A stretch of 64,000 nucleotides of DNA from the NCBI RefSeq assembly GCF_000220175.1, contig NZ_AFPU01000001.1, positions 1,213,512-1,277,511 of the forward strand, read 5' to 3'. Below, one piece after another: positions 1 through 64,000 of this stretch (position 1 is the first letter of the stretch; each line of letters starts with the position of its first letter). The position numbers and the translations under genes are program-made. Under the pieces are notes generated by a model, which searched no databases, was not told where the DNA came from, and was given only the letters and a program-made list of their open reading frames with translations. This DNA is from Nitrosarchaeum koreense MY1 (GTDB lineage Archaea; Thermoproteota; Nitrososphaeria; Nitrososphaerales; Nitrosopumilaceae).

Positions 1-507
1 TTGATATTTAGCGTTTACATATGTCCTATAATCATTACATGTGTCCTTTTTTAGAATTTTGTTTGTGACCCCAATGTATTGTTCAGATTTTGACTGTATT
101 AGAAAAGAAGGTTTTAGAATTGTGGAATCTGCACATGCTTTGAATTTAACTAAAAACTTTTCAGAATCGGTAGGAATTGAATACAATATCTTAACATCTG
201 CTTTTTTACCCAGTTTATTGTGAGATAATAATTCAAGATTTGAATAATATTTATCAATTTTACTTTTTCCGACAAAATTCCAATCTGAATTTTTGTAAAG
301 TTTTATACAATTGTATATAGATTGTCTGTCCTTATATTTTTCTTGGAATTTCTGATTTCCCATCTCTTTGTATCGAACATACATTTGTTTACACATATTT
401 TCATCGACTTTCACCTCAGCGAAGGATAACGGAAGTACAATCACAGGTAACAATAATAAAAAAATAGAAAAAATACCCAATCGGTTTAGATTATGTTTAG
501 TTTTCAT
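1..507 (-). CDS. Secreted or membrane-anchored protein of unknown function, 3' end missing (left window edge)
   Basis: An open frame starts at an ATG at 505-507 and stays open for 169 codons to the window edge, so the C terminus is not seen. The first 30 residues are a basic stretch (MKTKHNLNRL) followed by a hydrophobic run ending at SFAEV, a typical signal peptide or anchor. The visible mature part is lysine- and tyrosine-rich and contains several cysteines (MCKQM, YNCIK, FKACAD, KDTCND), which could form disulfides outside the cell. A GTGAT element just upstream of the ATG may serve as a weak Shine-Dalgarno. I do not recognise a family. The neighbour upstream of its start is tRNA-Ser, also on the minus strand. 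Confidence 0.7.
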   Translation of the reverse strand, partial: MKTKHNLNRLGIFSIFLLLLPVIVLPLSFAEVKVDENMCKQMYVRYKEMGNQKFQEKYKDRQSIYNCIKLYKNSDWNFVGKSKIDKYYSNLELLSHNKLGKKADVKILYSIPTDSEKFLVKFKACADSTILKPSFLIQSKSEQYIGVTNKILKKDTCNDYRTYVNAKYQ

Positions 508-672
508 CAAATCACTTGAAAAAAATTTGAAGAAGCAAATACAATTATTGAAGATAAAAGAACTTGGGCTGTAAACGATGCCGGTGTATAATTGATTTCT
601 TCGATTTTTTGTATTTTCGTATTTGATTTGCTAAATTAATAGTATTATTGTATAATTATTGGTTTGTGGCAT

Positions 673-722
673 GCCATAGATGAGAAAAGAGTATTTCTCA
701 TTTAGATAATGAATTCTATGGC
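673..722. repeat. Nested inverted repeat next to the 3' end of tRNA-Ser
   Basis: GCCATAGA (673-680) is complementary to TCTATGGC (715-722), and the adjoining TGAGAAA (681-687) is complementary to TTTCTCA (694-700). Together they could form a 15-bp stem with a 6-nt loop and a 14-nt one-sided bulge. The repeat starts at the last base of tRNA-Ser and lies downstream of it on the minus strand. It could help 3' processing or termination, or be a relic of integration at the tRNA. Function is not known. Confidence 0.5.
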
Positions 723-805
723 GCGGGGAGAGGGATTTGAACCCACGGGTCATTGCTGACATGGGATTAGCAATCCCACGCCCTACCAAGCTAGGCGATC
801 CCCGC
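722..805 (-). tRNA. tRNA-Ser (anticodon GCT)
   Basis: Read on the minus strand the gene folds as a class II tRNA. The acceptor stem GCGGGGA pairs with TCCCCGC, the discriminator is G, and the D arm contains GGTAGGGC. The anticodon loop TTGCTAA presents GCT (codons AGC/AGU). A long variable arm follows, then a T arm containing GGTTCAAATCC. No intron is seen and CCA is not encoded. The long variable arm and G discriminator both fit tRNA-Ser. Confidence 0.93.
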
Positions 806-837
806 ACAGACTGCCTTGAATTAATCTGTAAATAAAT

Positions 838-1584
838 TCATTCGTCCCCAAATTGGTGGTAATTAGTCACAATATCATCAAGTTTCATTCTTTTCCCACC
901 CACAATTTTTAGTTCAACATTGATAGATTTGTTGGAGATAGTAATGATGTTGTATGTGTTTTCAAACAATCCTCTAACCCTTTCAGATGTAGCAGTTCCG
1001 GCATTTACAACCATTAGTTTTCCAAAATTCCATTCCCACGGTCTATGTTTATGACCACATAAAACAAGATCAACTTTAGTATCAAGTATAGTTCTTAAAA
1101 CATCTCCTGCATCTACTACAGTTAATTGATCAGAACCAGTATCTGGAATTGCTATCAAATGATGATGCATTGCCAAGATCTTTATTTTGTCTTTGTATTT
1201 TTTCATGGTTCGCTCAAGCCACAAGTTTTGACGATATCCCACCTCACCTTCATTTCTATCAGGACGAGCAGTTCCAAGTGTTACCAAAACAACGTCATCA
1301 CTTAATTCATTTATTGCTTCAAAGGGGAAAAATTTTTTGAATAATAGATAACCGGTGTTTCTATAGTCATGATTCCCGCTAATAGTAATAATTTTTTTAG
1401 TGTTAAATTTTGTCAATAATGTCTTACATTCTTCATATTCTTGCATTAGTCCTTCATTTGTAAGATCACCAGTAACAACGATAACATCTGGATTAAGTTG
1501 ATTTACCTCATCAACAAGTTGATCAAACTTATTTTGAAGAAATTGTGAACCTACATGAAGATCAGAAATTTGTACAATTAGCAT
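838..1584 (-). CDS. Calcineurin-like metallophosphoesterase (Icc/CpdA-like)
   Basis: The 248-residue product has the complete metallophosphoesterase motif series: SDLH at residues 7-10, GDLTNEG near 47, GNHDY near 78, a histidine cluster (MHHH) near 143, and GHKHRPW near 184. These bind the two metal ions. Related proteins hydrolyse cyclic nucleotides, phosphodiesters or other phosphate esters; the substrate here cannot be read from sequence. The frame is open further upstream to 1680, but the family begins right at MLIVQISDLH, so the ATG at 1582-1584 is preferred. It is cytosolic (no signal peptide) and is transcribed divergently from the isocitrate dehydrogenase gene. Confidence 0.88.
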   Translation of the reverse strand: MLIVQISDLHVGSQFLQNKFDQLVDEVNQLNPDVIVVTGDLTNEGLMQEYEECKTLLTKFNTKKIITISGNHDYRNTGYLLFKKFFPFEAINELSDDVVLVTLGTARPDRNEGEVGYRQNLWLERTMKKYKDKIKILAMHHHLIAIPDTGSDQLTVVDAGDVLRTILDTKVDLVLCGHKHRPWEWNFGKLMVVNAGTATSERVRGLFENTYNIITISNKSINVELKIVGGKRMKLDDIVTNYHQFGDE

Positions 1585-1658
1585 TTTTCTTAATGTAGTA
1601 AATTCCGCTATTAAACTATCTCTATAGTATCTATGTAAACAATCCAGACTCAAGGTAG

Positions 1659-1670
1659 GATTAAATAATA
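1659..1670 (+). promoter_or_regulatory. TATA box for the isocitrate dehydrogenase gene
   Basis: GATTAAATAATA is centred about 28 nt upstream of the TTG at 1693. This is the spacing expected for an archaeal leaderless transcript and supports the TTG as the start codon. Confidence 0.5.
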
Positions 1671-1692
1671 AACACCGCAACTTTTTCCAGTT

Positions 1693-2724
1693 TTGAGCAA
1701 AAAAGCTGCAGTGATGAGAGGGGATGGTATAGGTCCTGAAGTAGTAGATTCTATGCTCAGAGTTTTAAAAGAATGCAATTCCCAAACAGAAATTATTCTT
1801 TGCGAGGCAGGCTCTGAACAGTGGGATAAAAACGGAAGAAAAGATAAATCATACATCCCAGATGCCACAATGAAGACTCTAGAAGAGACAGATGCTTGTT
1901 TTAAAGGGCCGACAACAACAATACCGGTACCAGATGCACCAAGAAGTGTAGCTGTTACATTACGTCAAAAATTTGAATTATACTCTAACATTAGACCAAC
2001 TAAAACATATGATAGATTAACACCAAATCGAAAACTAGACTGTGTTTGCTTTAGAGAAGCAACAGAAGGGCTCTACACAGGTTTAGAAGTAAAAGTTACA
2101 GATGATGCGGCAATTGCAATCAGAAAGATTACTAGACAAGGATGTAGCAGATTTATGAATTCAGCAGTAAATTGGGCAAACAAATACAATATGAAAAAAA
2201 TTGTTGCAATCACTAAAAGAAATATCCTAAAACAAACAGATGGAATATTTTGGGATGAAGTACAGAATTCTATTAAAGGTACAGACATACAATTATCTGA
2301 GATTTACATTGACAACATGGCACAACAAATGGTAGTTGCGCCAGAACAATTCAATGGATCAATTTTGGTAAGTACCAATTTATTTATGGATATAATATCA
2401 GAATTAGCATCGGGACTTGTAGGATCAATAGGATTGATTTATTCTGCAAATATGGGAGATAATTACGCAATGTTTGAAGCAGCTCATGGAAGTGCACCAC
2501 AGTTCGCAGGACAGAACAAAGTAAATCCAACTGCAACAGTTCTATCAGGAGCTTGGATGATAGAGTATCTTGGAGAGACAGAAATACGAAATGCAATTTT
2601 TGCTGCAACGGAACAAGTGATTAACGAAGGCAAAGTTGTAACGTGGGATATCGGAGGTAATGCAAGTACAACACAAATGACGGATGCCATAATATCATAT
2701 GCAAAACAGAAACTTCGAAAATAA
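1693..2724 (+). CDS. icd: Isocitrate/isopropylmalate-family dehydrogenase, probable isocitrate dehydrogenase
   Basis: This 343-residue beta-decarboxylating dehydrogenase has GDGIGPEV at the N terminus, the substrate-binding stretch SVAVTLRQKFELYSNIRP near residues 83-100, and the cofactor loop AAHGSAPQFAGQNKVNP near 261-277. It would oxidise isocitrate to 2-oxoglutarate, supplying carbon for glutamate. The short length matches the archaeal/NAD-type branch; in the cofactor loop the Lys-Tyr pair of the E. coli NADP enzyme is replaced by Gln-Phe, so coenzyme choice is open. Translation probably starts at TTG 1693. An isopropylmalate or homoisocitrate role cannot be excluded, but a partial aconitase gene at the other end of the window fits isocitrate. 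Confidence 0.8.
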   Translation: MSKKAAVMRGDGIGPEVVDSMLRVLKECNSQTEIILCEAGSEQWDKNGRKDKSYIPDATMKTLEETDACFKGPTTTIPVPDAPRSVAVTLRQKFELYSNIRPTKTYDRLTPNRKLDCVCFREATEGLYTGLEVKVTDDAAIAIRKITRQGCSRFMNSAVNWANKYNMKKIVAITKRNILKQTDGIFWDEVQNSIKGTDIQLSEIYIDNMAQQMVVAPEQFNGSILVSTNLFMDIISELASGLVGSIGLIYSANMGDNYAMFEAAHGSAPQFAGQNKVNPTATVLSGAWMIEYLGETEIRNAIFAATEQVINEGKVVTWDIGGNASTTQMTDAIISYAKQKLRK

Positions 2725-2732
2725 AGAAAACA

Positions 2733-3278
2733 TTACTTTTGTCTGACAGCTTCAACTAGAATTAACTCTTCAAAAAACAATTTCTTTTTGGCAAGAATTC
2801 GTGGTTCCAGGCATAATTTTCGTGTGTATTCCATTAATTTTTGGTAATTAGAAAGAGATGTAGTTACAAAAAGAAATTTTCCGCCAATTTTAATATTTTT
2901 ATAAATTGAATCAAATATTTTTTTTGGAATTTCAAAGCCTTCAATTCCTCCATCAGTTGCAGCATCTAATACTTTATCAGTTGCAAGATATGGAAGGTTG
3001 CACACAACTAGATCAAATTCTAAATTTAATGCATCAGAGCCATTACAACAGACCAAATTTTGCGTAGGATATGTTTGGTTTTTTAATACAGCAAAATTAA
3101 TGTCGGTACCAACAACAAAAGTAAAATTTTCCCATAAAAGTTTTGTTAAATACCCAGAACCACTTCCAACATCTAGAGCAGAGAACCCTTTCTCTTTTTC
3201 AATATAGTCAGATATGAAGAAGGTATCTTCAGATGGAGAATACTCTTCATCTCTTAAGAATTTCTTTTGCAAGTTCAA
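2733..3278 (-). CDS. PrmC/HemK/Mtq2-like SAM-dependent methyltransferase
   Basis: A 181-residue Rossmann methyltransferase with the SAM-binding loop DVGSGSGYLT near residue 37 and the catalytic-type motif NLPYLA near residue 94. Archaeal members methylate the glutamine of the GGQ motif of release factor aRF1, with a Trm112-like partner. The usual motif is NPPY; here the second residue is Leu, as in adenine dimethylases, which makes the substrate less certain. It is the last gene of a minus-strand cluster and overlaps the end of ksgA by 32 nt, so the two are probably translationally coupled. The same neighbourhood (L21e, RpoF, DUF655, KsgA, HemK) recurs in many archaea. Confidence 0.8.
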   Translation of the reverse strand: MNLQKKFLRDEEYSPSEDTFFISDYIEKEKGFSALDVGSGSGYLTKLLWENFTFVVGTDINFAVLKNQTYPTQNLVCCNGSDALNLEFDLVVCNLPYLATDKVLDAATDGGIEGFEIPKKIFDSIYKNIKIGGKFLFVTTSLSNYQKLMEYTRKLCLEPRILAKKKLFFEELILVEAVRQK

Positions 3279-3954
3279 CTATTTCATCACCTGAAAGATC
3301 ATCTAACCGTTTCTCAATAACGGTTTCTTTTCCAAACTGCTTAAAGATATTTTGAAGTGTTTTTCTTCTGTATGAAAACATCTTGTTTATAACATGAATA
3401 AGATCTTTTTCAAGTGATTTTTTTTTAATGATTTTGAGAACTACAGAATCAATCTTTGGAGGAGGTGAAAAATTTTGCTTTCCAACATCTAAAATTTTTT
3501 CAATCTCAAAAGCAGAGTTTGCAATAATACTTACAGATCTTCTATTCTTTGAAGATTTTGCAAGTAATTTTTCTGCAAATTCTTTCTGAACCATAATCAC
3601 ACCATGAGAAAAAGGAGTATTTGCAAGCCATTCAATAGCATCCTTACTTTTTGAATAGGGTAGATTAGATACAAAAATAGAAAAAACACTATTTTGTTTG
3701 AATCCATCACCAAACTCTAAAGAGAGATTTGAAATTCTGGAAAAACGGGATTTTGCTTTTTCATATAATTCCCTATCAGCATCAATTGAAATCACTTTTT
3801 TTGCATTTTCACACAATAATGGAGTCAAAATTCCTAATCCTGTCCCTATTTCAAAGACAATGTCATTTTTAGTGATATTAGCCTCAAGAGAAATTGATTT
3901 TGCTATTACATTTGAGGTTAGAAAGTGTTGGCCTAGTCGTTTTCGTTTAATCAT
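3247..3954 (-). CDS. ksgA: 16S rRNA dimethyladenosine transferase (KsgA/Dim1)
   Basis: The 235-residue protein begins with KRLGQHFLTS, contains the SAM loop EIGTGLGILTP near residue 36 and the adenine-flipping motif NLPYSKS near residue 117. It dimethylates the two adjacent adenosines in the helix 45 loop of 16S rRNA during late small-subunit assembly. The C-terminal helical domain (RRKTLQNIFKQFG) is present though the protein is somewhat short for the family. The start overlaps the DUF655 stop by 4 nt and the 3' end overlaps the PrmC-like gene, indicating one operon. Confidence 0.93.
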   Translation of the reverse strand: MIKRKRLGQHFLTSNVIAKSISLEANITKNDIVFEIGTGLGILTPLLCENAKKVISIDADRELYEKAKSRFSRISNLSLEFGDGFKQNSVFSIFVSNLPYSKSKDAIEWLANTPFSHGVIMVQKEFAEKLLAKSSKNRRSVSIIANSAFEIEKILDVGKQNFSPPPKIDSVVLKIIKKKSLEKDLIHVINKMFSYRRKTLQNIFKQFGKETVIEKRLDDLSGDEIVELAKEILKR

Positions 3955-4517
3955 TTTTTGACAAAGAGATTCATCCTACTTTCACCAGTAATTTCATCCA
4001 TGATTCTCTCTGAGATATGTTTGATTGGTTCTTTGAATCCCACGCGCTCCTGTAAATCAGCATAGCTTGCAAATGCCTTTTTTTCTCTTTCTTCTAGCAT
4101 TATTTTCATGTATGTTTTTCCAATTCCTGGAATTAATTCCAGTGCATGAATTCTAGGAGTTAATGGTCTTGCATTATTAAGATAATCTACAAATCTAGTT
4201 TCATTCTGGGTGACAATATTTTCAACTACTCCCCGTAATTCACTTTGAGCAGATGATGAAATGTGTTCATATTCTAGCTTTCCTAAAACTGAAAGAACTT
4301 TTGTTCTTCCCTCTTTTCCAATGTAGATTCTTTCTCCCACATCAAATGTTGAATTTGGAACACCAAGAACTTCAAGTAAAGTAAGTCTGTCCTCACCAAT
4401 TGCAGTGATAATAATTCCGTCACGTCCACGTACTGTAGATGATTTTCCACGCGGATTAAAATCTAAGACATATGCATATTCCTCATATTTTCTAGGAGGG
4501 GATTGTGCCCTGTGCAA
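3951..4517 (-). CDS. DUF655 family RNA/DNA-binding protein
   Basis: A 188-residue archaeal protein with an N-terminal beta-rich region (YAYVLDFNPRGKS, then GEDRLTLLEV) and a helix-hairpin-helix near residues 125-145 (LELIPGIGKTYMKIML). This layout is the DUF655 family, conserved between rpoF and ksgA in many archaea; its biochemical role is unknown, but position and HhH fold suggest nucleic-acid binding. The start is a TTG at 4515-4517 preceded by GGAGA about 8 nt upstream, a clear ribosome-binding site that decides the start. It overlaps ksgA by 4 nt. Confidence 0.85.
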   Translation of the reverse strand: MHRAQSPPRKYEEYAYVLDFNPRGKSSTVRGRDGIIITAIGEDRLTLLEVLGVPNSTFDVGERIYIGKEGRTKVLSVLGKLEYEHISSSAQSELRGVVENIVTQNETRFVDYLNNARPLTPRIHALELIPGIGKTYMKIMLEEREKKAFASYADLQERVGFKEPIKHISERIMDEITGESRMNLFVKK

Positions 4518-4535
4518 AATAAATCTCCTTGAAAC

Positions 4536-4859
4536 TTAGTTCCCCTTGATTATCTTGAGCATTTTTTCTAGAGTTTCAGCAAGAATAAGTTTCTTCCAAC
4601 CAAATGTAAATGAACGTAGTTCAGCCAAACTAGTTGGTCTAATATTTACAATTTCTACTGCTTCTTCCTCAGTTAAATCACAATCTTTCATTAGTTGTTT
4701 CTTCATTTCTTTAGCATCCTTTGGATCAATGGTCACAAATTTAGAGACATAGTCATATGTCCATCGTTGAATTTGATCCATTTCTTCAACATCAACTTTA
4801 CCTAAAATCTCTTTAACTTCTGATAGAGAAATGCTTTGTTTCTTTTTTATCTCTTCCAT
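4536..4859 (-). CDS. rpoF: RNA polymerase subunit F (Rpb4/RPC17-like)
   Basis: A small (107 aa) all-helical protein matching archaeal RpoF in length and in gene order directly behind L21e (2-nt gap). RpoF pairs with RpoE to form the stalk of archaeal RNA polymerase, which helps open-complex formation and binds nascent RNA. Visible features are the N-terminal VKEILGKV helix, MKKQLMKDCDLTEEEAVEIV and an HRDC-like C-terminal half (NIRPTSLAELRSFTFG). Assignment rests on motif pattern plus conserved context. Confidence 0.87.
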   Translation of the reverse strand: MEEIKKKQSISLSEVKEILGKVDVEEMDQIQRWTYDYVSKFVTIDPKDAKEMKKQLMKDCDLTEEEAVEIVNIRPTSLAELRSFTFGWKKLILAETLEKMLKIIKGN

Positions 4860-4861
4860 GA

Positions 4862-5161
4862 TTATACACCGAATGGTTTGATATGATCTAATCTTGTGAT
4901 TAAGGTTTTTGTTTTATTCCCTAATTTTACATCTAGAGTAATAGCACGTCTACCTACATGTGTAATGTTACCTACTTTCCCATGATAGCGTCTATGAGGC
5001 AAACCTTTGTGTTGTCTAGGATCTATAATTACAAGTGCTTGTTCTCCTTCATGATATTCTCTAAGTAAGAACGATACGCCTCTAGGAGCAGTTTTAGTCA
5101 TCACAGATCTTGCTTTGTGCTTAAATCCGTGTGAACGACCATGAGATTTCTTAGTTGCCAT
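4862..5161 (-). CDS. rpl21e: Large-subunit ribosomal protein L21e
   Basis: A basic 99-residue protein with SHGRSHGFKHKARS at the start and KGLPHRRYHGKVGNITHVG in the middle, both diagnostic of L21e. It binds 23S/5S rRNA in the 50S subunit. It is the first gene of the L21e-RpoF-DUF655-KsgA-PrmC cluster and has its own TATA element about 29 nt upstream. Confidence 0.95.
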   Translation of the reverse strand: MATKKSHGRSHGFKHKARSVMTKTAPRGVSFLLREYHEGEQALVIIDPRQHKGLPHRRYHGKVGNITHVGRRAITLDVKLGNKTKTLITRLDHIKPFGV

Positions 5162-5185
5162 ATCTGAGTAGATTCCCCAGTGACC

Positions 5186-5195
5186 CTATTTTAAC
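5186..5195 (-). promoter_or_regulatory. TATA box of the L21e-RpoF-KsgA cluster
   Basis: On the minus strand GTTAAAATAG is centred about 29 nt upstream of the L21e ATG, between rlmN and rpl21e. It suggests the ribosomal cluster has its own promoter rather than depending on read-through from rlmN. Confidence 0.45.
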
Positions 5196-5204
5196 AGTTT
5201 CTAG

Positions 5205-6266
5205 TCATGCATTAGAGATGATGTCGGTTCTGAGTTGTCCACATGCAGCTGAAATTTCAGATCCCTTCTCAACTCTTACTGTACAATTTACATGAGATTT
5301 TAGCAGTATTCTTTCAAATTCAAGTATGCTCTTTTTTGATGGACGCTGAAAATTTCCTGCAGTGGAATTTATTGGAATCAGATTAACATGAGAACCATTT
5401 CCCTCTAAAAGAAGGGCAAGCTCCTTTGCAATTTCTTGTGAATCGTTAATGTTTTCAATTAAAGCGTATTCAAATGTAACACGTCGTCCAGTTCGCTTAA
5501 AGTAGCGTTTTCCTGCTGCAACTAATTCATTTACTGAATGAGGTCCAGCTGTTGGAACTAATTTTTTGCGTAATTCATCATTTGGTGCATGTAATGATAT
5601 TGCTAGTCCGATTTGAAGATCTTCTTCTGCAAGTTTGTCAATACCAGATATTATTCCAATAGTAGATATCGTGATGTTTCTCTGCCCGATTCCAAAACCT
5701 CGTGGATGTGTAAGTAAACGAACTGCACGAATTGTTTCATCGTAATTTGCAAGAGGTTCACCCATTCCCATAAAGACCAAATTTGTTACATGCTGACCTC
5801 GTTGCTGAAGTAAATTTGCAAAGTGAATAACTTGTGCTACAATCTCTTCTGCTTTTAGATTTCGCTCAAAACCCATTTGCCCAGTTGCACAAAAAATGCA
5901 TCCCATTGCACATCCAACCTGAGTTGAAACGCAAATAGTAGACCTAGGATGACCGCCAATCTTTGTTGGTTCATATTGTATAAGAACTGTTTCAACAGGA
6001 GTTCCATCTGTCAGATTAAGTAATAGTTTTGTGGTATCACCATCATCACTTACTACTCTATGAGTTTCAGTTGCAGAACCAATTGTGTATCCATCTACAA
6101 TTAATTTATCTCGCATTGCGGTAGGTAGTTGTTTTAATTCGGTGATGTTTTTTGGAAATTTATAATATAATGGGTAAAGTATTTGATCTGCCCTATATCT
6201 TGGCTGCCCCATATCCATTACCAATTTTTCCATTTCTTCAGGTAACAAACGATAAAGATCAGTCAT
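5205..6266 (-). CDS. rlmN: 23S rRNA (adenine-2503-C2)-methyltransferase RlmN, radical SAM
   Basis: The 353-residue protein keeps all five RlmN cysteines in bacterial spacing: Cys112 (accepts the methyl group), Cys119, Cys123 and Cys126 (the CxxxCxxC [4Fe-4S] cluster) and Cys342 in SAACGQL. These put a C2 methyl on A2503 of 23S rRNA and, in bacteria, A37 of some tRNAs. RlmN is predominantly bacterial, so its presence beside archaeal ribosomal genes suggests an old transfer into this lineage. It lies between radA and rpl21e on the same strand, with a 127-bp AT-rich gap on the radA side. Confidence 0.93.
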   Translation of the reverse strand: MTDLYRLLPEEMEKLVMDMGQPRYRADQILYPLYYKFPKNITELKQLPTAMRDKLIVDGYTIGSATETHRVVSDDGDTTKLLLNLTDGTPVETVLIQYEPTKIGGHPRSTICVSTQVGCAMGCIFCATGQMGFERNLKAEEIVAQVIHFANLLQQRGQHVTNLVFMGMGEPLANYDETIRAVRLLTHPRGFGIGQRNITISTIGIISGIDKLAEEDLQIGLAISLHAPNDELRKKLVPTAGPHSVNELVAAGKRYFKRTGRRVTFEYALIENINDSQEIAKELALLLEGNGSHVNLIPINSTAGNFQRPSKKSILEFERILLKSHVNCTVRVEKGSEISAACGQLRTDIISNA

Positions 6267-6393
6267 TATACTTTCACGATGCCTCTCATATTCAACAATT
6301 AAGGCTCTGTTATAATATTATAATTTAATCAAATCTCAATTTTTAAAATAAAATAAAATTTTTGAAAATAAAATAAAAAGAAAGAAAAGAAGA

Positions 6394-7557
6394 TTACTCT
6401 TCTAGTGACTCTAAATCATCATCAGAGTCAAGATCTTCGGTTGCTTGAACCATTTCTAGTTCTGCAGTTCCAGATGTAGATTCAACCAGTGTTTCAGGTG
6501 TAGAATCAATAATAGATTCAGTTGTTTCAGGTTCTAATTCTTTTTCTTTTTTAGTTGCTTTTTTGGCAGTCTTTTTACCTGGCTTTTTCTCTGTATCTTC
6601 TAGGTCCATCACTCCTGCTTCACCCAATGCAAAGATTACTTCTTCCTCTGGATGGTGTGGACTGTCTACCATTCGTGCGATTCGTTTCTTGCCTGATTTC
6701 TTAAAGTATATTCTGTATGTACTTGTGTGTGCAACTACGTTTCCACCTATTGGTCGAGTTGGATCACCAAAGAAAACATCAGGAGATGCCATTACTTGAT
6801 TTGTGGCAATTGCAGCACAGTTGTAAGTTTCTGCAATTCTAGACAACATGTGAACAAAATGATTCAGTTTTTGTTGTCTATTTGACAGTGTTCCTCTACC
6901 AAGATATTCAGCACGGAACAATCCAACTGCAGAATCTGCAACAATTAGTCGGATATTGTTTTCTTCGATTATAGGACCAGCTTCTTCTAGAATCAATGTT
7001 TGATGTGCGCTGTTATATGCACGTGCTACAATTATTCTGTCAAGAACTTTTTCTGGATCCATTTCATGGGCTTGTGCAATAGATACTATTCTTTCTGGTC
7101 TGAAAGTGTTTTCTGTATCAATATACAAAACACCGCCATCCAATCCACCTTCTGTTTTTGGTTTTTGAACCATTACAGCTAGTGTATGTGCAAATTGAGT
7201 TTTACCTGAACCAAATTCACCATAAACTTCTGTAAGAGCTTGTGTTTCAACACCTCCATCAAACAGTGTGTCAAGACAATTAGTGCCAGTTGTAATTTTA
7301 CCAATATCTTGTCTGCGTTTGTATACTTCACTTGCAGTAACAAAATCCCTGGAGATCAATCCAGTTTCAACAAGATGTTGTCTTGCCTTGTTTACAATTT
7401 TTTCTGCAGTATCTTTTTCCATTCCAGTTATTTCTGCAATTTCCACAGGACCTCTTACGATAAGATCCATAACATTGTGTACTCCTGCATCGGATAATTT
7501 TCTAGTAGTTACAGGACCTACGCCCTCCAAACTATCTAATCTTAAATCTTCTACCAT
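6394..7557 (-). CDS. radA: DNA repair and recombination protein RadA, with acidic C-terminal tail
   Basis: This is the archaeal Rad51/RecA recombinase (387 aa). It has an N-terminal helix-hairpin-helix (LEGVGPVTTRKLSDAG, residues 10-25), Walker A GEFGSGKT (113-120), Walker B LIVADS and the DNA-binding region LSNRQQKLNHFVHMLSRIAE. It forms filaments on single-stranded DNA for strand exchange. The conserved core ends near residue 323; about 64 further residues form a lysine-rich stretch then a Glu/Asp/Thr/Ser-rich tail ending DDDLESLEE, which is unusual because most RadA proteins stop near 320-350. The promoter region carries palindromes described separately. Confidence 0.95.
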   Translation of the reverse strand: MVEDLRLDSLEGVGPVTTRKLSDAGVHNVMDLIVRGPVEIAEITGMEKDTAEKIVNKARQHLVETGLISRDFVTASEVYKRRQDIGKITTGTNCLDTLFDGGVETQALTEVYGEFGSGKTQFAHTLAVMVQKPKTEGGLDGGVLYIDTENTFRPERIVSIAQAHEMDPEKVLDRIIVARAYNSAHQTLILEEAGPIIEENNIRLIVADSAVGLFRAEYLGRGTLSNRQQKLNHFVHMLSRIAETYNCAAIATNQVMASPDVFFGDPTRPIGGNVVAHTSTYRIYFKKSGKKRIARMVDSPHHPEEEVIFALGEAGVMDLEDTEKKPGKKTAKKATKKEKELEPETTESIIDSTPETLVESTSGTAELEMVQATEDLDSDDDLESLEE

Positions 7558-7588
7558 ACTGTATGGTACGGTACTAGTACTTTATAAC
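7555..7588 (-). promoter_or_regulatory. radA promoter with two palindromes
   Basis: On the minus strand GTTATAAAG (7580-7588) is centred 27 nt upstream of the radA ATG, a good TATA box for a leaderless mRNA. Directly downstream is the perfect 10-bp palindrome GTACTAGTAC (7571-7580), and an 11-bp palindrome CATACTGTATG (7555-7565) covers the start codon. Both sit where a bound repressor would block initiation. Confidence 0.5.
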
Positions 7589-7673
7589 GTTATTGTTTTT
7601 AGGTTCTGTCAAATCTTCGTCAGTTTTTTTAGGTGTCAAAAGTCATCGGATGTGGTTTTGAGTAGTATCGTAC

Positions 7674-8546
7674 TTACTGACAGATAATTTCACTTTTCTG
7701 TTCTCCATCATACAATCCGATTATTCCCTGAACATCACATGGAGATATGTAAGGATAGTTTGTTTTGATTTCAGGATACATCAGGTCGTCTGGGTTCTGT
7801 GAGTGTGCAAGACCAAAAGCATGTCCCAATTCATGACGTAGTATTGATTTGAACTCTTCCGTTGAAAGTTTATCTATAGAAAATATTGTAATTGATGATT
7901 TTAGAATCTGATGGTTTGCTTCATCGACCTGTGATTTTGTATATCCTGAATATCCATCCCCATTGTTTTGGGTTGTCAATCTTATTGTGATGTGACCTGA
8001 TCCTGCATCTGTAATTATCGAATGATAGTGTATTGGTATTGGGAATTTTGTCTTGTATGATGATTTTTCCAATGCACCATACCATCCCTTGTAATATTCT
8101 TCTCCGTCAAGATTTACTTTTTCAGTGGAGAACACTACATCATTTATCATGTCTAGTTGTTTTTGTGTTATGTTTGGCGAATCCACAACATGAATGTGAA
8201 AAGAATCATCAGGTTCAATCTTCCATGATACAAACGTGTTTATTTTTTCTCCTTTGAGATTTTCAATCATATACCCGCTTGAAAGTGTCGTTGGGTATAC
8301 AACTTCTATGATCTTGCTAGGATATGTTGGAAGGGTATTTGTGGTGATCATAGTGATAATTATCATAATCATTGTCACAACTGCAATCATTATTGTTGAC
8401 TTTGTCTTGATTGTTTTAGTGATTCTTTTTTGTTCTATCTCAAATGATTTTACTTCATTTTCAAGATTGGAGATTCTGTCGATTGTTTCTTCATTATCCA
8501 ATGGCGGAATTTTATTTAATGGATTTTTTCTATCATTTGTAACCAC
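7674..8546 (-). CDS. Membrane-anchored matrixin-like zinc metalloprotease
   Basis: The 290-residue protein has a cytosolic coiled-coil-like N terminus (residues 15-45), one transmembrane helix near 50-70 (IMIAVVTMIMIIITMI) and an extracellular domain. Near residues 236-246 it carries HELGHAFGLAH, the extended HExxHxxGxxH zinc site of metzincins, followed by LMYP, the Met-turn. These mark an M10/matrixin-type endopeptidase tethered outside the cell. The start is GTG at 8544-8546. It is followed by radA on the same strand after 116 bp, with no sign of a functional link. The substrate is unknown. Confidence 0.82.
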   Translation of the reverse strand: MVTNDRKNPLNKIPPLDNEETIDRISNLENEVKSFEIEQKRITKTIKTKSTIMIAVVTMIMIIITMITTNTLPTYPSKIIEVVYPTTLSSGYMIENLKGEKINTFVSWKIEPDDSFHIHVVDSPNITQKQLDMINDVVFSTEKVNLDGEEYYKGWYGALEKSSYKTKFPIPIHYHSIITDAGSGHITIRLTTQNNGDGYSGYTKSQVDEANHQILKSSITIFSIDKLSTEEFKSILRHELGHAFGLAHSQNPDDLMYPEIKTNYPYISPCDVQGIIGLYDGEQKSEIICQ

Positions 8547-8671
8547 CCATACTAATGTCGTTACTAGTATTTACCCAATTTTGGGAATCTAGTCATAATT
8601 TATGAAAATATGCTAACATAGATAATCCACGACTATCAAGGATATCTTGAAATCTATCCTAGTCATATTTT

Positions 8672-8880
8672 TTATCTTATGCTTACATTCTGAATCAGGG
8701 TTTTCCACTTGTTCTCACCCTCAATAGTAATTCCACAGGCTTCGGCAGGCGTTTTGCCGTCTAGACCCATGTGATTTCGAATGTAATTGTGGTATAGTTG
8801 GTAGCCGTCAATTATTGCTGAATTTTCCTTTTTGATTCCCCTTATCCTACTGTGTATAGAAAACCTGTTTTGAAAATGAT
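8672..8880 (-). pseudogene. C-terminal remnant of a DDE/integrase-core transposase
   Basis: Read on the minus strand, this stretch without a start codon encodes a recognisable transposase C terminus: IRGIKKENSAIIDGYQLYHN, then YIRNHMGLDGKTPAEACGI, ending in a stop at 8672-8674. The NYIRxHxGLDGKTPAEAxGI pattern is the end of rve/DDE transposases common in archaeal insertion sequences. No catalytic Asp-Asp-Glu region, start codon or terminal repeats were found, so this is a decayed fragment. It sits between the metalloprotease and S30e genes. A short inverted repeat, TCAAG-GATAT-CTTGA, lies just beyond its 3' end near 8637-8651. Confidence 0.75.
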
Positions 8881-8910
8881 CGCAAAAATATAACTTGTAA
8901 CAATTTTGAG

Positions 8911-9093
8911 CTAACGTCTCTTTCTTCTTTGTCCAGGCTTATTTTGCCCTGGAAATCTACCTAACTCAAATCGCTTTTTGAAGTTACTCTTGTTTCTAAG
9001 ACTAGAGTTTGTACCAACAATTTTTCTGCCTTCAACTTTAGGAGTCTGTCCTCTTACTTTACCTGCTTTGGTAAGTGAACCGTGGGTTGCCAT
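8911..9093 (-). CDS. rps30e: Small-subunit ribosomal protein S30e
   Basis: A 60-residue, very basic protein. MATHGSLTKAGKVRGQTPKV and the C-terminal FPGQNKPGQRRKRR are typical of archaeal S30e, which sits in the 30S subunit near the decoding region. In eukaryotes it is made as a ubiquitin-like fusion (FAU); here it stands alone. It is immediately downstream of the radical-SAM gene on the same strand (40-bp gap). Confidence 0.93.
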   Translation of the reverse strand: MATHGSLTKAGKVRGQTPKVEGRKIVGTNSSLRNKSNFKKRFELGRFPGQNKPGQRRKRR

Positions 9094-9133
9094 ACTTAAT
9101 CATCTAAAATAGCAAATTTATGTATTTGTATGA

Positions 9134-10858
9134 TTACCAATATTTTGCCTTGATTGTCTCAATAACGTGTTCATGTTCTTTACTTTTATGACGAGCATAT
9201 CTTTCCATTGCACCTAAAGGAATACCTCCTAAAGATCTCGCAATTGCATTAAAGAAATATCGCTGTGGTCCTTTTGCACCAGTTTTTGTCATGAATTTCT
9301 GAATTCCATATTTGAAATTATGCTGCCAAGTTTTATAGAGTACGCCTAATTGTGCAGGTGTCATTTCATTTCCAATGTTGAAGAAATCAGATTTTTCTAA
9401 CAATCCAATTGGAACAAAGGTAAGCGCTGTAGCAGTAAACATCGAGTCTGGTTGTTCATGTTCTAATTCTGTGATTAAACGAATAGTATCCCAAGAATCT
9501 TCTGGTTGTTCATCATTATCAAGTCCCATAATCAAAGTAAATGCAGGAATCCAATAATCCTTATTCAGAGTTTTTACACCTTCTTTTACTACCCAATGCC
9601 ATTCACTTGGATCGTATGGAGCAAGTTTTCTATCAGCATATTTTCCAATTAATCTCAAACTTCCTGTTTCAAAACCAGCTTGAATTCCAATCATGTTATC
9701 AGGACTGGATTTAATTATTCGTGAAAGGTTTGGAATTAGTTTCTCATCAGCTATTGCACCTGCTAAAGTACCATGAGTTGGGTTTGTATGGCCTACACCA
9801 GTTGACATGATAGCAGTAAATAGTTCTTCAAGGGCTTCTCTGTTTGGCTCCATTCCTTTAGCAGTTCGAGGATCCATTCCATATACAAAAATATCATCAC
9901 TGTGAATCCAAGCAGATTTTGCACCACCTTTTTTGATGTTGACTTCGATTTCACGTTTGACTTTTTCTGGTGAATAGTATCTTAATGATCTTAATGTAAC
10001 ATCACAGAATTTACAACCTCTACCACATCCTCGCATTACTTCAACCATTCCATGCATGCTTGGTTCTACAATTTCAGGGATTTCATCTAAATCTGGTCTA
10101 TCCCAAAAATTTACAAATCTTCCATGAATTTTTTTCCCGTTTCTCTCAAATTCTTTTATGTTTACTTTAAAGTCACTACGCTTTCTAAAAGGATCCATAT
10201 TTTCAAAATCGCCATTAATTAGATAATTGAAAAATCTGCCTGCGTGTCCGTCAATTTCCGGAGCAATACCACCAAGTTCTCCTTCCAATATAGCATATAT
10301 ACCAAATTCTTCAATTTTTTCTGGATCATAGTTGTATTGCCATGTACCAGAAGCACCAGAAATAACTTTAGCTTTACTTCCTGTTTTTAGTTTTGCAGCT
10401 TTAATTCGTTGATGTAATTCTGTATTGTAAAATTCATCATAGGAAGTTTGTTTACGTCCATATGTGAAAGTCATTGTAACAGGACCCATTCCTAATGGAT
10501 CCATTTCATATGTACCAACAACTTGCGTATCAGGTCCGATGAATTTTTCAATGTGATCAGGATGTGCAACAACAACATCTTCACGTCTAAATCCGTCGCG
10601 CAGTAAACCTGCCTCTACTTTTCGTAATCCATATGGAGCGTAGTTTGCTACACCATTTGTGTGAGGAATGTAATTGCAAATAAAATCAAATAAAATCTTT
10701 GGAGTAACCTGATTTCCTAGAATTTTATACAAAAGACTTTTCTTATCACGATTTGGGTCTACTGCAGGAGCGCATCCGAAAAACGTAGCTAGAGATAAAC
10801 CACGATAGGGAGACATTAATGTACGATCTGCAGTTAATACTATTTTTGGGGTACCCAA
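9134..10858 (-). CDS. B12-binding-like/radical SAM protein, possibly of the GDGT ring synthase group
   Basis: The 574-residue protein has an N-terminal region resembling a cobalamin-binding Rossmann domain (VLTADRTLMSPYRG, then ANYAPYGLRKVEAGLL) and a radical-SAM core whose cluster motif is CGRGCKFC near residue 281. Later motifs such as IQAGFETGS and TLIMGL fit the radical-SAM barrel. In archaea this architecture includes the Grs proteins that cyclise tetraether lipids, and thaumarchaea make cyclised GDGTs, so a lipid role is plausible. That is inference; methylthiotransferase-like or other B12/radical-SAM roles remain possible. It is next to S30e but not clearly co-functional. Confidence 0.8.
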   Translation of the reverse strand: MGTPKIVLTADRTLMSPYRGLSLATFFGCAPAVDPNRDKKSLLYKILGNQVTPKILFDFICNYIPHTNGVANYAPYGLRKVEAGLLRDGFRREDVVVAHPDHIEKFIGPDTQVVGTYEMDPLGMGPVTMTFTYGRKQTSYDEFYNTELHQRIKAAKLKTGSKAKVISGASGTWQYNYDPEKIEEFGIYAILEGELGGIAPEIDGHAGRFFNYLINGDFENMDPFRKRSDFKVNIKEFERNGKKIHGRFVNFWDRPDLDEIPEIVEPSMHGMVEVMRGCGRGCKFCDVTLRSLRYYSPEKVKREIEVNIKKGGAKSAWIHSDDIFVYGMDPRTAKGMEPNREALEELFTAIMSTGVGHTNPTHGTLAGAIADEKLIPNLSRIIKSSPDNMIGIQAGFETGSLRLIGKYADRKLAPYDPSEWHWVVKEGVKTLNKDYWIPAFTLIMGLDNDEQPEDSWDTIRLITELEHEQPDSMFTATALTFVPIGLLEKSDFFNIGNEMTPAQLGVLYKTWQHNFKYGIQKFMTKTGAKGPQRYFFNAIARSLGGIPLGAMERYARHKSKEHEHVIETIKAKYW

Positions 10859-10910
10859 TGCTCTTCAACGCAATAATTTCATGATTTATTTTAAACCTTG
10901 CTGACTAAAC

Positions 10911-11723
10911 TTAATAATTTTCTAGTATTCCAGCCTTATTTCTATGAAAACGACCAAATTCCTTATTTGAAATTAAATGATCACCATCAAACACTGTACC
11001 ATCTTTACAAACCAAATCTTCGCCAACACAGCAACTCCCACAAATTCCCACGCCACATTTCATCATACGTTCAAGACTTGCTTGAACAAACAATCCTCTA
11101 GAATGAGCTAGTTGGACAGTTTTGTACATCATTATTTCAGGACCACATGTATAGATGCCATCAAAATTAATTTCATTTACAAGTTTTTCAACCATACTAG
11201 TGACAAATCCTTTCTCGCCATAGGTTCCATCATCTGTAGTAACAATTACGCGGTGAGGATTATTTTTCAATAAATTATTTGCCAAGTCTTCAAAAAAAAC
11301 TTCATTCTTTGATTTTGCACCAATTAGAACTGTAACATCATCATTAGGTTTGATGTGTGTCAATAATCGCATCATAGGAACTAGTCCAGTTCCACCACCT
11401 ACCAGCAACAGTTTACCTTGTTTTAGATCAAATGAATTTCCATATGGTCCTCTAACACCAATTTGCTGGCCTACCTTAACATTGAACAAACCCGTAGATG
11501 CAGGACCGTGTTTTCTAACAGTGAAAGCAGCTTTACCAGACTCTTGAGCAATCATCACACTCATTGGCAGTTCATTGATTCCAGGTATCCATACCATTGC
11601 AAATTGACCAGGTAGAACACTTGACATTACATCGTCTGAAAAAATCAGAGTTCGAACAGTAGGGGTTTCATCAATTACTTTTTCAATTACACAAATTTTT
11701 GTATGATTAAGATTTCTTTGCAA
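10911..11723 (-). CDS. pyrK: Dihydroorotate dehydrogenase electron-transfer subunit PyrK
   Basis: A 270-residue ferredoxin-reductase-type flavoprotein. It has an FAD-binding beta-barrel, the NAD-site motif GGGTGLVPMMRLL near residues 108-120, and a C-terminal [2Fe-2S] site with CGVGICGSCC plus a later Cys (LVCKDG). With PyrD it forms the type 1B dihydroorotate dehydrogenase that passes electrons to NAD. The start overlaps the pyrD 3' end by 17 nt, so the subunits are translationally coupled. Confidence 0.92.
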   Translation of the reverse strand: MQRNLNHTKICVIEKVIDETPTVRTLIFSDDVMSSVLPGQFAMVWIPGINELPMSVMIAQESGKAAFTVRKHGPASTGLFNVKVGQQIGVRGPYGNSFDLKQGKLLLVGGGTGLVPMMRLLTHIKPNDDVTVLIGAKSKNEVFFEDLANNLLKNNPHRVIVTTDDGTYGEKGFVTSMVEKLVNEINFDGIYTCGPEIMMYKTVQLAHSRGLFVQASLERMMKCGVGICGSCCVGEDLVCKDGTVFDGDHLISNKEFGRFHRNKAGILENY

Positions 11724-12618
11724 GTCCTATCATCTCATCTATTTTTGAATATCCTTTTCTTTTCATATATTGAAGTATTCCTTTGTTAATATCATTAAAA
11801 ACATGTATCCAATTATCACCAATTGCACTTCCTATTTGAATTGCAGATGCACCTGCCAAAATAAATTCAAGCGCATCTTCCCATGTAGATATTCCACCAC
11901 ATCCAATTATAGGAATATCATATTTTGAAGAGATTTCATAAACACATCGTAAGGCAATGGGTTTAATTGGAGTACCAGAGAGTCCACCGAATTTATTACT
12001 AAGAATTGGTCTTTGGGTTTCAACATCAATTGCAATAGCTCGTATTGTATTAATTGCAGTTATTGCATCAATGCCAGAATCAATTGCAGCACTTACAGTA
12101 TTAAGATAATGAGTTGTTCCCAGCCCTACTTTTGCAATTACGGGTACATTAGTAGAATTTTTTACAGTACTGACAATTTTTTTTACTAATTCTGGATCAT
12201 CGCCTACTTCTAATCCAACTTTGGCAACATGAGGACATGATAAATTCAATTCGTATGCAATAACTTTAGAATTTTTAAACTGTTCAACCATTGTTGAAAA
12301 ATCTTCAGGAATGGAGCCTACAAGACTAATAATTATTGGAACATCTTTGTTAGGTTCTATCATTTTGGCAAAATTTGGAGCGCCTGGATTTGATAATCCT
12401 ACTGCATTAATCCATCCGCCACCATTTATTCCAAATATTGTAGGATTTGGATATCCATCCCATGGTTCTGTACTCAGGGATTTACTTACAACTGCTCCTG
12501 CACCTGAACGATAAAGTCGATTAAAGACATCTAACGAAATACCTAATATTCCAGAGGCCAGCATTACAGGTCTTTCTAGCTGAATTTTTCCTATAGAAGT
12601 AACCAGGCTGGGTTCCAC
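11707..12618 (-). CDS. pyrD: Dihydroorotate dehydrogenase catalytic subunit (type 1B)
   Basis: A 303-residue FMN TIM-barrel enzyme converting dihydroorotate to orotate in pyrimidine synthesis. It shows MLASGILG at the N terminus, the catalytic cysteine in ELNLSCPH near residue 130, the FMN/substrate region KVGLGT, and the phosphate-binding loops GCGGIS and AGASAIQIGSA near the C terminus. The catalytic Cys (rather than Ser) and the adjacent pyrK identify class 1B. It is divergent from nop5 across an 88-bp gap. Confidence 0.95.
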   Translation of the reverse strand: MEPSLVTSIGKIQLERPVMLASGILGISLDVFNRLYRSGAGAVVSKSLSTEPWDGYPNPTIFGINGGGWINAVGLSNPGAPNFAKMIEPNKDVPIIISLVGSIPEDFSTMVEQFKNSKVIAYELNLSCPHVAKVGLEVGDDPELVKKIVSTVKNSTNVPVIAKVGLGTTHYLNTVSAAIDSGIDAITAINTIRAIAIDVETQRPILSNKFGGLSGTPIKPIALRCVYEISSKYDIPIIGCGGISTWEDALEFILAGASAIQIGSAIGDNWIHVFNDINKGILQYMKRKGYSKIDEMIGLAKKS

Positions 12619-12674
12619 TTTGAATCATGTACGTGGTTTCGAATATAATAGTTGATTCACCGTGTTTTTAGTAC

Positions 12675-12685
12675 CTTTTTAAAAG
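12675..12685 (+). promoter_or_regulatory. TATA box of nop5-flpA
   Basis: CTTTTTAAAAG is centred 27 nt upstream of the nop5 ATG, indicating a leaderless or nearly leaderless transcript for the nop5-fibrillarin pair. Confidence 0.5.
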
Positions 12686-12706
12686 GAGACCTGAAATTAA
12701 CAATTC

Positions 12707-14428
12707 ATGTATTCTGTAATATTAACAGAATTTGGAATCGTAGTTTTTAAAGATGAGAAACTCGAAAAAGCATTTCCGTTCAAAGATGCAGTTCGAGATT
12801 ATATTTCTGTGAAAAAAAAGGAATCAAAATTAAATGAACTTGTGAATTATCTTGGTCCTCTTCAAAGAGGCATTTCGGTTAGTGATGAATCATTGATGAC
12901 ATTACTGAAAAAAAGTTCCATAGATGCACAAATGATGGAAGAATCAGAATTAGAAGAAATTCAATCCACAAAACCACAAATTATTGTTGATTCAGGATTT
13001 GCAAAAAACATTTCAGAAGCATTGTCAAAGCTAAGAGAATTTGCAATGGGATTATCATCATCAAAGGTTACAGAAGTTTCTGAGAGTCCAGATCTTCACA
13101 TAATTCAAGCAATAAATTCTTTAGATGAGATTGATAAAATTGCAAATGGACTTAGCTCAAGATTACGAGAATGGTATGGTTTGCATTTTCCAGAACTGGA
13201 CAACATTATTGATAGCATTAATGGTTATTCTCAAATTGTTTTGGCTGGAAAGCGAGAATCATTAACAAAAAAAGTGTATGAAGAAGCAGGATTTCCAGAT
13301 TCGAAAGCAGATATGATTGCTTTGCTTGCATCAAAAAGTAGAGGAGGAGACATTTCAGATATCAATTTAGCAATTGTGCAATCAATTGCTAAACAAATTC
13401 TAGATTTCCATGACTTACGAAAAAAATTAGAAGCGCATGTAGAGCTAGAAATGCAAACTGTTGCACCAAATCTTTCAGCAATTCTTGGAGCTGCCGTAGG
13501 TGCTAGAATATTAGGAAAAGCTGGAAGCCTAAAGAAATTAGCATCCATGCCAGCAAGTACTATCCAAATAATTGGTGCTGAAAAAGCATTGTTTAGATCA
13601 TTAAAGACAGGCGCTCAGCCACCAAAACACGGATTATTGTTTCAACATGCTATGGTTCACGCAGCACCCAGATGGCAAAGAGGAAAAATTGCCAGAGCAA
13701 TTGCTGCAAAAGCCGTGATAGCTGCTAGAGTTGATGTTTATGGAGAAGGCATCAATAAAACATTATTAGAAAAACTAAACATCAGAGTAAACGAGATTAG
13801 TAAAAAATACGAAACTCCTACTGAAAGAGAAACCAAACAACCCGAATTATTCAGAGAAGGTGGGGAATCTAGAAGAAGAGAAGGTGGAGATTTCAGAAGA
13901 AGAGAGGGAAGTGATTCTAGAAGAGAAGGTGGAGATTTCAGAAGAAGAGAGGGAAGTGATTCTAGAAGAGAAGGTGGAGATTTCAGAAGAAGAGAGGGAA
14001 GTGATTCTAGAAGAGAAGGTGGAGATTTCAGAAGAAGAGAGGGAAGTGATTCTAGAAGAGAAGGTGGAGATTTCAGAAGAAGAGAGGGAAGTGATTCTAG
14101 AAGAGAAGGTGGAGATTTCAGAAGAAGAGAGGGAAGTGATTCTAGAAGAGAAGGTGGAGATTTCAGAAGAAGAGAGGGAAGTGATTCTAGAAGAGAAGGT
14201 GGAGATTTCAGAAGAAGAGAGGGAAGTGATTCTAGAAGAGAAGGTGGAGATTTCAGAAGAAGAGAGGGAAGTGATTCTAGAAGAGAAGGTGGAGATTTCA
14301 GAAGAAGAGAGGGAAGTGATTCTAGAAGAGAAGGTGGAGAATCTAGAAGAGAAAATAAAAATTATAGAGAAAGAACAGATTCAAAATCAAATAAAAATAA
14401 AAAGAGAACCAAGTTTGAAAGAAGATAA
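12707..14428 (+). CDS. nop5: C/D box RNP protein Nop5 (Nop56/58), with repeat-expanded Arg-rich tail
   Basis: The scaffold of archaeal C/D sRNPs, which guide 2'-O-methylation of rRNA and tRNA. Residues 1-100 form the fibrillarin-binding domain, 110-250 the coiled coil, and 255-360 the Nop domain with LSAILGAAVGARI and GAQPPKHGLLFQH, which contact L7Ae and the guide RNA. After residue 380 the protein becomes a low-complexity tail: a 15-residue unit GGDFRRREGSDSRRE repeated ten times without change, then a lysine-rich end. Typical archaeal Nop5 is about 370-420 residues, so this tail adds roughly 170. Arg/Gly/Glu/Asp-rich tails often bind RNA or drive condensation, but no function is shown. Fibrillarin follows with a 14-nt overlap. 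Confidence 0.95.
   Translation: MYSVILTEFGIVVFKDEKLEKAFPFKDAVRDYISVKKKESKLNELVNYLGPLQRGISVSDESLMTLLKKSSIDAQMMEESELEEIQSTKPQIIVDSGFAKNISEALSKLREFAMGLSSSKVTEVSESPDLHIIQAINSLDEIDKIANGLSSRLREWYGLHFPELDNIIDSINGYSQIVLAGKRESLTKKVYEEAGFPDSKADMIALLASKSRGGDISDINLAIVQSIAKQILDFHDLRKKLEAHVELEMQTVAPNLSAILGAAVGARILGKAGSLKKLASMPASTIQIIGAEKALFRSLKTGAQPPKHGLLFQHAMVHAAPRWQRGKIARAIAAKAVIAARVDVYGEGINKTLLEKLNIRVNEISKKYETPTERETKQPELFREGGESRRREGGDFRRREGSDSRREGGDFRRREGSDSRREGGDFRRREGSDSRREGGDFRRREGSDSRREGGDFRRREGSDSRREGGDFRRREGSDSRREGGDFRRREGSDSRREGGDFRRREGSDSRREGGDFRRREGSDSRREGGDFRRREGSDSRREGGESRRENKNYRERTDSKSNKNKKRTKFERR
13883..14332 (+). repeat. Perfect 45-bp tandem repeat, 10 copies, inside nop5
   Basis: A 45-nt unit starting GGTGGAGATTTCAGAAG is repeated ten times with no base differences, in frame with nop5. 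The lack of any synonymous drift points to recent expansion or ongoing homogenisation. The +1 frame of the unit has no stop either (VEISEEEREVILEEK) and runs directly into the fibrillarin frame. Confidence 0.95.
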
Positions 14429-15089
14429 TTTTGAATTTTTTTGGATAAATTCAGATGGTGAAAAAAAACTAGCTACTGAAAATTTAGTGATAGGTAATCA
14501 AGTATATAATGAAAAATTAATTACAAAAAAAGGGACGGAATATAGATTATGGGATCCTTTTAGAAGCAAATTAGCTGCCGCAATAATGAATGGACTAGAA
14601 ATATTTCCATTCAAAAATAAATCATCGGTATTGTATCTCGGAGTATCAACAGGTACAACAGTTAGCCATATTTCAGATATTGTGGGACCATCAGGAATTA
14701 TTTTTGGAGTTGAACATGCTAGTAGAGTAGCGCGAGATTTCTTAGATAGAGTTGCTTCACATAGAGCAAATATAATTCCAATTTTACAAGATGCAAGAAA
14801 ACCAAAAGAATATTTTTCAGTATTTGGAAAAGTTGATGTAGTTTATGTAGATATTGCACAGCCTGATCAAACAAACATAGCAATAGAAAATTGTAAAATG
14901 TATCTTAAGAAAGACGGTTATTTCTTTTTAGTAATAAAGACCAGAAGTATAGATGTAACAAAATCTCCAAAAAGAATTGTTGAAGAAGAGATACAAAGAA
15001 TGGAAGTTTATTTTGAGATTCTACAAGTAATAGATCTTCATCCTTATGACAAAGACCATGCAATGGTAATTGCAAAGTTCCTAAAGTGA
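14415..15089 (+). CDS. flpA: Fibrillarin-like rRNA/tRNA 2'-O-methyltransferase
   Basis: The 224-residue product is the catalytic subunit of C/D sRNPs. It contains DNFEFFWINSDGEKKLA, LWDPFRSKLAAAI, the SAM loop YLGVSTGTTVSHISDIVG near residues 73-90, VEHASRVARDFLD, VYVDIAQPDQ and the catalytic-lysine region LVIKTRSID. The family begins at about KEDNFEFFW, so the TTG at 14415-14417 is chosen; it overlaps the nop5 stop by 14 nt. The frame stays open upstream through the nop5 repeat array to a GTG at 13860, which would add a Glu-rich extension; that extension is most likely not translated. Confidence 0.92.
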   Translation: MKEDNFEFFWINSDGEKKLATENLVIGNQVYNEKLITKKGTEYRLWDPFRSKLAAAIMNGLEIFPFKNKSSVLYLGVSTGTTVSHISDIVGPSGIIFGVEHASRVARDFLDRVASHRANIIPILQDARKPKEYFSVFGKVDVVYVDIAQPDQTNIAIENCKMYLKKDGYFFLVIKTRSIDVTKSPKRIVEEEIQRMEVYFEILQVIDLHPYDKDHAMVIAKFLK

Positions 15090-15707
15090 TTTTTTATTCA
15101 ATATTTGTTGAGTAGGTTTCCAACTTTTACGCACGAAAATAGGCAATACTTGATTGATTTTATAATAAGATGCAACAAAATCAATTGTTTTTGAATCAGA
15201 TGGATATCCACTTCCTAAATCATAATTTTTTCTGAGTTTTAGTATAGCCCTATCTCTAGTAACTTTGGCAATTATTGATGCAGCTGATACCACGATAAAT
15301 CTGCTATCAGCATGATGGTATGAACGAATTTTTTTATGTTTAGATAATTTTGCTATTTCTTTTCCAAATCTTTTTGGATTTACATCACACGAATCAACAT
15401 ATGAAGTATCAGGATTTAATTTTGAAATGACTTTTGCCATATATTTAGCCTCCAAATGATTAAGATTGTGTTTGGTTACACTGGCATCAATTATTTTTGG
15501 AGAAATTTTTGTTACATAGTAATTATCAACTAATGCGATTATTTTTTTGTAAAGTTCTTCTCGCAATTTTGGAGTTAGTTGTTTTGAATCTTTTACACCT
15601 AACTTGGATAGTTTAGGAATATCTTTTTTTGATATAATGATGCCAGCGATTACTAGAGGACCAAGCATAGAACCACGCCCAGCATCATCAACTCCACAAA
15701 TCAGCAT
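15081..15707 (-). CDS. rnhB: Ribonuclease HII
   Basis: A 208-residue enzyme (from the ATG at 15707) that removes RNA, including single ribonucleotides, from DNA hybrids. It has GVDDAGRGSMLGPLV at the N terminus, KDSKQLTPKLRE near residue 45, YVDSCDVNPKRF (third acidic residue) and HADSRFIVVSAASIIAKVTRD (fourth acidic residue). The second active-site residue, normally Glu in DEAGRG, is Asp here. The frame also allows an ATG at 15728, seven codons earlier; the family usually starts right before the G-[IV]-D motif. It converges with fibrillarin (9-nt overlap) and diverges from trm1. Confidence 0.92.
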   Translation of the reverse strand: MLICGVDDAGRGSMLGPLVIAGIIISKKDIPKLSKLGVKDSKQLTPKLREELYKKIIALVDNYYVTKISPKIIDASVTKHNLNHLEAKYMAKVISKLNPDTSYVDSCDVNPKRFGKEIAKLSKHKKIRSYHHADSRFIVVSAASIIAKVTRDRAILKLRKNYDLGSGYPSDSKTIDFVASYYKINQVLPIFVRKSWKPTQQILNKKSL

Positions 15708-15768
15708 TGATTCTGTCTTAAAACACATGTATTAAACCGTTATAGGTAAATGAAATACAGATTAAAAA

Positions 15769-16935
15769 TTGCAAATTCCAGATGAAACTTTACAAGAGAT
15801 AGTAGAAGGACAAACAAAAATTATCGTTCCAAAAAAATCATTGACAGATAAAGTTCCACCGAAAGAACCAGCATTTTTTAATCCAAAAGCAAAAGTGAGT
15901 AGAGATTTCTCAATAATTGCATATGGAGCATTTCTAAAAAAATTTAAAGGTCCAAAAATATTTTTAGAAGGATTATCAGGTCTGGGAGTAAGAGGATTAC
16001 GTGTTGCTAATGAATTACAAATGGATAAAGTAATAATTAATGATCTAAATCCATCCGCATTAAAATTAGCAGAATACTCTGCACAATTAAACGATTTAAA
16101 GAATATCGAATATTCAGAAATGGAAGTATGTAGATTTCTTAGTAAATATTCCACAAAAGGCGAAAGAGGTTCAATTGTAGATATAGATCCATTTGGTTCA
16201 CCATCCCAATTTTTTGATTGTTGCCTTAGAGCTACTATGCATGGAGGAATTCTTTCCATAACGGCAACAGATCTTCAGGTTTTAAATGGCCTTTATCAAA
16301 GCGCGTGTAAGAGAAAATACGGGGGAGTGCCAATAAGAGCAGAATATGGTAATGAGATGGCAATTAGACTGATTCTAGGATGTCTCAGAATGGTTGCAGG
16401 AAGAATAGGTATTGAGATTGTTCCAATATTTGCAGAAAGCAACATGCATTATTACAGAACATATGTACGAGTACTTATTCGACAGGATCAAAAAGAAAAT
16501 ATTGGATACATCATACATTGTAAAAGTTGCGGACATAGAAAAATAGTATTAGAACAAATTAATGAATGTGAATTGTGTGATTCAAAATTAAACATTGGTG
16601 GACCTTTATGGATTGATAAAATTTTTGATAAAGAATTTGTTAATGATATGATTTTAAAACTACCAGAATTATCAGTAGGAAAGGTTTGTGAAAAAACATT
16701 ACAAAAATGTCTAGTAGAATCGGAAATGCCTGGAATCTATTTTACATTAGATGAAATTGCATCTAAAATGAAAGCATCACCACCAAAATTAGAAGACGCA
16801 ATCATAAATTTACAGAAAAACGGATATCTTGCTAGCTCTACGTCGTTTAATCCTACTGGATTTAGAACAAATGCAAACATAAATGAAATAATCAGTGTTT
16901 TTTCAGATCAGCCAGTAAATCCCAAGCAGACATAA
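15769..16935 (+). CDS. trm1: tRNA (guanine-26-N2)-dimethyltransferase Trm1
   Basis: A 388-residue methyltransferase with FFNPKAKVSRDFS near residue 36, SAM-binding GLSGLGVRGLRVANE, the catalytic motif DIDPFGSPSQFFD near residue 145, and a C-terminal zinc-binding part (HCKSCGHRKI, then CELCDSK). It makes N2,N2-dimethylguanosine at position 26 of tRNAs. Start is TTG at 15769. It converges with rlmE, sharing 28 nt of 3' sequence. Confidence 0.95.
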   Translation: MQIPDETLQEIVEGQTKIIVPKKSLTDKVPPKEPAFFNPKAKVSRDFSIIAYGAFLKKFKGPKIFLEGLSGLGVRGLRVANELQMDKVIINDLNPSALKLAEYSAQLNDLKNIEYSEMEVCRFLSKYSTKGERGSIVDIDPFGSPSQFFDCCLRATMHGGILSITATDLQVLNGLYQSACKRKYGGVPIRAEYGNEMAIRLILGCLRMVAGRIGIEIVPIFAESNMHYYRTYVRVLIRQDQKENIGYIIHCKSCGHRKIVLEQINECELCDSKLNIGGPLWIDKIFDKEFVNDMILKLPELSVGKVCEKTLQKCLVESEMPGIYFTLDEIASKMKASPPKLEDAIINLQKNGYLASSTSFNPTGFRTNANINEIISVFSDQPVNPKQT

Positions 16936-17501
16936 TACAACTCACTGCTTTGTTTTCTACTGGCTTCAGGTTTTGTAAGATTTATTCTAGCAAATTTCTT
17001 TTTAATATAATCTTTAAATTCCATAGAATATTCCCCATCAAATACTTTGAAAATTGCATTACCTTTATGCATTAGAACCTTATCCATAATTTTTGTACAT
17101 TCATAATTCAATGAAATTTGTATTGCATGGTCAACAGACCAATTCCCAGTAACTTGTGGAGAAAGATCACATATCACTGCATTAACTTTTCTTTCAAAAT
17201 AAGACATAATTTCGTCAACTACAAACTCATTTTCAATATTTTCTCTAATTATATGAGCTCCAGGTATTTCCTCAACATATGAAGTATCAATACCCATTAC
17301 CTTACCTTTGTTTCCAGCAAGTTTTACAGCCATTTGAGTCCAGCCTCCAGGGGCACATCCTAAATCAAGAACATAAAATCCAGGTCCAATGATTCGATAA
17401 GATTGATTTAGTTGTTTGAGTTTGTATGCAGCTCTACTTCGATAACCCTGTTCATGGGCTAATTTTCTATATTGATCTCGACGTGCGTCTATTAACTTCA
17501 T
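16908..17501 (-). CDS. rlmE: FtsJ/RlmE-type rRNA 2'-O-methyltransferase
   Basis: A 197-residue SAM enzyme with the FtsJ signature: RSRAAYKLKQL (first catalytic Lys), LDLGCAPGGWTQMA (SAM loop, residues 45-58), VICDLSPQVTGN (Asp), FKVFDGE (second Lys) and KQSSELYYVC (Glu). This K-D-K-E set methylates a ribose in the 23S rRNA A-loop in bacteria; archaeal homologues probably do likewise. Its start overlaps the RPC34-like gene by 4 nt, so the two form an operon. Confidence 0.92.
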   Translation of the reverse strand: MKLIDARRDQYRKLAHEQGYRSRAAYKLKQLNQSYRIIGPGFYVLDLGCAPGGWTQMAVKLAGNKGKVMGIDTSYVEEIPGAHIIRENIENEFVVDEIMSYFERKVNAVICDLSPQVTGNWSVDHAIQISLNYECTKIMDKVLMHKGNAIFKVFDGEYSMEFKDYIKKKFARINLTKPEASRKQSSELYYVCLGFTG

Positions 17502-18151
17502 TTGGCTTTCGTAGGTTTTTTCATCTCTGATAGTACCCAGTCTTCAATGAATTGACAATTACGTGGGCTTATTTCTCCTTCAAGTGAACATTTTTGTTCA
17601 ACGGGACAAACAAGGCATGGGGCATTCTCAATTGATAAAGTGCTGATAGGAGTCTTTTTTAGAATTAATTTATACGTCCAACGACCTTTATCAAGAATTT
17701 TTTCTCGGTAAATAGTTCCCATTCTTTCTAACTTTAATGCAAGTCGAGAACCATCCCTACTAGTTAGCTTTAATTTTTTCCAAAGTTCACTTTGGAACAT
17801 TCCACTAGATTCACGTTCAGCTAAAACATCACATATTTTATTTGTGAGTCTCTCCATGTCAACTTTTTCAATTTGGAAATTTTCAATCTCTTCATCGGTA
17901 AGTTGTTCTTCTAATTCTTCTTCTAATGTTTTTTCAGCTTCTTTTTTAATTTCTTCTAATTCTTTCTTAGTAAGCTTTTTTGGTTTAGGTGCTGCTTCTT
18001 TTTTTGCAGGTTTCTTTTCTTTAGGTGCTGCTTCTTTTTTTGCAGGTTTCTTTTCTTTAGGTGCTGCTTCTTTTTTTGCAGGTTTCTTTTCTTTAGGTGC
18101 TGCTTCTTTTTTTAAAGGAACGTCAGATGTTTTATCTTGTTTTTTTGCCAT
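17498..18151 (-). CDS. Archaeal RPC34/RPC39 orthologue with Fe-S motif and Lys-rich tail
   Basis: From the ATG at 18151 (GGTGA lies just upstream) the protein is 217 residues. Residues 10-55 are a KKEAAPKEKKPA repeat, followed by an acidic coiled coil. Residues 100-165 look like a winged helix (MFQSELWKKLKLTSRDGSRL), and the C terminus carries CLVCPVEQKC and ISPRNCQFIEDWV. Four cysteines in this CxxCPVxxxC...C arrangement match the end of human RPC39 (CGLCPVFDDC...SPSNC), which binds a [4Fe-4S] cluster. RPC34 orthologues are known in Cren- and Thaumarchaeota and may assist RNA polymerase or TFB on some promoters. The transcription role is inferred from family knowledge. Confidence 0.82.
   Translation of the reverse strand: MAKKQDKTSDVPLKKEAAPKEKKPAKKEAAPKEKKPAKKEAAPKEKKPAKKEAAPKPKKLTKKELEEIKKEAEKTLEEELEEQLTDEEIENFQIEKVDMERLTNKICDVLAERESSGMFQSELWKKLKLTSRDGSRLALKLERMGTIYREKILDKGRWTYKLILKKTPISTLSIENAPCLVCPVEQKCSLEGEISPRNCQFIEDWVLSEMKKPTKAK
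17989..18113 (-). repeat. 36-bp in-frame tandem repeat, about 3.5 copies, in the RPC34-like gene
   Basis: The unit (read on the plus strand, GTGCTGCTTCTTTTTTTGCA and onward) starts at 17989, 18025 and 18061 with identical sequence, plus a partial fourth copy from 18097. It encodes the lysine-rich KKEAAPKEKKPA tail. Confidence 0.9.
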
Positions 18152-18201
18152 CAAATCACCTTAATTTTTAATATAACTCCTAATCATACAATAATTCATT
18201 C

Positions 18202-18660
18202 CTATTTAATGGTAAATTTTCCACTTGTGGTTATAGTATTCTTTTGATTCTGATCGGTCATTTTCACGACTAGATCATACTGTCCAGGTTTATCTATTAT
18301 TTCAGAGAAATCATCATCAATAGGTAAAAGAGAGTTGTTTTCATCAAAACATTGTTTTAAAAATCCACTTTGTGTAACTATATGTTTTCCAGAATAAACA
18401 GTAACATACAGATCTCCACAGTCAAACTGAGAATCATCAATTTTTACTTGAATTTGTACAGGGGATGAAATAGAATATTGATTTTCTAATCCAATGATGG
18501 AGATATCTTCATCATTTTTCATGATTTCAGAATTGCCCATGGGCCACATATTGAGTTCACGATCCGGCGATTGAAGAACATCAGCCATAACAACAGTACC
18601 AAAAGCAATTGAAAGTACAATTGGCAAAACAAATACAACATATACTAAACTTGTTGCCAT
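18202..18660 (-). CDS. Secreted or membrane-anchored protein of unknown function
   Basis: A 152-residue protein starting MATSLVYVVFVLPIVLSIAF, a signal peptide or anchor, followed by a beta-rich domain that may be Ig-like (SSPVQIQVKIDDSQFDCGDL, PGQYDLVVKM). Two cysteines (FDCGD and KQCFD) could pair. ATG at 18660 is preferred over GTG at 18672, because AGGTGA lies 8 nt upstream and a TATA-like GATATAAG about 27 nt upstream. No family is recognised. It is divergent from the OLD-type ATPase gene. Confidence 0.75.
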   Translation of the reverse strand: MATSLVYVVFVLPIVLSIAFGTVVMADVLQSPDRELNMWPMGNSEIMKNDEDISIIGLENQYSISSPVQIQVKIDDSQFDCGDLYVTVYSGKHIVTQSGFLKQCFDENNSLLPIDDDFSEIIDKPGQYDLVVKMTDQNQKNTITTSGKFTIK

Positions 18661-18763
18661 TTCGTTTTTCACCTGTAAATCCCTTATATCTATTTAGCAA
18701 AATTCCAATACGCATGATGAATTTGACGAATGAGTTAAATCGGACCCGACTAAATATTGCTAG

Positions 18764-20857
18764 ATGCGACTTAGAAAATTTAGAGTTAGAGCATATCGTT
18801 GCATTCATGATTCTGGCGAAATTACTGTTGGTGATTTAGCAGCATTTGTTGGAAGAAATGAAAGTGGAAAAACAACAATTCTACAAGCATTAACATTATT
18901 AAATAAAGATGAAAAAATTTCAGATTTAGATCTTTGCGATGAATTATCAGAAGAGTTGAAAGGAGAAGTTACACTAGCTGAAGGAGAATTTGAATTAAGT
19001 TCAAACGAGGTTAAATTAATCAAAGAAGCGTTTCCAGGTTTACCAGATATAAGAAAAATAAAATTATTTAGAACAAATAAAATACCTAGAGTACAATATG
19101 AGTTTGAAAATATTCAACTTAGTGATGAGCGAAATAATGAAATAAACTCTTGGGAGAATTTTTCAAGGCAGATTAAGAATTTTTTAGATACAATACCAAA
19201 TCATCTTAAAATTCAAATCAATACTGAATTATTTGATGGTCCTCCACCAAAGAATCAGCAGATATTTAATAGCGGAATGGCTGAATTTAGCAATCAATTT
19301 CATGTAATAGCTGTTCAAGAGCCTAAAGTAATAGAAGAATGGCAAAAAATATACCATAATCCAGAAAATCAGTATCATAAACTTCTTAGTGGTAGTAGTG
19401 AAAAATCAGCTTTAGAGAATTTCATTGCATCTGAATTACATCCTCGATTTGTTTATTTTTCTGATTACAAAAAAATCTATGGCAATATCAATCTCAATGA
19501 ATATCTTAGAGAAGAAAAAGGGGTCAGAGCAAGCTCAATTGAATTTATTGAAGAGTTTGACAAGGCCGAAACAGTAAGAAATCTTTTCTATTTGGCAGAA
19601 TTAGACATTAAAACATTAGATGACGTAAAAGAAACTCCATCAAAATGTATCAAATTATTGAATACAGCAAGCAATAGATTAACTAAGAAATTAAATCCAG
19701 CATGGAAAGGCGACCCAATCCATGTTGAATTGAGATACAATCCAGGAAATATCATGAGTGTAGTAATTTCAGATATTCATCGTGATGGAACAGTAACCAA
19801 CACAGGATTGCTAAATAGAAGAGCAGAAGGTTTCAAATGGACGTTTTCTTTTATTGTAAACTTTGCAGCAGAAACACAAAGAGCAGAACTCAAAGAAGCA
19901 ATATTACTTCTTGATGAACCAGCAAGAAATCTTCATCCTACTCAACAAAGAGGAATTTCAGATTTATTAAAGAACCTTGCAGGCTCAAATCAGGTTTTGT
20001 ATGCAACACATTCACCATTTATGATTTTTGATTATACTCCAGGAAACTTGTTGGTAGTAGAATTAGATAAAAGAAAACACCTTAGTAAAATTTTTTATGA
20101 TTACTGGAATGCCGATGATAAAACACTAACCCCAATTCTATATGGATTATCAAGAGGGTTGGTCGAATCGATTGTAGATAGAGAAATTGGAACTAACTCA
20201 AGACCAGTGATTATTGTTGAGACAATGTCAGATGCAATGTATCTTAATGCTTTTGATAAATTTTTACAGGATCCAAATATATCAATGAATCCACTTAATG
20301 TAGTAGCTGCTTATAATAAAAATTCAGTATTACCTCTGGCAATATTTTATAGAAATCACGGATATAGGACATTTATTTTATTGGACGATTCAGATGAATC
20401 TAAACAGATTTCAGCTCAACTAACATCAAATGATTTTTCACCAATACAGACAATACTTTTTGAAAGAGATGGTAAGAATTTGGAATCAATTGAAGATTAT
20501 ATTGTTTTAGAAGATTATCTTCATGCAGTCAATCAAACTTATGAGATCAGATTGAGAAAAGAAGGGTATTCAAATCTTAAACCACTTGATGTAACTTCAA
20601 AGGGAAAGAAAGGTGTTTTAGAGAATTTAAGAAAAATTTGGGAAGAACATAATGATGATGATTGGGGTCAGTTCGATAATGAGGAGATTACTAGGTATAT
20701 TTGTGAAAAAATTACCTTAGAAGAGACTGATTTCTTATCAGATAAAACTAAAGACCAATTTAGAACATTGTATAGATTAATTGCTGAAAGAATCAGACAA
20801 TATCAAAACGTCACTACAAAGGCAGATTTAGCCAAATTTCAGAGAGCAAGAAATTAG
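18764..20857 (+). CDS. OLD-family ATPase with TOPRIM-like domain
   Basis: A 697-residue protein with an ABC/SMC-type ATPase: Walker A GRNESGKT at residues 30-37, and Walker B LLLDEPARNLHP near 383-394 followed by the switch histidine in YATHSPFM. The region after about residue 475 looks like a TOPRIM nuclease domain: VIIVETMSDAMYL supplies the Glu and ILLDDSDES the D-x-D. This order is that of OLD nucleases, which cut DNA and include phage-defence effectors such as P2 Old and GajA. No UvrD-like GajB partner is adjacent, so it is a class 1-like single protein. Role in defence or repair is inferred; the metal residues look intact. Confidence 0.82.
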   Translation: MRLRKFRVRAYRCIHDSGEITVGDLAAFVGRNESGKTTILQALTLLNKDEKISDLDLCDELSEELKGEVTLAEGEFELSSNEVKLIKEAFPGLPDIRKIKLFRTNKIPRVQYEFENIQLSDERNNEINSWENFSRQIKNFLDTIPNHLKIQINTELFDGPPPKNQQIFNSGMAEFSNQFHVIAVQEPKVIEEWQKIYHNPENQYHKLLSGSSEKSALENFIASELHPRFVYFSDYKKIYGNINLNEYLREEKGVRASSIEFIEEFDKAETVRNLFYLAELDIKTLDDVKETPSKCIKLLNTASNRLTKKLNPAWKGDPIHVELRYNPGNIMSVVISDIHRDGTVTNTGLLNRRAEGFKWTFSFIVNFAAETQRAELKEAILLLDEPARNLHPTQQRGISDLLKNLAGSNQVLYATHSPFMIFDYTPGNLLVVELDKRKHLSKIFYDYWNADDKTLTPILYGLSRGLVESIVDREIGTNSRPVIIVETMSDAMYLNAFDKFLQDPNISMNPLNVVAAYNKNSVLPLAIFYRNHGYRTFILLDDSDESKQISAQLTSNDFSPIQTILFERDGKNLESIEDYIVLEDYLHAVNQTYEIRLRKEGYSNLKPLDVTSKGKKGVLENLRKIWEEHNDDDWGQFDNEEITRYICEKITLEETDFLSDKTKDQFRTLYRLIAERIRQYQNVTTKADLAKFQRARN

Positions 20858-20938
20858 GATTAAAGAAGTTTACTGATGAAAAATACTTCATCAACAAATA
20901 CAAAAGCAGTAAAATACCCTTTAAGGTTTAATTGAGAT

Positions 20939-23119
20939 ATGAAATTGTTTGAAATTATGAGCAAACCCTCAATCAGAGGAGTTTTCCTTTCCATAATCTT
21001 ATGTTTAACAGTGGCAATCATCATTCCAGCACATGCTGAAGGAACAGTAGATGCAAAAAGTTTTTCATTTGAAGAAACTACGATTATTGAATTTACTAAT
21101 ACTGGAAATGTTGATGTAAGCGCATTTAGAATTTGGTTAGGTAGTGATAATAATTTTAAATCATTTAAAACAGAAAATGGATGGATTGGTGAAAAAACTC
21201 CTCAAGGAGTTATAATATTTACTTCATCATCAGAAGTTATCAAACCAGGAGAATCAATAAAGATTGGAATTAAAACAGATAAAATATCTTCAGGAATTAA
21301 TTGGAAAGCACTTGATAAAAGTGACCAACAAATAGAAATTGGAAAAACGATTGCAGGTGAATTACCAAAGCCGGTAACAATTTCTAAACCAGTAGCAAAA
21401 TCAGATACAACAGTTTCAGAGGAAGGGGTTTTAGCAAATTCATCTTTCAGAATTATTCCAGAAAAACCAAATGTGGGGTCAACTATAAGAATAACTGGAG
21501 ATAATTTTGGTGCAGCACAAGAATTAGATTTTTTTATAAATTCTAATAAAATTTCTAGCTTTGTCACGAATGATGCGGGTTATTTTATTACTACGGTAAA
21601 AATTCCAGAAAATATTGATGCGGACAGAGTAGACTTCATAATCAAAGATAAAAATAATCAAGAGAAAAGCATCAGTTTAAGATTAGAAGAGCCAAACAAT
21701 AGAATTCCAGAATCAGATAACATCCCACTAACAATTGTCGGACTACCAGAAATATTACATAGAACAGATTTTTTAGAAATTTCAGGGACAGCACAGCCAA
21801 ATAGTGCTATAACAGCATCAGTAAAAGATCCTGAGGGAAAGATCATCAACACAAGAACAGCAAAAGCTGATGCAAAAGGAAATTGGAAATTAGCAGAACC
21901 AATAATTGTTCCATTAGATGCACCATTTGGAAGATATAGCGCCATTATCTCAGATGGTAGAGAGGAAAAGACAACTTCATGGATGATAGAAACATCAAAA
22001 GTAATTCTCATAAAACCAATAACCTTGAAATTTAATCCTGGAGAGACAATGAAATTTAATGGCACCGCATTGCCAAATAAATCACTAGAGTTAATTTTAG
22101 AAGATCCACTTGGAATTGAAAAAACCTCAGATATCATTGAGATAGATGAGACAGGAAATGTTGAATTTGAATATCCAACAATAGCAAATGTAGACAAAGA
22201 AGGTACATGGACATTAATTGCAGAACAGGATGGAAAAAGAGAATTTATTTACGCAGGATTAGGAGAGATCCCATCAATACCAATTAACATTGAATTTGAT
22301 AAATTAAATTATAAATCAACAGAAACTGCAAAAATATCACTAACTGGAAAGCCTCTAGATAAACTAACTATGTTAATTGTTGATCCATCAGATAAACCAA
22401 AAATAATTGCAGATAATAAAAATACTGTTTCCATCACATTAGGTCAAGACGGAAAAAAAACATATGAATTAGAACTAAGTGGATATTCATCAGGAGCATA
22501 CACTGCTATTATCAACAAAGGCGCTTCTAAAAGTTCGGAGGTATTCACAGTGGGATTACAAACAGGTTCTGGTGTAATTAAAATTGGTAGCACAAAATTA
22601 GATTATAGACCGGGAGAGGCAATCTTAATTTTGGGAGATACAAAAGAAAACTCACTTTTAACACTCACACTAAGTGACCCTGATGGGACAGTATGGAAAA
22701 CTAAAGAAATATTTTCAGATAAGAATGGAAAGATTGCAGATGATAGTTTAAGATTACCATCATCAGCAGAACCAGGCATATGGATAGTCAATGCAAAAAG
22801 CGGCTCGAACTTTGATAATGTTGAGATCGAAGTAATAACTTCTAAAGAAGAAGGACTTGTAGTTACAGTAGAAGAAGGTATAGAAATTTCAGGATATGGA
22901 AAAAGTCTTAACATTAAAGTGATAAATGCAGAACAAACAGTAAAAATGATAATCCTAAATTCAGATGGTGAAGAAATAGAGGCGTTATCATTCCCATCTA
23001 ATAAAGAAGGCGAAATTAAACAACCATGGTTTATTCCAAAAGGCACAATACCAGGAACATATACCATCAAAGTAACTGATGCTCATAATACTGCTGAAAC
23101 TACATTTACTATAAAATAA
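20939..23119 (+). CDS. Large secreted multi-domain surface protein (Ig/MG2-like repeats)
   Basis: A 726-residue protein with a signal peptide (VFLSIILCLTVAIIIPAHA), then about six beta-sandwich modules. Each module carries motifs such as YKSTETAKISLTGKP, YRPGEAILILGDT or FNPGETMKFNGTA, and closing phrases such as GTYTIKVTDAHN. The pattern (x)-PGE-x-I-x-(V/G)-G is that of macroglobulin/Ig-like adhesion modules in exported archaeal proteins. No C-terminal membrane anchor or sorting motif is visible. A TATA-like GTAAAATAC is about 26 nt before the first ATG; a second ATG at 20957 is also possible. Likely cell-surface or extracellular, function unknown. Confidence 0.8.
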   Translation: MKLFEIMSKPSIRGVFLSIILCLTVAIIIPAHAEGTVDAKSFSFEETTIIEFTNTGNVDVSAFRIWLGSDNNFKSFKTENGWIGEKTPQGVIIFTSSSEVIKPGESIKIGIKTDKISSGINWKALDKSDQQIEIGKTIAGELPKPVTISKPVAKSDTTVSEEGVLANSSFRIIPEKPNVGSTIRITGDNFGAAQELDFFINSNKISSFVTNDAGYFITTVKIPENIDADRVDFIIKDKNNQEKSISLRLEEPNNRIPESDNIPLTIVGLPEILHRTDFLEISGTAQPNSAITASVKDPEGKIINTRTAKADAKGNWKLAEPIIVPLDAPFGRYSAIISDGREEKTTSWMIETSKVILIKPITLKFNPGETMKFNGTALPNKSLELILEDPLGIEKTSDIIEIDETGNVEFEYPTIANVDKEGTWTLIAEQDGKREFIYAGLGEIPSIPINIEFDKLNYKSTETAKISLTGKPLDKLTMLIVDPSDKPKIIADNKNTVSITLGQDGKKTYELELSGYSSGAYTAIINKGASKSSEVFTVGLQTGSGVIKIGSTKLDYRPGEAILILGDTKENSLLTLTLSDPDGTVWKTKEIFSDKNGKIADDSLRLPSSAEPGIWIVNAKSGSNFDNVEIEVITSKEEGLVVTVEEGIEISGYGKSLNIKVINAEQTVKMIILNSDGEEIEALSFPSNKEGEIKQPWFIPKGTIPGTYTIKVTDAHNTAETTFTIK

Positions 23120-23158
23120 CTTCAAACAATTTTATTCCACCTATTTTAAATTCAATAC

Positions 23159-23671
23159 ATGAATCTTAAAGAGAAAATATCTGAATTTCCAAATTTCCCT
23201 AAAAAAGGAATATTATTTAGAGATTTTAGTCCACTTTTAAAAGATCCATCAGCATTATCATTTATTGCAGATGAATTTGCAAAACATTTCCATCCAAAAG
23301 ATATTGATTTGTTTGCAGGTATAGAATCAAGAGGGTTTTTACTTGCATGTATTTTGGCTACCAGATACAATAAGGGAATGATAATGATTAGAAAAGTAGG
23401 AAAGTTACCAGGTAAGACTAGCAAACTATCATATAAAATTGAATACGGTCAAGATACAATTGAAATTCAAAAAGACATAATCAGCAAAGGACAGAAGATC
23501 CTAATTTGTGATGACTTACTTGCTACAGGAGGAACTGCCAAAGCTTCTGCAAAACTAATCGAAAAAGTAGGTGGAAAAGTTGCGGGATTTGCATTCATTA
23601 TTGAGTTAACAGAACTAAACGGAATTAAAGGAATAAATCAATACAATTGTAAATCATTGGTCAAGTATTAA
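23159..23671 (+). CDS. apt: Adenine phosphoribosyltransferase
   Basis: A 170-residue type I phosphoribosyltransferase. It has [17 protein letters not shown] at the N terminus, [12 protein letters not shown] near residue 55 and the PRPP-binding loop [16 protein letters not shown] near residues 117-132. It converts adenine and PRPP to AMP. Only 1 nt separates it from the MTA phosphorylase gene, whose product is adenine, so the pair forms a salvage operon. Confidence 0.95.
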
Positions 23672-23672
23672 C

Positions 23673-24464
23673 ATGGAAAAAGATGTAGAGATCGGAATTT
23701 TTGGAGGAACAGGAATTTATGATTCCGGAATACTAGAAAACCCGCAAGAAGTTACAATAGATACACCATATGGAAAACCATCAGATTCAATTACAGTGGG
23801 AATTTTCAAGGGAAGAAAGATTGCATTTTTACCAAGACATGGAAAAAAACACACAATTCCCCCACATATGATAAACTATAGAGCAAATATTTGGGCATTC
23901 AAAGAATTAGGGATAACTAGAATAATTGCACCTTCTGCAGTTGGAAGTTTGAAAGAAGAGATAGAGCCAGGCCATTTTGCATTACCTACACAGTTCTTAG
24001 ATTTCACAAAATCAAGAAATGGGTCATTTTCAGAACTTGGAAGGGTTATCCACATCTCAGTAGCAGATCCATTTTGTCCTGAATTACAATCATCAATTCT
24101 TAAAGTAATAAAAGAGAAAAACTTTCCAATTCATCAAGATTGCACATATGTTTGCATTGAAGGACCAAGATTTTCCACCAAGGCTGAATCAAAATTCTAC
24201 AGAAGTACAGGTGCAGGTATTATTGGAATGACATTAGTTCCAGAATGTCAGCTAGCAAGAGAAGCTCAGATGTGCTATGCATCAATTTCAACAGTTACAG
24301 ATTATGATGTATGGGCAGAAAAACCAGTAACAGCCAAAGAAGTATTAGAAACGTTATCAAAAAACGTAGAGCGAACAAAAAAAATTCTAACAGATTTAAT
24401 TAATCAAATTCCAAAAACAAGAAGTTGTTCTTGTTCTAAGGCTTTGGCAGAAGCTGAATTTTAG
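23673..24464 (+). CDS. mtnP: S-methyl-5'-thioadenosine phosphorylase
   Basis: A 263-residue purine phosphorylase with [13 protein letters not shown] at the N terminus, the phosphate/ribose motif [20 protein letters not shown] near residues 52-71, [20 protein letters not shown] and MTLVPE. It splits methylthioadenosine (a by-product of polyamine synthesis) into adenine and methylthioribose-1-phosphate. A C-terminal cysteine cluster (SCSCS) is of unknown role, but Cys-rich tails occur in archaeal MTAPs. It overlaps a convergent small gene by 4 nt. Confidence 0.93.
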
Positions 24465-24745
24465 TCATCAACAAAAGATTCTCTTTTCAAACCCTCAGGT
24501 AATGTAAGATCTCCTTGAAGAAGGTTCAGTTGTAATGAATTTATTACTTCATCAACATTATATCCTAATTTTTCTAATTTCTTTTCTGTGACTTTGGAAA
24601 TTTTTGCACCTATATTTTGACCTCCAATTCTACCAAACGCTATTGCATTGAATCTAAAAGAATGAGTATCGATTGTAAAAGTACCAGTTATTTTTGCTGC
24701 CATCTGGCTTCCATGAACATTATTAATGTGAACTTTAAGATTCAT
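24461..24745 (-). CDS. Small conserved-looking protein of unknown function
   Basis: 94 residues, mixed alpha/beta, no signal peptide. It begins [20 protein letters not shown], continues with beta strands and ends in a helical part ([20 protein letters not shown]). I recognise no family. It follows the zinc-binding protein gene on the same strand with no gap and probably forms a unit with it. Confidence 0.6.
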
Positions 24746-25144
24746 TTAGATTTCTACTGCTTTGTTGATATTATCATCAACCAAAAAGCTCCAGTGTTTA
24801 TCATCTTCAACTTTGAAATGATTTACTTTCAGAGAAACGATTTGTTCATCTAAACATTCATGTTTTATTTCAGAATTTTCTTTCAGTCTAACTAATTTCC
24901 ATTTGTACTTTCCTTGTTGTAATTTACATACAGTAACACCCCATTTTGCATCTGGATCAATTTTTGGCATTCCTACCAAATCTGCTAACTCTTCAATTCC
25001 AAGCTGTTTTTCCTCACAAAATCGTTTTTTACATACACCGCATCTCCAGACATCAACTGAACCTATGGTTCTCTCGTCAATGTTGATGTTAACTACCCCA
25101 AAATACACTGGTTGATGTTTACAGGATTCGGTATCAATACTCAA
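24746..25144 (-). CDS. Small protein with a CxxC zinc-binding pair, unknown function
   Basis: 132 residues from a TTG at 25142-25144. Cysteines in CKHQP, WRCGVCKKRFCEE and HECLD could bind zinc. The rest is alpha/beta without known motifs (IEELADLVGMPKIDPDAKWG). The start and end abut neighbours in a run of small minus-strand genes (24461-25523). It may be an RNA- or protein-binding accessory, but nothing visible proves that. Confidence 0.6.
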   Translation of the reverse strand: MSIDTESCKHQPVYFGVVNINIDERTIGSVDVWRCGVCKKRFCEEKQLGIEELADLVGMPKIDPDAKWGVTVCKLQQGKYKWKLVRLKENSEIKHECLDEQIVSLKVNHFKVEDDKHWSFLVDDNINKAVEI

Positions 25145-25166
25145 TGTTGTTCACAAAACATTAGGA

Positions 25167-25523
25167 TTATTTAGTTCTTGCATCATCATATGATTTTTCT
25201 AGAACCACACCTATATTGTCAACAATCTTATTTCTCTTAAATTCGATATTTTCACGTTCACAGAATTTTCTATACATGTTTACAGCAGTAAATCTAGGAT
25301 GCATTGCCTCAAACTCGGTTTCAGAAATATCTATGAAAGCACCCAATGTCATTAGTTCCTTAGCAGTTTTCAAAGCATCCTCAGTTGAAATATTTAGTTT
25401 TTCTGCAATAGTTGTAGGAGTCATTTTTCCATGACATGTAATTAAGAGAAATACTTTAGCTTGTAATGGAACTAGTTTTATTTCTGAAATTAGATCCTTT
25501 TCTACTCTAGAAATTTCCATCAT
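25167..25523 (-). CDS. TrmB-like winged-helix transcription regulator
   Basis: 118 residues. The N-terminal 70 form a winged helix: VPLQAKVFLLITCHGKMTPT, then IAEKLNISTEDALKTAKEL, followed by a wing, resembling TrmB-type regulators. The C-terminal tail (MYRKFCERENIEFKRNK) may dimerise or bind ligand. Two adjacent ATG codons (25523 and 25520) are possible starts. Its targets are unknown; the adjacent genes on the same strand are small hypotheticals. Confidence 0.65.
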   Translation of the reverse strand: MMEISRVEKDLISEIKLVPLQAKVFLLITCHGKMTPTTIAEKLNISTEDALKTAKELMTLGAFIDISETEFEAMHPRFTAVNMYRKFCERENIEFKRNKIVDNIGVVLEKSYDDARTK

Positions 25524-25553
25524 TTTTAAAATAAAATCTAAGCAAATAAAGAA

Positions 25554-25784
25554 TTATTTTGATTCCCTTTTTACCAATAGTTTCTTTGATATTTTTAGTG
25601 AGAATCCCATAGCAATAAAATGAATTACACCGCCTATTATTGCAGCTTGCATCAAATTATCAAGAATAAACCAAGATATTGCAAAAGTTGTAATTGATGG
25701 AACTGTGACAATTACAGCAATAATTGAGCCTTTCAAAATAATCTCTTTCATAGTAAGTTTACTGGTTTTATTATCATTAGACAT
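25554..25784 (-). CDS. Small two-helix membrane protein
   Basis: 76 residues from the ATG at 25784. Two hydrophobic helices (IIAVIVTVPSITTFAISWF and MQAAIIGGVIHFIAMGF) are followed by a basic tail (KISKKLLVKRESK), which should be cytosolic. The family is not recognised. It is divergent from the Hsp20-like gene. Confidence 0.65.
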   Translation of the reverse strand: MSNDNKTSKLTMKEIILKGSIIAVIVTVPSITTFAISWFILDNLMQAAIIGGVIHFIAMGFSLKISKKLLVKRESK

Positions 25785-25822
25785 AAACAATTTTCAAAAA
25801 ATGGTAATAAAAACCAAAGATA

Positions 25823-25832
25823 CTTTATATTT
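25823..25832 (+). promoter_or_regulatory. TATA box deciding the Hsp20-like start
   Basis: CTTTATATTT is centred 27 nt upstream of the TTG at 25855. This argues against the longer readings of the frame (from 25705 or 25801) and for a leaderless TTG start. Confidence 0.5.
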
Positions 25833-25854
25833 GGTCAGAGTCAAATTGAGTTAC

Positions 25855-26310
25855 TTGGCAAGTTATAAGGGAACATATTCAAATGAACAATCGTTAAACT
25901 TTGTAATTCCAATAATGGTAATTTTGTTTTTAGGAATTATTTACATAATGACCCAAAGAGCAGGTTCAGGTTTTGTTAGTTTTATCCTAATTGGAGCTGC
26001 GGCAATTACAATGTTTTATTGGATTCATGTTCTAAAGAAAATGACTAAGGATCAAAAACCAGTATACAATGCTAGGGAACAAGAAACTAAAAATTGGGTC
26101 TATGATTTGATCAAAGGAGATGCAGATTTTGTATTTGTATCAGAAGTTCCTGGTCCAGAAGACAAGATATCAGTTAGACTAATTGACGGCGTATTGTATA
26201 TTCGCGGTTCTGGAGGATTTTCAAAAGAAGTTCCAATAACAGGATCAAATGAAATGCAAATTCAGGATTTCAAATATAGAAACGGCGTACTTACACTAAG
26301 AATAAAATAA
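25855..26310 (+). CDS. Membrane-anchored Hsp20/alpha-crystallin-like protein
   Basis: 151 residues from TTG 25855. Two hydrophobic helices (VIPIMVILFLGIIYIM and FVSFILIGAAAITMFYWIHV) are followed, after a basic linker, by a domain of about 75 residues with the small heat-shock pattern: FVFVSEVPGPEDKISVRL, GVLYIRG, FSKEVPI and NGVLTLRI. The VLTLRI ending mimics the last strand of Hsp20/CS folds. The domain should lie in the cytosol at the membrane surface. A chaperone role is inferred from fold only. Confidence 0.65.
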   Translation: MASYKGTYSNEQSLNFVIPIMVILFLGIIYIMTQRAGSGFVSFILIGAAAITMFYWIHVLKKMTKDQKPVYNAREQETKNWVYDLIKGDADFVFVSEVPGPEDKISVRLIDGVLYIRGSGGFSKEVPITGSNEMQIQDFKYRNGVLTLRIK

Positions 26311-27417
26311 CTACAAACTTTTTGCAAGTTCTAATTTTTGTGGAAGATATTTATCAGTAATGTTTGTCAAACCATATTTTGAAAATGCTTCTAATTCAGC
26401 TTTTCTTTTAATTTTAAGAAATACATCCAGTTCTTTTTTCCAAATACCTTCTTGATATCTTGGATCAGTTTGTAAATCATAGCATCGTTTAATGTCTGAT
26501 TCAGTCATTGGGATTGTAGGAAGTTTGAATTTTTCAATATCAGTAGCCCATACACCTACCCATTTTGCATCAGGAACAGTGAGTTCTCGAAGATGTGCAG
26601 CATTTGCTGAACCAGATTTTATTACCATTGCAATATGTTCTCCATACACATCACCATCGGTCAGAATAATTACTGGTAGTCCTAATTCATCATGAAGTCT
26701 CTTTAAAAGAGTTCTAGTAGAACGAGGAGCTTGTCCTCCAGTATTAATGATAATAGATTTGAATTTCTTATCAACTTGTTCTTCAACAAATCTTGTAAAC
26801 AAACCACCTTTTTCAATGGCAATTACGATTTCAGCACTTGTATCTAATAATTCGGCAGTAGTAAGACTTGGACCAATGGCATATCCATCAGGATGGTTTG
26901 AAAGATTCATTTTTTTTCCTTCGTATCCAGGAATAGTGTATTCTATATTCAAATCTCCAAAAATTGAGCTTCTCTCTTCAGGAAAAATATGAAAATCTTC
27001 TCGGGGTTTTGATAATACGGCTTCGAGATCAACTATAATGTTATCAGATTCAGATTGATCTTCAAATTCAATTGCGAATGCTTGAGATGAATAATACACA
27101 TCTCTTAACGTAGATGATTTTTTTTCTTGTGTTAATCGGTTAGCAAAAAATGCCAACCACATTAATTGTGTAAATGATCTTAATTGAGATGAGTTTCTAG
27201 AACTTCTAACAGCAGCAGAGTTTCCTAAGATATATTGTCTAAGTTTTTTATCATAAACAATATTACTGACTGATCTGCTAGGTATTGAAAATTTTGGAAA
27301 TTGTCCGTTATCTAAGTCACCATAAACTTTAGCACCATGATCTTTTAGGGCATCGATAATATTCTGCTGTTTTACTTTTGCTTTTTGCTTACGATCTTTA
27401 ATTTTATTTGTCGTCAA
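26311..27417 (-). CDS. top6A: DNA topoisomerase VI subunit A
   Basis: The 368-residue Spo11-type catalytic subunit. The active-site tyrosine is in STLRDVYYSSQAF near residue 110; the TOPRIM domain has VIAIEKGGLF (Glu) and ILTDGDVYGEHIA (D-x-D) for the metal. With Top6B it makes ATP-driven double-strand passage to decatenate and relax DNA. It overlaps top6B by 14 nt, so subunits are made together. Confidence 0.96.
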   Translation of the reverse strand: MTTNKIKDRKQKAKVKQQNIIDALKDHGAKVYGDLDNGQFPKFSIPSRSVSNIVYDKKLRQYILGNSAAVRSSRNSSQLRSFTQLMWLAFFANRLTQEKKSSTLRDVYYSSQAFAIEFEDQSESDNIIVDLEAVLSKPREDFHIFPEERSSIFGDLNIEYTIPGYEGKKMNLSNHPDGYAIGPSLTTAELLDTSAEIVIAIEKGGLFTRFVEEQVDKKFKSIIINTGGQAPRSTRTLLKRLHDELGLPVIILTDGDVYGEHIAMVIKSGSANAAHLRELTVPDAKWVGVWATDIEKFKLPTIPMTESDIKRCYDLQTDPRYQEGIWKKELDVFLKIKRKAELEAFSKYGLTNITDKYLPQKLELAKSL

Positions 27418-29242
27418 CTGTAATCTCCTCTTCTAATAATTTCTTATAATTTGGTTCTTTAGTCTTTCCGGAAAGTTCTGTACAAAATTGCGAAATAAGG
27501 GGCAGATACTTTGCATATAGATTTGCTCTTTTTTTTGCCATCTCGGCTTGACCACGTTTTGACATGTATGCTGCAAGTTTTCTAGAAAGAAATTGTAAAC
27601 CTAATCTTAATTCACGTTCTATTTCTTGTCTATCAGCAACATTTTCTTTTCCAACTGTTTTGTAAGGTATTCTAGTTGAACAAATATGAGATACTATAAC
27701 AAAAGGAGGATCACCTTTGACTTTATACCTACTCCAATCGGTATCATTTACAACTTTGAGAACTACATCGCTTCCTTCATCATAAAGTAATGGAATTCGA
27801 TTAGCATAACGGTAAACATGTGGTCCACCTGGTTTAATTTCACCACCGTAAGCAATACCCATCTCCACAACAAAGGGAAAACCAGAATAGGCAGATGCTG
27901 GACGCTGAACCACTGCGCAGAAATCAGGTTTGAAGAATTTCTTCATACCTTTCTCAAGGGGTTCTTCCCCTAGGGGAGCTAAACAGCTAGGATCAGGTGA
28001 AAGAAAATCCTCAAATTTCTGTAATGAATCACTTAGTTTTACAAGTTCTTCATTTGTCAATGATCCCATCCGTTTTTCAGGTTTGAAACCTGCAAACTCT
28101 GCAAACTTTACAGCAGTTGAAGGCCCTATTCGTTGAAATCGTTTAGTCAAAAATGCAGTTAGTGTTTCACCCTGAACCGTGCCAGTTAATTGTTTATAGT
28201 AAGGATTATCAGAATCAAGATCAATTGTTTTTGCTTGTGAATCACCAAAATCCCAATAGTATAATTTTTTATTTGGTACATCAATATCATCAATTCTAAC
28301 TTTACTAAGTTTATCAAAATCCATTTCAAGAAAGGACATCAAAGAAATAACAACTCTTACAGGTCTGGAAAGAGTTTTCCAACGTTTTGCTGCTTTATCC
28401 ATAATTCCAGTAAAGGTGAGATTTTTTTTTGCCAGTCCCAAATCTTTCCTAACTTTTTCAATCATTATATCATCAATGTTTGGAATTTCGAATTGAGATT
28501 CAACCATCATACGTCTAATTGTTTCAACATCAATACCATGTGCATGAGGTCTAATAATTGTCGGTGCAGGTGGCATCTCATTTACAATTTTAGAGTAATG
28601 GAATTTTTCTCCTTTAGGATCATCAAAAGTTATTGTTGCATATGGCGTAATCAAAGAGGTTTCATAAACATAATCTTTAATTTTTGAACCTGCTTTTGCA
28701 TAATCGCCTTCAAGACAAATACTGACAGAAAGACCCCTTTTTGTTACTTCTTTGGTATTATGTTTTAAAATCACAGGTTTATTTTTTTGAATATCCAACA
28801 ACAATTCAAACTCGTCCTGAATTTTTCCATCAGTGGAACTTTTAACATAAACCGGTTTGTTTGTGGTAATTTGTCCATATAGAATCGCCATTGTAGCTCC
28901 TAGACCAAACATTCCTCGTGCCTGTTTTAATCCAAATTTAGAGCCATAAAGTACAGTTCCAAAGGCTAATGGAACATGTTTAGATTCTATTCCAGGACCA
29001 TTGTCTTTTACAGTTAAGATGTATGGTTTAGGATCCGGAGCGTCTGGATCAACAGCCTTTATTGAAAGATGGACATCAGGAAAGATTCCTTTTTGATCAC
29101 ATGCATCTAAAGAGTTTTCTACAAACTCCCTTACAGCGGTATAAAGTGATCTAGTAGGATTGCTAAATCCGGCTAAATCCCTATTTCTATAAAAAAACTC
29201 ACTTGGTGAGATCTGATTAAATTTTTCTTTAATAGAAGACAT
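27404..29242 (-). CDS. top6B: DNA topoisomerase VI subunit B
   Basis: A 612-residue GHKL ATPase. Motifs are EFVENSLDACDQKG (N box, residues 37-50), VKDNGPGIES (G1), ARGMFGLGATMAI (G2) and a transducer domain with the conserved lysine region after residue 420. It also includes the helix-two-turn-helix insert (GPSTAVKFAEFAG). Dimerisation on ATP controls the Top6A cleavage gate. It is coupled to the KH protein gene upstream by a 14-nt overlap. Confidence 0.96.
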   Translation of the reverse strand: MSSIKEKFNQISPSEFFYRNRDLAGFSNPTRSLYTAVREFVENSLDACDQKGIFPDVHLSIKAVDPDAPDPKPYILTVKDNGPGIESKHVPLAFGTVLYGSKFGLKQARGMFGLGATMAILYGQITTNKPVYVKSSTDGKIQDEFELLLDIQKNKPVILKHNTKEVTKRGLSVSICLEGDYAKAGSKIKDYVYETSLITPYATITFDDPKGEKFHYSKIVNEMPPAPTIIRPHAHGIDVETIRRMMVESQFEIPNIDDIMIEKVRKDLGLAKKNLTFTGIMDKAAKRWKTLSRPVRVVISLMSFLEMDFDKLSKVRIDDIDVPNKKLYYWDFGDSQAKTIDLDSDNPYYKQLTGTVQGETLTAFLTKRFQRIGPSTAVKFAEFAGFKPEKRMGSLTNEELVKLSDSLQKFEDFLSPDPSCLAPLGEEPLEKGMKKFFKPDFCAVVQRPASAYSGFPFVVEMGIAYGGEIKPGGPHVYRYANRIPLLYDEGSDVVLKVVNDTDWSRYKVKGDPPFVIVSHICSTRIPYKTVGKENVADRQEIERELRLGLQFLSRKLAAYMSKRGQAEMAKKRANLYAKYLPLISQFCTELSGKTKEPNYKKLLEEEITVDDK

Positions 29243-29801
29243 CTTGATTTTCCCATAGTTGCATTTTTTCTTGTTTACTTTTTCTATTTGCTGCTTCTAA
29301 TTTGTTGTAAACGGCACCATGTATACTACCATTTGATATTGAGGATATTGCATCTACAACCAATTTTAGTTTACTAGTATCTCCAATTATTGAAACAGTT
29401 TTTCCATATACAGAAATATGAGTCCCAGTTAAATTTTCCATGTTTTTTCTTGCCTTACCGCCTTCTCCTATAATTCTCCCTTTTATCCTTTCAATATTTG
29501 CATTTGATTTTCCGGCAAACTCCCTCAAATCTATCACGTGTAATGCATTTTCACCCTTTAGTAAACTCATTGCATTATCAGGAGAAAAACCTCTACCTAT
29601 TGCAGTTACTATCTCCATAGCTTTGAAAGGTTGAATACTTTCAACATCACCGTTAGATTTGATAAAAACTTCACCTGATTCACCATCGATATCTAAAGTA
29701 ACATAACATAGCTGTTCAATCTTAGATTTTACTGAACCGGATTTGCCAATTAATACGGCTATACGTTCATTTGGAATTCTAAGTATTTTTTCAAAACTCA
29801 T
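29229..29801 (-). CDS. KH-domain RNA-binding protein (Pno1/Dim2/Krr1-like)
   Basis: 190 residues with two KH domains: the first GxxG loop is in VLIGKSGSVKSKIE (residues 16-29) and the second in GRIIGEGGKARKNME near 108-122. The family (Dim2/Pno1) binds the 3' end of pre-16S/18S rRNA and works with the Rio kinase and Dim1/KsgA in small-subunit maturation. Its gene overlaps rio1 by 4 nt and top6B by 14 nt, an arrangement shared by many archaea. Confidence 0.92.
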   Translation of the reverse strand: MSFEKILRIPNERIAVLIGKSGSVKSKIEQLCYVTLDIDGESGEVFIKSNGDVESIQPFKAMEIVTAIGRGFSPDNAMSLLKGENALHVIDLREFAGKSNANIERIKGRIIGEGGKARKNMENLTGTHISVYGKTVSIIGDTSKLKLVVDAISSISNGSIHGAVYNKLEAANRKSKQEKMQLWENQDVFY

Positions 29802-30592
29802 CCTATGATATCCTCAAATATTTTAATTGGATCTTCAACTGAAATTCCTCTTTTTGAAAAGAATCTTGTTATATTATTAATGTCTCTTTTAAGAAATTCT
29901 TGAGCATTAGGATGCCTAAGATCAACTGCAGACCCGAGATCAAAAAGAACCAACCCATTAGGAGTTTTAAAAATATTATATTCTGAATAATCGCCATGAA
30001 CTAATTGTGCCTTTTGATAAAGTCTGGTAATTATAGAAATTGATTGGGCATAATCAGTTTCATCAACTTCTGATTCAAGTAGAATTTTTGCGGGTGAACC
30101 GTGCTCGCCAATAAAATCTAAAGCAAGAACATTATTTGATAAATAAAGAGGCCTTGGGACAGGAATTCCACATTTGTAAGCCTGTGTTAAATTTCGATAT
30201 TCTTTTTTTGCCCATAAATAAATCAGGTTTTTTGTTCCTCTTTTTATTTTTGAAAATCTTGGATCACCCGTAATGTATTGTTCACGTTTCTTAAAATTTG
30301 AAGCACTAATCAAATAAATTTTTAATGCAACATCATTATTTTTTTCATCAACAGCCCAAAATAGAACTGACTCTTTTCCTGCACTTACAGGACCATTAAC
30401 ATATGCAATAACATGATCTGTGATCATTTTGTATAATGTCATAACAGTTGGTTTGTCTAAGACTTCGTTGATCACTTTACCTTTTTTGAATCCATCGTCT
30501 AATCCTCCTCTTTTTGATTTTGAAGTTAATTTATGATCAACTTTAGATTCTAGTTTTCTACTTAGATCATCATATAACAAATCATCAGACAT
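29798..30592 (-). CDS. rio1: RIO1-type serine protein kinase
   Basis: Atypical kinase of 264 residues (from ATG 30592; a TTG five codons earlier, at 30607, is also possible because the SDDL coding sequence is repeated). It has the P-loop VSAGKESVLF, the catalytic loop LVHGDYSEYNIF near residue 203 and the metal loop LFDLGSAVDLRHP. RIO1 releases assembly factors from the late pre-40S/30S particle. Adjacency to the Pno1-like KH protein supports this role. Confidence 0.92.
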   Translation of the reverse strand: MSDDLLYDDLSRKLESKVDHKLTSKSKRGGLDDGFKKGKVINEVLDKPTVMTLYKMITDHVIAYVNGPVSAGKESVLFWAVDEKNNDVALKIYLISASNFKKREQYITGDPRFSKIKRGTKNLIYLWAKKEYRNLTQAYKCGIPVPRPLYLSNNVLALDFIGEHGSPAKILLESEVDETDYAQSISIITRLYQKAQLVHGDYSEYNIFKTPNGLVLFDLGSAVDLRHPNAQEFLKRDINNITRFFSKRGISVEDPIKIFEDIIG

Positions 30593-30719
30593 TAGATCAT
30601 CGGACAATGAATATCATCACACTTACTAGATAAAAGAGATTTCCTTTAGTGAATTTGATTTAAAAAATATACTAGATGGTGATAGATAAAATAACTTCAT
30701 AGTTTTTCATTGAATGAAT

Positions 30720-31016
30720 TTACATTTTAAAAACGATCAAAAAAGGCACTCCAGAAATTTTTTTTACTCCATTTTCAGAACCAATTCCAAGTTCTAAAGA
30801 AAGAGAGATAGTATCTTTGCCAACCATATTAATTATATTTGAACTTTCTAGCAATTTTTTAGCTTCATCAATTTCAATTATTTCATTACCATAATAGCTC
30901 TCACTAATTTTCATGGTCAACTCATTTTCGGATATACTTTTTCCAAGAAGTTCTGCATCGCATATATTTAACATTAAATTTTTTTGATATTCAGTAGTTT
31001 TAACTGAGAATCGCAT
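30720..31016 (-). CDS. DUF424 family protein
   Basis: 98 residues resembling DUF424: MLNICDAELLGKSISENE followed by KISESYYGNEIIEIDEAKKL. DUF424 genes often sit next to translation factors in archaea; here the start shares one base with the aIF2-beta stop. Function is unknown; the fold and link with translation factors suggest an RNA-related role. Confidence 0.75.
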   Translation of the reverse strand: MRFSVKTTEYQKNLMLNICDAELLGKSISENELTMKISESYYGNEIIEIDEAKKLLESSNIINMVGKDTISLSLELGIGSENGVKKISGVPFLIVFKM

Positions 31017-31438
31017 TACGCATATTTACCTTTTAGAGTAGATTTAGCACCGCAAGCTTCACAAATCAAAAAAGAGATCCTATTTTCTTTTAGTATTTTT
31101 GTATCAGGACTTTTGCAAGTATGACACTCAAGATAATCTTTAACATAAATTTGGAAAAGACGTGTAAAGTCGTCAGGAGCTCTTCTCCCAACAAACATAG
31201 CCTTGTCACCTAAGCGTTCAGCTGGAACTGCAAATTCTTTAGAAAGATATTGTAAGACTTTATCAGGATCCCGACGAAGTACTTTAGGAAATTCTGAAAA
31301 ATTACGCAGAAATGTTTTTTGGCCTTCCCACATAACATCCACGACAGGAAGCTCAAATCTAGTAGTAGATACTTTTTTAGAATCGCCTAGTTTATCTTGA
31401 ATTCTCTTAAGCAATGTTTCGTAATCTGATTTAGCCAC
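31016..31438 (-). CDS. Translation initiation factor aIF2 subunit beta
   Basis: 140 residues with the alpha/beta domain of aIF2-beta/eIF5 (TTRFELPVVDVMWEGQKTFL, then FSEFPKVLRRDPDKVLQYLS) and a C-terminal zinc ribbon (ECHTCKSPDT...ICEACGAKS). It is part of the trimeric aIF2 that delivers initiator tRNA. A TATA-like CAATATAGG is centred about 27 nt upstream of the ATG, so it likely heads the aIF2-beta-DUF424 unit. Confidence 0.94.
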   Translation of the reverse strand: MAKSDYETLLKRIQDKLGDSKKVSTTRFELPVVDVMWEGQKTFLRNFSEFPKVLRRDPDKVLQYLSKEFAVPAERLGDKAMFVGRRAPDDFTRLFQIYVKDYLECHTCKSPDTKILKENRISFLICEACGAKSTLKGKYA

Positions 31439-31506
31439 TGAAAATTTGTGTATACTGTACCCTATATTGGTTTTTGAAAAAGAGAAATCGTGTGGATTTT
31501 GTTGGC

Positions 31507-31650
31507 CTACATCTTTCCTATTCGGAAGACGTTAGTTCCACATGTTGGACAAGTGCCTTTTACAGCAGGGCGTCCATTTTTTAGTTTAGTTTCTTTGGGA
31601 TCCTTTACTTGTCTTTTAGCTCTGCATTTTACGCAATATGCTTCTACCAT
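31507..31650 (-). CDS. Very small zinc-ribbon protein (DUF5679-like)
   Basis: A 47-residue protein starting MVEAYCVKCRAKRQVKDP with a second CxxC in KGTCPTCGTNVFRIGKM. The two CxxC pairs form a one-ribbon zinc site. The pattern matches small DUF5679-type proteins. It lies immediately upstream of aIF2-beta on the same strand. Start is the ATG at 31648-31650. Confidence 0.82.
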   Translation of the reverse strand: MVEAYCVKCRAKRQVKDPKETKLKNGRPAVKGTCPTCGTNVFRIGKM

Positions 31651-31900
31651 TATGAAAAATGTCTCACGTGGTGGTATTTAGGAAGAGCCTGTGAAAATTA
31701 TTTAACTATAGACTAGATGGGCGTAAATTTTCTTACACATCAATAATCAAAGATTATAAAAAATAATAAGAAATATTGTAATTTTTTTAATATTTATCAT
31801 AATAATTATATATGAATGGATTTTTTTTACTATTTATTCAACATTAGACGAAATTTTGAAAGGTTTACCAGTTATAAACACCATGATTCTAGAATAAAAA
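31651..31900. other. AT-rich intergenic region with one promoter
   Basis: 250 bp between divergent genes, extremely AT-rich, including long A and T runs near 31755-31830. The only signal I can support is the TATA box GTTATAAAC at 31871-31879, centred 26 nt before the ATG at 31901. No RNA gene or ORF is seen. Confidence 0.5.
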
Positions 31901-32389
31901 ATGGCATCTAAAAAAGGAATTATAATCACTATTATCATTTTAGCATCAATTACAGCTGCCAGTTTTCTCCTTTGGATTGTACCTCAAGAAAATCCAGCAA
32001 CTTTGGTCGTTTCAGACTATGAAAACTATCTTGAAGGAGTAAAGAAAATTCATCAAGTATTACAAGAATCTATAGAAACTGAATTTCAGAATCTTTTAGA
32101 TGGAAATACTTCTCCAGATGAGTATATCTCAATAACAGAAGTAACGACTTCGCAAGTTACAGCTCAAATTAGTGAGTTTGTAACATCAAAACCAACAGAA
32201 GAATGGCAAAATAGCTACATTACCTATATGGAAGCTATGAAAAAATTTAATGAATATATTATAGAAACTAAGGTTGCAGCAAATATGCTAAAAGTTGGTC
32301 AAATAGATGCTGAAACTTTACAAAATATTGAATCATTAAGATTAGAAATACAAGAATTAATCAAAAAATCAGACGAGTTAAGACCATAG
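31901..32389 (+). CDS. Membrane-anchored extracellular helical protein, unknown function
   Basis: 162 residues: a single N-terminal helix (IIITIIILASITAASFLLWI) after MASKKG, then about 130 hydrophilic, mostly helical residues rich in Glu and Thr. The topology suggests anchoring with the bulk outside. No known motif. It is preceded by a TATA box at the leaderless distance and followed by the DUF373 gene after 75 bp. Confidence 0.7.
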   Translation: MASKKGIIITIIILASITAASFLLWIVPQENPATLVVSDYENYLEGVKKIHQVLQESIETEFQNLLDGNTSPDEYISITEVTTSQVTAQISEFVTSKPTEEWQNSYITYMEAMKKFNEYIIETKVAANMLKVGQIDAETLQNIESLRLEIQELIKKSDELRP

Positions 32390-32464
32390 TTAGGCTCAAA
32401 ACATAATTATCATATTTATAAAAGTTGGAAATCGTTAAAAAGCAATTCAACGATTAGAAAAAGA

Positions 32465-33610
32465 ATGTCTCAGAGATCCGACATAGAAAAAGATGTCAAT
32501 GCTTCAACTTCAAACAAGTTACTAGTAATTTGTGTAGATAGAGACAATGATGTAGGCGAAAAAGCAGGCATAACTACTCCAATAATTGGAAGAGATGCCT
32601 GTATTGATGCTGCACAGAGATTAGCATTGGAAGATCCTGAAGATGCAGATTCAAATTCAATGTTTGCAGCAATTAAAACATATGAAGATTTAATCAGTAA
32701 GGGTTACCAAGTAGAAGTTGTAATTGTTGCAGGAGTAAAAGAAAGAGGAGTTCAAGCTGATGAAAAAATCCTTAAAGAAATTAAAAAAATATTAGAAATA
32801 TTTTCTGCGAATGGAGCAGTTATTGTATCCGATGGAGAAGACGATGAGAGTGTAATTCCAGTTATTCAAAATGTATTGCCAGTAGTTTCAGTACAAAGAG
32901 TTGTGATGAAAGTAAGTAGAAGTGTAGAATATTCCTATGCAGTTTTTGGAAAATATCTAAAAATGTTAGCATATGATTCAAAGTATTCTAAATTTTTCTT
33001 AGGAGTTCCAGGCATACTTTTGCTAATTGGCGGAATTGCAACAGTATTTGGATATACTGAAGAAATATTTGCAGTGTTAGTTAGTATTTTAGGTATTTCA
33101 TTTCTAATTAGAGCATTTGACGTAGATAAAGCATGGTCTAACTTGACAAGACCTACGCCGATGGGTTTTATCAGAATTTTTACAATGGTCGCTGGCATAT
33201 TGTTGATTTTATCATCCATTCCAACTGGAATAAGCTCTATTGATCCAGAAGTGTTAGGTGATGAGACAGAAATACTCAGAATAGTTACCGATAAAATAAT
33301 AATTGGTCAATTCATCACAGGAGCTTTACCAATTCTATGGATGGGTCTTGGAGCAATTTTTGCAGGAATATTACTTAGCAATTGGATTGGGGGAGTTCCA
33401 AGACAAATTACAGATATTTTAAGAATCGTAGTTCTTGCAGCGTTATACCCTATAACATCACAATTTATCCTCATAATGATGAACGGTGACGTTCAATCAA
33501 TCACACTAGTGCCACCATTACTAGCAGGACTAGCTGCTACGTTAGTATCAGCCACAATTCTATTTAGAAAATATAGAAAACACAAACATCAAGAAATGAT
33601 CGTAGACTAA
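32465..33610 (+). CDS. DUF373 family membrane protein
   Basis: 381 residues. The N-terminal soluble domain starts LLVICVDRDNDVGEKAGITT and includes PIIGRDACIDAAQRLALEDP near residue 40 and SDGEDDESVIPVIQN near 120, all typical of DUF373. Residues 175-370 form several transmembrane helices (for example FFLGVPGILLLIGGIATVFG). The DxD pattern near the N terminus could bind a metal or nucleotide, but no activity is known. Archaeal-specific. Confidence 0.87.
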   Translation: MSQRSDIEKDVNASTSNKLLVICVDRDNDVGEKAGITTPIIGRDACIDAAQRLALEDPEDADSNSMFAAIKTYEDLISKGYQVEVVIVAGVKERGVQADEKILKEIKKILEIFSANGAVIVSDGEDDESVIPVIQNVLPVVSVQRVVMKVSRSVEYSYAVFGKYLKMLAYDSKYSKFFLGVPGILLLIGGIATVFGYTEEIFAVLVSILGISFLIRAFDVDKAWSNLTRPTPMGFIRIFTMVAGILLILSSIPTGISSIDPEVLGDETEILRIVTDKIIIGQFITGALPILWMGLGAIFAGILLSNWIGGVPRQITDILRIVVLAALYPITSQFILIMMNGDVQSITLVPPLLAGLAATLVSATILFRKYRKHKHQEMIVD

Positions 33611-33689
33611 AAAAGTAAGAAATTCTTTACAATATCTTTATTCCTGAAAAACACTGATATCATCTAGGGTTATTGATCATGAATGGTGA

Positions 33690-34487
33690 TTGGAAATTAA
33701 TAAAATAAAAGATACCGTATTTCAATTATCAGGATTATATAGAATATATTCAAAAAGGCTTGAAACTGAAATACGTGGCGGTGATATCCCAAATCATCTT
33801 GCTTTAATTTTAGATGGAAATAGACGATGGGCAAAAAGACATCTCACTATTCCTAAAACAGGACATTGGAAAGGAGCTGATGCAGTAGAAAATCTTCTGG
33901 ACTGGTGTGAGGAATTTGACATAAAAATAATTACTTTGTATGCACTTTCAGCAGAAAATTTAGATCGAGACGATGAAGAATTAAGTCATCTTTATGAATT
34001 AATTCGAATTAGATTAGAAAAACTGTACAATGATTCAAGAATTCATAAAAACAAAATGAGAGTTAAAGGAATTGGAAGAATTGAACTATTACCAGATTCA
34101 ATTAAAGATGTTTTAAAACGATTAGATGATGCAACAAAAAATTATGATAACCACTTCCTAAATATTGCACTAGCATATGGAGGACAAAATGAGCTAGTTG
34201 ATGCTGTTAAAAAAATAGCTGAAAAGATCAAAGATGGCTCAATTGATGTAAAGGATATAACTAAAAAAGAAATTGAATCTAATTTATACACATCTCATTT
34301 ACCACAATCATCACCAGATATGATTTTAAGAACATCGGGAGAAAAAAGATTGAGCGGATTTTTAATGTGGCAAAGTGCATATAGCGAATTAATTTTCATG
34401 GACATATTTTGGCCAGAGTTTAGGAAAATTGATTTGATGAGAGCCATCAGAACATTTCAAGAAAGAAAACGAAGATTAGGTAAATAA
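33690..34487 (+). CDS. uppS: Cis-prenyltransferase (undecaprenyl-diphosphate synthase family)
   Basis: 265 residues from TTG 33690. Hallmarks are LILDGNRRWAKR (catalytic Asp42), TLYALSAENLDRD near residue 85, IALAYGGQNELVDA and the C-terminal DMILRTSGEKRLSGF plus WPEF. It condenses isopentenyl diphosphate into long cis-polyprenyl diphosphates, the lipid carriers for glycan transfer onto surface proteins. The Nudix gene follows 16 bp downstream. Confidence 0.94.
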   Translation: MEINKIKDTVFQLSGLYRIYSKRLETEIRGGDIPNHLALILDGNRRWAKRHLTIPKTGHWKGADAVENLLDWCEEFDIKIITLYALSAENLDRDDEELSHLYELIRIRLEKLYNDSRIHKNKMRVKGIGRIELLPDSIKDVLKRLDDATKNYDNHFLNIALAYGGQNELVDAVKKIAEKIKDGSIDVKDITKKEIESNLYTSHLPQSSPDMILRTSGEKRLSGFLMWQSAYSELIFMDIFWPEFRKIDLMRAIRTFQERKRRLGK

Positions 34488-34503
34488 TTGGGAGAGTATT
34501 GAA

Positions 34504-34929
34504 ATGATTGAAGAAACTTCTGCAGGAGTAGTAATATTTAGAAGAGAAAATTCAAAAATTTTATTTTTATTATTAAATTATCCATCTGGACATTGGGATT
34601 TTGTCAAAGGAAAAATGGAAGAGGGCGAAACAACTCATCAGACAGCAATACGAGAAACTCGAGAAGAGACAGGAATTACAGATATTGTATTTTTAGATGA
34701 TTTTGAAGAATGGATAAAATATAATTTTCAATATCATGGGGAATTAGTAAATAAGAAAGTTGTTTTTTTCTTAGCAGAAACAAAAACAGAACAAGTTATA
34801 ATTTCTCATGAACACCTTGATTATATTTGGGCAGATTATGAAACTGCGATGGAAAAAACAACGTTTGACAATGCAAAATCAATTTTAACTAAATCAAAAG
34901 AACTACTTGGAAAAACTTTGCAGTTGTAA
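34504..34929 (+). CDS. Nudix hydrolase (Ap4A hydrolase-like)
   Basis: 141 residues with a full Nudix box starting at GKMEEGET and continuing through AIRETREETGI (G-x5-E-x7-REUxEExGU) near residues 36-58. The N-terminal EETSAGVVIFRRE and short length resemble diadenosine tetraphosphate hydrolases, which clear Ap4A made by aminoacyl-tRNA synthetases. Substrate not proven. The 3' end overlaps pyrF tail to tail by 27 nt. Confidence 0.88.
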   Translation: MIEETSAGVVIFRRENSKILFLLLNYPSGHWDFVKGKMEEGETTHQTAIRETREETGITDIVFLDDFEEWIKYNFQYHGELVNKKVVFFLAETKTEQVIISHEHLDYIWADYETAMEKTTFDNAKSILTKSKELLGKTLQL

Positions 34930-35643
34930 TTCTTTAGAAACAGATACAGGATTTTTATCATTGATTATAGTTCGACCAATGATAAGATAGTCAGTACCTG
35001 CAGAGAGCACATTTTTTGCACTTCCACCCTGAGTACCAATTCCTGGCGAAAAAATATCTAATTTAGAGCCTGCTTTTTTGTGACAATATTGAATAATTTC
35101 TGGAAATGTTGCCCCGACTACAATTCCATCAACCTTTGAGGTAATTGCCCAATCCAAAAATAATTGATATAATTTCTGCGATTTACCCATCTTGATTTCC
35201 ATATCGTATGATAGTTTTGCTTCAGGTGCGCTCATATGACATAATGTAATTACTCCCTTGTTTTCCTTGTGAGACGATTTCACTAGTTGTTTTAGACTAT
35301 CTAATCCCATAATTGGGTTGGCGATTACTGCATCAAAACCCAAATTCCAAAGATGCTCAGTTGTGACTTTATTTGTATTACCTATATCGTTTAGTTTAAT
35401 GTCAGCAATTGTTTGCAATCCATAGTTATGTGCAGTTTTATTTATTTTAGAAATTTCTTTAAAACTTAATGGCAATAATAAATGAAAGTTTAATTTTATT
35501 CCACAGAGATATGGATATAATGTTTTGATATTTTGTATTGTTTTAGTAGTTAAATTTTTTTCAGATGAATCATAATCATTAGCAAGAATAATTTTGCCAT
35601 TCTTTTTGGATATCTGAGAAAGTCTAGTTTTGAAGGTGGCCAT
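34903..35643 (-). CDS. pyrF: Orotidine 5'-phosphate decarboxylase
   Basis: 246 residues from ATG 35643. The TIM-barrel motif IADIKLNDIGNTN near residues 81-93 holds the D-x-K-x-x-D catalytic set; IILANDYDSS supplies the N-terminal Asp and FSPGIGTQGGS the phosphate loop. It makes UMP, the last step of the pathway to which PyrD/PyrK also belong. Its start overlaps the upstream hypothetical gene by 20 nt. Confidence 0.93.
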   Translation of the reverse strand: MATFKTRLSQISKKNGKIILANDYDSSEKNLTTKTIQNIKTLYPYLCGIKLNFHLLLPLSFKEISKINKTAHNYGLQTIADIKLNDIGNTNKVTTEHLWNLGFDAVIANPIMGLDSLKQLVKSSHKENKGVITLCHMSAPEAKLSYDMEIKMGKSQKLYQLFLDWAITSKVDGIVVGATFPEIIQYCHKKAGSKLDIFSPGIGTQGGSAKNVLSAGTDYLIIGRTIINDKNPVSVSKELQLQSFSK

Positions 35644-36301
35644 AATCAACTAAGGGATGCGTCTCTTTTAGTTTTATAATTTTGATGTAAGAATAACCAT
35701 GTTCAGAAGGATTATCAACAAAAGAAGGTTCAGATCCATTATTAGTGGTGAATTTTAAAAATGGTTTTCCAGGATCTGAATCAAGAACAACATGACAAAA
35801 ATAAGATGCACCTTCTTCATTAAAATTCATAAAAACTCCAACTAGCCATTTATTTGCATGTGGAAATAAAAACAGCGGAAATGGAATTTCTTCAAAACCC
35901 CAAGTAAGCTTTGCAAGACTAGATAGATCTTCAAGCTCAATTGGCAAATATCTGTCAGCAGTTCCATTTCCAGGTTTTAATGCATCAGGAAGTGATTTTA
36001 TTCTAACGATTGGAGAATATAGCTTGCTTGCATCAGATGTAGAATTTACAATATCAGATTCCTCTTTTCCACCTTTTAATCCATAACAGATGTAGTGACC
36101 ATCATTCTCAAATGGCGTGTAATACACAATTGGTTTTTCTTTTAGTATATCCATTTGAACTGATAAAACTTTTTTTCCATTATGCTCATGAAGAAATGAT
36201 ACACGTGGTGCACGCTCAAGTGCACAAACAAGCCTAGAAAATTCTAACGTAGAAGAAACCTCGATGTAACGAGGTAATTTATCCACAATTAATTTTTCCA
36301 C
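35624..36301 (-). CDS. Conserved-looking protein of unknown function upstream of pyrF
   Basis: 225 residues from a GTG at 36299-36301. It is soluble, alpha/beta, with no signal peptide. Notable segments are SRLVCALERAPRVSFLHEH and FEEIPFPLFLFPHANKW. No family or catalytic motif is recognised. The tight overlap with pyrF suggests co-transcription. Confidence 0.7.
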   Translation of the reverse strand: MEKLIVDKLPRYIEVSSTLEFSRLVCALERAPRVSFLHEHNGKKVLSVQMDILKEKPIVYYTPFENDGHYICYGLKGGKEESDIVNSTSDASKLYSPIVRIKSLPDALKPGNGTADRYLPIELEDLSSLAKLTWGFEEIPFPLFLFPHANKWLVGVFMNFNEEGASYFCHVVLDSDPGKPFLKFTTNNGSEPSFVDNPSEHGYSYIKIIKLKETHPLVDYGHLQN

Positions 36302-36351
36302 AAATAATTTTTGTGTAATACTAAATTAAACTTACCCTAAAATTTTTCAGG

Positions 36352-37353
36352 CTATTTTCTTCTATCAATAATTTCATTGACATTTGGTCCTGTTCCAATT
36401 ATAGTTACAGGCGTGTTTAATTTTTCTTCAATATTTTTTATGAATGATTGAGCATCAGTAGAAAGTTCCTCAAATGATGTTTTACCTGCACAATTTGGAA
36501 ATAGAACATCTAATTTTGTAATAGAGATTTGTGTTGCACTATTAAGCATGATTGCACGCCTAGCTAAGTCAAAATCAAAATCAGCTGCCCGTCTCTGTCG
36601 TCCAGTTACAGTTCCAAATTCAGACCAACCTTTTCTTTCAGCTTCTTCAAGAGAAAGTTCTTTTGATAATGGTCCAGTACCGACACGTGTAACGTATGCT
36701 TTGAAAACAACAATTACTTCATCGACTTTTTTTGGTCCGAGCCCAACATCAGCGCATATTCCAGATGCAGTAACGTCTTTTGAAGTTACAAAAGGATATG
36801 TCCCATGCCATAAAGATAAGAAAGTTCCCTGTGTTCCTTCAACTAGAACATTTTGATTTAAAGAAAGGGCAGTGTTAATTTCTTCAGGAACATCCACAAT
36901 CAATGAAGATAATGAATCAATATCTTTTGCAAGTTTTAAAATTCTCATAGCTCTATCTGCATTTGCAGGTCCTGTACCAGAACCAGTACTACCAATTTTT
37001 TCTTTTAATTCTCCTTTAGAATCACGGAGAAGATGACTTTCTTCAATAATTCCACAGTGTTTATCAATAAATGCACGACCAGATGCACCAAAATCTTGAA
37101 TCTCTTTTAATAAAACACTTGGATTAATTACAACACCTGGGCCAATCATTACTTTTGCAGTTTTATTTAAAAATCCGCTTGGCAACATTCTGACTTTGTA
37201 TGTTTTATCACCATCTCTAATTGTATGACCTGCATTTGGACCTGCTCCACCCCTGACAATAATTTTTGGGTTATCTTTTATTGCCAAATATGAGATAATT
37301 TTTCCTTTACCTTCATCACCAAAAAATCCACCAACAACAACAGTAGAAGACAT
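36352..37353 (-). CDS. purA: Adenylosuccinate synthetase
   Basis: 333 residues, the compact archaeal form. It has the P-loop GFFGDEGKGK (residues 8-17), GGAGPNAGHTI with the catalytic His near residue 43, GSTGSGTGPANADR, VEGTQGTFLSLWHGTYPFVT and TGRQRRAADFD. It joins IMP and aspartate with GTP to make adenylosuccinate. purB, the next enzyme, is about 15 kb away in this window. Confidence 0.95.
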   Translation of the reverse strand: MSSTVVVGGFFGDEGKGKIISYLAIKDNPKIIVRGGAGPNAGHTIRDGDKTYKVRMLPSGFLNKTAKVMIGPGVVINPSVLLKEIQDFGASGRAFIDKHCGIIEESHLLRDSKGELKEKIGSTGSGTGPANADRAMRILKLAKDIDSLSSLIVDVPEEINTALSLNQNVLVEGTQGTFLSLWHGTYPFVTSKDVTASGICADVGLGPKKVDEVIVVFKAYVTRVGTGPLSKELSLEEAERKGWSEFGTVTGRQRRAADFDFDLARRAIMLNSATQISITKLDVLFPNCAGKTSFEELSTDAQSFIKNIEEKLNTPVTIIGTGPNVNEIIDRRK

Positions 37354-37433
37354 ATTCTCGAACTCAAATTTCGTTTATTTAAGCTAAAGTGTTGTCAGAT
37401 GATTTAATATTCAATTAAAAATAGAGTTGATCG

Positions 37434-37895
37434 TTGGCAGGACCTAATTATGCAGGAAATATCATAGTAATTTTAGCAAATCTTCCAGATTTTCTCAGAA
37501 TACCTGTTTTGAAAAAAAGAATGGTTGAATTTTTTTCAATGAGTGATGCAGAAAAAATGGAGATCATAAATAACGCACTTGAAGCTGGGCCTACAATTCC
37601 GTTTCCAAATTTTGCTAAACTATTCAAGACGTGGCTAGAAATTCTAACTACACTACCTGAAGAACAAAGAAATGGATTATTTTCAGGGTACATCAATGAG
37701 GTCTCAAAATCACCTCAGAAATTAATTGAGTTTAATCTAGATGGAATACTAGAGATTTTCCTGACGCTAAAGAACGAGGAAAAAGAAATTCTTGTCCAAT
37801 CAATTAAGAAGATAGTAAGTGAACTAGATGTTGAAGATAAAAGAAAATTAATGCTAATTATACCAGATAATGCTAAAACACACCTGAATTTTTAA
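37434..37895 (+). CDS. All-helical protein of unknown function
   Basis: 153 residues from TTG 37434. Sequence is almost entirely helical (PVLKKRMVEFFSMSDAEKME, LEILTTLPEEQRNGLFSGYI, EEKEILVQSIKKIVSELDV), reminiscent of helical-repeat scaffolds. No signal peptide, no known motif. It overlaps the YggX-like gene tail to tail by 4 nt. Confidence 0.65.
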   Translation: MAGPNYAGNIIVILANLPDFLRIPVLKKRMVEFFSMSDAEKMEIINNALEAGPTIPFPNFAKLFKTWLEILTTLPEEQRNGLFSGYINEVSKSPQKLIEFNLDGILEIFLTLKNEEKEILVQSIKKIVSELDVEDKRKLMLIIPDNAKTHLNF

Positions 37896-38173
37896 GCACC
37901 AGGTGGCTTGTCAGGTTTTCTATTATCTTCATTGGTATAATCTACAATTTCTCCTTCAGGAGTAAGTACGCCTGCAAAGATTTTTTCGTGTTTTTTTAAC
38001 AGTTTTCTATGATCTGGCATGGACATGTCTAATCTCATTTCATTCATTACCATTACACGGTATTCCTTCCATTCAGCCCAACACTTGTTGCAAACTGGAT
38101 ATTTTTCAGCAACCATATCAAGTTGTTCTGTATCTGGGATGGAATTCTTACATTTTGTACAAGCTCGACTCAT
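37892..38173 (-). CDS. YggX-like Fe(2+)-trafficking protein with zinc-finger cysteines
   Basis: 93 residues from ATG 38173. The middle part (CWAEWKEYRVMVMNEMRLDM, then DHRKLLKKHEKIF) matches bacterial YggX (WAQWQHKQTMLINEKKLNM...HRKLLEQEM), which protects Fe-S clusters from oxidation. Unlike bacterial YggX, it has two CxxC pairs (RACTKCK and PVCNKCW), suggesting bound zinc or iron. The frame stays open to 38305 but the earlier part has no family match. Role in iron handling is inferred. Confidence 0.72.
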   Translation of the reverse strand: MSRACTKCKNSIPDTEQLDMVAEKYPVCNKCWAEWKEYRVMVMNEMRLDMSMPDHRKLLKKHEKIFAGVLTPEGEIVDYTNEDNRKPDKPPGA

Positions 38174-38279
38174 AGATTCTAACAAAATAGAACTCCTTTT
38201 ATCTTTTATCAAGTGAAAACCATCAGATAGGCATTTTACGAATGTAAAGTAATAATAAATAACAAATGCAGAATTAGTT

Positions 38280-38489
38280 GTGAAAATAAAATGTCCAAAA
38301 TGCAAGAAAAATGCAGAATTATCAATGGATTTTTCTTTTGTAAAATGTGATAACTGTGATTTAGATATGAGTTATGGTGAATATGTTAAATTTATTGCTC
38401 ATAACGAACCAACGTATTCGGATATTCTTGGTGACTATACAGGTAGTACTGAAGGTCAGGCTGCAGGGTCATTAGATGAATGGGATTAA
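38280..38489 (+). CDS. Small zinc-ribbon protein
   Basis: 69 residues from a GTG. MKIKCPKCKKNAELSMD and FVKCDNCDLDMSYGEYV form a four-cysteine ribbon; the C terminus is acidic. It is divergent from the YggX-like gene. Function unknown. Confidence 0.72.
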   Translation: MKIKCPKCKKNAELSMDFSFVKCDNCDLDMSYGEYVKFIAHNEPTYSDILGDYTGSTEGQAAGSLDEWD

Positions 38490-38549
38490 CCACATGGTAA
38501 AATCATTCAGCAGATTAAAATAATTAGATTGATGAATTGTTAATCATCA

Positions 38550-39188
38550 TTGGAATTTCTACTAGAAAACATATTAAATTTAATTGGATTTTTAGTGGGA
38601 CTTGCAATAGGGATAATGTCACTAATTGGATTTAGAAATACCGGTAGCCCTACATTATTTCGATTAACAATTGCATTTTTTTCAATAAGTGCAGGATTTT
38701 TTGTAATATGGGCAGGATATATGGTGGAAGATTTTATAACAAAATCAGGAAACATAGAAAGATGGATTCAAACTCTAGGAATTGTTATTCAAACAATAGG
38801 ATATTTCTTTATAGCATTTTCACATAGCATTAAATCATTTTTTCCAAAATCAAGATACTTTAGATCAGTTGGAATTTTTCCGTTATTTTTAGTGTCATCT
38901 GTACAAATAGAACACATCTTTAGATCTATTTCATTTATTTTATTGGCTTATGGTGCAATTGAAACAATGTTATCATATTTTGAAAACAAAAACAAAGGAG
39001 CAATATCCGTAGCTGTGGGATTAGCACTATTAGCTCTTGGAGAGTTTTTAGGATGGTATTCATTTGTATTTCCAGAATCTATTTTGTACTCAATTTCTAT
39101 GGCAATCAAGATTGGAGGTCTAATTGCATTGTTTATTCCAGTAAGCAAAATCCCACTAACCAAGATAAAATTCGATGATCTGGATTAA
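38550..39188 (+). CDS. Seven-helix integral membrane protein, unknown function
   Basis: 212 residues with about seven hydrophobic helices (LIGFLVGLAIGIMSLIGF, FSISAGFFVIWAGYM, IVIQTIGYFFIAF, IFPLFLVSSVQI and others) and short loops. The layout resembles small archaeal 7TM proteins of unknown role. No retinal-lysine or enzyme motif is seen. TTG start at 38550. Confidence 0.7.
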   Translation: MEFLLENILNLIGFLVGLAIGIMSLIGFRNTGSPTLFRLTIAFFSISAGFFVIWAGYMVEDFITKSGNIERWIQTLGIVIQTIGYFFIAFSHSIKSFFPKSRYFRSVGIFPLFLVSSVQIEHIFRSISFILLAYGAIETMLSYFENKNKGAISVAVGLALLALGEFLGWYSFVFPESILYSISMAIKIGGLIALFIPVSKIPLTKIKFDDLD

Positions 39189-39312
39189 CAAGTATTAGGC
39201 TCAAATTACTTTCAAAATCAAAATTTGTCAAATTCTTTTATCTTTTTAGTATATTGCAAAATATCAACTGACTCTCATAGAAATTATGCAATTAATGTAT
39301 ACAGGGATAGTA

Positions 39313-39600
39313 ATGACAGAGTACAGAACACATATGAAAATTATTGGCGACATACTTGCCACCACACGTGATGACCTACAAGATGAAGATGGAGCCTCAG
39401 TAACTTATCTCATTAGAAAAGCTAATGTCTCACATTCAAGAATTTCCAGAATTTTAAAGACACTTGTATCTCAAGGATTATTAGAACAAGATGGGACAAC
39501 TGGTTCAAATAAATATAGAATTAGTCAATCCGGACGAGAATTTCTTCAAGCGTATTATACATTCACATCTTTTGCAGATAACTTTGGATTAACTATCTAG
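39313..39600 (+). CDS. Winged-helix DNA-binding protein (HTH_45-like)
   Basis: 95 residues from ATG 39313. It begins MTEYRTHMKIIGDIL and contains VTYLIRKANVSHSRISRIL and a wing ending YRISQSGREFLQAY, the pattern of small archaeal winged-helix proteins. It aligns along its length with the protein at 45927 (YRTSMQIVADLL...KANLSHSRLSKFL), which supports this start over an ATG at 39286. Target unknown. Confidence 0.78.
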   Translation: MTEYRTHMKIIGDILATTRDDLQDEDGASVTYLIRKANVSHSRISRILKTLVSQGLLEQDGTTGSNKYRISQSGREFLQAYYTFTSFADNFGLTI

Positions 39601-39686
39601 TCTTCAATTTCTTCAAATTCCTCTAAATCATCATCAAAATCATCTTGAAATTCATTGTCCTCATATTCTGACGATGGACTAGACAT
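39597..39686 (-). CDS. Possible very small acidic protein
   Basis: An ATG at 39684-39686 opens a 29-residue frame, MSSPSSEYEDNEFQDDFDDD and onward, in which more than half the residues are acidic or flanking Ser/Phe. It ends inside the stop codon of the winged-helix gene (3-nt overlap). No ribosome-binding site is clear, so translation is uncertain. Confidence 0.3.
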   Translation of the reverse strand: MSSPSSEYEDNEFQDDFDDDLEEFEEIED

Positions 39687-39821
39687 ATCTATGATAAGAA
39701 AATTCAGTCAATTAAAAAACTTATTCAAATGTAAATGAATAATTAAAGAAAGAATGATAGTAAACCAATTGAGAATTCACAAACATATAGTTTTAACACA
39801 AGGGGAGATCCTGAAAATACT

Positions 39822-40343
39822 TTGAATTTAATAATCACGTGTGCCAGACATTTAGAATTAGAAACTAAACAAGAAATATCAAATATTTTAGATAAGATAG
39901 GAGATTCAGAACCAAAGATAATCATTACAAACATGTCTGGGATATTGACTGCGGAAACAAAACTAGACCCAATTGATGTAGTAAATAAAATCAAAGAAAT
40001 GATATTAGATGAACCATGGTGTATTAGATATTCTTTAAGAATTATTCCAATTCAAAAAATTACAGAAACAAAGATTGAAAGTATTGAAGAAGGAATTTCA
40101 GATTTAATTAAATTAATTTCTTCTCATGATTCATACCGAATATCAATTGAAAAAAGAAATTCAGACATTTCAAGTCAGGAGTTAATTTCAAGAATAGCAA
40201 ATAAAGTTAAAAATAAAGTATCATTAGAATTTCCAGACAAAATCATATTAATTGAAATTTTGGGAAATAAAACAGGAATTGCCATAGTCAAAAAAACAGA
40301 TATTTTGAGCGTAGAAAAAACAAAAAGAAGTATGTCAGAGTAA
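39822..40343 (+). CDS. THUMP-domain protein (Tan1-like)
   Basis: 173 residues from a TTG, with GGGGAGATCC about 12 nt upstream. Pattern: NLIITCARHLELETKQEISN, then ILTAETKLDPIDVVNKIKEM, RYSLRIIPIQ and, at the end, IEILGNKTGIAIVKKTDIL. That is a lone THUMP domain as in Tan1/THUMPD1, which binds tRNA and helps Kre33/TmcA acetylate cytidine 12. No catalytic domain is attached. It converges with the Cgi121-fusion gene (9-nt overlap). Confidence 0.82.
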   Translation: MNLIITCARHLELETKQEISNILDKIGDSEPKIIITNMSGILTAETKLDPIDVVNKIKEMILDEPWCIRYSLRIIPIQKITETKIESIEEGISDLIKLISSHDSYRISIEKRNSDISSQELISRIANKVKNKVSLEFPDKIILIEILGNKTGIAIVKKTDILSVEKTKRSMSE

Positions 40344-41108
40344 AATTGCTGCTTTTTCGATCAATATATCTTCAAGAGGATTTTTTGAGATGACTGTATC
40401 AAGTTGTTTATCTGTTATTTTATAATATTTTTTTAAAAATGATGTATGATCTTTTGAAAATAACGGAATTGAAATAATTTCAATCTCATTGTAAAGCTTG
40501 TCTAATATTTTTCTATTTCCAAGCGCAATTAACATAAAGTTTTGTTTTGGTTTCATTCCAGCAGAATTAATTGCGGTAGAAATTTGAGATGAAATAGCAA
40601 AGCGCATCAAAATATCCATTTCAAATTTATTTGAAAGTAAAATATCATTCTTCTCAGAATAAACAGATAATGAAATAATTTTTTGAAGATGATATCTGTT
40701 TAAAACAAAATTGCTGGACACCGCCTGAAGTTTTACGCTAGGAAATTTTTTCCTTAGATTATCAACAAAAGTAACTGTAAGATCATCTTTGCCTTTAATT
40801 TCAACGACTTGAATTAATTTATTTGATATATTGAAAAATAGTCTTTTAGACGAACCACCATGAATTATAGGAATTATACTTACTACATCGTTGTTTTTAA
40901 TTTCTGTATTTTTGCCATCCATTGCAGAAGAATCAACACCGTTAATTGCTATCAAAATATTTTCAACATCAAGATTAGGAGTATTTGTTGGTTTTAGATT
41001 TAGTAATAAATCAAGGAGTTCTTGAATAGTTATATCAGATTTATCAATTTTTATCTCATCGGTTAAAAATGACTTTTTTGCACCTCCTACAAGCTTAATC
41101 ATGATCAT
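40335..41108 (-). CDS. MoaD/ThiS beta-grasp domain fused to KEOPS subunit Cgi121
   Basis: 257 residues in two parts. Residues 1-85 look like MoaD/ThiS ubiquitin-like proteins: IKLVGGAKKSF, TIQELLDLLLNL, ILIAINGVDSSAM and VVSIIPIIHGG, with the terminal Gly84-Gly85 in place. Residues 90-257 follow archaeal Cgi121: LQAVSSNFVLNRYHLQKIIS, NKFEMDILMRFAISSQISTA, INSAGMK and, at the end, EDILIEKAAIL. Cgi121 is the KEOPS subunit that brings tRNA for t6A37 synthesis. The Gly-Gly is internal unless the protein is cut. Start at ATG 41108 or 41102. The THUMP tRNA-binding gene is the convergent neighbour. Confidence 0.85.
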   Translation of the reverse strand: MIMIKLVGGAKKSFLTDEIKIDKSDITIQELLDLLLNLKPTNTPNLDVENILIAINGVDSSAMDGKNTEIKNNDVVSIIPIIHGGSSKRLFFNISNKLIQVVEIKGKDDLTVTFVDNLRKKFPSVKLQAVSSNFVLNRYHLQKIISLSVYSEKNDILLSNKFEMDILMRFAISSQISTAINSAGMKPKQNFMLIALGNRKILDKLYNEIEIISIPLFSKDHTSFLKKYYKITDKQLDTVISKNPLEDILIEKAAILL

Positions 41109-41157
41109 ATAGATATCATCAAAAATGCTAGTGATTAATTTTCTGTTTTGCTAAGAG

Positions 41158-41475
41158 TTATTCTTCAGTAGCGGTGCTTTTTGGTTCTGAGACAATTTCA
41201 ATAACTTGTTCTTCATTAGAGTCATCATCTGAAATTTTTTCTTGTAATGTGTAATTTTCGACTTTAGAAGATTCAATTTGAGACTGTTTTATTTTTTCGT
41301 CACGAATTTCTTTTTTGATAAATTTAGTAATATAGCCTGCAATTTCATTTTTTAATCCTTTAGAACGAATTATAGCTATTTGATCTAAGATTTTTTTGTT
41401 ATCAGCAAAATCTTCTCCAAATTTTTGTTTGTGCTCATCTAATACTTCGTATGAAAGTCGCTTAATTCTATCCAC
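41158..41475 (-). CDS. rps17e: Small-subunit ribosomal protein S17e
   Basis: 105 residues from GTG 41475. The S17e core is present: DRIKRLSYEVLDEHKQKFG, FADNKKILDQIAIIRSKGLK and NEIAGYITKFIKKE. The C-terminal 40 residues are an acidic tail (SDDDSNEEQVIEIVSE) not found in short homologues. The frame is open to 41601, but that part lies over the tatD gene and has no S17e similarity. A TATA box 28 nt upstream supports the GTG start. Confidence 0.9.
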   Translation of the reverse strand: MDRIKRLSYEVLDEHKQKFGEDFADNKKILDQIAIIRSKGLKNEIAGYITKFIKKEIRDEKIKQSQIESSKVENYTLQEKISDDDSNEEQVIEIVSEPKSTATEE

Positions 41476-41499
41476 TCCTCGTGTATTGAATAGGGGTTT

Positions 41500-41507
41500 T
41501 TTATACC
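41500..41507 (-). promoter_or_regulatory. TATA box of rps17e inside the end of the TatD gene
   Basis: On the minus strand GGTATAAA, followed by AAACCCC, is centred 28 nt before the S17e GTG. It touches the TatD stop codon, so S17e appears to have its own promoter. Confidence 0.5.
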
Positions 41508-42262
41508 TATATTCGAAGGAATGATTTGGTATTTGCTTCCAATAACATAGCCATTTCATCATATGATTTACCAAGTACTTTGGAGGCACAAAACACAACA
41601 CTTGGTATGAAACTAATCTGACCAGATTTCATTTCAAAACACCTTGAGAATTTTACAGGACCGTCAGTTTCAACTAGAATTTTGTTTTCCAGTGTTTGAG
41701 ATAACAGTGCTTGTTTATCATTGGCATAAATCGTTACAGGTCCATATGAAACAAAAAAACCCATATCCATTGCTTTTTGAAGCTGCTTTTTACTTCCATC
41801 AAACCAATGAAGTAATGCATGTGTAGTATTATAAGAAGTCATTATAGAAAAAATCTGATCTAAACTTTTTCTAGAATGAATAGAAATTGGTTTTTTGAAT
41901 TTTTCTGCAAGGGATAGAAAGGTTTCAAAAAAGTAGATTTGGTTTTTATTGTCTTCATCAGATTTGACATATGTAGGATCTAATCCAATTTCTCCAATAC
42001 CTGAAATATTTTGTTGGTTTTCAGTAATTAGATTTATCATTAATTCTAAATCATCATCGATACGTTCAGGATGAATACCAATAAAGGGCAAGATAAGATT
42101 ACTCTTGTTTCCAAGCTCCAATGTTTTTTGGGATGTTATAGTATCCATTGAGACGCAGCAAGCTTGAATTTTCATATTTTCCATGCCCCGAATAATATAA
42201 TCCAGATCATTTTGATAATATGGATCAGTTAAATGAATATGAGAATCATATAGCCAAGCCAT
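41507..42262 (-). CDS. tatD: TatD-family metal-dependent hydrolase
   Basis: 251 residues of amidohydrolase fold: LYDSHIHLTD (first metal His pair), GIHPERI, GIGEIGLDPTYV near residue 86, ISIHSRKS, LLHWFDGS and the catalytic ETDGPVKF near residue 201. TatD proteins are DNases with 3'-5' exonuclease activity or related hydrolases; substrate here not determined. Cytosolic. It is divergent from the histone gene over a 93-bp gap. Confidence 0.9.
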   Translation of the reverse strand: MAWLYDSHIHLTDPYYQNDLDYIIRGMENMKIQACCVSMDTITSQKTLELGNKSNLILPFIGIHPERIDDDLELMINLITENQQNISGIGEIGLDPTYVKSDEDNKNQIYFFETFLSLAEKFKKPISIHSRKSLDQIFSIMTSYNTTHALLHWFDGSKKQLQKAMDMGFFVSYGPVTIYANDKQALLSQTLENKILVETDGPVKFSRCFEMKSGQISFIPSVVFCASKVLGKSYDEMAMLLEANTKSFLRI

Positions 42263-42355
42263 TGCCTCAACTTTGAAAATAGTCTGTATAAATCGATTCC
42301 TTAGTGATATTTTTTAACTCATAATCTTTTATCGGAAAAAAGAAAATGAAGGTTA

Positions 42356-42571
42356 ATGAAATCATCAGAATTGGGCATTTCAGCAATGTATAGAATTTTA
42401 AAAAAATCAGGTGCGGAGAGGGTTAGTGATGAATCAGCAGAAGAACTACGAGGGATAATTGAAGAATTGGCTAACAAAATTGCAAAAAGTGCAGTAGATA
42501 TGGCTTTACATGCAGGAAGAAAAACGATTAAAGCCGAAGACATCAAACTTGCATCAAAACCATTTATCTGA
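42356..42571 (+). CDS. Archaeal histone
   Basis: 71 residues, one histone fold without tails. Segments fit the three-helix fold: [20 protein letters not shown] (helix 1 and loop), [20 protein letters not shown] (helix 2) and [16 protein letters not shown] with the loop 2 R-K-T-I-K-A-E-D motif. It wraps DNA as dimers or longer stacks. Start is ATG 42356, in another frame from an ATG at 42346. Followed by tRNA-Cys. Confidence 0.93.
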
Positions 42572-42616
42572 TTTTAATCTAAAGAGTTTAATTATTCAAT
42601 TCATGTTTTTCAAAAC

Positions 42617-42688
42617 GGTACTCTGGCAGAACGGTTATGCGTGAGCCTGCAAAGCTTATACAAGGGGGTTCGACTCCCTCGGGTACCT
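42617..42688 (+). tRNA. tRNA-Cys (anticodon GCA)
   Basis: Acceptor GGTACTC pairs with GGGTACC, anticodon loop CTGCAAA gives GCA, T arm GGGGGTTCGACTCCCTC, discriminator T. Length 72, no intron, CCA not encoded. The U73 discriminator is the tRNA-Cys identity base. Confidence 0.95.
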
Positions 42689-42695
42689 TTTATTG

Positions 42696-43112
42696 TCAAT
42701 TAGCAATTACTTGTCCTTTCATCCATGGATGTAATGTACAAAAATAATCATAGACACCAGGATTTTTGAAAATAAATGTAAAAGATTCCTCAGGATCTAA
42801 ATATTCACTATCAAAAAGTCCACTTTGATTTCCATAATAACCAGAAGTGACACTATGAAATGCTGCATCTTCGTTTAACCATGTAACTGAGTCACCAGAT
42901 TTTATTGAAATTTTTGACGGAATGTAACAAGAATCAGTTTTTTCACATCCAGGACGGGAGACTTTTGTTGGCATGATAACATCAGCTTTGAGTATGGGTT
43001 TTGAGTCGTCCGTGGTTTGAACGTAATTATCATTTTGAGGTATTAATGCGATGCCAATTACCACTATAATTATCACAAAAATGGAGGCTAAGGGTATTAT
43101 TTTTTTCTTCAA
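42696..43112 (-). CDS. Exported plastocyanin-like blue copper protein
   Basis: 138 residues from TTG 43112. An N-terminal anchor (IIPLASIFVIIIVVIGIAL) is followed by a cupredoxin domain with ligands His in FHSVTSG, and Cys, His and Met in FCTLHPWMKG. This is a type 1 copper site. Ammonia-oxidising archaea use many such proteins as extracellular electron carriers instead of cytochromes c. An extra Cys pair (PGCEKTDSCY) may form a disulfide. Partner proteins cannot be named. Confidence 0.9.
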   Translation of the reverse strand: MKKKIIPLASIFVIIIVVIGIALIPQNDNYVQTTDDSKPILKADVIMPTKVSRPGCEKTDSCYIPSKISIKSGDSVTWLNEDAAFHSVTSGYYGNQSGLFDSEYLDPEESFTFIFKNPGVYDYFCTLHPWMKGQVIAN

Positions 43113-43187
43113 ATTACATCACATATTGATCGGAGTTATTATGTAATTACCAAATTCTCTAAATATATAACATAATTGATATAACAA

Positions 43188-44939
43188 TTGGCTCAAAACG
43201 GAAATAGCTTATTAGAATACATACCAGGTTCCCATACACTTTTAGCTCATAAAAATTCTAGTTTACCATTAGAAGGATTTTCAGAAAATGTAAGAGTAAG
43301 CATACAAGAATATGCAGAAGATTCAAAAAGCGAGGTAGAAAAAGGCAATAATTTTCTTCAATGGGTACTTACACGAGTTTTTGAGGCCACAGAAGATGAT
43401 GCTGCAGATGCAATTGTAGATGGTGCAAATGATCTCGGCATTGATGCATACTTACCAGTAGATTTTTCAGATAATACTATTCGTCTATTTCAATCAAAGT
43501 ATGGGACTTCACATTCATTTGAAGCAATTGCAAAATTCAAAGAAGATGCAAAACGTTTACTTGGAAAAGATGTTTCAAAAATGAGGCCTGAATTAGCTCA
43601 GTTAGTTACAAAGATCAAAGAAAAAAATCTAAAAATAAAATGCTGTTATGTGACAGATCAAAAAGTAGAGTATCAAGATGATATAATTGAAATAATAGAT
43701 ATTGAAAAAATTGTTCAAAAATTATGGGAGCGAATAAAAAAACCGGCTGCTGGAAAAAAATCATCTATTAAATTAGAAAGAATGCTTAGACATGAAAATA
43801 CAATTTTAGGAATTTTAAAACTAAGAGAATTAACTGAATTTGTTAGCAAAAACAGAGATTATGTGTTTGAATCAAACATAAGACAATGGATGCAATTTAA
43901 AACAACAGTAAACAAAGGATTGAGAGAAACACTTCAAAGTAATCCAGGAAAATTTTTTTATTATAACAATGGAATTACAATTGTAGTTAGTGATTTTGAA
44001 GAATTAGGAGATAATCTCATAGAACTTCATGCGCCACAAATTGTAAATGGTGCACAGACTTCGAATTCAATTCTTGATCATTCAAAGAGAACAAAAAACA
44101 TGGATGGTTCTATGACAGTTACAATAATCAAAGCCGATGATGAGCAAGAACAGAACAACATTACAAAATATAGAAATTCACAGAATTCAGTTAGAGGAAA
44201 AGATCTTGTATCACTAATGGATTTTCATAAATCTATTAAATCGCAATTAAAAAATTGCGGGTATTTTTATGAGATTCAAGCAGGATCGTTTGATACAAAA
44301 TCAAAATCAAAACAATCAGAATATCAAGGAGATTCTCTATATAATGAATATCTTCCAGATAATCACAAAAAAGTCATTGTTGCAAAAGATGCCATACAAG
44401 CTCTAGTTGCTGGAATCGAACAAAGACCTACAGAAGCATATAGTTCTCCAGCTCAATTTCTTCCGAGAGGAAGTAAGTATGATGATGTGTTCAACGATAA
44501 TCTAAAAGATGATTATAGAATTTTATTATATCCATATTTAGTAAAAGAATATGCAAAAAAGACATTGAAGTATGGAAAACAAGGAGGTCATAAAACAAAA
44601 AGATATGCAACTTTATTTTATGTCGGAGTTTATTTTAGAATTTTACATAAAAAAATTCTAGAAACTAAAGGAGATTTCAAGAGTGATGTGAGAAGAATGG
44701 AACCAATATTTCGTAGTTTTAAACTAAATTCTAGAATTCTGAAAATTGCAGATGTGGTTGTGACAAAATTTTTAGAAGATACAGTAGTAGATGATGAAAT
44801 AGAGTTAGCAAATACAAAACACAATTTCTTCTCACAACATGTATGGAATGATTCAATGCTTAGAGTAGTAGATAAAAAAATAAGGCAAGAGGAAGAAGAA
44901 ATCTTAGCCTTGAAAAAACTTGCAAATAACTTGTTTTAG
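43188..44939 (+). CDS. AIPR-family protein with N-terminal nuclease-like domain
   Basis: 583 residues from TTG 43188 (TATA-like AAATATATAA about 23 nt upstream). Residues about 60-110 carry NDLGIDAYLPVD and LFQSKYG: Asp86 and Gln102-x-Lys104 match the D-x(n)-(E/Q)-x-K site of Mrr-type PD-(D/E)XK nucleases. Residues about 220-540 resemble the AIPR (abortive infection phage resistance) domain: GKFFYYNNGITIVV, PQIVNGAQTSNSI, KYRNSQNSVRGKDL and YLPDNHKKVI. Such proteins act as anti-phage effectors in bacteria. It is not flanked by a methylase or other defence gene here. Defence role is inferred. Confidence 0.85.
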   Translation: MAQNGNSLLEYIPGSHTLLAHKNSSLPLEGFSENVRVSIQEYAEDSKSEVEKGNNFLQWVLTRVFEATEDDAADAIVDGANDLGIDAYLPVDFSDNTIRLFQSKYGTSHSFEAIAKFKEDAKRLLGKDVSKMRPELAQLVTKIKEKNLKIKCCYVTDQKVEYQDDIIEIIDIEKIVQKLWERIKKPAAGKKSSIKLERMLRHENTILGILKLRELTEFVSKNRDYVFESNIRQWMQFKTTVNKGLRETLQSNPGKFFYYNNGITIVVSDFEELGDNLIELHAPQIVNGAQTSNSILDHSKRTKNMDGSMTVTIIKADDEQEQNNITKYRNSQNSVRGKDLVSLMDFHKSIKSQLKNCGYFYEIQAGSFDTKSKSKQSEYQGDSLYNEYLPDNHKKVIVAKDAIQALVAGIEQRPTEAYSSPAQFLPRGSKYDDVFNDNLKDDYRILLYPYLVKEYAKKTLKYGKQGGHKTKRYATLFYVGVYFRILHKKILETKGDFKSDVRRMEPIFRSFKLNSRILKIADVVVTKFLEDTVVDDEIELANTKHNFFSQHVWNDSMLRVVDKKIRQEEEEILALKKLANNLF

Positions 44940-44948
44940 ATTTTAAGA

Positions 44949-45009
44949 AGGTAGAAGTCTAACCAAGTAAAAATTTGCAGGAGGTTTACACTGGTCAGAC
45001 TACCTACCT
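44949..45009. repeat. Imperfect inverted repeat downstream of the AIPR gene
   Basis: AGGTAGAAGTCT (44949-44960) is nearly complementary to AGACTACCTACCT (44997-45009). Between and beyond lie further complementary pairs (AACC with GGTT, and ACTGGT near 44990 with ACCAGT near 45024), so alternative folds are possible. It may be the 3' end of the AIPR mRNA or a short structured RNA; nothing more can be said from sequence. Confidence 0.4.
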
Positions 45010-45052
45010 AGAATTCATATAAACCAGTATTATTTAACATGATTTTTCAAAT

Positions 45053-45071
45053 AGATTCTAGAATCTTTTTT
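45053..45071 (+). terminator. Palindrome followed by T run
   Basis: AGATTCTAGAATCT is a perfect 14-bp palindrome running directly into TTTTTT. T runs alone can terminate archaeal transcription. The T run also overlaps the TATA box of the next gene (45066-45076). Confidence 0.4.
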
Positions 45072-45076
45072 ATATA
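45066..45076 (+). promoter_or_regulatory. TATA box of the small zinc protein gene
   Basis: TTTTTATATAG is centred 27 nt before the TTG at 45099, a leaderless-type spacing that supports this start. Confidence 0.5.
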
Positions 45077-45098
45077 GATCAAAGAGAGCGTAATTGAT

Positions 45099-45266
45099 TT
45101 GGGAACCAAAGAAAAATGTACAATTTGCAATAGCAAAATATCTTTACGTTTTAACCCCATGGAAGAATGGGGAATTAAAGGTCCTATTTGCGGTGATTGT
45201 TATTCAAAGAAGATCGATAAGCATTACCCAGGAGATCATGTTCGAGTAAATAAGGAAAAAGACTAG
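45099..45266 (+). CDS. Very small four-cysteine zinc protein
   Basis: 55 residues from TTG 45099: KEKCTICNSKISLRFNPMEE, then GPICGDCYSKKIDKHYPGDH. Two CxxC pairs about 25 residues apart suggest one zinc site. The 3' end overlaps the convergent hypothetical gene by 4 nt. Function unknown. Confidence 0.75.
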   Translation: MGTKEKCTICNSKISLRFNPMEEWGIKGPICGDCYSKKIDKHYPGDHVRVNKEKD

Positions 45267-45841
45267 TCTGATTTTGAATATTTGTTAACATAAAGACAAT
45301 TCCAAGCAAGTGGATCTTCTTTGACATCTTTTTCTTCAAGAAATACAATGTTAGTGATTGTTTTTTTTCTTTTTAGTAGATTTACTTGAAAACTTGAAAA
45401 TGTTTTACAATTACAATCGTTGTATAAGCATACATCACCATCACCTTCATCATGATCTTCTGCTGCATGTCCACAATCACATAACGCGTCATTTTTTACA
45501 TCCTTACGAGATTTCTTTGTGTAAATTCCAAATCTCAAATATGCTTCACCACCATGTCCCTTCTTGAATCGTTCATAATTTTCTGATTTTTGTAATACTT
45601 TAAAAAAAGACATATTTGATTCTGGGTGCTGAGAATCTGAACCAATAATTATCCAATATTCATCATCGATCTTAACAAATCTAATCTTGATCGTTGAATC
45701 TAACCACCAATGTACGGTATCATGCCAAATAGTTGAAGCTTCTTTTCTATCACTAAATAAAGGAACGATATTCATTCGGAGATCATAATAACGATAGGCT
45801 ACACCCATAAAATTATCAAACCATGGAATAGATGATGTCAA
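45263..45841 (-). CDS. Protein of unknown function with a Cys/His-rich segment
   Basis: 192 residues from a TTG. The N-terminal 110 residues are alpha/beta with many Trp (TIWHDTVHWWLDS). Residues 120-147 hold CDCGHAAEDHDEGDGDVC and CNCKTF, a likely metal-binding cluster of five Cys and two His. No known family. Neighbour of the AIPR gene region, but convergent to it. Confidence 0.65.
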   Translation of the reverse strand: MTSSIPWFDNFMGVAYRYYDLRMNIVPLFSDRKEASTIWHDTVHWWLDSTIKIRFVKIDDEYWIIIGSDSQHPESNMSFFKVLQKSENYERFKKGHGGEAYLRFGIYTKKSRKDVKNDALCDCGHAAEDHDEGDGDVCLYNDCNCKTFSSFQVNLLKRKKTITNIVFLEEKDVKEDPLAWNCLYVNKYSKSD

Positions 45842-45896
45842 TATAACAAAAAGCAGATTAGAGCGTATTTATCTGATCTGAATTAATGGTAATACC

Positions 45897-45904
45897 CTTA
45901 TATC
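45897..45904 (+). promoter_or_regulatory. TATA box of the winged-helix gene at 45927
   Basis: CTTATATC is centred about 27 nt before the ATG at 45927, consistent with a leaderless transcript. A second TATA-like TTTTATACC at 45909 is too close to serve this ATG. Confidence 0.4.
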
Positions 45905-45926
45905 TCGGTTTTATACCTATAACCAT

Positions 45927-46208
45927 ATGGTTTCCTATAGGACAAGCATGCAGATAGTAGCAGATCTTTTGACGGTCACACAGCAATCTGGTCAAGAGGG
46001 TATTAAAACAACATCATTACTAACAAAGGCAAATTTATCACATTCTAGATTATCAAAATTCTTAGAAAATTTAACAGGTTCTGGATTAATCAATAAGATA
46101 GAATTCGACAATAAGAATACATTTGTAATAACTGAAAAAGGAAGACAGTACTTGGAATCTTATGCAAAGTTTGCAGGCATTGCAGAATCCTTTGGATTAG
46201 AACTCTAA
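45927..46208 (+). CDS. Winged-helix DNA-binding protein, paralogue of the one at 39313
   Basis: 93 residues: YRTSMQIVADLLTVTQQSG, then TTSLLTKANLSHSRLSKFLE and GLINKIEFDNKNTFVITEKG. It aligns from end to end with the protein at 39313, including the SHSR recognition helix and the FxxxAESFGLEL-type ending. Probably a dimeric transcription regulator; target unknown. Confidence 0.8.
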   Translation: MVSYRTSMQIVADLLTVTQQSGQEGIKTTSLLTKANLSHSRLSKFLENLTGSGLINKIEFDNKNTFVITEKGRQYLESYAKFAGIAESFGLEL

Positions 46209-46210
46209 GT

Positions 46211-46423
46211 TTATTTTTTAGATCTTCGATTTAACTTATCTTTTTGTTTTTGCTTTCTTTCTTTATATGAGCTATAAATTACAATTATAGATATTCCTGC
46301 AATTGCAGTATAAAATAATGGAATAAGGGGTTGGTCATACATTTTACCAGTGGTAGGCGAGATAAACGCTATAGGAATTGTGACAATTAAAAATATCATA
46401 ACAACCAAGAGATATTTGTCCAT
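46211..46423 (-). CDS. Small two-helix membrane protein
   Basis: 70 residues: two hydrophobic helices (YLLVVMIFLIVTIPIAFI and LFYTAIAGISIIVIYSS) and a strongly basic tail (KERKQKQKDKLNRRSKK). Tail to tail with the winged-helix gene (2-nt gap). Function unknown. Confidence 0.65.
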   Translation of the reverse strand: MDKYLLVVMIFLIVTIPIAFISPTTGKMYDQPLIPLFYTAIAGISIIVIYSSYKERKQKQKDKLNRRSKK

Positions 46424-46482
46424 ATACAGTATGATTTACAAAACCATATATCTTTTTGATTTAACTTGGATATAGAAAAATA

Positions 46483-46659
46483 ATGATAAAAATTCTTGAG
46501 CTGATCGGATTTGGATTAATTGGTGGGACGATTTATTCTTCTATAGGTATGATTGGAAACGAATTGCGATGGCCGGTATTTTTTGGTTGTGCTGCAGGGG
46601 CACTAGCAATTATAATTTATCGTAAAAAATTAAGACAAAAACAAAATAATTCTGTTTAA
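46483..46659 (+). CDS. Very small membrane protein
   Basis: 58 residues starting MIKILELIGFGLIGGTIYSS. Two short hydrophobic segments (LIGFGLIGGTIYSSIGMI and VFFGCAAGALAIIIY) are followed by a basic tail (RKKLRQKQNN). The topology resembles that of the divergent neighbour at 46211. Confidence 0.6.
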   Translation: MIKILELIGFGLIGGTIYSSIGMIGNELRWPVFFGCAAGALAIIIYRKKLRQKQNNSV

Positions 46660-46737
46660 AACTATTAGAGAGTATTGATCAATGTTAAATCAACCGACAG
46701 ATCTATAAAGGAGAATTAAAAGCAATTATGAGGGCAA

Positions 46738-46815
46738 ATGGCAAACGAGACAACACAGTGGTGGAAAGGATTGGGAAAAGAATTAGAAACAGATATTGAA
46801 ACACTTGATGAATAA
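46738..46815 (+). CDS. Possible 25-residue protein
   Basis: ATG 46738 opens a frame reading MANETTQWWKGLGKELETDI plus ETLDE. It is preceded by GAGGG 5 nt upstream and by a TATA-like TCTATAAAG near 46702. The 5' leader would be short. A competing ATG at 46728 in another frame gives a basic 23-residue peptide. Either, or neither, may be translated. Confidence 0.35.
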   Translation: MANETTQWWKGLGKELETDIETLDE

Positions 46816-46851
46816 AATATTAAAAAATAGAAAATTTTTGAAATTATTATA

Positions 46852-46925
46852 AGCCTCGGGTGGGCTCCGACCCCACGACCTAACGCTTACGAGGCGTTCG
46901 CTCTACCAGGCTGAGCTACCAAGGC
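46852..46925 (-). tRNA. tRNA-Thr (anticodon CGT)
   Basis: On the minus strand acceptor GCCTTGG pairs with CCGAGGC, D arm GCTC...GAGC, anticodon stem AACGC/GCGTT with loop CTCGTAA (anticodon CGT), T arm GTGGGGTCGGAGCCCAC, discriminator T. 74 nt, no intron, CCA not encoded. Confidence 0.95.
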
Positions 46926-46947
46926 ACTTTTGGGTGATGCCATCAGA

Positions 46948-46960
46948 GTTAATAAAAAGC
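46948..46960. promoter_or_regulatory. AT box probably shared by tRNA-Thr and the mutase gene
   Basis: GTTAATAAAAAGC is centred about 25 nt before the ATG at 46979 on the plus strand and, read as GCTTTTTATTAAC, about 29 nt before the tRNA-Thr 5' end on the minus strand. Only 53 bp separate the two starts, so one AT element may serve both. Confidence 0.4.
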
Positions 46961-46978
46961 CTTTCCGACTTTGATCAA

Positions 46979-48277
46979 ATGAAAAAAACAGTTTCTGGGA
47001 TTAGAGGTATTTTTGGGGATGATTTTAATCTAAAAGACACATTGTATTTTTGCAATAATTTTTCTTCGTTGATTGAATCTAAAAAATGTGTAATAGGTAA
47101 AGATACAAGACCATCAGGAATGATGATCAAAGAAACGGCATCAGCAGCATTAATGAAAAATGGAGTTAATGTTTACAATTTAGAAACAGTACCAACTCCA
47201 GTAGTTTTTCGAGAATCAAGAAAATATGGGGCAGGAATAGTCATCACATCTTCACATAACCCCCTAGAGTGGAATGGAATAAAATTTATCATTAAGGGAA
47301 GGGGGATCAATGAAAAAGAACTACCAAAGATAATTGAAAATCAAGAAGGTTTAATGTCAAAAATAGGTGTTGAGGAGCAAATTACATCATCATATTTACA
47401 AGATGCAAAAGAATTGATTGGACAAATAGAGAATCAACCTGAAATAGTTGTAGATATTGGTGGAGGTGCTGCAAAAGAATTCGCTCCAAATTTACTAAGA
47501 CAGTTAGGATGCAAAGTCAAAGTAATTAACGAAGATCTGAATAATTGTTCAAGAGGTCCTGATCCAACTGCAGATAACTTATCAGATCTTGTAGCTGTAA
47601 CTTCTGAAAGAGGAATCGGTTTTGCTTTTGATTTAGACGGAGATCGTCTAGTTGTTGTAAGAAAAGGAGAAAAACAAACTCCCGATGTGACTTTAGGGTT
47701 GGGAGTAGCAAAAGCATTAGAATTAGGATATAAGAAATTTGTATTTAGCATAGATACAAGTGTTTCAGTTGAAAAATTTATCAAAGAAAAAGGAGGTAGT
47801 GTACAGAGATCAAAAGTTGGAGAAGCAAATGTAATAGATTTGATGTTAAAAACAAATGCACAAGCTGGTGGAGAAGGAAGTAGTGGTGGTTTTATCTTAC
47901 CAGAATTTAATTTTTGTAGAGAAGGAATTCTAACAAGTGGCCTTATTTCTTCAATGATGGGAAATTCAAAATTTAATGAAATATTAGATTTTATGGAGAG
48001 CTACAAACAGTTAAGAGAGAAAATCAAAGTAGATTCAGTATTTCATGATAGAGTTATTGATGAAGTGTCCAGAAAACTTACAAAAGAATACTCAGAAGTT
48101 ATCACTCAAGATGGAATTAAAGGAATTATTGATGAAGATAGTTGGGTTTTGATTAGAAAATCAAATACGGAGGATATCATAAGAGTCTCAGCTGAATCAA
48201 ACAACTTAGATAAATGTAAGGAAATTGTAAAAAATACATTAGAATTAGTGAAACAATGTTATGACAGCATTAGATGA
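46979..48277 (+). CDS. Phosphoglucosamine/phosphomannose mutase family enzyme
   Basis: 432 residues from ATG 46979. The alpha-D-phosphohexomutase motifs are VSGIRGIFG at the N terminus, VITSSHNPLEWNG with the phosphorylated Ser near residue 92, the metal loop FDLDGDRLVV near 220, sugar-binding GGEGSSGGF and C-terminal phosphate-binding RKSNTEDIIRVSAES. It would interconvert hexose 1- and 6-phosphates for glycan precursors; glucosamine or mannose specificity is not certain. GTG 46934 and ATG 46937 are in frame but leave no room for a promoter. The 3' end overlaps thiL by 17 nt. Confidence 0.9.
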   Translation: MKKTVSGIRGIFGDDFNLKDTLYFCNNFSSLIESKKCVIGKDTRPSGMMIKETASAALMKNGVNVYNLETVPTPVVFRESRKYGAGIVITSSHNPLEWNGIKFIIKGRGINEKELPKIIENQEGLMSKIGVEEQITSSYLQDAKELIGQIENQPEIVVDIGGGAAKEFAPNLLRQLGCKVKVINEDLNNCSRGPDPTADNLSDLVAVTSERGIGFAFDLDGDRLVVVRKGEKQTPDVTLGLGVAKALELGYKKFVFSIDTSVSVEKFIKEKGGSVQRSKVGEANVIDLMLKTNAQAGGEGSSGGFILPEFNFCREGILTSGLISSMMGNSKFNEILDFMESYKQLREKIKVDSVFHDRVIDEVSRKLTKEYSEVITQDGIKGIIDEDSWVLIRKSNTEDIIRVSAESNNLDKCKEIVKNTLELVKQCYDSIR

Positions 48278-49214
48278 GTCTGCAATAATAAAAAATTTGC
48301 AAAAGAAATTAGGAAATAAAAAATTTGTATCAGAAGATGTAGAGATTTTCAAAGTAGGTAAAACAAAAATCATAGTTAAAATCGACACGTTTGTTGAAGG
48401 TACAGATATGCCTTCAAAAATGAAAATTTCTGACGCGGTTAGAAAAAGCATTGTAGCATGTGTTAGTGATTTTGCTGCTAAAGGAGTAAGACCTCAATAT
48501 GGAATAATTTCGTTGAATTTACCAAAAACGATTTCACGCTCAAAAATTAATGAAATATCAAATGGGTTTAACCATGCTTCCAAGGAATTCAAGTTCAAAA
48601 TTTTAGGAGGCGATACTAATGAAGGAAAGGAAATGGTATTCACTGTATCCTTATTCGGAACTACAGATAATATAGTGAAAAGAAGAGGAGCCAAAATAGG
48701 AGATATCATATTTGCAACTGGTCCTTTTGGTTATACTGCATCAGGCCTAGAGATTTTACTTAGAAAAAAGAAAGGTAAGAAAACTTTTGTCAAAAAGGCA
48801 ATTAGTTCAGTTTTTAGGCCAAACCCAAGATTAGATTTTGGTGTAAGTAATAAAAAATATTTTACATCTACGATGGATTCCAGTGATGGATTATCTACTA
48901 CATTAAATGAAATGGCTAGTCAAAGTAATTGTAAATTTATCATAAACAATGTTCCAGATAGATATGAAATATTAGAATTTGCAAAATCAAATAAAATAGA
49001 ACCTAACAAACTAGTATTTCATGGGGGAGAAGAGTACGAGTTTGTATTTACTGCTTCAAAAAAATATAAGGCAATAATTGAAAAAAATGCCACATCATTA
49101 AAGACACCAATTATTGAAATTGGATATGTAACTAAAGGTAAAGGAGTATTTGTTCAGAAAGGAGGAAAATTCAGTTCCTTGAAAGATTTTGGATGGCATC
49201 ACTTTAGAAAATAG
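48261..49214 (+). CDS. thiL: Thiamine-monophosphate kinase
   Basis: 317 residues. KIDTFVEGTDMP near residue 40, SDFAAKGVRPQYG near 70, ILGGDTNEGKE near 114, TMDSSDGLSTTL near 205 and VFHGGEEYEFVF near 252 are the metal- and nucleotide-binding motifs of ThiL. It phosphorylates TMP to thiamine diphosphate. Coupled to the mutase gene by overlap, though no metabolic link is evident. Confidence 0.93.
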   Translation: MTALDESAIIKNLQKKLGNKKFVSEDVEIFKVGKTKIIVKIDTFVEGTDMPSKMKISDAVRKSIVACVSDFAAKGVRPQYGIISLNLPKTISRSKINEISNGFNHASKEFKFKILGGDTNEGKEMVFTVSLFGTTDNIVKRRGAKIGDIIFATGPFGYTASGLEILLRKKKGKKTFVKKAISSVFRPNPRLDFGVSNKKYFTSTMDSSDGLSTTLNEMASQSNCKFIINNVPDRYEILEFAKSNKIEPNKLVFHGGEEYEFVFTASKKYKAIIEKNATSLKTPIIEIGYVTKGKGVFVQKGGKFSSLKDFGWHHFRK

Positions 49215-49215
49215 A

Positions 49216-49536
49216 TCACTCACCAGAGTAAAAATCATGTTCTACTTTTTGAATTATATTAAAGACAGATTCGGCAGACAATCGGGAAACACAATCTTTG
49301 ATCCACATTTCATCAAGATGTATCAATCTATTCATATCAGCGGAAGGAAGCTGATCAGGTTGAAGATCTGGGTACATTACATGTATTCGAAATCCTTCTT
49401 TGGCAATACCTTCACATTTTTTTTCTAATGAGGTCATAGAAGAATCGCTATTTGGTGTTAAAAATTCGAATATTAATGAGCCAGAAATTGCAGATATTAT
49501 TACAATACCAATTAGTAGCCAAAGTATGGATACCAT
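49216..49536 (-). CDS. Membrane-anchored small protein, unknown function
   Basis: 106 residues from ATG 49536: a single N-terminal helix (ILWLLIGIVIISAISGSLI) then about 80 polar residues (SLEKKCEGIAKEGFRIHVMY, PSADMNRLIHLDEMWIKDC). Two cysteines may pair. The frame is open to 49593, but the ATG gives a cleaner anchor. No family recognised. Confidence 0.65.
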   Translation of the reverse strand: MVSILWLLIGIVIISAISGSLIFEFLTPNSDSSMTSLEKKCEGIAKEGFRIHVMYPDLQPDQLPSADMNRLIHLDEMWIKDCVSRLSAESVFNIIQKVEHDFYSGE

Positions 49537-49615
49537 ACAAGAACAAATTAAACATAGTATTTGAGCAATAATGAAAAAATCATGCGTATCCAAAAAACAG
49601 GTTCAAAAAATGAAT

Positions 49616-49627
49616 GTTTTTTAAACC
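49616..49627 (+). promoter_or_regulatory. TATA box of rps11
   Basis: GTTTTTTAAACC is centred 27 nt upstream of the TTG at 49648, supporting that start and showing S11 has its own promoter. Confidence 0.5.
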
Positions 49628-49647
49628 CTTTTAGATGTGATTAGACA

Positions 49648-50127
49648 TTGTCAGAAATTGAAGCTGAGATTGAAGTAGAATCCCCAATTGAAGAAGAAGA
49701 GGAGATTCAAACTAAATCTAGACCAGAAACAAAGACGGATGGTCCTGAAAAATGGGGAATTGCCCATATTTACAGTAGCTATAACAATACAATTATTCAC
49801 ATGACAGATCTAACTGGTGGAGAAACTATCTCTATTAGCTCAGGCGGAGTTCATGTCAATGCTGACAGATACGAATCATCACCTTTTGCTGCAATGAAGG
49901 CTGCAAACGCAGTTGTCGAAGTTGCACATACAAAAGGATTCACAGGATTTCACATCAGAGTACGAGCTGTTGGAGGAGTAGGTTCCAGAGTTCCAGGCCC
50001 AGGTGCACAAGCTGCAATCAGAGCTTTGGCAAGAGGCGGATTTAAAATTGGAAGAATTGATGATGTAACACCAATTCCTCATGATACCACCAGAAAGAAG
50101 GGTGGAAAAAGAGGAAGAAGAGTCTAG
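49648..50127 (+). CDS. rps11: Small-subunit ribosomal protein S11
   Basis: 159 residues from TTG. The conserved core begins at [20 protein letters not shown] and includes [38 protein letters not shown] and [16 protein letters not shown]. The first 34 residues are an acidic extension ([19 protein letters not shown]). S11 lies on the 30S platform. In many archaea it is in an S13-S4-S11-rpoD operon; here it stands alone. Confidence 0.95.
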
Positions 50128-50435
50128 TTCAATACTTTTATTCTAACGTTACAACCTTTAGATTGAAAATAATCAGTCATAAATTGAGTAAATTTTTCAG
50201 ATTGATTTTTGAATCGATATTTGCTTAACATGTCAGCAAATTTTTCTTCAATACCTTGGTGTAAGTTTTGTTTAAAAGTTAATTTAAAAAAAGTCCATCC
50301 AAATTGTGATGATGGTTCACTTAGAGTATACCCATTATAACCTTCAACCAAAGTTTCCATATGAGATAATGATTTTTTTATTAATAGTAGATCATCAAGA
50401 TAATTTTTTGTGCTGATTTCAAAAATAATACTCAA
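50124..50435 (-). CDS. Small protein of unknown function downstream of the PDCD5-like gene
   Basis: 103 residues from a TTG. Starts with a beta strand (IIFEIST), then helical ([20 protein letters not shown]) with a central [10 protein letters not shown] strand. Third gene of the rtcB-PDCD5-like unit (2-nt gap). No family recognised; a Pcc1-type assignment was considered and not supported. Confidence 0.65.
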
Positions 50436-50437
50436 GA

Positions 50438-50851
50438 CTAATCACTTTCGTCAGATGATTTATTACTTAATTTATCAGATAAGGAAACAAATTTTCCGTC
50501 TTGTTCCACATTAATTTTGGTCTCCATTCTAATGTTAAGACCAATTGATCTAAATAGCGCTAATAATTTTCCACCATCAAGAATTTCAGTAATTTCACCT
50601 GATGTGATTAATTCAGCTAATTTTTCTACGACCATCGTAGTATCATTTGGAAATTGTGATTCTGCATTTTGTAATACTTCAAGACCTCTGAATCCTAGAC
50701 GTCCAACAAGAACATCTCGAGGATTTTTTGTTGTTTTAGATTGTGAATTGGCAAGTGGTGTTTCTATTTTTTTTCTAGTAGAGATATTTTGTTGCATTTC
50801 TGCAAGTCTTTTTGCCTTTAATCTTTCAAGCTCAGAATCGTCTTCGCTCAA
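50438..50851 (-). CDS. PDCD5-like DNA-binding protein
   Basis: 137 residues from a TTG that overlaps the rtcB stop by 4 nt. The N-terminal SELERLKAKRLAEMQQN and the helical core LEVLQNAESQFPND, VVEKLAELITSGEITEILD resemble PDCD5/TFAR19 proteins, which bind DNA and possibly prefoldin. The C-terminal LFRSIGLNIRMETKINVEQD and FVSLSDKL differ from human PDCD5. Assignment moderate. Confidence 0.6.
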   Translation of the reverse strand: MSEDDSELERLKAKRLAEMQQNISTRKKIETPLANSQSKTTKNPRDVLVGRLGFRGLEVLQNAESQFPNDTTMVVEKLAELITSGEITEILDGGKLLALFRSIGLNIRMETKINVEQDGKFVSLSDKLSNKSSDESD

Positions 50852-52296
50852 CCTTTAATCACACCTATAGGCACCAATTTTGCTACTTTAGTGGCTATTC
50901 CTAGATTATGAGATACATCTACTACAGCATCAACATCTTTGTATGCTTGAGGTGTCTCTTCCACAACTCCATCACGCGTTAATGCCTTGATAAATATGCC
51001 TTTATCGCTTAGAGATTTTCTGACATTATCTTCTGTGAAATCTCTTCTTGCCTTTGATCTAGACATAGTTCTTCCAGCACCGTGAGCGGTAGAACCAAAA
51101 CTCAAATCCATTGAATTTGGTTTTCCAAGCAATATCCAGCTTGCAGTTCCCATTGAACCTGGAACTAAAACAGGTTGACCAAGATCTCTGTATTTTAATG
51201 GAACTTCTTCTCGATTTGCAGGAAATGCACGTGTAGCACCTTTTCTATGAACTACAAGTTTTCTTTCTTTGCCATCAACTTTATGTTTTTCAACTTTAGC
51301 AATATTATGAGCAACATCATAAACCAAATTCATCTCAAGATCAGATTCTGATTGATTAAAGACTCGTTCAAAAGATTTTCTTGTCCAATGAGTAATCATT
51401 TGTCTATTACTCCATGCAAAATTTAATGCAGCAAACATTGCTTTTCGGTATGATTCACCTTCTTCAGATGTATTTGGAACACATGCAAGTTCTCTATCTG
51501 CTAAAGTAATATCGTATTTTTCCATAGATTGTTCTGAGATTCTCAAATAATCACTACATACTTGGTGACCAAATCCACGAGAGCCACAGTGAATTAAAAT
51601 TGTGATTGTTCCTTCCTTAATCCCCATTCTTTTTGCAGCTTCTTCATCATGAATTTCAGCTACTTTTTGTACTTCAAGAAAATGATTTCCAGAGCCCAAG
51701 CTTCCTAGTTGTGGTGCACCTCTTTTTCTTGCCTTATCTGAAACTTTATTTGGATCAGCATTTTTTATTTGTCCATTTTCTTCACAGACATCTGCATCAT
51801 GTGTTGAACCAAATCCATTATCAATTGCCCAATCAACACCACGTACAAGAACTTCATCAAGTTGTGAATGACTTAGTTTCACTGCTCCTTTGGAACCAAC
51901 ACCTGATGGGATTGAACTAAAAAGATCAGTTACAAGTTCATTTAGTTTTGCTCGAACATCTTTCTCAGTTAAATTTGAGCGGAGTAGTCTAACACCACAA
52001 TTAATATCATAACCCACTCCCCCTGGGCTAATCATTCCTTCTTCAGCATCCATAGCTGCTACACCTCCTACAGGGAAACCATATCCTTCATGACCATCTG
52101 GTAAAACTACACTATGACCCACAATTCCAGGTATGGTTGCCACATTTTTTGCCTGCATGATAGTTCTATCTGATAACATTTTTTGGAGTAAGGCTTCATC
52201 AGCGTAGATCTTTACAGGAACTTTCATTCCAAGATTAGAGTCAGCCTCAATTAGATACTGATTTTCTCCAATTTTTTTAGGAGTATTAGAAGACAT
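50848..52296 (-). CDS. rtcB: RNA-splicing ligase RtcB
   Basis: 482 residues. DGHEGYGFPVGGVAAMD, GGVGYDINCGVRLLRS (Mn-binding Cys), GSGNHFLEVQ, IHCGSRGFGHQ and GSTAHGAGRTMSRSKA (guanylated His) are the RtcB signature. It joins tRNA exons after splicing with GTP, using 2',3'-cyclic phosphate ends. The intron-containing tRNA-Trp at 62208 is a likely substrate. Confidence 0.97.
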   Translation of the reverse strand: MSSNTPKKIGENQYLIEADSNLGMKVPVKIYADEALLQKMLSDRTIMQAKNVATIPGIVGHSVVLPDGHEGYGFPVGGVAAMDAEEGMISPGGVGYDINCGVRLLRSNLTEKDVRAKLNELVTDLFSSIPSGVGSKGAVKLSHSQLDEVLVRGVDWAIDNGFGSTHDADVCEENGQIKNADPNKVSDKARKRGAPQLGSLGSGNHFLEVQKVAEIHDEEAAKRMGIKEGTITILIHCGSRGFGHQVCSDYLRISEQSMEKYDITLADRELACVPNTSEEGESYRKAMFAALNFAWSNRQMITHWTRKSFERVFNQSESDLEMNLVYDVAHNIAKVEKHKVDGKERKLVVHRKGATRAFPANREEVPLKYRDLGQPVLVPGSMGTASWILLGKPNSMDLSFGSTAHGAGRTMSRSKARRDFTEDNVRKSLSDKGIFIKALTRDGVVEETPQAYKDVDAVVDVSHNLGIATKVAKLVPIGVIKG

Positions 52297-52373
52297 AATG
52301 ATTGGTAAAATTTTGCCTCAAGCCAATTTAAATCATAAGTAGATTTATTTTCAATGTCATAAAAGAGTAAACA

Positions 52374-53735
52374 TTGGCAATTTTACCGATAGATAGTGGA
52401 CGTTATGGCACTAAAGAAATGATGGATATTTTTAGTGAACAAAAAAAAGTAAATTATCAATTAGAAATTGAAGGAGCAGCTGCGATATCACAAAGCGAGA
52501 TTGGAATTATTCCAAAATCAGTTGGTAAAACAATTTACAATGCAGCAATGTCAGGAAAAATTTCAGTAAAAAGAATTAAAGAATTAGAAGCAAAAAGTGA
52601 TCATGATACAGCGGCTTTAGTTGAATCATTGAGCGAAAAATGTACAAAAAATGCAAGACCATGGATTCATTATGGATTAACAAGTAATGATTTGGTAGAC
52701 ACAAGTAATTCTATGCAAATGAGAGATGCGTTAAAAATCATAGAACCAAAAGTTGCAAAAATGGCATCATTGTTAGCAAAAAGAGCAGTTCAACATGGTA
52801 AAATCCCAGCAGTGGGTAGAACACATGGTCAACATGCAAGCATAATATCATTTGGATTAAAATTTGCAAATTGGGCAGCAGAAATGGCAAAGCATGTTGA
52901 AAGAATTGAAGAGATTAAGAAACGAGTTTTAATTTGCAAAACACTAGGAGTAGTTGGAACAGGATCATTAATGGGTGCAAAATCACTTGAAGTGCAAAAA
53001 CGAGTTGCAAAACGATTAAACCTATTTCCAGCAGAAGTAACTACACAAATAATTCCCAGAGAGAGATATGCAGAATATGTTTTTGAATTAGCACTTATTG
53101 GTGCAACTTTGGAAAAAATTGCAATTGAGATTAGAAATTTACAAAGAACAGAGATAAGCGAAGTTGCTGAACAATTCAAAAAAGGTCAAATGGGCAGTAG
53201 TGCAGTTCCAGTAAAGAGAAATCCCATAAAAAGTGAAAGAGTGTCATCATTATCAAAAATGCTACGCAGTCAAATAGCAATTACATTTGAAAATATCCCA
53301 TTATGGCATGAACGAGATCTTTCAAATTCAGCAAATGAGAGATTTGTACTACCTACAACAGCCATTCTGATAGATGAAATGCTAGAAACCATGATCAAGA
53401 TAGTTTCAAATCTAATTGTAAATGAGAAGAGAATTGTAGAAAATCTATACATCACAAAAGGGCAAATATTTGCAGAATTTGTTTTAGAGGCATTAATAAA
53501 AAAAGGAGTTCCAAGATTTGTTGCATATAGAGATGTGCAAAGAGTTGCATTTGAGGCAAATGACAAAGGAATGCAGTATATTGACGCAATAAAAAAAGAT
53601 AAAGCTTTCACTGCAATTCTTACAGATAAAGAGATTGATTCTATTTTTTCACCAGAAAAACATCTTGGTGCATCGCCTGCAATAATTAGCAATGTAAAAA
53701 AATCAGTTCAAAAAACAATTAGTAAATTTATTTAG
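52374..53735 (+). CDS. purB: Adenylosuccinate lyase
   Basis: 453 residues from TTG. SRYGTKEM near the N terminus, HYGLTSNDLVDTSNSMQM near residue 101, GRTHGQHASIISFGLK near 147 and the flexible loop MGSSAVPVKRNPIKSE near 272 (catalytic Ser) define the enzyme. It makes AMP from adenylosuccinate and AICAR from SAICAR. It overlaps the convergent AsnB-like gene by 8 nt. Confidence 0.96.
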   Translation: MAILPIDSGRYGTKEMMDIFSEQKKVNYQLEIEGAAAISQSEIGIIPKSVGKTIYNAAMSGKISVKRIKELEAKSDHDTAALVESLSEKCTKNARPWIHYGLTSNDLVDTSNSMQMRDALKIIEPKVAKMASLLAKRAVQHGKIPAVGRTHGQHASIISFGLKFANWAAEMAKHVERIEEIKKRVLICKTLGVVGTGSLMGAKSLEVQKRVAKRLNLFPAEVTTQIIPRERYAEYVFELALIGATLEKIAIEIRNLQRTEISEVAEQFKKGQMGSSAVPVKRNPIKSERVSSLSKMLRSQIAITFENIPLWHERDLSNSANERFVLPTTAILIDEMLETMIKIVSNLIVNEKRIVENLYITKGQIFAEFVLEALIKKGVPRFVAYRDVQRVAFEANDKGMQYIDAIKKDKAFTAILTDKEIDSIFSPEKHLGASPAIISNVKKSVQKTISKFI

Positions 53736-54483
53736 TTTTTAGCAATGCTTTGTGAATTTTAGAACCGTATTGTAATGCTTTTTTTCGTTTTGTACATGAA
53801 ATTTCAGGCACTTTGATTTCACTTGCTAATTTTCTAATAATGTGTTTCCTATACAAGTCTTCAGAGTCATGAATTTTTTCAGAAATTGGAATGGTTTTTG
53901 CATACTCTATAAAATTTGTAGATAGTAATGGCTGAAGAATTTGTACTTTAAATTCAGATGCAATCAAATTTACAGCCTTCATCATTTTTAGTTCATTATC
54001 TAATTTTGTATTCATTACTTCCATTATTTGTGATTCCCCACCAGAAAATGCTTCTCTATATGCGTTATACCCACAAAATAATTCATCAATTCCATTTGCA
54101 GTGATAACGGTATCAAGATTCAAACTATTTGCAAGTTTAGAAACATAATAAAATGCAATACAGTTTTCATTCCATGAAAGGTTCTCTGTCTTTATAATTT
54201 GATGAATTTTTGTTGTAATATTTGCAAAAGTTTCAGGATTAATTTCTAAAATATGATGAGGATACCTTAGAAACGAATTAACTTCTTTTGCAAATAAAAC
54301 ATCATGAGAGTCAACAAATCCAATTGTCAACAAAGTAATATCAAAATTCATCTCAAAGCAAATTTTTGAAATCAGTGTACTGTCAACACCACCAGAAAAT
54401 GCAATTCCAATTTTCTTTGTACTAATAGTTTCAGAAATTGAATTTTTAATATTTTCAAGCAGTTTTTTGTTCATTTCATTCAT
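53728..54483 (-). CDS. Asparagine-synthase-type ATP-pyrophosphatase domain protein
   Basis: 251 residues with GIAFSGGVDSTLISK (PP-loop, residues 26-40), LLTIGF, and TANGIDELFCGYNAYRE, typical of the synthetase half of AsnB. The N-terminal glutaminase domain is absent, so nitrogen would have to come from ammonia or a partner. Ammonia-dependent amidation would suit an ammonia oxidiser, but the substrate cannot be deduced. Confidence 0.82.
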   Translation of the reverse strand: MNEMNKKLLENIKNSISETISTKKIGIAFSGGVDSTLISKICFEMNFDITLLTIGFVDSHDVLFAKEVNSFLRYPHHILEINPETFANITTKIHQIIKTENLSWNENCIAFYYVSKLANSLNLDTVITANGIDELFCGYNAYREAFSGGESQIMEVMNTKLDNELKMMKAVNLIASEFKVQILQPLLSTNFIEYAKTIPISEKIHDSEDLYRKHIIRKLASEIKVPEISCTKRKKALQYGSKIHKALLKTK

Positions 54484-54556
54484 TATCGCTCATAAGTTTG
54501 AATGTATAGAAAGGTAATGAATCAATCTTTTAATTTAAGATTATTTCTAAAAAAAT

Positions 54557-54835
54557 ATGATACGATTATCAGAAAATGACATCATTGAAGAACTAAAAAA
54601 TCTACCAGGATGGAGTGTGGTTAACAAAAAACTGCACAAAGAGTTTCAGTTTGGGAGCTTCAATCAAGCTTTTGGTTTTATGACCAGAGCCGCTATGGAG
54701 ATTGAAAAAATGAATCATCATCCAGAATGGTTTAATGTCTACAATAGGATAACTATAGAATTAACAACTCATGACGCTGGAGGCATTACAAAAAATGATG
54801 TCAATCTAGCCAAAATTCTAAATTCATTACAATAG
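54557..54835 (+). CDS. phhB: Pterin-4a-carbinolamine dehydratase
   Basis: 92 residues: [20 protein letters not shown] near the N terminus, [20 protein letters not shown] with the catalytic His pair near residue 55, and [14 protein letters not shown]. It dehydrates 4a-hydroxy-tetrahydropterins. Followed after 69 bp by the PTPS-fusion gene, suggesting shared pterin metabolism. Confidence 0.93.
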
Positions 54836-54904
54836 AGAAAATCAAAGAATTTCAGACAAAATCATTACAGAATTTATATTATATCCAAAATCAAATTATT
54901 TCAC

Positions 54905-55720
54905 ATGGCTACAAGTCCCACAATTCTAGATTCAGATTTTAGATATATCGATAAAAAAGGAAATTTACTAAAAACTAGAACAGAATTAACAGTAGCTCAG
55001 ATGCTCTCATTTTTAGATCAAGAATACCAATACAATCACAAAATTACATTAAAAAACGGTAAAGAAGTAACAATTGATTTTAAAACAGAAAAAGGCCTCA
55101 TCGAAGTAATTGATAATGATGAAGATATTATAAAATACAAAAAAATCAAAGAAGATTTTCCAGAACAAAAAGTAATGGCAATAGGCCATGCAAAATATGT
55201 AGCACAAATTAAAGAACTTCAGGACATTGTGTTTTATGATAAGACACCACAAACAGGTTCAATATTTTTAGAAGATGCATCATTTTCATTTGATTATGCA
55301 CATATTCTTCCGTTAGTAGAGAAATGTTCAATTTTACATGGACATACATCTTCTGTCATGGTAGAATTAGTTGGACAAATGAAAGATAACCTCCTTGTTG
55401 ATTTTGGTATTGCAAAAAAAATAATCAAAGAAGTTGTTGTAGAATTTGATCATAAATTTTTCATTAACAGAAAATATCTAAAAAGAGAAGACGATTCACA
55501 TTATCAAATACAATTTGATGGTCCAAAAGGAATGTTTGACATTCAAGTTCCAATAAATACTGCATATCTATTAGAAGGAGAAGCTACTGTAGAAAATCTT
55601 TCAAGTGAGATAATCAAACTCCTTGCTCCTAAATTACCTCATAATGTAGAAGCCGTTGGTGTTTACATTTATGAAGGATACAATAAAGGATCTCACATTA
55701 TTTCAAATATTTCAAGATAA
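54905..55720 (+). CDS. PD-(D/E)XK-like domain fused to 6-pyruvoyltetrahydropterin synthase/QueD-like domain
   Basis: 271 residues. Residues 20-118 look like a restriction-endonuclease fold: TRTELTVAQMLSFLDQ (Glu27), ITLKNGKEVTIDFKTEKG (Asp58) and LIEVIDN (Glu67-Val-Ile69), so the usual catalytic Lys is replaced by Ile. Residues 120-271 are a PTPS/QueD domain: FSFDYAHILPLVEKCSILHG with Cys141, HGHTSS (zinc His), DFGIAKKII, FDHKFF, and VENLSSE. PTPS-type enzymes make pterins or preQ0 precursors. The nuclease fold is my inference from motif spacing. Confidence 0.75.
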   Translation: MATSPTILDSDFRYIDKKGNLLKTRTELTVAQMLSFLDQEYQYNHKITLKNGKEVTIDFKTEKGLIEVIDNDEDIIKYKKIKEDFPEQKVMAIGHAKYVAQIKELQDIVFYDKTPQTGSIFLEDASFSFDYAHILPLVEKCSILHGHTSSVMVELVGQMKDNLLVDFGIAKKIIKEVVVEFDHKFFINRKYLKREDDSHYQIQFDGPKGMFDIQVPINTAYLLEGEATVENLSSEIIKLLAPKLPHNVEAVGVYIYEGYNKGSHIISNISR

Positions 55721-55727
55721 TTAAGAA

Positions 55728-58049
55728 ATGGAACCAAAAATTGCAGAAAAAGCTTGGAACCCAGAGTTAGAAAAGGAGATTCTCGAACAATGGATAAATG
55801 AGAAAATTTATGACTTCTCTCCAAAGGAAGATAATTTTACGATAGATACACCACCTCCTTATCCATCAGGTAGACCGTGGCACATCGGTGCAGCTGCACA
55901 TTATTCTCAAATCGATATGATTGCACGCACTGCAAGAATGGCTGGAAAAAATGTGTATTTTCCAATAGGTATTGACAGAAACGGCCTTCCTGTGGAAATT
56001 TACACAGAAAAAAAGCACAATATCAGAATGCGTGAAACTGAACGAGGTGAATTTCTAAAACTATGCAGAGCTGCACTTGATGATTTAGAAGCTGAAATGA
56101 TATTGATTATGAAAAACTTGGGAATCAGCGGTGATTTTTCTAATTACTATAGGACTGACTCTGAAGAATATAGAACACTAACACAGTCTACATTTATTGA
56201 ACTTTGGAAGAAAGGTCAAGTCTATCTTGCAAACAGACCAAATAATTATGATTGGGTATCAGGTACAACAATTGCAGATGCCGAAATAATTTACGAAGAT
56301 TTGCCAACTAAACTAGTCTACATGAAATTTAAAATTAAAGAGACAGATAAAGAAATAATCATAGCAAGTACAAGACCAGAATTACTGTGTGCATGTAAAA
56401 CAGTAATTGTAAATCCAGAAGATGAAAGATATACAAATTTTATCGGTAAAAAAGTAATTGTACCAATTACTAATGCAGAGGTAGAACTAAGAACACATCA
56501 TTCTGCACATCAAGATTTTGGTTCTGGTGCAGTAATGGTTTGTAGTTACGGAGATCAAAACGATGTTGCATTATTTAGAGAGTTAGAATTAGAAGAAATT
56601 GTTGCGATAGGATTAGATGGGAAGATGACAGAAGCTGCGGGTAGTTATTCAGGATTAAAACCAAAACAAGCACGAATAAAAATTATCGAAGATTTAGAAA
56701 ATAGTGGATTAGTTGAAAAAATTGAAGATATTAATCACAGAACTCCTGTATCTGAAAGAAGTAAAAACCCAATTGAAATTATCCCAATGGAAGAATATTA
56801 TCTAAAACAAAAAGAATCAGTTGAAAAAATGAAAAAATTAGGACAAGAAATTACATTTTATCCATCAATGCATAAACAAATTCTCATGAATTGGCTAGAA
56901 TCTATCAATATTGATTGGCCAATTTCAAGAAGAAGGTATTATGGTACTGAGATACCCATATGGTATTGCAAAAAATGTTCAGAACCACATGTTCCTGAGC
57001 CTGGAAAGTACTATAAACCATGGTTAGAAAAATGCCCCATTAGTCAATGCTCCAAGTGTGGAAATAGTGAGTTTGTAGGAGAAGAAAGAACTTTTGATAC
57101 ATGGATGGATTCCAGTGTCTCACCACTTTATGTTTGTAAATTTAATAGAGACCAAGATTTTTTCAATAAAGTTTATCCCGCATCACTTCGACCTCAAGCA
57201 AAAGATATTGTTAGAACTTGGTTGTACTATACACTTCTAAGATGTGAGCAGCTGACAGGAGAAAAACCATGGTCTGAAGCATGGATTATGGGATATGGTC
57301 TTGATGAAAAAGGTATGAAAATGAGCAAGAGTAAAGGAAATGCAATTGATCCTTTACCAGTAATTGAACAATTTGGAGCAGACACTTTTAGGTTTTGGAG
57401 TGCAAGTGAAATTAATCATGGATATGATTTTAGATGTAATGAACAAAAAATTGAATCTACAAAAAAATTTCTCAGTAAACTATGGAATGTATCAAGATTT
57501 TTGTCTAGTTTCCCAGTAATTAAATCTGGAATTCCAACAGAGTCAGACAAATGGATATTATCTGAATTAGATAGTCTAATCAAAGAATGTAAGAGGGGAT
57601 ACGATGAATATAACTTCTTTATTCCTGCAATTGCAATTAGAGAATTTACATGGAATATTTTTGCAGCGCATTACATTGAAATGGTCAAAGCGAGAGCGTA
57701 TGGAATTGGATTTACAGATGAGGAAAGAGATGGAGCAATCTATACATTACATAAAACACTGTCAACAATTTTGAAATTATTAGCACCAATTACACCATTC
57801 ATAACAGAATATCTTTGGAAGACATTGTATTCATCAGATAGCATACATAAGCAACTTCAAGTAAAGTCTGAATCAATACAAGAACAAAGTAAGATTACAA
57901 AAGAGATAACTGAATTTAACTCCAAAGTATGGAATGAAAAAAAGCTGAAAAATCTTTCATTAAAGGATTCGATTAAAATTATCATCCCAGAAAGTTTAGA
58001 ACCTTTTAGAAAGGATTTGAAATCAATGCATAATTTAGACGATAATTGA
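55728..58049 (+). CDS. valS: Valyl-tRNA synthetase
   Basis: 773 residues of a class Ia synthetase. The N-terminal DTPPPYPSGRPWHIGAAAHY replaces the usual HIGH with HIGA, followed by PIGIDRNGLPVE. The editing domain has IIASTRPELLCACKTVIVNP near residue 222; a zinc ribbon (WYCKKC...CSKCGN) precedes the KMSKSKGNAIDP loop near 540. It charges tRNA-Val and hydrolyses Thr-tRNA. The C-terminal anticodon-binding domain is present but short. Confidence 0.92.
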   Translation: MEPKIAEKAWNPELEKEILEQWINEKIYDFSPKEDNFTIDTPPPYPSGRPWHIGAAAHYSQIDMIARTARMAGKNVYFPIGIDRNGLPVEIYTEKKHNIRMRETERGEFLKLCRAALDDLEAEMILIMKNLGISGDFSNYYRTDSEEYRTLTQSTFIELWKKGQVYLANRPNNYDWVSGTTIADAEIIYEDLPTKLVYMKFKIKETDKEIIIASTRPELLCACKTVIVNPEDERYTNFIGKKVIVPITNAEVELRTHHSAHQDFGSGAVMVCSYGDQNDVALFRELELEEIVAIGLDGKMTEAAGSYSGLKPKQARIKIIEDLENSGLVEKIEDINHRTPVSERSKNPIEIIPMEEYYLKQKESVEKMKKLGQEITFYPSMHKQILMNWLESINIDWPISRRRYYGTEIPIWYCKKCSEPHVPEPGKYYKPWLEKCPISQCSKCGNSEFVGEERTFDTWMDSSVSPLYVCKFNRDQDFFNKVYPASLRPQAKDIVRTWLYYTLLRCEQLTGEKPWSEAWIMGYGLDEKGMKMSKSKGNAIDPLPVIEQFGADTFRFWSASEINHGYDFRCNEQKIESTKKFLSKLWNVSRFLSSFPVIKSGIPTESDKWILSELDSLIKECKRGYDEYNFFIPAIAIREFTWNIFAAHYIEMVKARAYGIGFTDEERDGAIYTLHKTLSTILKLLAPITPFITEYLWKTLYSSDSIHKQLQVKSESIQEQSKITKEITEFNSKVWNEKKLKNLSLKDSIKIIIPESLEPFRKDLKSMHNLDDN

Positions 58050-58056
58050 GCCTAAA

Positions 58057-58755
58057 TTATACATGTATAATTCCATTTGTTATCAAATATTGAAGTCCAG
58101 AAACAAACTCAGCATCTTCGATTAATCCATCTGCCCACCATCCAGCATTATTTTTTATCCAGTTTGGGATAGGCTGCTGTGAAGATTGTTCTGATTGAGT
58201 TTGAGGAATAGTCATTATTTCTTCATTAATTAAATATTGAATACCTAAAACAAAATCAGCATCTTCGATTAATCCATCTGCCCACCATCCAGCATTATTT
58301 TTTATCCAGTTTGGAATTACAATTTCAGTATCGGAGACAAATGGGTTTAATGCATATGTACCAATAATTTCAACAATTGAATCTCCATTAAAAAATGGAA
58401 TCATCAAAGTTCTTGATGTTGATGTGGATTTTGATTCAACATAGTCAGTTTCAAAACCATCTACTAAAACAAAAAACATATCATCGGTTAATTCAAATGT
58501 TGCATCTAAGATCTCTCGCGGAATTGTAATTTCAATAGTCCCATCATCTTGAGTATTCATAGTAATGATTAATTCAAAAAAATCAGGATCCAGAAAAATG
58601 GACTCTATATTTCCGTGTTCAATGTTATAAATTACATCAATTGATTCTATAGCAACAACTCCTGAATCTGCAAATGAGTTTGGAATTATTAATGGAATAA
58701 AAAAAACAACGAAGATTAAACTAAATAAAAATAAAGATTTAACACTATTCATCAT
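58057..58755 (-). CDS. Secreted protein with two WIKNNAGWWAD repeats
   Basis: 232 residues with a signal peptide (FLFSLIFVVFFIPLIIPNSFA). The N-terminal part is a beta-rich domain. The C terminus has two copies of IPNWIKNNAGWWADGLIEDA, each followed by FVxGxQYLI, a motif common in exported thaumarchaeal proteins. The start overlaps the stop of the upstream coiled-coil gene (ATGA), so the two are an operon. Function unknown. Confidence 0.8.
   Translation of the reverse strand: MMNSVKSLFLFSLIFVVFFIPLIIPNSFADSGVVAIESIDVIYNIEHGNIESIFLDPDFFELIITMNTQDDGTIEITIPREILDATFELTDDMFFVLVDGFETDYVESKSTSTSRTLMIPFFNGDSIVEIIGTYALNPFVSDTEIVIPNWIKNNAGWWADGLIEDADFVLGIQYLINEEIMTIPQTQSEQSSQQPIPNWIKNNAGWWADGLIEDAEFVSGLQYLITNGIIHV
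58110..58315 (-). repeat. Two near-identical 59-bp copies encoding the WIKNNAGWWAD motif
   Basis: 58110-58168 and 58257-58315 are identical over at least 57 of 59 nt, 147 bp apart, in frame. The near-perfect DNA identity suggests recent duplication or gene conversion. Confidence 0.85.
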
Positions 58756-59912
58756 TTATCGCCAAATGACATTCCTTCTTCTAATGAAGTAGTAATATTA
58801 TTTCCAGAGACAATATTTTCAGAAGTTAATTTAGTTAGAGTTGCATTACCATTAAGAATCCATAAATTAGAAATTTTGCTTTGTGGACCAATTATTGAAA
58901 CTTGAGATTGATCAATATTGTTAATTGGGATATTAGCATTTACAAAAAGCTTCATTGTAGTATGTAGTTCTTCAAGCACGCCATCCTCTAAAAATGCCAT
59001 AATTACAAGCGAATCTTTAGCGCCTGATTGTCCTGAAGATACAGTTCTAGCTTTTCCAAATCCGCAATTATAATTAATTTCATCAACAACAATATTACAT
59101 TCATTTAATTCTAATTTAAGATCAGATTTACTTTTATCATATAATGTAAATGTCATTTTGCCAGTCAGAGTAGACATTTGTGATTGGTTTGATACTTGAG
59201 ATGCATCTACAGAATCAAAAGTCAGCTCAAATGTTTCAGTATAATCTTTGGTCGGAGTTTTTACTCCCATGTATTGTCCATCATTTATCTTATCAAGAAT
59301 GTTTTTTATTCTAGAATCCAATTTATCAGACTTTTCTGCAAGTCTTTGTTGAATTTCTTCGGATTTTTTAATAACTTGTTCTTCAATCTGTTTAGATTTT
59401 AGAGAAATTTCATCACTAGATATGTTTGCTTTAATTTTATTTTGAGATTTCTCTTTGATTTCTTTTAATTTTTCTTCATATTGTTGGAATTTTTTTGATT
59501 GTTTTGCTTCAAGATTTTCTCTGTTTGTAACAAGTTCAGCTTTTTTCTGTTCTAATTCCTTTTGTCTTTCTTCAGCTTTTTCTTTCTGTTCAGCTTTTTT
59601 CTGTTCTAATTCCTTTTGTCTTTCTTCAGCTTTTTCTTTCTGTTCAGCTTTTTTCTGTTCTAATTCCTTTTGTCTTTCTTCAGCTTTTTCTTTCTGTTCA
59701 GCTTTTTTCTGTTCTAATTCCTTTTGTCTTTCTTCAGCTTTTTCTTTCTGTTCAGCTTTTTTCTGTTCTAATTCCTTTTGTCTTTCTTCAGCTTTAGAGT
59801 CATCATCATTCAAAGATGGATTTTGTGCAAAGGCATCACCATAAAGTAACCCAAATATGCCCAATAGTAAGATAGAACAGAATGTATATGATAAAATAAA
59901 ATTTGTTTTCAT
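58752..59912 (-). CDS. Secreted coiled-coil protein with 18-residue repeats
   Basis: 386 residues from ATG 59912. A signal peptide (FCSILLLGIFGLLYGDAFA) is followed by 4.8 copies of KAEERQKELEQKKAEQKE, then more coiled coil to about residue 205, and a C-terminal beta domain with VDEINYNCGFGKARTV. The charged coiled coil would be a long extracellular rod. The gene at 58057 is coupled downstream. A TTG at 59927 could add five residues. Confidence 0.8.
   Translation of the reverse strand: MKTNFILSYTFCSILLLGIFGLLYGDAFAQNPSLNDDDSKAEERQKELEQKKAEQKEKAEERQKELEQKKAEQKEKAEERQKELEQKKAEQKEKAEERQKELEQKKAEQKEKAEERQKELEQKKAELVTNRENLEAKQSKKFQQYEEKLKEIKEKSQNKIKANISSDEISLKSKQIEEQVIKKSEEIQQRLAEKSDKLDSRIKNILDKINDGQYMGVKTPTKDYTETFELTFDSVDASQVSNQSQMSTLTGKMTFTLYDKSKSDLKLELNECNIVVDEINYNCGFGKARTVSSGQSGAKDSLVIMAFLEDGVLEELHTTMKLFVNANIPINNIDQSQVSIIGPQSKISNLWILNGNATLTKLTSENIVSGNNITTSLEEGMSFGDK
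59535..59796 (-). repeat. 54-bp in-frame tandem repeat, about 4.85 copies
   Basis: Identical 54-bp units begin at 59535, 59589, 59643 and 59697, with a partial unit from 59751. Each encodes 18 residues of the coiled coil. No base differences were seen between units. Confidence 0.92.
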
Positions 59913-59968
59913 TTTAAAATTTTCCAAGTTATGGTTAAAAAGAATTGCGATGAAGTTATCATAATGGA

Positions 59969-60586
59969 CTAGTTTCTTGATTTCTTAATTAAATTTATAA
60001 AATATTTGTGTAATGACACATCTTCTGTTAATTCAGGATGAAATGATACGCCTAACATATTTCCTTTTTTGACTGCAATTATTTTTTCATTAAACTTTGC
60101 TAAAACTTCTACACCTGAACCAGTATCAGAAACAGATGGAGCTCGAATAAAAACACCGTTAAACTTTGGAATGTTAATAGAATTCATAGAGATGTTTGCC
60201 TCAAAGGATTCTTTTTGTCGTCCAAATGAATTCCTTTCTAGATTAATGTCAAGTAAATCTAAAAGAGGTTGATCTGTTTTTCCCACAACGCGATCGTTTG
60301 CTGTTTTTGAAAGCATTATCATACCTGCACATATTCCTAGTACTGGCATTCCTTGTTCAATTTTTTCTTTAATTATCTTAAGTAAGCTGTTTACAAGGGA
60401 TAGTTGTCCTATAGTGGTACTCTCACCACCTGGGATAATCAAACCGTCTAGTTTTGAAATCTCTTCAGAAGTTTTAACACTTATGACTGAACCTTCTACT
60501 CCTAATTCTTTAATTGCTCTTTGAGTAGATGTGATATTTTCATGAACATCACCTTGAATTGCTAAAACTCCTACAGTAAGACTCAT
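59969..60586 (-). CDS. pdxT: Pyridoxal 5'-phosphate synthase glutaminase subunit
   Basis: 205 residues: [26 protein letters not shown] near residue 52, [11 protein letters not shown] with the nucleophile Cys near 86, and [10 protein letters not shown] with His-Glu of the triad near 180. It releases ammonia from glutamine for PdxS. Overlaps the pdxS stop by 4 nt. Confidence 0.96.
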
Positions 60587-61551
60587 GCTAAACCACCACG
60601 ATCTTGCATTCTTAATTCAAGAGTTTTAACATCTAATCCTAACATGGATTGTCTCTCATCAATCATTTTTTGTGCCTCTTTTACTTTATCAGATTCATTC
60701 CAAAATGTAGTTGCTAGAACAATAGCTCTTGCTCTTTCTTTAGCATCGTCTGCATTAAAAATTCCAGATCCTACAAATATCCCATCACAACCAAGTGACA
60801 TCAAATATGCAGCATCGGCTGGAGTTGCAATTCCTCCTGCTGCAAAATTAACTACTGGTAATCTTCCAAGTTTAGCAGTTTTTGCAACTATATCATATGA
60901 GACTTTGAATTCTCTTGCAATTCTAATCAGATCTTGATCATCACCAGAATCATAAATGGATTTTATTGTTCTAAGTTCATCGTTGACTTTTTTAATATGA
61001 GTAACAGCTTCTGCAACATTTCCAGTACCAGGTTCCCCTTTAGTTCTGATCATTGCAGCTCCTTCTTCAATTCTTCTTAATGCTTCAGACAGTGATCTCG
61101 CTCCATTAACAAAAGGTGTTGTAAAATCCCATTTCCAAATATGATGATGTTCATCAGCTGGTGTTAAAACTTCTGATTCGTCTATCATATCCACATTAGT
61201 TTCATCAAGAACTTTTGCTTCATAGACATGACCAATTCTACATTTTGCCATGACTGGAATTGTGACTGAATCCATAATATCTTGGATGATTCGAATACTT
61301 GCAGTTCGCGCAACTCCGCCTGCTTTTCTTACATCAGATGGCAGTTTATCTAAAACCATAACAGATACAGCTCCTGCATCTTCTGCAATTTGAGCTTGCT
61401 CTACAGTTGTAACATCCATCACTACACCATTTTTTAGCATATGAGCAAAACCACGTTTTAAAGTAGATGTTCCGCGTAAAATATTATTAGAGTTAGATTT
61501 TTCTTGAATGATTCCTTTTGCATCAGTTCTTTCGCCTGAAAGTGAAAGCAT
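60583..61551 (-). CDS. pdxS: Pyridoxal 5'-phosphate synthase lyase subunit
   Basis: 322 residues. [20 protein letters not shown] with the substrate-binding Lys near residue 90, [11 protein letters not shown] near 122, and [20 protein letters not shown] near 170 are diagnostic. It makes PLP from ribose/triose phosphates and ammonia in a dodecamer with PdxT. A slightly long N terminus precedes the usual [17 protein letters not shown] start. Confidence 0.96.
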
Positions 61552-61582
61552 AATTAGAGTTTTATTAGAAGGTTATTTGTAC

Positions 61583-62116
61583 CTATTCACCGATTTGCTC
61601 TATAATATTATCAAGCTGAGATTCAACTATAGATATTATTGGAGGTATGAATTTATCAGTTGCATTTTGTTCGGGCCAGTTAATTTGATTAATTCTTCCA
61701 TTAAGAATAACTTTGATATTTGATTTTTGAAAATCAGTTACATTATCGCTAATCGGAAATGATTCTGAAGGAATTGAAATAAAACCAGTTTCTTTAATCA
61801 AAGCTTTTAATTTACGAAGTTTTTGTTCATCTATAGTTGATTTGATATCGGGTTTTGGATATCCGTCTTCAGTTACAGAATATTTTATTTCTCCATTATT
61901 TTTTATTAGTAAGATTTCCGTTTTCTGTGCTCCAAGTCTTTCAGTTACTCCAAAAGATATTTTCTTTAATTGATATTTTGCATATTCAATTTCCATTACA
62001 TCACTTGAATTAGATGCGGAATATGGAATCTCAGGTTGTGTGAGTAATGGAATTGCAATTAAAATTGCAAGAATAGCAGGAATTGCAGCTATTACTATGA
62101 CAATTGGTTTTACCAT
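61583..62116 (-). CDS. Membrane-anchored extracellular protein, unknown function
   Basis: 177 residues: an N-terminal anchor (IVIVIAAIPAILAILIAIPL), then a beta-rich domain (ISFGVTERLGAQKTEILLIK, IKVILNGRINQINWPEQNAT). No recognised motif. Convergent with nothing nearby; the tRNA-Trp gene lies upstream on the other strand. Confidence 0.68.
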   Translation of the reverse strand: MVKPIVIVIAAIPAILAILIAIPLLTQPEIPYSASNSSDVMEIEYAKYQLKKISFGVTERLGAQKTEILLIKNNGEIKYSVTEDGYPKPDIKSTIDEQKLRKLKALIKETGFISIPSESFPISDNVTDFQKSNIKVILNGRINQINWPEQNATDKFIPPIISIVESQLDNIIEQIGE

Positions 62117-62207
62117 GATCTACCTTAACAGATGAAGCTCATGATTAATCGCAAATAAATCTTGGTTAAAATAACTTAAAATTCTAGTCTATTTCATTCT
62201 TGTTCGT

Positions 62208-62359
62208 GGGGTCGTAGCCTAGCCTGGTAGGGCGACAGTGCATACGTTAGATCACCGCTAAGGGCTCCAAAGGTAAACTAAGCTAAACTGACTCACGGAT
62301 GATGTAAGTTTGGAGCTGTAGTGACCCGTAGGTCGCCGGTTCGATTCCGGTCGGCCCCA
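62208..62359 (+). tRNA. tRNA-Trp (anticodon CCA) with two introns
   Basis: Removing 62237-62261 (25 nt, between positions 28 and 29) and 62271-62323 (53 nt, at 37/38) yields a 74-nt tRNA: acceptor GGGGTCG/CGGCCCC, D arm GCCT/GGGC, anticodon stem ACGGG/CCCGT with loop CTCCAAA, T stem GCCGG/CCGGT, discriminator A. For intron 1, GGCG of the exon pairs with CGCT of the intron with 3-nt bulges ACA and AAG, and an inner GTG/CAC helix, a good bulge-helix-bulge. The motif at intron 2 is weaker by eye and its exact edges could shift one base. Confidence 0.88.
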
Positions 62360-62369
62360 CGTTAGAATA

Positions 62370-64000
62370 TTATTTATTTTTTAAAACATTTAGTGCTGAA
62401 CCAGCTTTGAACCATTCAATTTGTGATTTATTATAAGAATGATTAAGAGAAATTTCATTGTTTGTTCCATCTTTATGCTTAATGATACATTTTACGGGTT
62501 TTTGTGGTTCTAGATTATTTAATCCGATAAGACTAATCTTGTCATCTTCTTGAATTTTATTATAATCATCAGGATTACTAAAAGTCAAAGCTAGAATTCC
62601 TTGTTTTTTCAAGTTTGTTTCATGTATTCTTGCAAGACTTTTTGTGATAACAGCTGCACATCCTAAATATCTAGGAGACATTGCTGCATGTTCTCTACTA
62701 CTTCCTTCACCATAATTATTATCACCAATTATTATCCAACGCATTCCTTTTTCTTTATACTGCCTAGCAATTTTTGAAAAAGATTCTAGTTGATTATTTA
62801 AGATGTTCTTTCCTTTACCAATTTCATCATTGAATGCATTGACGGCACCTAAAAGCATATTATCACTAAGATTATCAAGGTGGCCACGAAGTGATAGCCA
62901 AGCACCTGCTGGAGAAATATGATCGGTAGTACATTTTCCTTTTGCTTTAACCATAATAGGCAAGTCAACAAAGTCTTTTCCATTCCATGGCAAAAACGGT
63001 TCTAAACGTTGGAGTCGTTTACTGTTAGAATCAATAATTACTTCGACATCGCTTGAATTTTCAGGAGGTAAAACAAAGATTCCCTCAGGTATCTTAAATC
63101 CATTTTTTGGAACCTCGGGGGCAGGTTTTGGTGGTTCAAGTTTAAATTTTGAACCATCTGCAGCAATTAATTCATCTTTTAGAGGATTAAATGAAAGTTT
63201 ACCACTTAGAGCTAATGCAATAATCATCTCTGGACTACCAATAAAATTTAGAGTATTTCTGCGACCGTCGTTACGACCTGGAAAATTTCTGTTAAAACTA
63301 GTAACAATTGTATTTTTTTCATCATTTTTTAATTCTGGTCTATCCCATTGACCAATACATGGACCACATGCATTTGCCAAAACTGTAGCTCCAATATCTT
63401 TTAGTGAATCCATTTGTCCGTCTCTTTCAATAGTACTTCTAATCTGTTCAGAGCCTGGGGTAATTAGAAGGGGAATTTTAGATTTAATACCTTTTAATTT
63501 TGCTTGTTCTGCTAAACTAGCTACCCTAGACATGTCTTCATAAGAAGAGTTCGTGCAACTTCCAATTAATGCAACGGATATTGAATCAATGTATTCATTA
63601 GATTTTACATCATTAGCTAAATTGGAAATTGATCTTGCTAGATCAGGAGTATGTGGTCCAACAATATGTGGTTCTAATGTTGAAAGATTAATTTCAATAA
63701 CTTTATCAAAGAATTTTTCAGGATTAGATTCTACTTCCTTATCTGCAACAAGTAATTCTATATTATGATTTGCAAGTTCTGCAATTTTTTCTCGATTTGT
63801 TGATCTTAGATAAGTTTCCATTCTTTTATCATATGGAAATATTGAACATGTTGCACCCACTTCTGCACCCATGTTTGTAATTGTAGCTTTTCCAGTACAG
63901 CTAATTGTATTTGTACCGGATCCAAAGTATTCAATAATAGAATTTGTTCCTCCCGAAACTGTTAGTTCTTCAGCAACTTTTAGAATGATATCTTTTGGTG
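62370..64000 (-). CDS. Aconitate hydratase, 5' end missing (right window edge)
   Basis: The open frame covers 542 codons and runs off the right edge; aconitases of this type are about 750 residues. Visible motifs are EVGATCSIFPYD, LIGSCTNSSYED (first cluster Cys), NACGPCIGQWDR (other two cluster Cys), VTSFNRNFPGRNDG, TDHISPAGAW and IIGDNNYGEGSSREHAAM in the C-terminal swivel domain. It interconverts citrate and isocitrate, upstream of isocitrate dehydrogenase. The ATG at 63872 is internal: the reading frame before it (SGGTNSIIEYFGSG) is also aconitase. Confidence 0.93.
   Translation of the reverse strand, partial: PKDIILKVAEELTVSGGTNSIIEYFGSGTNTISCTGKATITNMGAEVGATCSIFPYDKRMETYLRSTNREKIAELANHNIELLVADKEVESNPEKFFDKVIEINLSTLEPHIVGPHTPDLARSISNLANDVKSNEYIDSISVALIGSCTNSSYEDMSRVASLAEQAKLKGIKSKIPLLITPGSEQIRSTIERDGQMDSLKDIGATVLANACGPCIGQWDRPELKNDEKNTIVTSFNRNFPGRNDGRRNTLNFIGSPEMIIALALSGKLSFNPLKDELIAADGSKFKLEPPKPAPEVPKNGFKIPEGIFVLPPENSSDVEVIIDSNSKRLQRLEPFLPWNGKDFVDLPIMVKAKGKCTTDHISPAGAWLSLRGHLDNLSDNMLLGAVNAFNDEIGKGKNILNNQLESFSKIARQYKEKGMRWIIIGDNNYGEGSSREHAAMSPRYLGCAAVITKSLARIHETNLKKQGILALTFSNPDDYNKIQEDDKISLIGLNNLEPQKPVKCIIKHKDGTNNEISLNHSYNKSQIEWFKAGSALNVLKNK

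Follow-up and report, generated by a model that had tools for sequence, protein, structure and literature searches.

PTPS-family enzymes are told apart by a short motif, with CxxxHGH marking QueD (PTPS-I), CxxxxxHGH marking PTPS-II and ExxHGH marking PTPS-III (PMC5041015). In the 64,000-nucleotide stretch of the Nitrosarchaeum koreense MY1 genome that we analysed (the window), one gene joins a domain of the first of these types to an N-terminal domain whose predicted structure resembles that of PD-(D/E)XK nucleases. Like QueD (PTPS-I, COG0720, TIGR03367), the encoded protein has a PTPS domain with the CxxxHGH motif and the expected catalytic and zinc residues, and its genome holds the preQ0 pathway genes; unlike QueD, it carries the N-terminal domain and an insert of ~30 residues, scores below the TIGR03367 cut-off and does not adjoin queE and folE. 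The folate-type enzymes PTPS-III and PTPS-VI (Plasmodium PTPS, 2a0s; the PTPS-III PF1278 of Pyrococcus) belong to the same enzyme family but differ from the fused protein, which has CxxxHGH and lacks the Glu of ExxHGH. With the PD-(D/E)XK superfamily, the N-terminal domain has in common the core order of helices and strands and three acidic positions, the nearest structures being DrdV, R2 endonuclease, AbaSI/PvuRts1I and phage endonuclease I, whereas an invariant Ile in place of the Lys, the junction with a pterin enzyme and the lack of a sequence-level relative set it apart. We found neither a description of the fusion nor a PTPS family carrying the same extension with a defined role in Pfam, NCBIfam or the searchable literature, a scope that leaves out most subscription journals.

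With modest confidence, we read the protein as a QueD-type enzyme of ammonia-oxidizing archaea whose N-terminal domain is a degenerate nuclease fold, fused once and kept as a structural or docking module. Predicted fold, lost residues, distribution, selection and pathway genes all have computed support, and the enzyme activity and the docking are what we infer. The features concerned are collected in Table 1.

Table 1. Features of the fused gene and its upstream neighbor (window coordinates; homologue counts refer to distinct homologues)
Feature	Position	Strand	Evidence
Gene for the 271-aa fusion of a PD-(D/E)XK-like domain (N-terminal) with a PTPS/QueD-type domain	54905..55720	+	Frame and start confirmed
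N-terminal domain, residues 1-118	54905..55258	+	AlphaFold2 model; nuclease matches in structure search
Glu27 codon, acidic residue of predicted helix A	54983..54985	+	111/114 homologues
Asp58 codon, acidic residue of predicted strand 2	55076..55078	+	113/114 homologues
Lys60 codon, possible shifted lysine	55082..55084	+	112/114 homologues
Glu67-Val68-Ile69 codons, E-x-K position with Ile for Lys	55103..55111	+	Glu67 110/114, Ile69 114/114 homologues
PTPS/QueD-type domain, residues 119-271	55259..55717	+	PF01242, E=1e-17 over residues 126-260
CSILHGH, residues 141-147, QueD-type CxxxHGH	55325..55345	+	Sequence, invariance, motif class of PMC5041015
Stretch with clade-specific insert of ~30 residues (residues 185-223)	55457..55573	+	DH-xTxEN spacing; strands in model
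PCD, pterin-4a-carbinolamine dehydratase	54557..54835	+	PF01329, E=1.3e-32; in 79/80 related loci

An earlier note, made from the letters of the window alone, had recognized in the N-terminal domain the spacing of a PD-(D/E)XK core, and fold prediction agrees with it. An AlphaFold2 model of the domain, built on a 48-sequence alignment, has a mean pLDDT of 78.7, rising to about 90-95 over residues 30-80, and places helices (H) and strands (E) in the series H25-36, E41-48, E54-61, E65-69, H72-84, E90-94 and H96-103. This predicted alpha-beta-beta-beta-alpha-beta(-alpha) order is that of the PD-(D/E)XK core, and it recurs in a full-length model that was built on another alignment and has lower overall confidence (pLDDT 69.7). 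The structure modelling used no loci extracted from the genome collection. The acidic residues are modelled on the canonical elements (helix A holds Glu27, strand 2 Asp58 and strand 3 Glu67), and Ile69 occupies the site of the Lys. A Foldseek search of the PDB with the domain returned mostly PD-(D/E)XK nucleases (DrdV, R2 endonuclease, PvuRts1I/AbaSI, Bax1, Can2 and T7 endonuclease I), all of them weak matches, the best having an E value of 0.029 and none reaching 0.001; a viral structure library gave nine matches at or below 0.001, of which the named ones are mostly endonucleases. The profile search that the note had called for came out divided, in that the PTPS domain and PCD were recognized and the N-terminal domain had only weak matches, all under the cut-offs, to the sequence profiles of Pfam, NCBIfam and the PDB, with no nuclease family recognized among them. 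No relative was found in the viral contigs searched. Computation supports reading the N-terminal domain as a degenerate PD-(D/E)XK fold.

The loss of the catalytic Lys, also claimed earlier, extends to every one of the 114 distinct homologues, in all of which Ile69 stands in its place. Pairwise dN/dS for the N-terminal domain lies between 0.03 and 0.17, near the values for the PTPS part (rough estimates, with several dS close to saturation); judged by this comparison of sequences, the domain is under strong purifying selection, which is why we do not regard it as a chance reading. That it is catalytically dead is well supported, though not proven, given that Lys60 is kept in nearly all homologues (Table 1).

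The PTPS domain itself is complete, as the note had it: besides the PF01242 match, the seven expected residues H133, C141, H145, H147, D182, H183 and E257, to which we assign the zinc-binding (His) and catalytic roles known for the PTPS fold, are invariant in the 114 homologues, CSILHGH carrying two of the three expected zinc His. Biopterin-type PTPS-II and folate-type PTPS-III were both rejected as assignments, the motif being CxxxHGH rather than CxxxxxHGH and SILHGH standing at the place of ExxHGH. Against the QueD model TIGR03367, the protein scores 59.6 bits (E 3e-16), under the cut-off of 89.25, so we use the label QueD-type without counting it as a member of that family; the short QueD of genome G102 also stays under the cut-off, with 77.5 bits, and the QueC and QueE of the N. 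koreense genome likewise miss theirs. The distance from DH to xTxEN is 46 in the fused protein, compared to 12-14 in the short QueD-type proteins measured, and the full-length model folds the intervening insert into beta strands. By this spacing the insert is clear in the measured proteins of families f1, f2, f3 and f32 and in those of loci L043, L044 and L041. The best structural match of the full-length model in the PDB is 2a0s.

Among named proteins, the nearest relatives come mostly from Nitrosopumilus and Nitrosarchaeum, at 82-99% identity. In a search of 398 genomes, a profile of the N-terminal domain matched 72 of the 73 genomes sampled among three families of ammonia oxidizers, f1 (Nitrosopumilaceae), f2 and f3 (which we infer to be Nitrosocaldaceae and Nitrososphaeraceae), with no clear match elsewhere. 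The domain is joined to PTPS in all genomes whose loci were read, and none of the 398 has it standing alone, the few matches outside the fusion being weak fragments. In G382, counted among the 72, the fused gene is split over two frames (G382:C1:133572-133900), by a sequencing error or a real frameshift. The sole exception, G102, has a short QueD-type protein of 118 residues (L050:4653-5009) in place of the fusion; in the tree this protein sits on a long branch among further short PTPS proteins. All fused PTPS proteins fall into a single clade (support 100/99), consistent with one fusion event, and by this phylogeny the fusion probably goes back to the common ancestor of the ammonia oxidizers. 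Positions 1-68 of the N-terminal domain have a related counterpart in two f17 proteins (L043 and L044; HHalign 94%, E 1.4e-7), which lack Glu27 and the second half of the domain. The long N-terminal stretches of f32 and f6 PTPS proteins were rejected as relatives, with HHalign probabilities of 0.1 and 0.4%. The G291 assembly contains a second PTPS of 181 aa (L009:1495-2040); judged by eye, the remaining ORFs of its contig resemble those of phages.

A search of the N. koreense genome for a separate QueD found none, the fused gene being its only PTPS. The genome has one clear QueC, FolE, a QueE-like radical SAM protein and a TgtA above its curated cut-off; queE, folE and queC are clustered without queD, away from the fused gene (L189), and comparable clusters occur in f2 and f3 (L185, L186, L187 and L191). 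MptA was not found in this genome. Being the sole PTPS, with a CxxxHGH motif and with queE, folE, queC and tgtA elsewhere in the genome, the fused protein is most likely what carries out the QueD step for archaeosine. In the pathway that we propose, FolE would yield dihydroneopterin triphosphate, the PTPS domain would convert this to 6-carboxytetrahydropterin, QueE and QueC would carry it on to preQ0, and TgtA would insert preQ0 into tRNA for archaeosine. The N-terminal domain would no longer cut nucleic acid and probably persists as a structural part of the PTPS oligomer or as a site where proteins dock on it, an oligomer being usual for the family. For the QueD step itself the domain appears unnecessary, because G102 has a plain short QueD. 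The TgtA of this genome (L193:899-2440) has no PUA domain in Pfam, in agreement with the reported lack of that domain from TgtA in Thaumarchaeota (PMC6790972).

Other readings of the N-terminal domain have to account for the same residues and models. If Lys60, which lies on strand 2 two residues past Asp58, replaced the lost lysine, the domain might still be an active nuclease, and both Lys60 and the acidic residues Glu27, Asp58 and Glu67 are indeed kept in most homologues. However, Lys60 gives way to Met in L036 and to Thr in L063, and Glu27 or Glu67 is lost in L035, L037, L038 and L061; from these sequences, we consider continued cleavage highly improbable. The failure of every sequence profile to recognize the domain, together with PDB matches that stop short of an E value of 0.001, could instead mean that its fold is a different one and its likeness to nucleases accidental. 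Against this stand the agreement of two models from different alignments, the predominance of PD-(D/E)XK nucleases among the matches in both structure libraries and the canonical positions of the acidic residues, and we give an accidental likeness very little credence. The earlier note had suggested that the dead fold might bind tRNA or DNA and target the enzyme there, a reading that can be widened to the localization of several pathway enzymes in one complex. The nuclease-like predicted fold, the largely retained acidic residues and the missing PUA domain of TgtA, in this genome and as reported for Thaumarchaeota, would fit such a role. Yet the substrate of QueD is a free small molecule, handled some steps ahead of the entry of the base into tRNA, and G102 manages with a plain short QueD that has no such domain, and we do not favor nucleic-acid binding, which seems to us decidedly unlikely. 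A structural or docking role remains our preferred reading of the domain.

A different question is whether archaeosine is the only product that the enzyme serves. Directly after the fused gene, f2 (L032-L034) and some of f3 (L036 and L039) have another QueC-family gene, QueC2, which differs from the QueC clustered with queE, and the PTPS-QueC2 pair recurs in f17, f32 and f48, where the PTPS is of the same clade without the full N-terminal domain. The loci in which QueC2 adjoins an insert-type PTPS are L032-L034, L036, L039, L043-L048, L064-L066, L069 and L071. Next to the pair in f48 lies a gene for a GCHY-1 GTP cyclohydrolase. Six f32 genomes have no TGT above the cut-off and no clear QueE, and in six f17 genomes TGT is present and a clear QueE again missing. 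Completeness is 88-97% for most of these genomes, and the QueE of this phylum is divergent, so that the absence of QueE from both and of TGT from f32 is, as far as sequence searches go, likely but not proven. If the absences are real, the pair has a use in f32 other than making archaeosine. One could then picture the insert-bearing PTPS clade, QueC2 and a GTP cyclohydrolase, perhaps with PCD, as a pterin pathway that does not lead to preQ0, in which the fused enzyme works instead of, or besides, acting as QueD. The recurrence of the pair, the adjoining cyclohydrolase, the gene content of the f17 and f32 genomes and the presence of PCD as neighbor of the fusion in 79 of 80 close relatives speak for this pathway. 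On the other side, QueC2 is not adjacent in any of the f1 loci examined, the one strong QueC of the N. koreense genome sits in the queE-folE cluster and needs a QueD, and f17 and f32 may yet hold a QueE of divergent sequence. We consider such a pathway possible but unlikely. The fuller version, in which the clade and QueC2 form an undescribed archaeal pterin pathway without QueE and TGT and the PTPS of ammonia oxidizers, joined to its dead nuclease fold, also serves archaeosine, is to us a rather doubtful proposition. We retain the QueD role for archaeosine as the preferred account.

Ammonia-oxidizing archaea are very abundant, and nearly every one sampled has the fusion, usually as its only PTPS. 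On the preferred account, the fusion would show cleanly how a nuclease fold can be put to a second use in small-molecule metabolism. The PTPS clade in addition points to genomes that keep QueD-like and QueC-like genes and in which the remaining deazaguanine pathway was not found.

Around the fused gene, PCD, which the earlier note had correctly named as the upstream neighbor, ends 69 bp before it, and the ORF that lies 7 bp downstream is presumably a leucyl-tRNA synthetase. PCD is in turn adjoined by a 251-aa asparagine-synthase-like PP-loop gene (window 53728-54483, minus strand), which is present in 76 of 80 related loci. Farther downstream on the minus strand, one ORF (58057-58755) contains PNWIKNNAGWWADGLI twice and the next (58752-59927) carries tandem KAEERQKELEQKKAEQKE repeats.
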